This document shows, in pieces, positions 1-32,992 of a DNA stretch of 32,992 bases; position 1 is the stretch's first letter, and every line of letters starts with the position of its first letter. The DNA lies in NCBI GenBank assembly GCA_903839615.1, contig CAIMCX010000057.1, forward strand, positions 1-32,992, given 5' to 3'. The translations under genes were made by a program, and so were the position numbers. Origin of the DNA: an uncultured bacterium (GTDB taxonomy: Bacteria > Bipolaricaulota > Bipolaricaulia > UBA7950 > UBA9294). The notes under the pieces were generated by a model, which made no database searches, was not told where the DNA came from, and saw only the letters and a list, made by a program, of their open reading frames with translations.

Positions 1-297
1 AGTGAGAAGGGCTTCGTACGTCCCAGCAGCGTACGTATGATGCGCGACGATGTCGAAGTCGGACCCCGACTGCAGAGCGGACTCATCCCCGAATCGCAAC
101 TCGTAGGTCATCGGGCGACCGAGCGGATGGACGGTATGCGAAAGGTCGAATGCGATGTCGAGCGGCGCTGGCCCAGTGACGACGGCTGTCGCAAGGACGG
201 CGACCGGGTTCGTTCCACTATCGCACCCGAACAGAGCCGCCGTGAGGACGGCGAGGACAAGGAGTTTCAGCGTCCATCGCGAGGATCGGAGTCTCAT
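1..297 (-). CDS. Partial secreted PKD-domain lipoprotein (C-terminus beyond window edge)
   Basis: Minus strand from ATG at 297 reads MRLRSSRWTLKLLVLAVLTAALFGCDSGTNPVAVLATAVVTGPAPLDIAFDLSHTVHPLGRPMTYELRFGDESALQSGSDFDIVAHHTYAAGTYEALLT, open to the window edge. Signal peptide, lipobox-like LFGC and PKD-like 'APLDIAFD...FGDE...HTYAAGTY'. Absent from the ORF track because it has no stop in the window. Confidence 0.75.
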   Translation of the reverse strand, partial: MRLRSSRWTLKLLVLAVLTAALFGCDSGTNPVAVLATAVVTGPAPLDIAFDLSHTVHPLGRPMTYELRFGDESALQSGSDFDIVAHHTYAAGTYEALLT

Positions 298-444
298 GGA
301 CAGAGGCTGCAGTCCAGAGTCGAAGGCGGCAACGACCGCTGAGCTGCATCGCTCCGACACTCGTCCCCTGGCACGGGCCGCGCATGTCCCGTGCTCGAAG
401 AGGTCGTATGGCCGGCCCGCGGCAACCCTTGTCTCCGAGCCGGT

Positions 445-473
445 TTGACTCGCGCCTGGAGCGCCGCTATGAT
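445..473 (+). promoter_or_regulatory. Sigma70-like promoter upstream of ileS
   Basis: TTGACT (445-450), 17-nt spacer, TATGAT (468-473). Confidence 0.65.
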
Positions 474-629
474 GCCGCGTGATGTGCCAATGATGCATTC
501 GGTCGAACGTAGCATGCCTCTTCTCATCTATATTCGTCTGCCCCGGTAAGGGGCGCTCCGTCTGTTGGCTTTCGCGTTGGATGACATTCCGTTGGATGAA
601 GAGTGCTGCTGGCTGGACAAGGAGAAGGC

Positions 630-3600
630 GTGAAGCGCTACGAGAAGCTGACTCGAGACCCGCTCGCGCGCGAAGAGGCAGTTCTCGCGCTGTGGGAGAA
701 ACACGACGTCTTCCGGGCGTCGTTGCAGCAGACGAAGGGACGAGCCCCCTACGTGTTCTTCGAGGGGCCTCCCACGGCGAACGGGAAGCCTCACTTCGGC
801 CACCTGATGCCGCGCGTCTACAAGGACCTCTACCCGCGCTACAAGACGATGCAGGGCCACTACGTCGGACGAAAGGGCGGATGGGACACGCACGGCCTCC
901 CCGTCGAGCTGGAGGTCGAGAAACAGATCGGCGTCAACAGCAAGCCGGAGATCGAGGTGTTCGGCGTCGAGAAGTTCGTCACGCTGTGCAAAGAATCCGT
1001 CATGCGCTACAAGGCCGATTGGGAAGCCATGATGCGGCGCATGGGCTTCTGGATCGACCTCGAAGACGCATACGTGACATACACAGACGACTACATCGAG
1101 ACTGTGTGGTGGGAACTCCGATCGATGTTCGATCGTGGCCTTCTCTACAACGGCCACAAGACCCTGCCCTATTGCCCCCGCTGCGGCACGGGTCTGTCGT
1201 CGCATGAAGTGGCGCAGGGGTACCGGGCGGTCAAGGATCCGTCCGTCACGATTCGCATGCGCATCGTGGACGATGGCGACGCCGCCTACGCGAGAGGCGG
1301 CGTCGAGACCTCTCTTCTCACCTGGACGACCACCCCCTGGACATTGCCTGCAAACGTGGGCCTTGCCGTTTCGGCCGAAGCGACGTACGCCGAAGTCGAG
1401 CAAGAGGGCGAGCGTTTCGTTCTGGCGAAAGCGCTTCTGCCGAAGGCGCTCGTGGGCGACTACCGGACCCTGCGCGAGTTTCGTGGGGCGGACCTCGTTG
1501 GTGTTCGCTACGAGCCTCCCTACCGGCTGACCGATGATCCGGCGGCGCATCGTGTCTACCCCGCATCGTTCGTGAACATGGAGGATGGGACGGGCGTCGT
1601 TCACATCGCCTCTGCGTTCGGGGAAGATGACTACCGACTGGGACAGGAAGTTGGACTGCCGTTCGTTCAGCCCGTCGACCTGGGCGGGCACTTCACCGCC
1701 GAGTTCGGGCTTTGTGCCGGCAAGTTCGTGAAGGACGCCGACCCCGACGTCATCGCGGACCTTCGCCAGCGCAAGATCCTCTATCGCTGCCAGGAATACG
1801 AGCACGACTACCCGTTCTGCTGGCGATGCGATACGCCGCTTCTCTACTATGCGATGGACTCGTGGTACATCCGCACGACGGAGTTCAAGGACGCGATGAT
1901 CGAGAACAACGCGTCCGTCCATTGGCATCCCGACCATGTCGGCGAAGGGCGACTCGGGGAGTTTCTCGCGAACCTGAAGGATTGGGCGTTGTCCCGCGAC
2001 CGTTACTGGGGAACGCCGCTTAACCTCTGGACGTGCGGGGCGTGCGGCGAAGTGATGTGCGTCGGAAGCCGTGCCGAGCTGGTCGAACGGGCTACGGATC
2101 CCGCGTTTGCACGCACCGCGGAACTTCACCGTCCGACGATCGATGCGGTCGTTCTGCGCTGCTCCCATTGCGGCGGGGAAGCGCGACGCGTTTCCTACGT
2201 TATCGACACGTGGTTCGACTCCGGCAGCATGCACACGGCCCAGTGGCACTACCCGTTCGAGAACCAGGACGAGTTCCGGCGCAGCTTCCCGGCGGACTTC
2301 ATTTGCGAAGCGATGGAGCAGACGCGCGGCTGGTTCTACACGTTGCTTGCCACGGCCACGATCCTCCATGGGCAGGCTCCCTACCGCAATTGCATGGCCA
2401 CGGGACTTGGTCTGGACGAGAACGGGCAGAAGATGAGCAAGAGCCGCGGGAACGTGCTCGACCCGTGGACGTACATCAACCGGTTCGGTGCCGACTGCAT
2501 TCGCTGGTACTTGTACGCGTCGAGCGCCCCGTGGAAGTCGCGGCGCATTGTCGAGACGGCGGTCCAAGAGCCGCTCTACAAGTTCCTCGACACGCTACGC
2601 AACACGTGCGACTTCTTCTCCCTCTACGCGACGATCGACGGCTACGATCCCGCTCGTCACACGCTCGACTCGCGGAGTCTGTCCGTGCTCGATCGATGGA
2701 TCCGGTCCCGCTTGCAGTCGACGGCGGCCGCCGTGTGCGAATCGCTTGATGCGTACGACGTCGTAGCGGCTACGGCTGCACTCGAGTCGTTTGTCGATGA
2801 CCTCTCGAACTGGTATGTGAGGCTCTGTCGTCGCCGGTTCTGGAAGGGCGGCATGGGAGAGGACAAGATCGCTGCGTACGACACGCTGCGCGAGGCCCTG
2901 CTTGCGCTGGCCAAGTTGTGTGCGCCGTTCGTGCCATTCCTCGCGGAGTCGATGTATCAGAACCTGCGCCTCGCCTCCGATCCGGTCAGCGTACACCTGT
3001 GCTCGTACCCAGTCGCACTGCAAGTCATGCGCGACGAAGAACTCGAGTCGGACATGGCCCTCGGGCGGACGATCGCCGCTCTCGGGCACCAGGCGCGGAA
3101 CCTCGCCCAGGCAAAGGTCCGGCAGCCACTCTCGCGCGCGGTCCTGGTGCGTGAGGGGGGAGCGCTCTCGGACGACGTCCGAAGGCTCATCGAGCAAGAG
3201 CTGAATGTCAGGCGCCTTGAGGTCGTCTCCGATGCGTCCGAGTTCGCGGCGCTGACCGCGCAACCCAACTTCCGGGCCCTTGGGCCGAGGCTGGGGAATG
3301 CGGGGCCGAAAGCGGCCGCGTGGATCAAGGGGCAGACGGCGGTCTCCCTGCGCGAACGTCTCTCCTGCGGGCCGATCGAGATCGAGGTGGATGGCCGCAC
3401 GGTCGAGATCCTTCCCGACGACGTCGTCTACACGTCCGTCCTTGCCGAGGGATTCGTAGAGGCCACAGGAGGGGGCGATCGCGTGCTCCTCGACGTACGG
3501 CTCGACGACGAGCTACGACGCCAAGGAGTCTTCCGCGAAGTCGCCCACCGCGTCCAGGTCGCGAGAAAGGAAGCGGGATTCGACGTCACGGATCGGATTC

Positions 3601-3785
3601 TCCTATGCTACGAGGCCCCGCCTGAGCTGGCGGCGATTCTGGCGGAGAACGGGGACGAGCTGGCGAGCGAAGTGCTCGCAGGCGAGATCCGGCAAGAACT
3701 GGACCCGGGATGTACCTATTGCGAGTCGATCGAACTTGCGATCGGAACGCTCACGATTGCGCTGCGGCGCCTGTCGGGGGACTAG
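630..3785 (+). CDS. ileS: Isoleucyl-tRNA synthetase, type 2 (eukaryote-like)
   Basis: FEGPPTANGKPHFGHLMPRVYKDLYPRYKTMQGHYVGRKGGWDTHGLPVELEVEKQIG; KMSKSRGN motif; editing domain 'TWTTTPWTLPAN'. Likely GTG start at 630 after AAGGAGAAGG; the ORF track's 603 start lacks an obvious Shine-Dalgarno. Confidence 0.95.
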   Translation: MKRYEKLTRDPLAREEAVLALWEKHDVFRASLQQTKGRAPYVFFEGPPTANGKPHFGHLMPRVYKDLYPRYKTMQGHYVGRKGGWDTHGLPVELEVEKQIGVNSKPEIEVFGVEKFVTLCKESVMRYKADWEAMMRRMGFWIDLEDAYVTYTDDYIETVWWELRSMFDRGLLYNGHKTLPYCPRCGTGLSSHEVAQGYRAVKDPSVTIRMRIVDDGDAAYARGGVETSLLTWTTTPWTLPANVGLAVSAEATYAEVEQEGERFVLAKALLPKALVGDYRTLREFRGADLVGVRYEPPYRLTDDPAAHRVYPASFVNMEDGTGVVHIASAFGEDDYRLGQEVGLPFVQPVDLGGHFTAEFGLCAGKFVKDADPDVIADLRQRKILYRCQEYEHDYPFCWRCDTPLLYYAMDSWYIRTTEFKDAMIENNASVHWHPDHVGEGRLGEFLANLKDWALSRDRYWGTPLNLWTCGACGEVMCVGSRAELVERATDPAFARTAELHRPTIDAVVLRCSHCGGEARRVSYVIDTWFDSGSMHTAQWHYPFENQDEFRRSFPADFICEAMEQTRGWFYTLLATATILHGQAPYRNCMATGLGLDENGQKMSKSRGNVLDPWTYINRFGADCIRWYLYASSAPWKSRRIVETAVQEPLYKFLDTLRNTCDFFSLYATIDGYDPARHTLDSRSLSVLDRWIRSRLQSTAAAVCESLDAYDVVAATAALESFVDDLSNWYVRLCRRRFWKGGMGEDKIAAYDTLREALLALAKLCAPFVPFLAESMYQNLRLASDPVSVHLCSYPVALQVMRDEELESDMALGRTIAALGHQARNLAQAKVRQPLSRAVLVREGGALSDDVRRLIEQELNVRRLEVVSDASEFAALTAQPNFRALGPRLGNAGPKAAAWIKGQTAVSLRERLSCGPIEIEVDGRTVEILPDDVVYTSVLAEGFVEATGGGDRVLLDVRLDDELRRQGVFREVAHRVQVARKEAGFDVTDRILLCYEAPPELAAILAENGDELASEVLAGEIRQELDPGCTYCESIELAIGTLTIALRRLSGD

Positions 3786-3794
3786 GAGGCGAAG

Positions 3795-5057
3795 ATGGCC
3801 ACGGCGGTGCTCGGACTGCAGTGGGGAGATGAGGGAAAAGGGAAGATCACGCATCTCCTGGCGCAGGGCGCATCGATGGTCGTGCGCTACAACGGAGGTC
3901 CGAACGCCGGGCACACGGTGGTGGACCGTGGCGTGAAGTTCGGGACGCACCTTCTCCCGGCTGGTGCCTTCTACGCCGGAGTCACGTCCGTCCTTGCCGG
4001 CGGAGTCGTCATCGACTTCGATGTTCTGAGAAGGGAGTACGACGAGGTCGCGCGACACGTCGGAGCGAAGCCGCGGCTTCTCTTGGCGGAGAACGCGCAC
4101 CTGATTCTCCCGTACCATCGAACGCTCGAGGAGCTGGAGGGCTCGGGATCGCGATTCGGAACGACACGGCGCGGGATGTCTCCCGCCTACCGCGACAAGG
4201 CCGCGCACGTCGGAGTGCGGGTGGGAGACCTTCTCGAGCCTCGGCGCATGGCGGAGCGTATCGAGTGGAGGCTTGAGCTCTTACGGAGAGAGTGGCCGAA
4301 GGCGAGCGAACTCGAGGCGCTCGACCCGGGCGAGCTGGTCCGGTCCCAGAGGAAGCTCGCCGAGCCGTGGCTCGAGTCGATCGTCGACGCGTCGGACGTC
4401 GTCGGGCGAGCGTTAGTTGCCGGCGAACCCGTCCTGTTCGAGGGTGCGCAAGGGACCCTGCTCGATGTGGACTTCGGGACGTACCCGTACGTTACGTCCT
4501 CCACGACGCTGTTCGCCGGGATCGGTCCCTCGTTGGGGATCGACCCCAGCCTGGTCACTCGGCGCCTCGGAGTGACGAAGGCCTACCAGACGCGGGTCGG
4601 GGAAGGTCCCTTCCCTACGGAGCTAGAGGATGGCGTTGGCGCGGCGCTCCGCGAGCGGGGGGGAGAGTTCGGGACGACGACCGGGCGGCCCCGCCGCTGC
4701 GGGTGGCTTGACCTCGTCGCACTGCGTTACGCCGTCCGACTGAACGGGATCACGGACCTCGCGCTGACGAAACTGGATGTCCTCGAGGGCTTGCCGACGA
4801 TCAAGCTCTGCACTGCGTACCGCATCGGAGGGGTGGAGACCGACCGGTTTCCGCTCTCGGGCGATCGCCTGGCCGACTGCGAACCCATCTACAAGGAACT
4901 CCCCGGCTGGCGCGGTGCGTTGCGCCCTGCGTCATGGAGTGAGCTGCCTGCGGCAGCTCACCGCTACGTCGCGGCCATCGAGGAGACGGTAGGCGTTCCG
5001 GTCACGCTTCTGTCGTACGGCGCGACGCCAGAAGACACATTGCGAAGGGACCTTTGA
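3795..5057 (+). CDS. purA: Adenylosuccinate synthetase
   Basis: LQWGDEGKGKI...RYNGGPNAGHTV...HLLPAG; GAQGTLLDVDFGTYPYVTSS; full length 420 aa. Confidence 0.95.
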   Translation: MATAVLGLQWGDEGKGKITHLLAQGASMVVRYNGGPNAGHTVVDRGVKFGTHLLPAGAFYAGVTSVLAGGVVIDFDVLRREYDEVARHVGAKPRLLLAENAHLILPYHRTLEELEGSGSRFGTTRRGMSPAYRDKAAHVGVRVGDLLEPRRMAERIEWRLELLRREWPKASELEALDPGELVRSQRKLAEPWLESIVDASDVVGRALVAGEPVLFEGAQGTLLDVDFGTYPYVTSSTTLFAGIGPSLGIDPSLVTRRLGVTKAYQTRVGEGPFPTELEDGVGAALRERGGEFGTTTGRPRRCGWLDLVALRYAVRLNGITDLALTKLDVLEGLPTIKLCTAYRIGGVETDRFPLSGDRLADCEPIYKELPGWRGALRPASWSELPAAAHRYVAAIEETVGVPVTLLSYGATPEDTLRRDL

Positions 5058-5082
5058 AAGCCTGAAGAGACGCCGCTATAAT
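5054..5082 (+). promoter_or_regulatory. Sigma70-like promoter for rplM, overlapping the purA stop codon
   Basis: TTGAAA (5054-5059), 17-nt spacer, TATAAT (5077-5082); purA TGA is at 5055-5057. Confidence 0.75.
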
Positions 5083-5117
5083 CGGGCCTCGAACTGGATA
5101 TCTGGAGGAGTACGAGC

Positions 5118-5561
5118 ATGCAACGGACGTTTGTTGCGAAGAACCAAGAGATGGGGACGAGCTGGGACCGCGAGTGGTACGTGGTCAACGCCGATGGGAA
5201 GCGCCTCGGACGAATCGCGACGGAGATCGCCACCATCCTGCAGGGCAAGCACAAACCCATCTACACGCCGCATGTGGACACCGGCGACTACGTCATTGTG
5301 ATCAACGCCGAGCGAATCGAGCTCACCGGACAGAAGTGGGACGACAAGCTGTATCAGCGCCACACGGGATACATCGGTGGCTTGAAGGAGATGTCCTACC
5401 GGAAGCTCATCGAGCGCCATCCCACGCTGCCGGTTCGTGAGGCTGTCCGGCGCATGCTCCCCAAGTCGAACCTCGGACGGCGAATGCTCCGCAAGCTCAA
5501 GATCTATGCTGGCCCTGTGCATCCGCACGCGGCCCAAGAGCCGAAGGAACTTGAGATCTAG
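5118..5561 (+). CDS. rplM: 50S ribosomal protein L13
   Basis: [53 protein letters not shown]...[12 protein letters not shown]...[40 protein letters not shown] upstream of the ATG. Confidence 0.96.
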
Positions 5562-5587
5562 GAGAGGGCTGCCTCTTCAGTAGCGCA

Positions 5588-5603
5588 CGGGACATTCGTC
5601 CCG
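5588..5603 (+). terminator. Hairpin downstream of rplM (no clear T-tract)
   Basis: CGGGAC-ATTC-GTCCCG, 6-bp stem. Confidence 0.35.
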
Positions 5604-5720
5604 GACCCCCTAGACAAAGACGGAAGGGCGTGTCGACACCGTTCCTTCTCCCCACTCTCCCGCGGTGACTAGACTCCCTGTGGCAATCGGAAGTCTGCCT
5701 TAGGGGTGGTGGAGAGAAAC

Positions 5721-6350
5721 ATGCTCGATCGAACGCGCGCAATTGCGGGGTGCGTCGCTGTCGTCCTTCTCGCTGTCGTACTGGGCGCCGTCGCGACCCA
5801 GGGTCGCGAGAGGGTGGCCCTCTTTGTCCAAGCTGCCGCCGCGGTGCCGACGGCCGATCTCGAACTCGTACGGAACTACGCTGCGCAGCAGTGCTCGATC
5901 ATATCGGGCGGGGACACCTGCTCGGAAGGTGACCTGATGCTGGCGCAGCGCGCGGCCAACGCGTACATCGGGAACAGCCTCACGGTCGACGCGGTGCAAC
6001 GCCTTGCGTCGGTCCTCGGTGCGGACCATATCGTCATCTTGCGCATTGTGACCTGGGACAACGAAATCGCCTATCGGCCCGAGCGATCCCTGTTGCTGCT
6101 CGGGGCGACGTCGTTCCTGAATACCTCGTTGCAGCTCCTGATCACTCCTCTCGGACTCCTGTTCGGGCTTGAGAGGAAGGCCACGGTCAGCCTCTTCGCG
6201 ACCGTGTTTGATTCGCGAGGGAACGTGAACTTCACCACGAGCGTGTCTGCCGATGACAGCCCGCTCTTGTCGCTCCTGACGGCGGATCCTGTGGAAGCGG
6301 CAAAGAAGGCCGTGGATGCTGCGTTGTACCAGATCGTTGTGACGCTGTAA
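5721..6350 (+). CDS. Hypothetical secreted or membrane-anchored protein, 209 aa
   Basis: MLDRTRAIAGCVAVVLLAVVLGAVATQ N-terminal hydrophobic segment; ATG at 5721 after GGTGGAGAG. No family recognised. Confidence 0.7.
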   Translation: MLDRTRAIAGCVAVVLLAVVLGAVATQGRERVALFVQAAAAVPTADLELVRNYAAQQCSIISGGDTCSEGDLMLAQRAANAYIGNSLTVDAVQRLASVLGADHIVILRIVTWDNEIAYRPERSLLLLGATSFLNTSLQLLITPLGLLFGLERKATVSLFATVFDSRGNVNFTTSVSADDSPLLSLLTADPVEAAKKAVDAALYQIVVTL

Positions 6351-6489
6351 TGGTGATGCAATCGGAAGTAGAGGCCGCAGGAAGCGTAATCGCTGTTACA
6401 GACTTTCCTGGAGGGCATCTGCTAGAGTGGAGCTGGATTCCTGCTTTGCGCAAGAAGAGAAGATGAATACGCCAACAAAGGAGGTAGCA

Positions 6490-8715
6490 ATGAGGGTGCG
6501 TAAGGTCAGCCGTTTTGGCCTTCCCCTCCTCCTGGCGGTGGTCGTTCTCCTCGTGCCGGTGCTGGGCTTGGCCCAGGGCGAGGGCTTCTACACTGTCAGC
6601 CAAGGGGAAACGCAAGTTACAATCACTCCGCTGGCGAACGCCGCGGACCCGGTCGCGTTCTACAAGTCGACGAACAGCATGTCGTCCACGGGGTTCGAGA
6701 AAGCGAGCACCGCAGTCCTGTTCTTGTACAAGAACACGGTGAACGGACAGGTCTCGTTGTTTGTCATTCTCGGTGGCGCTACTGGAGGACCGGCGGGATC
6801 GACATCGATGACCTTGTCGGGAGTCCCGGCAGCAGCGGTGTTCCAGGTCCAGGATGATGGGGCTGGCGACTTCCGCGAGACGTGGCAACTCACTCCGCCG
6901 ACCGGCAGCGTGTCCTGGGTTTGGAATCAGGGAAGCGGCGACGGCATGGTGCTCGGCCCGCTTGGCGGCGCGTTTCAGTTGTCGCTCTTCCCGCAGTTCA
7001 CGGCCGGCATTACCGACGTGAAGTTCCTGTACGGCGACCGGATCGCACCGCAGACGATCACGCTGAACCGCGTCGACCCGATCATCATCGCCGCGTCGAC
7101 CAACGCGCAGCCGACTGTATCGTTCACGGTTTCGACTTCGAACGCGCGGGTCAACCAGCCGATCACGTTCGACGCCTCGGCGTCGAAGGATCCGGACGGG
7201 TCGATCGTGAAGTACGAATGGGACTTCAACGGCGACGGCGTCTTCGACCAGACGACGACCGCTCCTACGGTAAGCTACACGTACACGACGAGCGGCACGA
7301 AGACGGTCACCGTGCGTGCGACCGACAACGGGGGAGCTACGGGCAAGGCCACGCAGACGATCACCGTCGGCGAGTTGGCGGTCAGAGTGACGCGGACCAT
7401 CTCGACGTCGGCGGCGCTGCCCGGAAGCACATTCCTCGTCATCGTGCGCATGGAGCCGCAGATGGACGTCGCCGGAGTTGGCCTGCAGGAGAACCTGCCC
7501 GTCGGCTGGGAGATCAAGCCGCTCGAGAACGCCGGTGCGGCGTTCAAGCGATCCACGGTGCAGTGGATCTTCGTCGACACCATCCGTGCCAACACGACGA
7601 AAATCATCTCGTACGAGCTGACGGTCCCTGCGGCATCTCAGCTGATGACGTCGACCATGCCGGTCTGCTTCACGCTGACCGGAACCTTCCAGGCGATGAC
7701 TCCGTTCATGGAGATTCCCGTCGAGGGAGACGCTAAGGTTCAGATTTCGTCGACGCTGCCTCTCAAGGAGGCGATCGCTCACCTCGTGCCGCGCAAGAGT
7801 GTGGACGACCAAGACACGATCGACCTGCGTCTGTCGCAGAAGATCGACTCGCAGCAACTCGCGCGAGCGCTCGAGATGTGGCAGAACGACGAGTCGGTGC
7901 CGTCCACGGGAGGCGCGACGATCACCCTAGAGGAGATGAAGGAACTCGCGGCGTACGCCTACACGTGCACGCCTGTCGACCTTCCGCTCCCGCTCGTTCC
8001 TGCAGCGCACATCAACGCGGTGCGCACGATCCTCGCCCCCGTTCCGTGCAATAACGTTCTCCTGAACTACACGGGCCCGGGCGGCGACCGAGCAGGCAGC
8101 ACGTTCACCGTGAAGGTGGAGATCTGGGCGGACCAGGACCTCTATGGCGTCGGGCTGAACGAAGACGTCCCCGCTGGGTGGAAGGTCATCCCGGTGGAGA
8201 ACGACGGCCTCACCTACAAGAGGTCGAAGACGGAGTGGGTCTACCCGACGAAGCTTCCGGCGGGAACGACGAAGACCATCATCTACCAGGTCGAGGTCCC
8301 GCAGACCGAGGCCATCGAGATGGCGTCGAGCGATCCGTGCTATGCCAGCTCGAACGACCTCTACGGTGTGGTCGATTCGGCGCTTCCGTGCATGGACACG
8401 ACCGTGACCGGCGACTCGGGCGTCGACGTGAGCGAGTGCGTGTCGGTGCTGGTCGCGATCTCGCGGTGGGATGTCGAGCACGACCAGCTGGACATCACGT
8501 TGTCGAACAAGATCTCGTTCCTGCAGGTGCAGCGGGCCATCGCCTTCTGGCTTGAGGACGAGGTTGTGCCGTGGACCTGCGGCCAGACCGTGGGCTACCA
8601 CATGCTGAAGGAAATCATCGCCTACTGGCTCACCGGCACGGACATCTGTGATCCGCTCCCGGCCGCACCGAGCGGCCCCTGCGCTCCGGATGCCGCCACG
8701 TGCAGCGGAGGCTAG
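6490..8715 (+). CDS. Secreted PKD-domain protein with two copies of a novel C-terminal two-part module
   Basis: Strong SD AAAGGAGGT before ATG 6490; signal peptide MRVRKVSRFGLPLLLAVVVLLVPVLGLAQ; PKD domain 'TFDASASKDPDGSIVKYEWDFNGDGVFDQ...YTYTTSGTKTVTVRATDNGG'. Confidence 0.85.
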   Translation: MRVRKVSRFGLPLLLAVVVLLVPVLGLAQGEGFYTVSQGETQVTITPLANAADPVAFYKSTNSMSSTGFEKASTAVLFLYKNTVNGQVSLFVILGGATGGPAGSTSMTLSGVPAAAVFQVQDDGAGDFRETWQLTPPTGSVSWVWNQGSGDGMVLGPLGGAFQLSLFPQFTAGITDVKFLYGDRIAPQTITLNRVDPIIIAASTNAQPTVSFTVSTSNARVNQPITFDASASKDPDGSIVKYEWDFNGDGVFDQTTTAPTVSYTYTTSGTKTVTVRATDNGGATGKATQTITVGELAVRVTRTISTSAALPGSTFLVIVRMEPQMDVAGVGLQENLPVGWEIKPLENAGAAFKRSTVQWIFVDTIRANTTKIISYELTVPAASQLMTSTMPVCFTLTGTFQAMTPFMEIPVEGDAKVQISSTLPLKEAIAHLVPRKSVDDQDTIDLRLSQKIDSQQLARALEMWQNDESVPSTGGATITLEEMKELAAYAYTCTPVDLPLPLVPAAHINAVRTILAPVPCNNVLLNYTGPGGDRAGSTFTVKVEIWADQDLYGVGLNEDVPAGWKVIPVENDGLTYKRSKTEWVYPTKLPAGTTKTIIYQVEVPQTEAIEMASSDPCYASSNDLYGVVDSALPCMDTTVTGDSGVDVSECVSVLVAISRWDVEHDQLDITLSNKISFLQVQRAIAFWLEDEVVPWTCGQTVGYHMLKEIIAYWLTGTDICDPLPAAPSGPCAPDAATCSGG

Positions 8716-8720
8716 TCGAG

Positions 8721-8744
8721 TCGGACGCGCTTCGGCGCGCCCGA
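8721..8744 (+). other. Intergenic UUCG-tetraloop hairpin
   Basis: TCGG-A-CGCGC-TTCG-GCGCG-C-CCGA: 9 bp around one A/C mismatch. Confidence 0.6.
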
Positions 8745-8762
8745 GCGAGGAGATGATCCAAG

Positions 8763-10961
8763 ATGAGAACGACCACAAGCGCGGCGAGGGGGAAACCCCT
8801 CGCCGTGGCTCTTCTCTTCCTGTTGTTGGCGTGCACCTCTGGGGTGGTATGGGGAGAGGGATCGCTGCAGGTTGAGCAATCGCTGAGCCCTGCGCAGATT
8901 AACGTCGCAGGGGTGGGTACCAAACCGGATGCGGCGACGATCGACGTTTCGCTGATCGGACAGGGAGGCATCGAGAAGTACCCGGTCGACTGCGTTGTGG
9001 TCATTGACGCGTCGGCTTCTTCCCAGCTGGAGGACGCGAAGCAGTTCGCCTACGACCTTATCGGCCGATTGGGGAATGAGGATCGCGTGGCCGTCGTTTC
9101 GTTCGGAACGGTGGCGCGACTCGTCGTCCCGCTCACATGGGACAAGCTGGATGCGAAGGTAGCGATCAGCAACCTTGTAGGGGATAGCAAATCGGCTCTC
9201 GGGGCTGGCTTGCAGCTGGCTCGAGGGGAGCTCTTGAACTACGGGCGAGACGACGCCGTCCTGGCAATCGTTCTGATTGCGGACGGTCAGAACGACGTGG
9301 GCAGCGCACCGACGGTGGAAGGCATGGTGGCCGGGGAGACGGGGATTCGAATCGTCACCGCCGGACTCACGCCGATCATCAACAGGGCGCTTCTCAAGGG
9401 TCTCGCGGAGCAGTCTGACGGGCTCTATGTTTCCGATCTATCGTCGGACTCGGTAGACCGCGTGAGCGACAGCCTGCAGATCACGGCGGCCGCGACGGAC
9501 GTCGTTGTCACGAAGCACATCCCGCTGGGGCTGCACTTCGTCGGATCGACTCCGACAGCATCGCAGGTTCGCACCGAACGGGATGGATCGACGACCGCGA
9601 CATGGCAAGTCGCCAAAGTCGGTCTCGGCCAAGTGGTGCAGATCGAGGCGAAGTTCGACGCACCAGCCAAGGGGAGTCTGCCGACGGATGACCTCTCCAC
9701 GGTGAGTTATCAGGACTTCCGCGGCGTCGTGCGCAAGGCGTCCATTTCGCCGCTCATTCTCTCGGTGATCATGCCGAACCGCGCTCCCGTCGCGGCGTTC
9801 TCGTTTGACCCGGCAGGCCCCTCCTCAGGGGAGACGGTGGCGTTCCGCGACCAGTCGCGGGACATCGACGATGGGGACCAGGTCGTCGGCTGGCAGTGGA
9901 ACTTCGGTGATGGAGCCACAAGCAACGTGGTGAAGCCCGACCACAGCTATGCTGCGGCAGGAACTTACAGCGTGACGCTGCGTGTGACGGACAGCCACGG
10001 CGCCGAGTCCGATGCCGCGACTCGCACTCTCACGATCGGAAACGGGAAGCCCGTTCCGAGCATCGCCCTGCGGGAGCCCGGGACTCTTCGGGTCCTCACC
10101 TCGGCGTTGATCGGCGTCGACGTGCTGCTCGACGCGAGCGCATCGCACGACTTGGACGGATCGATCGTTCGCTACGGATGGGACCTCGACAACGACGGGG
10201 TCGTGGATCAGACGTCGGACAAGCCGACGCTCAGTGTGTCCTTCCCTGTAGCCGGCGACAGCACCGTGGGATTGACGGTGACAGACGACTACGGGAACTC
10301 CGTGCGGACCACGGCAACGTTCCCCGTGGTATCGAGTCTCACAACGCAGCGGACGATTGATACGTACTTGCCGAACGATGCGACGGTCGCGGGGGCGGTC
10401 GTGAGCGCTACGCTCACCATCACGGCGAACGCATCGCTCGACGGAATGGCCGTGAGCGAGAGCCTGCCGTCGGGATGGACGTTCCGGTCCGTCGAGGCGG
10501 ACGGGGCGACCGTGCGGACGACGGCAACCTCGGCGGAGTGGGTTTTCGCCGAGCGGCTCGTGGGCGGAACACAGAACTCCGTTCGCGAGATCCGCTATGA
10601 GCTGACCGCGCCGGCCGGGACGCCGACCGAAGAGCGAAGCTTCATCACGTTGCGGGGCACCGTCTCGAGTTCGTCGCCGCGGATCAACGAGACGACCTCG
10701 GGCGAAGACAAGATCACGTTGCTCAAGTACCTGTCGATCCCCGTTGCGATCTCGTGCTGGAACACAGCGACCTCTGCCGTCGATCTCAAGCTCGGAGTGG
10801 GTGGGACGATCGCGTTCGACCAGATCCAGTACGCGGTATCGCTCTGGGTCTCCGGCGGCGTTGTGCCACGGACGAATAACGGGACGATCGACCTGGCTAC
10901 ATTGGAGGGCCTCATTGCCTATTGGCTGACCGGAAGCTCGGTCTACGACCCGCTCCCGTAG
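8763..10961 (+). CDS. Secreted VWA-domain protein with two PKD domains and the shared C-terminal two-part module
   Basis: Signal peptide; MIDAS-like VVVIDASASSQ (DxSxS) and IVLIADGQND; PKD1 'AFSFDPAGPSSGETVAFRDQS...WNFGDG...HSYAAAGTYSVTLRVTDSHG'; PKD2 'DASASHDLDGSIVRYGWDLDNDGVVDQ'. Confidence 0.87.
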   Translation: MRTTTSAARGKPLAVALLFLLLACTSGVVWGEGSLQVEQSLSPAQINVAGVGTKPDAATIDVSLIGQGGIEKYPVDCVVVIDASASSQLEDAKQFAYDLIGRLGNEDRVAVVSFGTVARLVVPLTWDKLDAKVAISNLVGDSKSALGAGLQLARGELLNYGRDDAVLAIVLIADGQNDVGSAPTVEGMVAGETGIRIVTAGLTPIINRALLKGLAEQSDGLYVSDLSSDSVDRVSDSLQITAAATDVVVTKHIPLGLHFVGSTPTASQVRTERDGSTTATWQVAKVGLGQVVQIEAKFDAPAKGSLPTDDLSTVSYQDFRGVVRKASISPLILSVIMPNRAPVAAFSFDPAGPSSGETVAFRDQSRDIDDGDQVVGWQWNFGDGATSNVVKPDHSYAAAGTYSVTLRVTDSHGAESDAATRTLTIGNGKPVPSIALREPGTLRVLTSALIGVDVLLDASASHDLDGSIVRYGWDLDNDGVVDQTSDKPTLSVSFPVAGDSTVGLTVTDDYGNSVRTTATFPVVSSLTTQRTIDTYLPNDATVAGAVVSATLTITANASLDGMAVSESLPSGWTFRSVEADGATVRTTATSAEWVFAERLVGGTQNSVREIRYELTAPAGTPTEERSFITLRGTVSSSSPRINETTSGEDKITLLKYLSIPVAISCWNTATSAVDLKLGVGGTIAFDQIQYAVSLWVSGGVVPRTNNGTIDLATLEGLIAYWLTGSSVYDPLP

Positions 10962-10966
10962 AGGGG

Positions 10967-11012
10967 GCGGGTCGCGGACCCGCAATCAACAGAAAGGGGT
11001 TGCGGGTTCGCG
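10967..11012 (+). promoter_or_regulatory. Two mutually exclusive intergenic hairpins
   Basis: Hairpin A GCGGGTC-GCG-GACCCGC (10967-10983); hairpin B 10973-10987 with 10998-11012 (15 bp including two G.U pairs). They share GACCCGC. Confidence 0.5.
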
Positions 11013-11037
11013 ATCGCAAGGTGAAGAAGGAGGGGGC

Positions 11038-11733
11038 ATGCGAAGAGGGATTCGCATCGGTTTCATTGGGTTAGTGATCGCTGCCGCCACTGCGTGCGCG
11101 GTGCAAGCCGCATGGAAAGCGGACTTTACGCCGTCAAAGTGGAACCCCGCGGTAGGGGATGTGGTGAACTTCTCCGTCTGCGATTCGTGCTTGGGCAGCG
11201 GAGGCGTGTACCGGTATCTGTGGGACTTCAACAACGACGGCACAGTGGACGTCGACACCGACGCCGAAGTCGTCGCGTGCACGTTCAACGCACCTGGCTT
11301 CTACGAAGTGAAGCTGACTGTGCGCGATGCGGGGGGACGGGAACAGACAAGGACGAAGGGCGTCGTCGCCGGGGACTACCCTGTGTACTGCATTCGCGAA
11401 CTCGTCCCCCAGAACGACGGGACAATGCTGGTGTCAATGACTGTCCATGTTGTGTCGCAATGCAGTGCGGCGGGACTCAGAGAGTGGATCCCTGCAGGGT
11501 GGCGCCCTGAGGTGGTAGACCAAGGCACCACGATGTTCGCGCCCTATTTCCCTGAGACGCGCGAGCTTGACGCAGCGTGGGCTTCCGTAGCACCGGGCGA
11601 CGAATTGGTCTTCACGTACAGTCTCGACTCCAGCTATGCTTCGCAGGTGAAGACACTCTCAGGTGAGATCAGCGCGTACGTCAAGGGAGATCGCATCCCC
11701 GAGTCGGTGTGCGGCGAGTTGAGTCTGCCCTAG
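11038..11733 (+). CDS. Small secreted PKD-domain protein
   Basis: Signal peptide MRRGIRIGFIGLVIAAATACAVQA; PKD-like 'YLWDFNNDGTVDVDTDAEVVACTFNAPGFYEVKLTVRDAGG'; single diverged copy of the 'GLREWIPAGW' domain; SD AGGAGGGGGC. Confidence 0.8.
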   Translation: MRRGIRIGFIGLVIAAATACAVQAAWKADFTPSKWNPAVGDVVNFSVCDSCLGSGGVYRYLWDFNNDGTVDVDTDAEVVACTFNAPGFYEVKLTVRDAGGREQTRTKGVVAGDYPVYCIRELVPQNDGTMLVSMTVHVVSQCSAAGLREWIPAGWRPEVVDQGTTMFAPYFPETRELDAAWASVAPGDELVFTYSLDSSYASQVKTLSGEISAYVKGDRIPESVCGELSLP

Positions 11734-11764
11734 GAGGGAAGCGGAACGCCTATCTGGCGTTGGA

Positions 11765-11797
11765 GCGGGCGGCGCGGATCAAGCGCCGTCCGCTTTC
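11765..11797 (+). terminator. Rho-independent-like terminator between convergent genes
   Basis: GCGGGCGGCGC-GGATCAA-GCGCCGTCCGC (11-bp stem, one G.U) then TTTCTCTC on the plus strand; overlaps the stop of the minus-strand gene. Confidence 0.6.
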
Positions 11798-12324
11798 TCT
11801 CGCTCGCTCCCGGACGAGGCGGTCGCACCTGCCGAGTTGGCCACGCGAGCACTCTGCCACATCGCAATGGCGAGTAGAACGAGAACGCCGAGCGCAGTGC
11901 CGAGGGCGGCGGGGAAGCCGAGCGTCGGATGGATGACGAGCCCCCCCGCAGCTAGCGCGAAGGCGGCCGCCGCTGTGCTCAGTGCCTGGAGGGCGTAGCG
12001 ACGAGCGATGCGGCGCCTGCCGTGCGGCGGGAGGTCCAGGATCAACCGGTGCATCGTGATGGCGTCCCACGCGAAGAGCGTCGCCGTTGCGGCCGCGAGC
12101 CCAAGCAGGGTGGATCCCCGCGCTGCCGTGATACCGGCGGCTGCGAGACCGAGGAAGAGAAAGAGACCATGGGCTGGCATCCTCGGCCGGACGGCAAGGA
12201 TGAGAACCCAGATCGCGCCGAGAAGCGCGGCAAGCATGGGTTCGTAGAACGGCCCAGTCCGCGCGAAGGCAAGCGAGAGGCTGAGAGAAGACAGCCCGGC
12301 AAGGACGAGGGCCACGGCGTTCAC
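11779..12324 (-). CDS. Hypothetical multi-TM membrane protein, 181 aa
   Basis: GTG start at 12324 preceded by GAGGAGGT, overlapping the DUF58 stop; VNAVALVLAGLSSLSLSLAFARTGPFYEPMLAALLGAIWVLILAVRPRM... The longer 325-aa ORF in the track runs antisense-frame into the DUF58 gene. Confidence 0.7.
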   Translation of the reverse strand: MNAVALVLAGLSSLSLSLAFARTGPFYEPMLAALLGAIWVLILAVRPRMPAHGLFLFLGLAAAGITAARGSTLLGLAAATATLFAWDAITMHRLILDLPPHGRRRIARRYALQALSTAAAAFALAAGGLVIHPTLGFPAALGTALGVLVLLAIAMWQSARVANSAGATASSGSEREKADGA

Positions 12325-13610
12325 TGCGACCTCCTCTCGATGCCGCGGTTTAGTTGGGCGGCCCGAATCGCCACCGCGAGCGGCTGCATCACACTCCACG
12401 GAATGACCTCGACGCCCATCGACTCCATGATGCGGAAGTCCGTCGCCATCTCCAATGTCCTCGTTCGGACGGCCAAATCGAGCGCGGCATCGGGCTTCTC
12501 CGCTGAGCGCTCCAGTTCGAGCGAGTCCACATAGAAGACTAGAACGGAGCAACCGCGTGCGCGCAGCTTGGCGGCCACCAGGGCGTCGCCGCTTCGTGAG
12601 AGAGGGCTCACGACCACGATCTGCGAGCCGCTGGGCAACATCTGCAGCGGGAGGTTGGCGAGATCCTCGAACGCATAGCTCCTTGCAGGATGGGCACGTG
12701 CGATCGTGCCAAGGATCTTCTCTAGGTGAAAGCGTCCGCCAGCGGGCTCGATCCAATCGACCGTTTGGCCGTAGAGAAGGAATCCAACGCGGTTGCCGCG
12801 ACGCATGAAATGCGCCGCGAGACTCGCCGCGGCGCGACAGGAAGGTTCGAACGTCGACTCGCCGTTCGTTCGGACGTGGGCCGTCACACGCACATCGAGG
12901 ACGACGATGACGTCCGTCATTCGTTCGTCTTCATACTCGTTGACGAACGGCCGACCGTACTTAGCGTAGGCGCGCCAATTCACCCGTCGGATGTCGTCGC
13001 CGGGGACGTAGCCGCGGCAACCGAAGAACTCGACTCCGGATCCGGCGACGCGGGCCTTCACCGGGCCTACGGCGGTGTGAGTCTTGCGCGGACGGATGGC
13101 GACAGCCGGAAGGGGCTCGACGCAGGGGAGCGCTGCGACGTAGGTCGGGCAGTCGAAGCGATAGTCCTCGAGGGACAGGCCGGCGCGAGCCCAGATGAGA
13201 ACGCGAAGCGTGCTTTGCACATGGACGCCGCGGGGAACCCGGAGGTCGTAGGCGGCGGTGACCGGTTCACTGCGATGTAGGGGACCGCAGTAGCCGGGCT
13301 CGCCCGAAACGAGCGTCATGTCGTCAGAGAGCTCGTCCAACACGGCGGCGAACGCTACGTCCGGCCCGTTGTTGGTCACGCAGATGGTCATCGTGACGAC
13401 GTCTCCCTCGGTCACGCGACCCATCGATGGGGTGCGAGTGGCCTCCAGCACGGGCCGCCGCATCATGGCATGGGAGAGAGCCAGCGATGCTGCGTAGACG
13501 AGGGGAGGCACGCCCAAGAGAAGAAGTGCCGGTGAGCGTCCGTAGAGGCCGGCGACGAGGAATGCGGCGCCGAACAGGAGTCCGACGGGCAACCGGCGAT
13601 CGTTTCGCAT
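12321..13610 (-). CDS. DUF58 domain protein (MoxR-associated)
   Basis: VEFFGCRGYVPGDDIRRVNWRAYAKYGRPFVNEYEDERMTDVIVVLDVR, typical DUF58 core; two N-terminal TM segments. Likely start ATG 13610 (MRNDRRLPVG). Confidence 0.88.
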   Translation of the reverse strand: MRNDRRLPVGLLFGAAFLVAGLYGRSPALLLLGVPPLVYAASLALSHAMMRRPVLEATRTPSMGRVTEGDVVTMTICVTNNGPDVAFAAVLDELSDDMTLVSGEPGYCGPLHRSEPVTAAYDLRVPRGVHVQSTLRVLIWARAGLSLEDYRFDCPTYVAALPCVEPLPAVAIRPRKTHTAVGPVKARVAGSGVEFFGCRGYVPGDDIRRVNWRAYAKYGRPFVNEYEDERMTDVIVVLDVRVTAHVRTNGESTFEPSCRAAASLAAHFMRRGNRVGFLLYGQTVDWIEPAGGRFHLEKILGTIARAHPARSYAFEDLANLPLQMLPSGSQIVVVSPLSRSGDALVAAKLRARGCSVLVFYVDSLELERSAEKPDAALDLAVRTRTLEMATDFRIMESMGVEVIPWSVMQPLAVAIRAAQLNRGIERRSQ

Positions 13611-13611
13611 C

Positions 13612-14562
13612 CTACGAGACCTTCGGGACGACGGCCGCATCGAGCACGGACTGGACGACGGCCTCGGTTGAAGCGTGGCGCGTCCAGAATTCCGGCCTGA
13701 GAATCATCCGGTGTGCGAGGGCCGCGACGGCGAATCGCTTCACGTCGTCGGGGATGACGTAGTCGCGCCCTTCGATGGCCGCCCAGGCGCGCGAGAGTTT
13801 GAATAGAGCCAAAGACCCTCGTGGACTCGCTCCGACGTACACGCTGGGATGCGCGCGGGTTCGGGCGACAAGATCCACGATGTAGGCGCCGAGTTCCTCA
13901 TCGACGATCACTGCCTCGACGGCTTGGCGCATGGCAAGAAGCTCCTCGGAACCCGTCACGCGATCGAGCGCCACCTCGTCGTCCCGGCGAGCTGCGCGCC
14001 GGCGCAGGATCTCCCTCTCTTCGAGCTCGGTTGGATAGCCTACGGCGAGACGGATCATGAACCGGTCGAGCTGAGCTTCGGGAAGCGGGAAGGTGCCCTC
14101 GTATTCGATCGGGTTCTGTGTGGCCAGCACGATGAAGGGTTGAGGAAGTCGTCGCGTGTCCCCGGCGATCGATACCTGCATCTCCTGCATCGCCTCGAGG
14201 ACGGCCGACTGGGTCTTCGGGGTGGCCCGGTTTACCTCATCTGCGAGGACGACGTTGGCGAAGATGGGGCCGGGCGCAAGCACGAACTGGCCGGTCTTCT
14301 GGTCGAGGATGTGGGATCCGGTGATGTCGCCGGGCAGGAGGTCCGGAGTGAACTGGATTCGGCGGAAGTCAAGGCCGAGGACGCGGGCGAAGCTCCGCGC
14401 GATCAGAGTTTTCGCGAGTCCCGGATTGTCGACGAACAGGACGTGGCCGCCGGCCAGCACCGCGGCCGCGACCTGTCGAAGGACGTCATCCTTGCCCACC
14501 ACTGCGCGGCCGACCTCCTGGACAATGGCCGCCGACCGCTCCTTGACCTCCGCTACGTTCAT
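13612..14562 (-). CDS. MoxR-family AAA+ ATPase
   Basis: VGKDDVLRQVAAAVLAGGHVLFVDNPGLAKTLIARSFARVLGLDFRRIQFTPDLLPGDITGSHI; NVVLADEVNRATPKTQSAVLEAMQE; ATQNPIEYEGTFPLPEAQLDRFM. Confidence 0.95.
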   Translation of the reverse strand: MNVAEVKERSAAIVQEVGRAVVGKDDVLRQVAAAVLAGGHVLFVDNPGLAKTLIARSFARVLGLDFRRIQFTPDLLPGDITGSHILDQKTGQFVLAPGPIFANVVLADEVNRATPKTQSAVLEAMQEMQVSIAGDTRRLPQPFIVLATQNPIEYEGTFPLPEAQLDRFMIRLAVGYPTELEEREILRRRAARRDDEVALDRVTGSEELLAMRQAVEAVIVDEELGAYIVDLVARTRAHPSVYVGASPRGSLALFKLSRAWAAIEGRDYVIPDDVKRFAVAALAHRMILRPEFWTRHASTEAVVQSVLDAAVVPKVS

Positions 14563-15105
14563 CTACGCCTCCTGTTGTTGACGTTCGAGTTCCGCGAGGG
14601 TCTCCTCTACGAGGTGGACGAACTCGTCTCCAGACAAGTGGAGAGTTCCTTCGCGCGCGAGAAACTTGGCGACCTTCGGGTTTCGCTCGCGGAGACGTCG
14701 CTTTGAGGTCTCCCACGCGGATTCCTCCGTTCCGCCGTACTGACAGACCGCGACATCGGCAGCGAGGCGAGCTAGGCGTGCATGGACGCGTGAGCGGGCC
14801 AGTCGACTGCCTTCCACGGCGCGGAGGGCGTCCACGATCGGTGCCAGAGACCCGGACGGCAGAGCCGGCGGTTCCGGATCGCGGAGCCTGTGCCAGTGAG
14901 GGCGAACGCGGAACGCAAGAGCCAGCAGGACGGGAGTCGCAAACACCGTGGGAACGACCCACAGAACGGCCTGGGGGAGAACTGCGATGGCCTCCCAGAA
15001 CGTGGCCCCGTGCCGCATGGGCACTGTCAGCGCGCCGACGAAGAGAAAGACGAGCAAGAGAACCGCAACGCCGACCCATCCGAGCGAAGACGGCTTCTCG
15101 CTCAT
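14563..15105 (-). CDS. Hypothetical membrane protein in MoxR operon
   Basis: Two TM segments near the N-terminus; ATGA overlap with upstream gene, abuts MoxR. Confidence 0.7.
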   Translation of the reverse strand: MSEKPSSLGWVGVAVLLLVFLFVGALTVPMRHGATFWEAIAVLPQAVLWVVPTVFATPVLLALAFRVRPHWHRLRDPEPPALPSGSLAPIVDALRAVEGSRLARSRVHARLARLAADVAVCQYGGTEESAWETSKRRLRERNPKVAKFLAREGTLHLSGDEFVHLVEETLAELERQQQEA

Positions 15106-16049
15106 GCGCTTGCGGGGGCCGACTGTGCGGCGAGGCTGTCGCGAAGTTCTGTCAGACAGCGGATAGCCTGCGGCGCCAGAGGATCGTCGGGCCGACGTCC
15201 GTAGCGCACAAGCTCGAACAGCGACGTGAGTTCCTCGAGCGGCGCGCCGCCGAGTCCCAGCGCTTCGAGAGAACGGACGAACTCACGCGGCGTAAGCGGA
15301 CTCGGATCGACGCCGGACGACGCGGCGTAGGCGCGCATCACATCGCGATAGCACTCCTCGACGACGCCGGCCGCGTCACGCCCCAGATGAAGGCGATGAA
15401 GCGCGAAGTCAACCGAGTCGCGAATGCGTTCCTCACTGCGGGCGGGAACGGCGAACCTTCGAGGCCTGGCCCGAAGAGCACCGACGACGATGCCGGTGCA
15501 CGCGCCGAGTGCGAGGAGACCGACAACCAACTGGAGGAGACTGGACGTCGCTCGAGCCTCTCCTCCCGGCGTGTTCGACACTTCCTGCGCCCGGGAGATC
15601 GGGGCGGCGGTCGTCTCGTCGGCGGGGGCAGGCTGCTCGACCTTCGACTCGGGAGCCTGCTCGATCCCTTGCGCCGATTCCATCATGCGCATCCGAATGA
15701 CGAGGGCGAAGGCGACCATCACAAAGAGCACGAGGACGGTTGCAGGCAGAGAGCGGCGGCGAGGCTTCATCGGTTGCGTGAGTTGCGTAGCGATGAAGAC
15801 GAGCAGGGCGAGGACAACCAGGCCGAGCGGTCCGTAGGCCAGGATGTAGTCCGCCGTCCGAAGAGGCTGATCGGGTCCCGCACTGAGCTGGTAGGCCGAT
15901 GCGGGGATTCTCTCACCGATTGTCTCGTCGAACGCGCTTCCCTCCGTCAGCTTCACCTGGCCGAGCGAAGCGGCGAGGAAGACGGTGAGGAGCACGAGTG
16001 CCGCAAGGCTGGCGACAGTGACCCAGGGGGCGGCGCGGCGAGTCAACAC
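15102..16049 (-). CDS. DUF4129-like membrane protein
   Basis: C-terminal 'DFALHRLHLGRDAAGVVEECYRDVMRAYAASSGVDPSPLTPREFVRSLEALGLGGAPLEELTSLFELVRYGRRP'; TM segments. Start likely GTG 16049 or TTG 16046, overlapping the aspS stop. Confidence 0.78.
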   Translation of the reverse strand: MLTRRAAPWVTVASLAALVLLTVFLAASLGQVKLTEGSAFDETIGERIPASAYQLSAGPDQPLRTADYILAYGPLGLVVLALLVFIATQLTQPMKPRRRSLPATVLVLFVMVAFALVIRMRMMESAQGIEQAPESKVEQPAPADETTAAPISRAQEVSNTPGGEARATSSLLQLVVGLLALGACTGIVVGALRARPRRFAVPARSEERIRDSVDFALHRLHLGRDAAGVVEECYRDVMRAYAASSGVDPSPLTPREFVRSLEALGLGGAPLEELTSLFELVRYGRRPDDPLAPQAIRCLTELRDSLAAQSAPASA

Positions 16050-17785
16050 TCCTCCACAGAAATGCCCAATTCGGCCAACTGCTTCGGAGCCGCTGGCATC
16101 GGCGCGTCTGTCAGCGGACACATCGCGTTGGCCGTCTTGGGAAACGCGATCACGTCGCGCAAGGACGACTCACCGGCCATGATCATGGCGAGTCGGTCCA
16201 GGCCGAGCGCAAAGCCGCCGTGCGGCGGGGCGCCGTACTCGAGCGCCTGCAGGAACCATCCGAAACGGAGGTCGGCGTCCTCCGGCGTGATATGAAGACG
16301 ACGAAAGATTCGCTCTTGGAGCTCGCGCGAGTGAATCCGGATACTTCCACTGCCGAGCTCCGTGCCATTGAGGACGAGGTCGTAGGCATAGGACGGGATG
16401 TGGAGGGGATCCGATTCGATCTTGTCGTAATCCTCCGGTCGTAGCGACGTGAAGGCGTGGTGCGCGCTGGCCAGGTTTCCTTCCTCGTCGAGCTCGAACA
16501 ACGGGAAATCCGTCACCCACAGGAATCTCCATCCCGGGACGGCGAGCGATTCCTTCCGTCCGACGGCCAGCCGCAGCTCGCCGAGTGCTTTGTCAATTCC
16601 CTGCCCCGCGAGCAAGAGCAGAAGGTCGCCCTTCTCCGCTTCGAACGTGGCGATGAGGGTCGCAAGCTCCTCGCCGGACAGGAACTTGGAGATGGAAGAG
16701 ACGACGGGGTCTTCCACCTTGACCCACGACAGACCCTTGGCGCCGGCGGCGACGGCCGTGGCTTGCAGGCTGTCGAGGGTCGCTCGGGAATACCCTGAGC
16801 ACCTCTTCGCGACGATCCCGGCAACCCTGCCGCCTGAGGCGACGGCGTCGGCGAAGACGCGGAACCCGGAGCGGGAGAAGAGGGACGAGACGTCGCGGAT
16901 CTCCATCCCAAACCGCATGTCCGGCTTGTCGATTCCGAAACGGCCCATGGCGTCAGCGTGCGTCAGGCGAGGGAACGGGAGTTCCAGCTCGATCCCGAGG
17001 ACGTCTCGGAAGACGCGAGCCACGGCCCCCTCCACGAGACCGTAGATCTCGTCCGGACCATCCGGGAACGAAACCTCAAGATCGAGTTGGGTGAACTCCG
17101 GCTGGCGGTCGGCCCGAAGGTCCTCGTCGCGGAAGCACTTGACAAGCTGGAAGTACCGGTCGAGTCCTCCCACCATCAGCATCTGCTTGAACAACTGCGG
17201 CGACTGGGGTAGCGCATAAAAGGAGCCTTGATGCACGCGGCTGGGAACGAGGAAGTCACGCGCTCCTTCCGGCGTTGACTTCGTCAACACCGGCGTCTCG
17301 ACCTCCACGAAGCCCCGCTCGGAGAAGAAGTCGCGCGTCGCCCTGAAGATGCAGTGGCGCAGGCGCAGGGCCTTCTGCAGCCGGTCGCGGCGAAGGTCGA
17401 CGTACCGATAGCGAAGCCTTGTCTCCTCCGTCGCATCCGATCCATCGCCATCCACAAGGAAGGGTGGTGTCTTCGATCGGTTCTCGATTGCCATCGTTTC
17501 GACTCGCACCTCAATCTCCCCGGTCTTCATCTCCAGATTGAGATTGCCTGCGGACCGTCTCTGCACCGTTCCGTGGACGACGAGGACGTCCTCGCGGTTC
17601 AGAGTGTGAGCTGACTGGAGGTCGTCGCGGTCGTCGGCGAAGAGGAGCTGGACGAGTCCTGTGTGGTCGCGCAGGTCGACGAACGTGAGCTTTCCCAAGT
17701 CGCGCCGGCGATTTACCCACCCCGCGAGCTTCACGCTCCGACCCACGTCGGCTGCCGAGAGCTGGCCGCAATATGCAGTGCGCAT
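16043..17785 (-). CDS. aspS: Aspartyl-tRNA synthetase (bacterial type with GAD insertion)
   Basis: MRTAYCGQLSAADVGRSVKLAGWVNRRRDLGKLTFVDLRDHTGLVQLLF; FLVPSRVHQGSFYALPQSPQLFKQMLMVGGLDRYFQLVKCFRDEDLRADRQPEFTQLDLE; GLDRLAMIMAGESSLRDVIAFPKT. Confidence 0.97.
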   Translation of the reverse strand: MRTAYCGQLSAADVGRSVKLAGWVNRRRDLGKLTFVDLRDHTGLVQLLFADDRDDLQSAHTLNREDVLVVHGTVQRRSAGNLNLEMKTGEIEVRVETMAIENRSKTPPFLVDGDGSDATEETRLRYRYVDLRRDRLQKALRLRHCIFRATRDFFSERGFVEVETPVLTKSTPEGARDFLVPSRVHQGSFYALPQSPQLFKQMLMVGGLDRYFQLVKCFRDEDLRADRQPEFTQLDLEVSFPDGPDEIYGLVEGAVARVFRDVLGIELELPFPRLTHADAMGRFGIDKPDMRFGMEIRDVSSLFSRSGFRVFADAVASGGRVAGIVAKRCSGYSRATLDSLQATAVAAGAKGLSWVKVEDPVVSSISKFLSGEELATLIATFEAEKGDLLLLLAGQGIDKALGELRLAVGRKESLAVPGWRFLWVTDFPLFELDEEGNLASAHHAFTSLRPEDYDKIESDPLHIPSYAYDLVLNGTELGSGSIRIHSRELQERIFRRLHITPEDADLRFGWFLQALEYGAPPHGGFALGLDRLAMIMAGESSLRDVIAFPKTANAMCPLTDAPMPAAPKQLAELGISVEEC

Positions 17786-17817
17786 AGCGAGAGACCTCCG
17801 AAAGGTGCGATGCGCCG

Positions 17818-17845
17818 ATTATAGTGCCGCACGGGGAGGCCGCAA
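17818..17845 (-). promoter_or_regulatory. Sigma70-like promoter for aspS
   Basis: Minus strand TTGCGG (17845-17840), 16-nt spacer, TATAAT (17823-17818). Confidence 0.6.
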
Positions 17846-17874
17846 TTGCAGCGCTGACGTGGGGTGGCGAAGAG

Positions 17875-18909
17875 CTAGGCGTCCGAGAGGGAGCCTTTGA
17901 AGAACCGGCGATCCATGTTCCTCTCCCAGTCGGTGAAATCCCCGTCTTCGCCGTCCGTGGCGATGTGTGTCTTGATCATGTTGAGCTTGGCGGAGAGGTT
18001 GTCGAAGTGGTACACGGCGACGGCTTCGGCGCTCTTTGGGACCATCGCTGCGGCGTACTCCAGCTCCCCGTGGTGCGAGATCAGGATGTGCTCAAGCAGT
18101 ACGGGCATTCTTGGGTCGGCCCACGTGAGCGCCTTAGCCTCGTCCCGGACCATGTCGCGTCCCAAGAGCAGGTGGCCGATCAGCTGGCCGGCGAAGCCGT
18201 AGCGAGGAGCGATCGGATTTTCGAACTCCTCGAGCTTCCCGATGTCGTGCAGGATCGCACCGGCGACGGCAAGGCCGCGATGCAGACGCAGGCCGGCCTG
18301 GTCTTCGGCGAAACGTGCGACGCCTTCCGCGACCTCGAGCGTGTGCTCGAGGAGGCCGCCGATGTAGGCATGGTGATTGGAGACGGCAGCGGGCAGTTCG
18401 CGGAACTCCTTCGCCGTTCGAGTGAGAAGACGAGTCGTGAGCAAACGCAGCGGTTCCGGCTCGATGGTCGCTGCGAGCGCCATGAGGCTGGCCCACATCT
18501 CGTCGAGGTTCCTCTCCGACGTCGGAACCAGGAGCGCGGGGTCGAAGCCTGGCAGCTTGCCACCGTCGCGCTCCTCCGGCGTGAGCCTACGAATCGATTC
18601 GACGATGAGCTGAAGCGCATTGCGGTACGTCTCCACTCTCGCCTGAACGGAGACGAAGTCGCCCTCATCGAACTCGCTCGCGTACCGCTGACTGGCCTCC
18701 GCCCACGCCCGAGCAGGGAGGGTGCCCGATCGGTCGGCGAGGATGAGCTCGAGGTACGGATCTCCGGTCCGAGTCGAGCGCTGAGCCTTCTTCTTGACGA
18801 GGAAGCACTGTCCAACGCGGGTTCCTTCGCGAAGGTCGGAGATCGGCACATGAAGGAGGGAGTAGGGTACCTCTCCCCGGAGTCGATCCATCAGCCGTTC
18901 CTGCGACAT
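17875..18909 (-). CDS. YhaM-like 3'-5' exoribonuclease (OB-fold plus HD domain)
   Basis: LELILADRSGTLPARAWAEASQRYASEFDEGDFVSVQARVETYRNALQLIVESIRRL (OB fold); HHAYIGGLLEHTLEVAEG...AGAILHDIGKLEEF (HD). ATG 18909 preceded by AAAGGA. Confidence 0.88.
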   Translation of the reverse strand: MSQERLMDRLRGEVPYSLLHVPISDLREGTRVGQCFLVKKKAQRSTRTGDPYLELILADRSGTLPARAWAEASQRYASEFDEGDFVSVQARVETYRNALQLIVESIRRLTPEERDGGKLPGFDPALLVPTSERNLDEMWASLMALAATIEPEPLRLLTTRLLTRTAKEFRELPAAVSNHHAYIGGLLEHTLEVAEGVARFAEDQAGLRLHRGLAVAGAILHDIGKLEEFENPIAPRYGFAGQLIGHLLLGRDMVRDEAKALTWADPRMPVLLEHILISHHGELEYAAAMVPKSAEAVAVYHFDNLSAKLNMIKTHIATDGEDGDFTDWERNMDRRFFKGSLSDA

Positions 18910-19022
18910 GCCGTCCTTTCTTTGGGCGGATCTCGCAACGCTCTCGCGTTCCGCCTCAACGCTCATCGAGTCCGGGACTGCCCTGCCATCGAAGCTACGC
19001 CCAGTCCGTAGTGGAGTGTCTC

Positions 19023-19841
19023 CTAGCTTCCGCAGGTCGCCGGTGCCGGGGTCGGGACCAACGGATGCGACACGAGAGGCAGCGAGTCCTGATCGCCGTT
19101 CTCGTTGATCTCATACGGCGTGTCGCGAATCCCGTCGTGGTTGGCGTCTACCGCGGTGAAGCTGCCCCAGTAGTTGCCACTCGTAGCGTCATTCCAGTAG
19201 TTCCGCTCGTCGGAGAAAGCGTTGTGGATGTTGTCGACGAACGCGTTGCGGAGGATGGAGTTGGCCGTCGACCCGAGGTTCAGGTAAGCGCCCATCGAGG
19301 AGCCGGCGATGAGGTTGTCCCAAATGTCGTTCTTGTCAGAGGAGTCGAGCCACAGGGCGGTGTCGTTCCTCTCGAAGGTGCAGTTCAAGACCTGATTCTC
19401 ATCGGAGAAGAAGAAGTGGGCCCCGTCCGTGTTCTTCTCGAAGGTGCACCCGGAGATTCGGATGTAGGCCGCGAAGTTGAGAGTGATCCCGGCCCAGTCT
19501 GCCTCGAAGGTAGAGTCCTCGATGCTTGCGTTTCGCACGTAACTGAGGGCAATCGCGGCCGTTTCCGCGCCGGAGATCTCCACGTCACGGATCACGAAGG
19601 GACGAGTGGTGCCATGGACGTAGATTCCGTACCGGTTATCTCCTGCATCGATGGACCACCCCTGGATCATGTACGGGTCCTCGAACGTCCCGCTGCCCGA
19701 GCAGACCCCGTTGTCGGCCGTGAACTCGTAGTCGCTGCCGATCGCGATGACTGCGTGGGCGACTCGGTCGCTTGCCGCGGCGAACAAGGTCAGAGAAAGG
19801 ACAAAGACCAGGGTGCAGAAGAACAGTGCACCATGTTTCAT
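19023..19841 (-). CDS. Secreted NosD-like right-handed beta-helix protein
   Basis: Signal peptide MKHGALFFCTLVFVLSLTLFAAAS; beta-helix rungs; C-terminal 'SGNYWGSFTAVDANHDGIRDTPYEI' typical of NosD-like proteins; AAAGGAGTGG SD. Confidence 0.87.
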   Translation of the reverse strand: MKHGALFFCTLVFVLSLTLFAAASDRVAHAVIAIGSDYEFTADNGVCSGSGTFEDPYMIQGWSIDAGDNRYGIYVHGTTRPFVIRDVEISGAETAAIALSYVRNASIEDSTFEADWAGITLNFAAYIRISGCTFEKNTDGAHFFFSDENQVLNCTFERNDTALWLDSSDKNDIWDNLIAGSSMGAYLNLGSTANSILRNAFVDNIHNAFSDERNYWNDATSGNYWGSFTAVDANHDGIRDTPYEINENGDQDSLPLVSHPLVPTPAPATCGS

Positions 19842-19948
19842 AGCTCACCACTCCTTTTGGCATTCCGTGCCGGGCGCGTGCATCCATGATACACGCTCGA
19901 ACGTGTCTGGTGAAGCCAATCGTGCGCTCGAGATGCGACGCAGTTCCC

Positions 19949-20782
19949 TCAGATAGACGTCCGCCTGCGCACCAGGTCGAGGAGCCCGATGCGCACGTCG
20001 CGGTGGCGGAAGAAGACGGCGAGCGCCATGCCGGCGGCGAAGCCCCCGATGTGAGCGAACCATGCGACTCCGCTCCCGGCGCCGAGGGACGTCGCGCTGC
20101 TGATAACCTGGAGGAGAATCCAGATCCCCAGCACGACCACGGCCGGGATGGAGATGAGGCGGATGAAGAAGAAGATCGGGATGACGGTCAGGATCCGCGA
20201 CGTCGGGAAGAGCATGAAGTAGGCGCCGAGCACCCCGGCGATCGCGCCGGACGCACCGATCTGCGGAATGGTCGAGTGAGGGCTCAAGGCCATCTGGGCC
20301 AGTCCTGCCGCGATGCCACACAAGAGGTAGAAGGCGATGAATCGGCCCCGGCCCATCGCGCCTTCCACGTTGTCGCCGAAGACCCAGAGGTAAAGCATGT
20401 TGCCAAGGACATGCAGCAGGCTGCCGTGCAGAAACATGGACGTGATCAAGGTGAGCCAGATCGGGATCGTGATCGTGGGCGGCAGATCGTGGCCGGAGGT
20501 GAACTCCGCCGGAACGAGGCCGTACTGCAACGTGAATGCATCCCCCGCCGGGACGGCGAGGTTGGCAGCGCCCGACGTTGCCTGGAGGTAGTTCGTGTAC
20601 GCAGGGGGGACGGCCACGGGTGGGGTGAGTCCGCTCTCCGCCCACGGGCGAAGATCGAGCAAGACGGCCGGGCGGGTCGCAAGATACCCCTGATAGAGGA
20701 AGACAAGGAGGTTGAGCACGATGAGAGTCACCGTCACGGCAGGGAAGCGTTGGCTGCGCATCGCGTCGCGAATCGGAATCAT
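19949..20782 (-). CDS. Rhomboid-family intramembrane serine protease
   Basis: LHGSLLHVLGNMLYLWVFGDNVE; GASGAIAGVLGAYF (GxSG serine); WFAHIGGFAAGM (catalytic His). Confidence 0.94.
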   Translation of the reverse strand: MIPIRDAMRSQRFPAVTVTLIVLNLLVFLYQGYLATRPAVLLDLRPWAESGLTPPVAVPPAYTNYLQATSGAANLAVPAGDAFTLQYGLVPAEFTSGHDLPPTITIPIWLTLITSMFLHGSLLHVLGNMLYLWVFGDNVEGAMGRGRFIAFYLLCGIAAGLAQMALSPHSTIPQIGASGAIAGVLGAYFMLFPTSRILTVIPIFFFIRLISIPAVVVLGIWILLQVISSATSLGAGSGVAWFAHIGGFAAGMALAVFFRHRDVRIGLLDLVRRRTSI

Positions 20783-20788
20783 GAGAAA

Positions 20789-20817
20789 ATGGTAGCGATG
20801 GCGCTTCGGGCCGGCAA
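20789..20817 (-). promoter_or_regulatory. Promoter for rhomboid gene with little or no 5' leader
   Basis: Minus strand TTGCCG (20817-20812), 17-nt spacer, TACCAT (20794-20789), then only TTTCTC before ATG at 20782. Confidence 0.5.
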
Positions 20818-20821
20818 ACGA

Positions 20822-20849
20822 TTGACCCTGTCTCTCTACGCACTACACT
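20822..20849 (+). promoter_or_regulatory. Promoter for M42 peptidase operon
   Basis: TTGACC (20822-20827), 16-nt spacer, TACACT (20844-20849). Confidence 0.5.
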
Positions 20850-20872
20850 GTGTACCGTCGCAAGGAGGTTTC

Positions 20873-21904
20873 ATGGAGCTGTTGAAGAGGCTGACAGAGG
20901 CCACGGGTGTCCCCGGCTATGAGGGGCCGATTCGCCGCGTCATCATCGAAGCGCTTGCCGGTCATGTCGATTCCGTGGACGTGGATCTCCTCGGCAACGT
21001 GATTGCGCACAAAGAGGGCAAGGGTCCGGTGGTCGCCGTCGCGGGGCACATGGACGAGATCGGCTTCCTCGCGTCGCACATCGAGGAGAAGTCCGGCTTC
21101 TTGCGCGTGCAGCCGCTCGGCGGTTTCGACCCCGTGACGCTCGTGGCACAGCGCGTCATCGTGCACGCGCAGGGAGGCGAACTCATTGGCTGCATTGGGC
21201 GAAAGCCGATTCACATCCTCACGGATGAGGAGAAGAAGAAGCCCGTCGAGATGAGCGACCTGTTCGTCGACCTGGGCCTGCCCGGCGACGACGTGGCGAA
21301 GCTCGTGGCGCTCGGCGATGTTGTGACCCTGAGGCAGGACTTCGTGGCCTACGGCGACGTGGTCTCCGGGAAGGCCATTGACGACCGGGTCGGCGTCTAC
21401 GTGGCGCTGGAGGCGATGAAGCGCGCGAAAAAGGTTGCCTGCGATCTCTACTTCGTGGCGACGACCCAAGAAGAGGTCGGCGTCCGCGGGGCGACGGTCG
21501 CCGGCTATCGGATCAACCCCCAGATGTCGATTGCACTCGACGTGTGTATCGCCGCCGACACGCCTGGGGTTCCGGATCGGGACCAGGTATCGCAAATGCG
21601 GAAGGGCGTCGCTCTGTCACTCAAGGATGCGCGATCGATTTCTCACCCGGGCCTTGTCCGCGCGTTCCGCGACCTGGCCGAGAAGAAGAAGATCCCGTAC
21701 CAGGTCACGCTGGCAACGCGAGGCGGGACGGACGCGGGTGCGATGCAACTGGCGCGCGATGGATCGGCGGCCATCACGTTGTCGATTCCGACTCGCTATG
21801 TGCACTCGGTCGTCGAGACGGTCCACGTTGCCGACATCGAGGCCGCAATCGCTTTGTTGGCCGCATTCCTTGAGACGGCCGACAAGGTGGATCTGTCAGG
21901 ATGA
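20873..21904 (+). CDS. M42-family glutamyl aminopeptidase-like metallopeptidase
   Basis: LLKRLTEATGVPGYEGPIRRVI; VAVAGHMDEIGFLASHIEEKSGFLRVQPLGGFDP; ATTQEEVGVRGATVAGYRINPQMSIALDV; TRGGTDAGAMQLARDGSAAITLSIPTRYVHS. ATG 20873 after AAGGAGGT; the 672-aa ORF in the track is overextended. Confidence 0.94.
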   Translation: MELLKRLTEATGVPGYEGPIRRVIIEALAGHVDSVDVDLLGNVIAHKEGKGPVVAVAGHMDEIGFLASHIEEKSGFLRVQPLGGFDPVTLVAQRVIVHAQGGELIGCIGRKPIHILTDEEKKKPVEMSDLFVDLGLPGDDVAKLVALGDVVTLRQDFVAYGDVVSGKAIDDRVGVYVALEAMKRAKKVACDLYFVATTQEEVGVRGATVAGYRINPQMSIALDVCIAADTPGVPDRDQVSQMRKGVALSLKDARSISHPGLVRAFRDLAEKKKIPYQVTLATRGGTDAGAMQLARDGSAAITLSIPTRYVHSVVETVHVADIEAAIALLAAFLETADKVDLSG

Positions 21905-23262
21905 CGCGCCGCACGCTGTTTAGGGACTTCGACGTGGTCGTGACCATGGATGCCGCCGGGCGGGAGATCCCCGGTGGCTTCGTTTTGGTCGAGGGAAACC
22001 ACGTCGTCCGCGTGGGAGAGGATCCGGACGGCATTCGGGCCGACGAGGTCGTCGAGGGCAAAGGGAAGGTTCTGCTCCCCGGATTCGTCAACACACATCA
22101 CCATCTGTACCAGTCGCTCTTCCGCTGCGTCCCGGGAGCGGCGAATGCCGAGCTGTTCGACTGGCTTGTCTTCTTGTACAAGCGTTGGGGACGGATCGAC
22201 GAGGATGCGGCACGCGTATCGTCGGCCGTGGCGACGAGCGAGCTCCTGCTGTCCGGAGCCACAACGACGAGCGACCACTGCTACCTCTTCCCGCGCGGGG
22301 GCGGGGCGATTCTCGATGCCGACATCGAGGGGGCACGAATCTCGGGGATTCGGTTCCACCCGTGTCGCGGATCGATGTCGCTGTCGGAGAAGGACGGTGG
22401 CCTGCCACCGGATCTTGTTGTGCAGAGCGAGACGGAGATTCTCGCGGACTGCCGTCGGGTCATCGAGCAGTACCACGATTCCGCGCCCTTGTCGATGTTG
22501 CGCATCGCGCTCGCCCCCTGTTCTCCCTTCTCCGTCACAGCGAGCCTGATGCGCGAGTCGATCGATCTAGCGGAGGAATATGGGGTGCTGTTGCACACAC
22601 ACCTTGCCGAGACGCGCGACGAAGAAGCCTACTGCATGGAGCGTTTCGGGCGTCGGCCGGTCGACCTCATGGAGGACTTGGGCTGGCTGCGCGATGACGT
22701 CTGGTTTGCCCACCTCGTCGTTCTGAGTGATGCAGACATCGCCAAGCTGGGACAAGCGCGAGTGGGAATGGCGCACTGCCCGAGTTCCAACATGGCGCTT
22801 GGGTCGGGTATCGCCCGCGTGAGCGACATGCTCGAATCGGGCGTCCGCGTCGGCCTTGCCGTCGACGGGTCGGCCAGCAACGACACCTCGAACATGATCC
22901 GCGAAGTGCGACAGACTCTGCTCCTGCAACGCGTGCGCTACGGAGCAAGTGCGCTATCGGCTCGGCAGGCACTGCGAATGGCCACGATGGGAGGCGCGTC
23001 GGTGTTGCGCCGAGATGACGAGCTGGGGTCGCTCGAACCCGGGAAGGCGGCCGATCTGATCGCGTTCGACATGTCCGACATCGCGTTCGCCGGCGCTGTT
23101 GCCGATCCTGTGGCTGCGCTCGTTCATTGCGCTGCGGACCGCGTCTCGCTGTCCATGGTCAACGGAGAGTGGCGCGTGCGGGACGGGCATCTTGTCTGCG
23201 AAGACATCGAGGACCTGGTTGCAGAGCACAACGGCATCGCACGGCGACTGGTCGCGCCATGA
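21901..23262 (+). CDS. Amidohydrolase, 8-oxoguanine deaminase-like
   Basis: LPGFVNTHHHLYQSLFRCVPGAANAELFDWLVFLYKRWGRID; RGSMSLSEKDGGLPPDLVVQSE; HTHLAETRDEEAYCMERFG; AHLVVLSDADI; GLAVDGSASNDTSNM. Overlaps M42 stop by ATGA. Confidence 0.88.
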   Translation: MTRRTLFRDFDVVVTMDAAGREIPGGFVLVEGNHVVRVGEDPDGIRADEVVEGKGKVLLPGFVNTHHHLYQSLFRCVPGAANAELFDWLVFLYKRWGRIDEDAARVSSAVATSELLLSGATTTSDHCYLFPRGGGAILDADIEGARISGIRFHPCRGSMSLSEKDGGLPPDLVVQSETEILADCRRVIEQYHDSAPLSMLRIALAPCSPFSVTASLMRESIDLAEEYGVLLHTHLAETRDEEAYCMERFGRRPVDLMEDLGWLRDDVWFAHLVVLSDADIAKLGQARVGMAHCPSSNMALGSGIARVSDMLESGVRVGLAVDGSASNDTSNMIREVRQTLLLQRVRYGASALSARQALRMATMGGASVLRRDDELGSLEPGKAADLIAFDMSDIAFAGAVADPVAALVHCAADRVSLSMVNGEWRVRDGHLVCEDIEDLVAEHNGIARRLVAP

Positions 23263-23543
23263 TGTGCATTCACGTGGAGATTGGCTTCTCCTTCAAATGG
23301 GAGTTGTCCGACGACTATCGCGAACTCGCGCTTCCCGACGAAGCGGACATCGGGCTCGCCCTTCGGACGCTGGCTGAGCATTTCCCCGCAGTTCAATCGC
23401 GTCTCTTTGCCGGGAGCGGAGAAGTCAGGCGCGATGTCGGCGTCCTTGTGAACGGAGGGAATGCGTTGCGGCGAGACGGCTTGCGCACACGCCTTTCGGA
23501 CGGCGATCGGCTCACGCTGCTTCCCCCGGTCGGCGGAGGGTGA
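23259..23543 (+). CDS. MoaD/ThiS-like ubiquitin-fold protein with C-terminal GGG
   Basis: MMCIHVEIGFSFKWELSDDYRELALPDEADIGLALRTLAEHFPAVQSRLFAGSGEVRRDVGVLVNGGNALRRDGLRTRLSDGDRLTLLPPVGGG; overlaps the preceding stop (ATGATG). 'VLVNG...L.DGD.L.LLPPVGGG' is the MoaD/ThiS signature. Confidence 0.82.
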   Translation: MMCIHVEIGFSFKWELSDDYRELALPDEADIGLALRTLAEHFPAVQSRLFAGSGEVRRDVGVLVNGGNALRRDGLRTRLSDGDRLTLLPPVGGG

Positions 23544-23554
23544 TGCCGAACCGA

Positions 23555-23731
23555 CGGGCTGCTCACACGGCGGATCGTGAGCAGCTGGGGCCGTCCACCC
23601 GACGGATGGGGGACGGCGGGCACCTCGCGTAGTGGGGCGCGGGCTGCTCACAGAGCAGGATTGTGAGCGGCTGGAGCCGTCCACCCGACGGATGGCGGAC
23701 GGCGGGCACCTCGCGTAGCGGGGCGCGGGCT
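23555..23731. repeat. Imperfect ~85-bp tandem repeat, two full units plus a partial third
   Basis: Unit 1 23555-23639 (85 bp), unit 2 23640-23725 (86 bp), both starting CGGGCTGCTCACA and ending GGGGCG; third begins CGGGCT at 23726. Each full unit has two inverted repeats. Confidence 0.85.
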
Positions 23732-23807
23732 ACACGCACGGCGACTTGCGGGCAGCCGGGCTCTGGCAGGGCGGGGTTGGACAGCGGAGCGTTGGGTCAG
23801 AAAGGGA

Positions 23808-23835
23808 ATCGGGGAGTCCCGGAGGGCTCCCCGAT
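23808..23835. terminator. Strong hairpin between convergent genes (no T-tract)
   Basis: ATCGGGGAG-T-CCC-GGA-GGG-CTCCCCGAT: 12 bp with one bulged T. Confidence 0.5.
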
Positions 23836-24029
23836 CGGTGTGGTGGCTATCCGCAAGGAGGTTAGCGGAAGAGCAGCTCTTGGGCTGCGACGATAGCCTG
23901 CCCCATCGATGTGAGGCCGGTGTGAAGGTCCGATGACCGCGTCGTGTGCGTTCTAGGCCGGCCACGGCGGCCCGCGCGGGCCGCTCCAACGCGGTTCCGC
24001 TCAGCGCCGGACGCGAAGGGCGCTCCGTG

Positions 24030-24149
24030 TCATCGTCGCGTACGAAGCGCTTGGCGTTTCGCTTCGACGGCGGCCGCGGGCGGTTCGCCTTACTCCGTCG
24101 CGCGAACCGCTTGGCGCTTCGCCTCGACCGTGGCTGCGAAGCGCGCTTC
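24030..24149 (-). repeat. 60-bp in-frame tandem duplication of thioesterase C-terminus across the stop codon
   Basis: Minus strand, thioesterase frame: EARFAATVEAKRQAVRATE* (24149-24090) then GEPPAAAVEAKRQALRTRR* (24089-24030). Confidence 0.7.
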
Positions 24150-24494
24150 GTCAATCACGAACCTCTCGTGGGTCCCGCGGCCGACGAGTTCGACCTCGTC
24201 GTGGGCTTCGATGCGGAACGAAAGCCGACGACGGTCGACCGCGACAAGTTCGGCGGTCACGGTGACCTTCATCCCCGGCGGGGTCGCAGCGAGGTGTTCG
24301 AGTGAGATAGACGTTCCGACCGTCTTCTGGCCGCTGGGCAGGGTCGGATCGACGAGACCCCGAGCGCACTCCTCGCAGAAGCCGACGAGGACCGGAGTAG
24401 CCAGCACATCCACCAAGCCGCTTCCGAAAGCGCTGGCAAGGTGCTGCTTCTCGACGAGCCATGTCTGGGAGCGACTCGCGCCGACGTCCATCAT
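24090..24494 (-). CDS. FlK-like hot-dog fold thioesterase
   Basis: HLASAFGSGLVDVLATPVLVGFCEECARGLVDPTLPSGQKTVGTSISLEHLAATPPGMKVTVTAELVAVDRRRLSFRIEAHDEVELVGRGTHERFVI; T/E/H positions resemble the FlK family. Confidence 0.82.
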   Translation of the reverse strand: MMDVGASRSQTWLVEKQHLASAFGSGLVDVLATPVLVGFCEECARGLVDPTLPSGQKTVGTSISLEHLAATPPGMKVTVTAELVAVDRRRLSFRIEAHDEVELVGRGTHERFVIDEARFAATVEAKRQAVRATE

Positions 24495-24552
24495 GGGATC
24501 ACCTCTCTACGAAGACGAGCGGGTCCGCGGGCCTGCGTGCCCCGGGAGAGGG

Positions 24553-25356
24553 TCAGGCGGCCGGGGCGAGAGTGTACAGTTCGGGACGGCGATCGGCGAG
24601 CTTGTCGTTTCGCGAGGTGAGCGCCTTGACTCGCGCTCTGGCTAGGTCGACCTCGACCACGGCGGCCTCGACTCGGTTGGCGGACAGACGGAGAAGCGTG
24701 ACGCCGTCTGGGTCGACGACTTGGCTCTCTCCGGTGTAGCGAAGCTCCTTTCCACCGCGCGTTTCGCTGCCGACCCGATTGGCCGTTGCGACGAAAACTC
24801 CGTTCTCCAACGCGCGTACGACCGTCGTCCGCTGCGCGAGTCCCGGAATCACGAGATTCGATGGGTGAGCGATCACGTCCGCTCCCAGAAGCGCGAGCGA
24901 GCGCGCCGCCTCCGGGAAGAGATGGTCGAAGCAGATCATGATCCCGACGCGAGCGCCGGCGGCGTGAGTTACAGAGAAGGGGCGATCCCCCGGAACGAAG
25001 AAGAGTTTCTCTGCGCCGAAGAGATGGATCTTGCGGTACGTCGTCAGGTGGCCGAGGGGGCAGACAAGGACGGCTGAGTTGTAGATGCCGGTGGGCGCCG
25101 CCTCCGGGAGACCGGCCACAACAGAACAGTCCTGTGCGCGCGCGAAGCGAATGAGCTCCTGCGTTGTCTCGCCCTCCGGGATCGGCTCGGCGAAGCGCGC
25201 GACCTCTTCCGCATCGACGAATTGATAGCCCGACGCGAAGAACTCAGGCAGGACCCACAGGTCAGCGCGATGGTGCTCCATCAAGCCGCAGGCGAGATCG
25301 AGATTGCGATGCGGCTGGCCGAACGTCGGATTCGTCTGGGCGATTCCAATGCGCAT
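24553..25356 (-). CDS. Carbon-nitrogen hydrolase (nitrilase superfamily)
   Basis: LWVLPEFFASGYQF (Glu), YRKIHLFGAEKLFFVPGD (Lys), GIMICFDHLFPEAARSLALLGADVIAHPSNLV (Cys). Confidence 0.93.
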   Translation of the reverse strand: MRIGIAQTNPTFGQPHRNLDLACGLMEHHRADLWVLPEFFASGYQFVDAEEVARFAEPIPEGETTQELIRFARAQDCSVVAGLPEAAPTGIYNSAVLVCPLGHLTTYRKIHLFGAEKLFFVPGDRPFSVTHAAGARVGIMICFDHLFPEAARSLALLGADVIAHPSNLVIPGLAQRTTVVRALENGVFVATANRVGSETRGGKELRYTGESQVVDPDGVTLLRLSANRVEAAVVEVDLARARVKALTSRNDKLADRRPELYTLAPAA

Positions 25357-25379
25357 GCGCTACGACCCTTCTTCGGAGA

Positions 25380-25399
25380 GGCTGCCGCTAGCGGCAGCC
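25380..25399. repeat. Perfect 20-bp palindrome
   Basis: GGCTGCCGCTAGCGGCAGCC equals its own reverse complement. Confidence 0.95.
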
Positions 25400-25477
25400 G
25401 CAGCTACCGACGTAGAACTTCGCGACTAGGATGATCGCGACGAGCACGTAGAAGATAGCGGAGTAGTCCTGTCTCAT
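25388..25477 (-). CDS. Putative 29-aa single-TM micropeptide
   Basis: Minus strand: GGGAGGG-AAC-ATG start; MRQDYSAIFYVLVAIILVAKFYVGSCGCR*. One central hydrophobic helix. Too short for the ORF track. Confidence 0.55.
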   Translation of the reverse strand: MRQDYSAIFYVLVAIILVAKFYVGSCGCR

Positions 25478-25556
25478 GTTCCCTCCCTCGCGGCGCAACG
25501 TCGCGCGCCGTCTCCGTAACTCCAGATTGCGCCCACTTCCGTCATTCTAGCACTCC

Positions 25557-28500
25557 TCAGCTTCCGACCTCGACGTCGAACGAGAGAGGAGCGTAGCGAA
25601 GGACCGCCTCGGGGAATGCCAGGATCGAGATGTAGAGCCAAGTGTCTCCCTTAGCCTGTTCGATCCCGATCCGAAGGCAGTTCGCGATGTCCTTGAACAG
25701 GCCGAAATCGGGGTGCAGCGTCGAATGCGCCTCCGCGGCATACGTCGCGCCGAGGGTGAGCCCCCAACCGTCTACCGACTCGACTTCTGCACTGAGGTCC
25801 CAGCCGGAGATCACATGCGCGGCCAGGTCGGCGTGGAGATCGAGCGATAGCGAGAAGCGGTCAACCTTGGACGCAAGCGTCAGCGACGACGTCTCGAAGC
25901 GCCGGTTGGTCGTGTCAAGTGGCAAGTGCCAGGTAGCGGACCTTGTACCGTCGGTCCACTTCGCGAGGAGGTCAAATGCGGTGATGCGGCCCTCTGCCGG
26001 ACTGAACGTGCCACTGGCCGTCCAGTCGGCGAACGCACTCCACGTGGCGGAGGCACGGAGGAGCCCCGGACCGCTCTCGAGGCTGTAGCTTCCCGAGACC
26101 TTGAGATGGATCACGCCCTTGCGGTCGAGAGTCCAGTCGAGCTCATTGCCGCTCGTCAGCCGGTCGGAGTCGAGCGGGCTGGCTCCGAGGACCCAAGTGC
26201 TCGCCCAGGTCACCGTAAGGTCGCCGAACGTCGCGGTGGGAGTAAGAGCCAGCGCGAGTTGGTCCTTCTTCCCGAGCGGGCCATCGTAGATGGATCCGCG
26301 GATCGATGCTTCGGGGACGATGCGAAGCGGACCGAGGCTGAACGAATCGGCTACTGCGTTGGCAGCGACCGCCAGGCGGAACGTCCCGTCGAGAGGCTTT
26401 CCGAGAGTCCCCTCTCTTACCCACCCGGCACTCGCGCGCGGCTCAATGCGCAACGTGCCCACGTGAAGCGCTGGCGTCGCGACACTGAGTTCGGGGAGCT
26501 GCTCGGAGACGTGCGTGGCTCCGGCCGTCGTTGTTGTGAGACTCCGCGCTGCCGCCGCGGTGATCTTCCCGATGCCCGAGTTGCCCGACAGGACGAAGGA
26601 GTAGGAGAGGCGTTGCTTGGCCCCCTTCGCGCTGTAGTCGAGCGTGCCGGTTCCCTGCCAGTCCGTGCTGAGCGATGCGGTGTGCTGGAACTTCAGCGAG
26701 GTCTCGGAATCGCCTACCTTCGCTGCGAGATGGTAGCCGGAGATCTCACCTCGCTCGCCGCCCAGGTCGTAGCGCAGGATGCCGCCCAATCCGATCTCGC
26801 CATAGCGGGTGTACACGTCGACGTTGACGTTTCCGTACAGCGCTTGGCTGACGAAGTACGGCAGGCTCCATTTCGCGAACCATCCTCGCTCCGCGCTTCT
26901 GCCGATCGCGGGGAAGAGAGGCGCCTCGAGCGTTTCCTTCAGCGGCTGGACGTAGAGCGGCAACCAGACAAGGGGCACTCCGCCGGCGCTGCCGGTGATG
27001 CCGTACGCGACGAGCAGCCTGTCGGGATAGAGAAGAAGCCGGTTGGCGCGCAGGCTGTACGGCTGTTGCTGGATGCCGACGTCGCAGCAGTGACAGGTCG
27101 TGAGTTCGCTGCCGTAGGCCTCAAGAAGCGTCAGACGACCGCTCTCGAACTCAAGTCGGCCGCGGTCGGCTCGAAAGTAGAGCTCCGTCTCGTCTCCGGC
27201 CGAGTTCCTAAATCGGGTTGAGCCGGCCAGAGCCGTCGCCTCGGCAGATTGCGGCCGGACGTTGTCCGTCTCCGTCGCCATCTCGGCGACCAGCGTATCG
27301 CTCTCCACATCGAGTCCTTCACCGGTGGCCAGGGCCACGTGCCCGGAGGCCGACATCCGCCAGCTGCCGGACTGCACTTCCTCGAGGACGAGCGCGTCAG
27401 CGCGAATGGACGTGTCTGCAAAGGTAGCGCTGACATTGCCCGACGCGCGAAGCTGCGTGTCATCCTCGGAAACAAACAGCTGATCGCAGTTGATGTGGAC
27501 AGGGATGGCCGCGTGGAGAGACACCGACGCGAGGGAAACGACTACGAGGACGGACAGGACGACGAGCGGGAGCCTTGTCCGCAGGCGACTCCACACGTCG
27601 CGCGATGCGAGGCGATCGACGCGCAGGAAGAGCAAGAGGCCCAAGGCTCCAAACAGGATGTCCGGCAGCCACGCAGCGAGCGCTGGATCCATCGCAGCTC
27701 GTCGGCCAAGCGTCTGAGTCCACCAGAGAACGCCTTGGTAGATCGCAACGAGAAGGAGGGCGAGGACGATGCCGACGGCCCGGCTACGAGGCTGGAACGC
27801 CAGACTGAGCGAACCGCTGACGAGGACGAAGATGACGGCGGCGAGAGGCAGCGCCATCTTAAGGTGGATCTCCACCAGGTATTCATTCACTCGTTGGCCG
27901 TTGGCGCGAGCTTGGGCCACTCGCGTCAAGAGCTCCGCCATGCCCATCTCGGTCGTCGTTCGCGAGCGCGCCAGGAGTTCCGTGATCCCCTGATCGATGG
28001 GCAGGGCGAGCGAGGCCACGATGGCGGAAAACGTGAGGTTCCCCGCGCGGTCGAAGCCGTAGACGTGCGCGTTGGTGAGTGACCACGCGTCTCCGCTTCG
28101 GGTGCCCTCTTCCGCCGTGAGCATCGTGAGCTGAGTCTGGCCGCCGGCCTGCGCCTGGGGGAAGAGCTGCCCGCTTGTGTCGTAGATGTGGACGTCGTAC
28201 AGCTTCCCAGTCGATTCGTCGTAGCGACGGATGTAGAGGAACTCGTCGTTCGGCCCCTTGAAGAAGGCGTTCGACGTGATGCGCGGAACACCCTGCTGGA
28301 AGATGATGCCGCGGAGGGCGTCCTGATAAGCGCTCTCGGATGCGGGGACGAGCCAGTTGTAGACGCCGAAGTCGGCGACGGCGATGACGCCGGCAGCCAG
28401 GACGAGCGGGAGAAGCACGCGACGCAGCGGGATTCCGAGGGATTCGAGAGCGACGACCTCCCGGTCGTGGACCATTCGCCCGAGGCCGAGAAAGGTTGCG

Positions 28501-28715
28501 AAGAGCACGGCCATTGGGACGGCCACGACAAGCAAGCTCGGGACCTTGAGAAGAACGAGGCGCAACAGGGTGGGCATGCTGATGCCGCGATCCACCATCA
28601 GATCCGAGAGAGACAGGATGATGTTCAGAAGGATGAACAGGACGAGTCCGGCGATCGCCAACGCGAAGGGGCCGATCATCTCGCGCAGCACGTATCGGTC
28701 GGAACGGCGCAGCAT
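25557..28715 (-). CDS. Fusion of LptF/LptG-family permease with LptA/LptD (OstA plus beta-barrel-like) region
   Basis: N-terminal ~373 aa: MLRRSDRYVLREMIGPFALAIAGLVLFILLNIILSLSDLMVDRGIS...VPMAVLFATFLGLGRMVHDREVVALESLGIPLRRVL...VEIHLKMALPLAAVIFVLVSGSLSLAF (LptF/G). C-terminal ~679 aa: OstA-like 'INCDQLFVSEDDTQLRASGNVSATFADTSIRADALVLEE' and LptD-like 'TTCHCC...YSLRANRLLLYPDRLLVAYGITGSAGGVPLVWLPLYVQPLKETLEAPLFPAIGRSAERGWFAKWSLPYFVS'. Start ATG 28715 rather than the ORF track's 28835. Confidence 0.88.
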   Translation of the reverse strand: MLRRSDRYVLREMIGPFALAIAGLVLFILLNIILSLSDLMVDRGISMPTLLRLVLLKVPSLLVVAVPMAVLFATFLGLGRMVHDREVVALESLGIPLRRVLLPLVLAAGVIAVADFGVYNWLVPASESAYQDALRGIIFQQGVPRITSNAFFKGPNDEFLYIRRYDESTGKLYDVHIYDTSGQLFPQAQAGGQTQLTMLTAEEGTRSGDAWSLTNAHVYGFDRAGNLTFSAIVASLALPIDQGITELLARSRTTTEMGMAELLTRVAQARANGQRVNEYLVEIHLKMALPLAAVIFVLVSGSLSLAFQPRSRAVGIVLALLLVAIYQGVLWWTQTLGRRAAMDPALAAWLPDILFGALGLLLFLRVDRLASRDVWSRLRTRLPLVVLSVLVVVSLASVSLHAAIPVHINCDQLFVSEDDTQLRASGNVSATFADTSIRADALVLEEVQSGSWRMSASGHVALATGEGLDVESDTLVAEMATETDNVRPQSAEATALAGSTRFRNSAGDETELYFRADRGRLEFESGRLTLLEAYGSELTTCHCCDVGIQQQPYSLRANRLLLYPDRLLVAYGITGSAGGVPLVWLPLYVQPLKETLEAPLFPAIGRSAERGWFAKWSLPYFVSQALYGNVNVDVYTRYGEIGLGGILRYDLGGERGEISGYHLAAKVGDSETSLKFQHTASLSTDWQGTGTLDYSAKGAKQRLSYSFVLSGNSGIGKITAAAARSLTTTTAGATHVSEQLPELSVATPALHVGTLRIEPRASAGWVREGTLGKPLDGTFRLAVAANAVADSFSLGPLRIVPEASIRGSIYDGPLGKKDQLALALTPTATFGDLTVTWASTWVLGASPLDSDRLTSGNELDWTLDRKGVIHLKVSGSYSLESGPGLLRASATWSAFADWTASGTFSPAEGRITAFDLLAKWTDGTRSATWHLPLDTTNRRFETSSLTLASKVDRFSLSLDLHADLAAHVISGWDLSAEVESVDGWGLTLGATYAAEAHSTLHPDFGLFKDIANCLRIGIEQAKGDTWLYISILAFPEAVLRYAPLSFDVEVGS

Positions 28716-28815
28716 CACGCCGCATGATAGCCAACCGAGCGACCCGATCGCTAGCCCGCGCATCCAAAGCCGTGGCTCCCCATCAGGGGATACGGTATAG
28801 TCTGCGCAAGGAGCC

Positions 28816-30114
28816 ATGGGAACGCGAGTCTGCATCGAGACCTGGGGCTGTCAGCTGAACCTTCATCAGTCGGAAGGCATCGCCGGCGTGCTGGAGAAGG
28901 CGGGTCTCACGGTCGTAGACCGTCTGGAAGATGCCGACGTTGTCTTGTTCAATGGCTGCATGGTCCGTGGCAAGGCGGAAGAGAAGCTGCTCGGCCGCAT
29001 CGGAGCCGTGGTGGAAGAGAAGCGGCGCCGAAATGTCGTGTTCGGCGTCGGCGGTTGTTTCGGGCAAGTATACGGGGATACCCTCTTCGCACGCTCGCGG
29101 GCGATCGATTTTGTGTTCGGCACGCGTCGCCACACGGAACTGCCTGCCTTGATCGAAGCTGCTAGGCGGGATCGCGTGTCTCTTCTTGCCGCTGCGGACG
29201 ACATCTCCCTCGAGGAGACGCCTTTTCGCAGGGCGAGCGGTGTGACGGCCATGGTGAGCATCGCGGAAGGGTGTTCGAACGCATGTGCCTACTGTATCGT
29301 GCCTCGGGCGCGCGGGCCGATGCGGAGCCGAGATCCGGACGCCGTTCTGGCCGAGGTACGCGACGCGGTTCGAGGAGGCCGCCGCGAGGTGCTTCTCTTG
29401 GGGCAGAACGTGAACGCCTACGGCACGGACCGGCTGGAATTCGGAGGGTTCGCGCGCCTGCTCGTTCGAGTGGCCGACGAAGGGCCGGAGCGAATCCGGT
29501 TCACGAGTTCGCATCCGCGTGACATGAACCAGGAGATCCTTGACGCGATGGCGAGCCGGACGAACGTCTGCCGCCACCTTCACCTTCCGCTGCAATCTGG
29601 ATCGGATCGCGTGCTGCGGGCAATGAACCGCGGCTACACGCGGGAGTCATTCCTGCGTTTGGTCGACGCCGCGCGTCGCACGGTCTCCACGGTCAACGTC
29701 ACGACGGACCTCATCGTCGGATTCCCGGGGGAGACGGAGTCCGAGTTTGAGGAGACACTCGAGGTCGTTCGGGAGGTCCGGTTCGGCTCGATCTATGCGG
29801 CGAAGTACTCGCCGCGCCCTGGGACGCGCGCCGCGGCGTGGGATGACGACGTGCCGACCGACGAAAAGGAGAGCCGATTGGCGTGCCTGCTCGACATCGA
29901 GCGAACGATTGCCGCGGGGGAGAATGCGGAACTCGTGGGCGCGACGCTGATCATCCTCATCGAAGGGCAGACGGGCGACGGACGGCACTTCGGCCGCGCC
30001 GACGACCATCGGACTGTCGTCGTGGAAGGGCAGGTGCGCGACGGCGATCTCATCGAGGTCCGAATCGTCTCGGCGTCTGCATCGGCGCTCATCGGAGAAG
30101 CCGAGGTTTCATAG
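28816..30114 (+). CDS. miaB: MiaB-like radical SAM methylthiotransferase
   Basis: ETWGCQLNLHQSEGI; NGCMVRGKAEEK; GGCFGQ; IAEGCSNACAYCIVPRARGPMRSRDP (CxxxCxxC); LLLGQNVNAYG; LPLQSGSDRVLRAMNRGYT; C-terminal TRAM-like domain. Confidence 0.9.
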   Translation: MGTRVCIETWGCQLNLHQSEGIAGVLEKAGLTVVDRLEDADVVLFNGCMVRGKAEEKLLGRIGAVVEEKRRRNVVFGVGGCFGQVYGDTLFARSRAIDFVFGTRRHTELPALIEAARRDRVSLLAAADDISLEETPFRRASGVTAMVSIAEGCSNACAYCIVPRARGPMRSRDPDAVLAEVRDAVRGGRREVLLLGQNVNAYGTDRLEFGGFARLLVRVADEGPERIRFTSSHPRDMNQEILDAMASRTNVCRHLHLPLQSGSDRVLRAMNRGYTRESFLRLVDAARRTVSTVNVTTDLIVGFPGETESEFEETLEVVREVRFGSIYAAKYSPRPGTRAAAWDDDVPTDEKESRLACLLDIERTIAAGENAELVGATLIILIEGQTGDGRHFGRADDHRTVVVEGQVRDGDLIEVRIVSASASALIGEAEVS

Positions 30115-30138
30115 CAGACAGCCGACGAGGGGGCGGTC

Positions 30139-32661
30139 GTGGGGCAGAGAGGGCGAGGCGAGCCGCTTCCGTGGGCGGCCCTTGGCCTCGGTCACTTCCT
30201 GGCCGTAGCGGGAGGGGACGTTGTTTTCTTCCGCGACGGGGCACAGGAGCGAAGAGCGCGGACTCCGGACGATCCGGCGCTCTGCCGTGTCACCTACGGA
30301 GAACGACTAGAGGACGACGTTCCGCTCCTTGACCTGTCGCTCCTCTATCGGAGCCTGTTCCCGTGTGAAGCCGATCACAGCCTGGCAGCGGCGTGCGCTG
30401 CGCTCGGCGTGCCATGGCAGCCGAAGGCGCAGGGGTCTGCAGTGGGCCTACTCCTCCTGCACGTCCTGACGGAGGCGGCAGGACTCGATCCTGAGATGCT
30501 CCAGCTCGTCGCCTACCTCTGCGGCGGCAGGATCCAAGACGTACTGCTCGGGTTGGTTGCGCTCGTCGGTCCCGCGGAGGCAGAGGCGCCAGGGAACGAA
30601 GACGAGTCGTCGGCGCACTGCACCCGCGGCGATTGGACAACCGTGGGCGACGTCCTGGGACCGGACGGGCTCCTGGCGCACGAACTCCCAGCGTACGAAG
30701 CTCGCAACGGCCAGATCGAGATGGCCGCCGCCGTGGCCGACACCCTTGATGTGGGAGGAGCACTGTGCGTCGAGGCGGGGCCGGGAACCGGAAAGACGTT
30801 CGCGTATCTCGTGCCGGCGCTGTCGAGCCTTGAAGAGGCCGAAGCAGGGCGCGTCGTCGTCTGCACACGGACGAAGCAGCTTCAGGAGCAGATCTTCCGC
30901 AAGGACCTGCCCTTTCTCGCGTCGCGCATGGGGACGCGGGCCGTTACAGCCCTTCTCAAAGGTAGGGAGAACTACCTCTGCCTTCGCCGCTGGGAAAACG
31001 TCGCGCGAGAGATGAGCGAGGGACTCGAGCATTCCCGCCTCTCCTCGCTCGCCTCGCTCGGGCGCTGGGTATTCGATACGGAGACTGGAGACATCGAGGA
31101 GAACAGTGCCTTCCTCGCTCAAGATGACGCAGGGGAGCTCTGGTCGAGGCTTGGCGATTCGCCCTCGACGTGCGCCGGGTCATTCTGCCCCCACGTCGAC
31201 GAGTGCTTTTCGATGCGCGCGCGCCGACATGCCCGCAAGGCGGATCTCGTCGTTGTCAATCACTCTCTCTTGTTGAGCGATGCCGCAGCGGGCGGCGTCA
31301 TACTGGGGAAGTACGCACACCTCATCGTGGACGAGGCGCACGCGCTCGAGGCCGCGGCGCGGCTTGCCTTTACGTCTACGCTATCGGAGGGCCGCGTTGA
31401 GAGGATCGCCGACGATCTCGGCCCCGGGCGAACGGCGCGGAGGCGCGGGTGGTTCGATCGCCTGCCGGAAGGGGCGGACCTCGTCAAGGCCGTAGACGCG
31501 TCGACGCGCGCTCGCGACCTGACGTCACGCGTGGTGCACGCCGTCAAGGCCCTGGTGGCCGACGAGCGGCGCGGGCGGCTCCCTGACCTTTCGGATGTAG
31601 GCGCGGAACTTGGCCAGCTGCGCAGCGCGCTGCGCAGCTGGGAGCTCTGCGTGGAGGAGGAGATCGAGCAGTTGCGCGATGAGCCGGAGCTGGCTCGGGA
31701 AGGAGAAGGAGGGCTCACGGCAATCCGTGAACTCGTCTCCGTCTGCGACACGCTCGCGGCGCCTCCGGCCGAGAACGTGGTTCATTGGCATGAGTGGGAG
31801 TTCGGGCGCCTCTCGCTTCATGTCACGCCGCTCGACGTCGCGCCGATTCTGAAGCAGCGCGTCTACAGCGGTCTCGCGTCCGTCGTCCTGACGTCGGCCA
31901 CTCTGTCGACCGGCGGCGACTTCGAGTACTTGGTTGAGAGCCTTGGCCTTGCCAGCGGCTTCGATCGAGTGAGAACCGCCGTCGTCGAGAGTCCGTTTCG
32001 CTACGAGAAGCTGATGCGCATTCTCCTACCGTCCGATGTGCCGCCGGTCAGCAGCGACACGGGGGCCTACGCCGACGCCGTCGCGTCGCTGTTGATCGAT
32101 CTCCATGGCGCGCTCGATCGCAACGGGCTGGTTCTGTTCACGTCCTACGACCTCCTGAATGAGGTGCGCGAGCGGATCCGGAATCGGGTCCCCACATTGG
32201 CTCAAGGCGTTGACGGTTCGCGGTCGGCTCTGCTTGAAAGGTTCCGGCGCGAGCGGGGAGGGTGCGTCCTCTTGGGTACGGACAGCTTCTGGGAAGGCAT
32301 CGACCTTCCCGGAGAGGAGCTCGAGTACGTCGTCGTCACTCGCCTCCCGTTTGCCGTCCCGACGGATCCCGTCTTCGCGGCTCTGTCGGCCGAGTTCGAG
32401 CGCCGTGGACGCGACGCATTCACCCATCTCGCCCTTCCGCAAGCGATCCTGCGGCTGCGGCAAGGCGTAGGTCGACTGATCCGCACGTCATCCGACCGCG
32501 GAGTGGTCATCGTTACGGACGACAGAATCCGAACGAGGTCCTACGGCCGGAAATTTGCGGGCGCGCTTCCGGTGCGCGTCGAAGTCCTGCCTTCTGCGGG
32601 GGACGCGGTGCGGGAGGCGGCGGAATGGTTTGGCCGCGAGGCGCGGACGGAGCGCAGCTGA
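30139..32661 (+). CDS. dinG: DinG/XPD-family ATP-dependent DNA helicase with unusual N-terminal domain
   Basis: GTG start; EAGPGTGKTFAYLVPAL (Walker A); LIVDEAHALE (DEAH); Cys set around CAGSFCPHVDECFSMRARRHARKADLVVVNHSLLLS (Fe-S region); FWEGIDLPGEELEYVVVTRLPF; QGVGRLIRTSSDRGVVIVTDDR. Confidence 0.9.
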   Translation: MGQRGRGEPLPWAALGLGHFLAVAGGDVVFFRDGAQERRARTPDDPALCRVTYGERLEDDVPLLDLSLLYRSLFPCEADHSLAAACAALGVPWQPKAQGSAVGLLLLHVLTEAAGLDPEMLQLVAYLCGGRIQDVLLGLVALVGPAEAEAPGNEDESSAHCTRGDWTTVGDVLGPDGLLAHELPAYEARNGQIEMAAAVADTLDVGGALCVEAGPGTGKTFAYLVPALSSLEEAEAGRVVVCTRTKQLQEQIFRKDLPFLASRMGTRAVTALLKGRENYLCLRRWENVAREMSEGLEHSRLSSLASLGRWVFDTETGDIEENSAFLAQDDAGELWSRLGDSPSTCAGSFCPHVDECFSMRARRHARKADLVVVNHSLLLSDAAAGGVILGKYAHLIVDEAHALEAAARLAFTSTLSEGRVERIADDLGPGRTARRRGWFDRLPEGADLVKAVDASTRARDLTSRVVHAVKALVADERRGRLPDLSDVGAELGQLRSALRSWELCVEEEIEQLRDEPELAREGEGGLTAIRELVSVCDTLAAPPAENVVHWHEWEFGRLSLHVTPLDVAPILKQRVYSGLASVVLTSATLSTGGDFEYLVESLGLASGFDRVRTAVVESPFRYEKLMRILLPSDVPPVSSDTGAYADAVASLLIDLHGALDRNGLVLFTSYDLLNEVRERIRNRVPTLAQGVDGSRSALLERFRRERGGCVLLGTDSFWEGIDLPGEELEYVVVTRLPFAVPTDPVFAALSAEFERRGRDAFTHLALPQAILRLRQGVGRLIRTSSDRGVVIVTDDRIRTRSYGRKFAGALPVRVEVLPSAGDAVREAAEWFGREARTERS

Positions 32662-32662
32662 A

Positions 32663-32691
32663 TTGACTTGGACCGGCACGACCGGTAGAAT
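32663..32691 (+). promoter_or_regulatory. Sigma70-like promoter for the glycosyltransferase gene
   Basis: TTGACT (32663-32668), 17-nt spacer, TAGAAT (32686-32691). Confidence 0.65.
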
Positions 32692-32745
32692 GGCGCTCAC
32701 ACAAGTGGTAGCAGCGCGTTCGTTCCAGAGAGCATTCCAGACCTG

Positions 32746-32992
32746 ATGGCTATTTCCGCGATAGTACCGGCGTACAACGAGGCGGGTCGTATTGGTGCGG
32801 TCCTCGAGCCGATCTTGGCGAGCCGGCTCGTGGATGAGGTGATTGTCGTCGACGATGGGTCGACCGACGGAACGGCCGAGGAGACGGGAAAGTTCCCTGT
32901 GCGCCTGATTCGGTTGCCGGACAACCGGGGCAAGGCCGCGGCGCTGGATGCCGGCGTGTCGGCCGCGAGGAACGACACCTTCCTCTTCCTCG
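32746..32992 (+). CDS. Family 2 glycosyltransferase, N-terminal part (truncated by window end)
   Basis: MAISAIVPAYNEAGRIGAVLEPILASRLVDEVIVVDDGSTDGTAEETGKFPVRLIRLPDNRGKAAALDAGVSAARNDTFLFL. Confidence 0.9.
   Translation, partial: MAISAIVPAYNEAGRIGAVLEPILASRLVDEVIVVDDGSTDGTAEETGKFPVRLIRLPDNRGKAAALDAGVSAARNDTFLFL

Follow-up and report, generated by a model that had tools for sequence, protein, structure and literature searches.

The window analysed here, the whole 32,992-nucleotide stretch of contig CAIMCX010000057.1 from an uncultured member of the Bipolaricaulota, carries on its minus strand, at positions 25557-28715, one open frame of 1052 aa (ORF listing). The first-pass annotation had described a single frame joining an LptF/G permease to an LptA/LptD-like region; the frame is present, also in relatives, its coordinates hold, and the strand, on which that annotation was silent, is now added. 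The ATG at 28715 is the start that agrees with the starts of the aligned relatives (M-x-x-R-x-D-R-Y), an upstream ATG at 28835 having been rejected for its overlap with the start of the divergent miaB gene (28816). A DinG/YoaA-like helicase gene lies after miaB, while the other flank holds genes for a nitrilase and a FlK-type thioesterase. The window's own genome is a draft of 124 contigs, 76% complete. An Rfam scan of the window gave no matches. Elsewhere in the window, three adjacent PKD-domain genes (6427-11733, plus strand), one of which encodes a von Willebrand A domain as well, are likely to specify secreted or surface proteins, and ORFs of 285, 530 and 395 aa at 13849-19011 (plus strand) have no Pfam matches at E<=1e-5.

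Residues 1-372 (27600-28715, minus strand) form the LptF/LptG permease domain, as indicated by Pfam, by solved LptG and LptF structures and by hydrophobic segments. The N-terminus had been called LptF/G-like, and indeed the whole LptF_LptG model (PF03739, profile positions 1-353) is matched over residues 7-365 with E=2.1e-72. The NCBIfam models for LptG and LptF match as well, both under their equivalog cut-offs; the PDB matches of the window protein are LptG and LptF chains, and six hydrophobic segments (17-37, 53-74, 96-116, 287-302, 312-327 and 352-362) surround a periplasmic domain. Other lineages, too, carry one LptF/G gene instead of the two of E. coli. Here the pair of LptF and LptG paralogues of the E. 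coli type was not found: LptF/G is single-copy in the window genome and in nearly all genomes of the phylum, and a search of the rest of the window genome, at its 76% completeness, recovered no separate lptF, lptG or lptD. Given one gene, LptF/G probably forms a homodimeric permease, and synthesis would then yield two permease to two LptD halves; the 1:1 stoichiometry of a simple bridge, as first proposed, gives way to this arrangement.

The C-terminal half is where the domain assignment changes most. LptD_N matches the window protein alone weakly and below threshold (residues 407-460, E=0.028), and Pfam LptD (PF04453) finds nothing over its cut-off in the window genome. Across the C-terminal regions of 50 full-length phylum proteins, the set used for the alignment throughout, Pfam detects LptD_N in 19, DUF3769 in 15 and LptD, weakly, in 3; LptD_N matches over the cut-off share a frame with LptF/G in other phylum members. 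Since the PF04453 model is narrow, its negative result is superseded by profile-profile comparison. In an hhalign comparison with 18 LptDs (PF04453 proteins from other phyla), the 50 regions reach a probability of 99.96% and E=9.1e-39; the alignment covers 586 columns and extends from the beta-taco up to and including the last strand. With a second subset the value is E=3.8e-39. Aligned with those LptDs are a TTC motif, a PVxxLPxY...P...P..G.S..RG stretch and a cysteine near the C-terminus. Against the PDB, the profile of the 50 regions ranks LptD chains first (8h1r, E=1.3e-5), 18 of the 20 matches being LptD or LptA, and a profile of this half (A6) detects it in 91 of 100 phylum genomes. AlphaFold2, run on the C-terminal part from two input sequences only, returned a pLDDT of 33, and the model was not used.

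By these comparisons residues 403-1052 are a complete LptD, beta-taco plus barrel, and the domain identity is firm; the domain check proposed for the two halves thus returns LptF_LptG by Pfam and LptD by hhalign. The N-terminal beta-taco/OstA domain spans approximately residues 403-572 (27000-27509, minus strand; LptD_N, PDB match, hhalign) and the barrel approximately residues 573-1037 (25605-26999, minus strand; hhalign against the 18 LptDs of other phyla). Of the LptA/LptD-like region originally proposed, the LptD part stands; an additional LptA module was rejected, the region preceding the barrel being LptD's own beta-taco. The beta-taco ends in a TTCxC motif, with C541 at 27093-27095 and C543 at 27087-27089, and the barrel contains C1013 at 25677-25679. 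C541 and C1013, invariant in the 50 homologues, align with the invariant LptD cysteines, and thus appear to match those that link beta-taco and barrel by a putative disulfide. The barrel probably ends with the strand TWLYISILAF, after which comes a short C-terminal tail, VLRYAPLSFDVEVGS, which with the stop codon occupies 25557-25604 (minus strand; alignment columns after the invariant A1033-F1034). The ending SFDVEVGS had been read correctly, but the atypical barrel that it was then said to allow is not borne out: LptDs of other phyla also extend slightly past the last strand, and the profile comparison gives a full-length LptD, not an atypical one.

The fused frame is not peculiar to this contig. 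In a relative of the same genus (L002), 73% identical over residues 1-1051, the frame is the same and the junction (around 27600) intact. LptF/G occurs in 92 of 100 phylum genomes, nearly always once, and a search for the same architecture in these relatives found, by hand count, that 76 of these 92 have a frame of 960 aa or more; in most of the remaining ones the gene ends at a contig edge. The others include one apparently frameshifted gene (G011), two genomes with unfused genes (G044, G045) and one with a split gene (G072). Two separate genes, which, if consistent among relatives, were to count against the fusion, are thus found in few. Among the matches listed from about 190 genomes sampled outside the phylum there is no LptF/G-LptD fusion, and LptF/G frames reach 943 aa. 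The long frames that were read (L121, L122, L124, L126) are LptF-LptG tandems, which, like the fusion described here, place Lpt permease genes in one frame; they join two inner-membrane subunits, whereas the present fusion joins an inner- and an outer-membrane protein. Outside the phylum, too, a 1269-aa frame (L127, in G167) has LptF/G near its C-terminal end, and an LptF/G frame in another phylum (G226, C5:6352-7416) contains one in-frame TGA. A search of the open-access literature found no description of an LptFG-LptD fusion. Judged from the sequences compared, the fusion is real, conserved across almost the whole phylum and, as far as the open-access literature goes, undescribed.

Between the two halves lies a linker (27510-27599, minus strand; alignment of 50 homologues, pattern scans) made of a basic stretch and a seventh hydrophobic segment (383-401), which in the 50 homologues ends in small residues, often A-Q(E/D). 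A candidate signal peptidase I cut, SLHA-AIPV, falls after residue 402. With a cleavage matrix derived from the signal peptides of 18 E. coli proteins, the best site lies in the linker for 20 of the 50 homologues, versus 15 of 50 for TM3; the median linker score is 6.6, below the E. coli training sites (14-22), and TM3 has small residues at -1/-3 nearly as often as the linker. These proteins are rich in alanine and their other helices reach similar scores, so the three home-made signal-peptide scorings are suggestive and not discriminating; hence cleavage is something I infer from the wider pattern.

Part of that pattern comes from relatives in which the halves are apart. In family f4, which belongs to the window's class, an lptC/A-like gene, lptB, lptFG and a separate lptD follow consecutively (L068, L070; lptFG of 381 and 379 aa, lptD of 776 and 873 aa), and LptD bears its own N-terminal signal sequence. 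One separate f4 LptD (L070:3788-6409, minus strand) seems to have two OstA/LptD_N repeats ahead of its barrel, where the fused proteins have one fewer. The LptF/G tree nests f4 weakly, and its test gives no rejection of a fused-only clade (p=0.17). In an outgroup genome (L116) the order is lptA-lptB-lptFG, and a separate gene nearby encodes a small LptD-like protein (482 aa); the operon order shared with it favours the f4 arrangement being ancestral instead of a later split.

A second case is a genome of the window's own family, G072 (L071, L156), which in the LptF/G tree groups with fused f1 members, nested in the fused clade. Here the fusion gene is split into two genes 1.08 Mb apart, an observation drawn from one single-contig genome of 69% estimated completeness. 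Its LptFG (C1:249660) stops within the linker, at RVRRAVPFLGGLAAG, and its LptD (C1:1328795-1330852), which shares 34% identity with residues 404-1052 of the window protein (E=5e-131), has its own ATG and a canonical signal peptide, starting MRAIAAVAAVVCAVLAPVVLA and continuing after the predicted cut with ADEVPF. As LptD is free there behind an ordinary signal peptide, it is separable from the permease, and this signal-peptide-led LptD is the best evidence for a polyprotein.

The reading considered probable, with appreciable confidence, is therefore an lptFG-lptD translational fusion whose product is the signal peptidase I-cleaved precursor of a non-LPS lipid exporter. The LptF/G half would insert in the inner membrane and homodimerise on LptB2, the hydrophobic linker would act as an internal signal peptide carrying the LptD half through Sec, and signal peptidase I would cut at the linker end. 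The released LptD would be assembled into the outer membrane by the Omp85/BamA machine, its beta-taco forming the receiving end of the bridge, while the donor end would be the LptC/A-like protein encoded beside lptB. With both halves translated from a single message, their synthesis would be held equal, and the fusion probably arose when a stop codon was lost between neighbouring lptFG and lptD genes.

The original proposal had left a choice between a covalent bridge and a cleaved polyprotein. The linker's likeness to a signal peptide, f4 and G072 favour the polyprotein, although a permanent trans-envelope bridge, in which the linker stays in the inner membrane as transmembrane helix seven and keeps the outer-membrane barrel tethered to the permease, keeps a small share of the probability. 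The linker is hydrophobic enough for such a helix and the cleavage scores are modest; moreover, the fusion is retained in nearly all families, and its persistence across the phylum could mean that the attachment itself is useful, which would count against cleavage. Yet one beta-taco joined by few residues, all that stands between helix and barrel, seems too short for a normal periplasm, and an outer membrane detached at the poles has been described in Bipolaricaulota (PMC10665443), which fits a universal short tether poorly. A homodimeric permease would, in addition, bear two barrels, and LptD is free in f4 and both free and signal-peptide-led in G072. Were the bridge true, one polypeptide would span both membranes, pin them together and carry a non-LPS lipid along itself.

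It is still less probable that the fusion stays uncut at closely apposed membranes, or that its LptD half adopts some other periplasmic arrangement; the sequence is compatible with either, but a full-length barrel conserved to its last strand, together with Omp85, points to an outer-membrane barrel. Two proteins could also arise by internal initiation within the fused frame, given that 46 of the 50 members have an ATG, GTG or TTG in the region of the linker; this was rejected as very improbable, for a start codon is conserved in no linker column, which makes separate initiation of LptD unlikely, and a Shine-Dalgarno-like sequence accompanies one in only 3 of 50. Finally, an assembly or annotation artefact, a stop lost or a frameshift at the junction, might be feared of a single draft genome in 124 contigs, but can practically be discounted even without reads, since the frame is intact at the junction in L002 and in the 76 fused genomes, among them the single-contig G004 and G005, with the C-terminal profile matching in those frames.

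As to the partners of the polyprotein thus favoured, LptB is encoded in 82 of 100 phylum genomes, including two of the window's genus (G069, G070), and Omp85 in 91 of 100; neither was found in the window's incomplete genome. All eight genomes without LptF/G also have no LptB (Fisher p=2.4e-7, uncorrected for shared ancestry). Four genomes of genus g8 (G079-G082) and four of f4 (G041-G043, G046) have no LptF/G, LptB or LptD, yet keep Omp85, so that g8 and part of f4 have apparently lost the whole Lpt-type system despite an outer membrane. All 20 lptB loci that were read have an LptC/A-like ORF directly upstream, its end meeting the start of lptB. The length of this gene varies among the lptB loci (L092-L111) and is longer in the window's family, where the protein may contain two beta-taco domains and perhaps replaces LptA.

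The export of LPS, the pathway assumed by the first-pass annotation, is probably not what takes place here. LpxC is absent from all 100 phylum genomes, four control genomes being positive, thus the cargo is probably not LPS and the Lpt-type machine here probably exports another lipid. Along the same line, a Bipolaricaulota genome was reported to have no LPS genes (PMC6092417), and a glycolipid cargo has been proposed for the Lpt systems of spirochetes and other LPS-lacking diderms (PMC10353723).

Compared with the E. coli LptB2FGC-LptA-LptDE system, the permease, the ATPase, the LptC-like protein and LptD are homologous and the LptD cysteines are conserved in both; here, however, there is one LptF/G gene, LptD is fused, LpxC is missing and no separate LptA is recognised. 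Borrelia burgdorferi likewise has a complete Lpt-type machine in an LPS-free diderm (PMC10353723), but its components are all separate proteins, with LptF and LptG as two genes. The diderm Firmicutes (Negativicutes, Halanaerobiales; PMC5007114) resemble f4 in that their LptF/G gene is single and that lptB forms a cluster with OstA-domain genes; they do make LPS, and no clear LptD was found and no fusion reported there.

To sum up, a permease of the inner membrane and a barrel of the outer membrane are encoded on one message throughout a phylum. According to a sequence survey, the atypical diderms that it covered lack lptD (PMC8871954); by contrast, LptD is present here, hidden at the end of the permease gene and beneath standard Pfam cut-offs. 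With a nearly complete Lpt-type machine in bacteria that lack LpxC, the question of its non-LPS cargo becomes a concrete one, and the fused, unfused and re-split versions offer material for testing whether the Lpt parts need to be separate.
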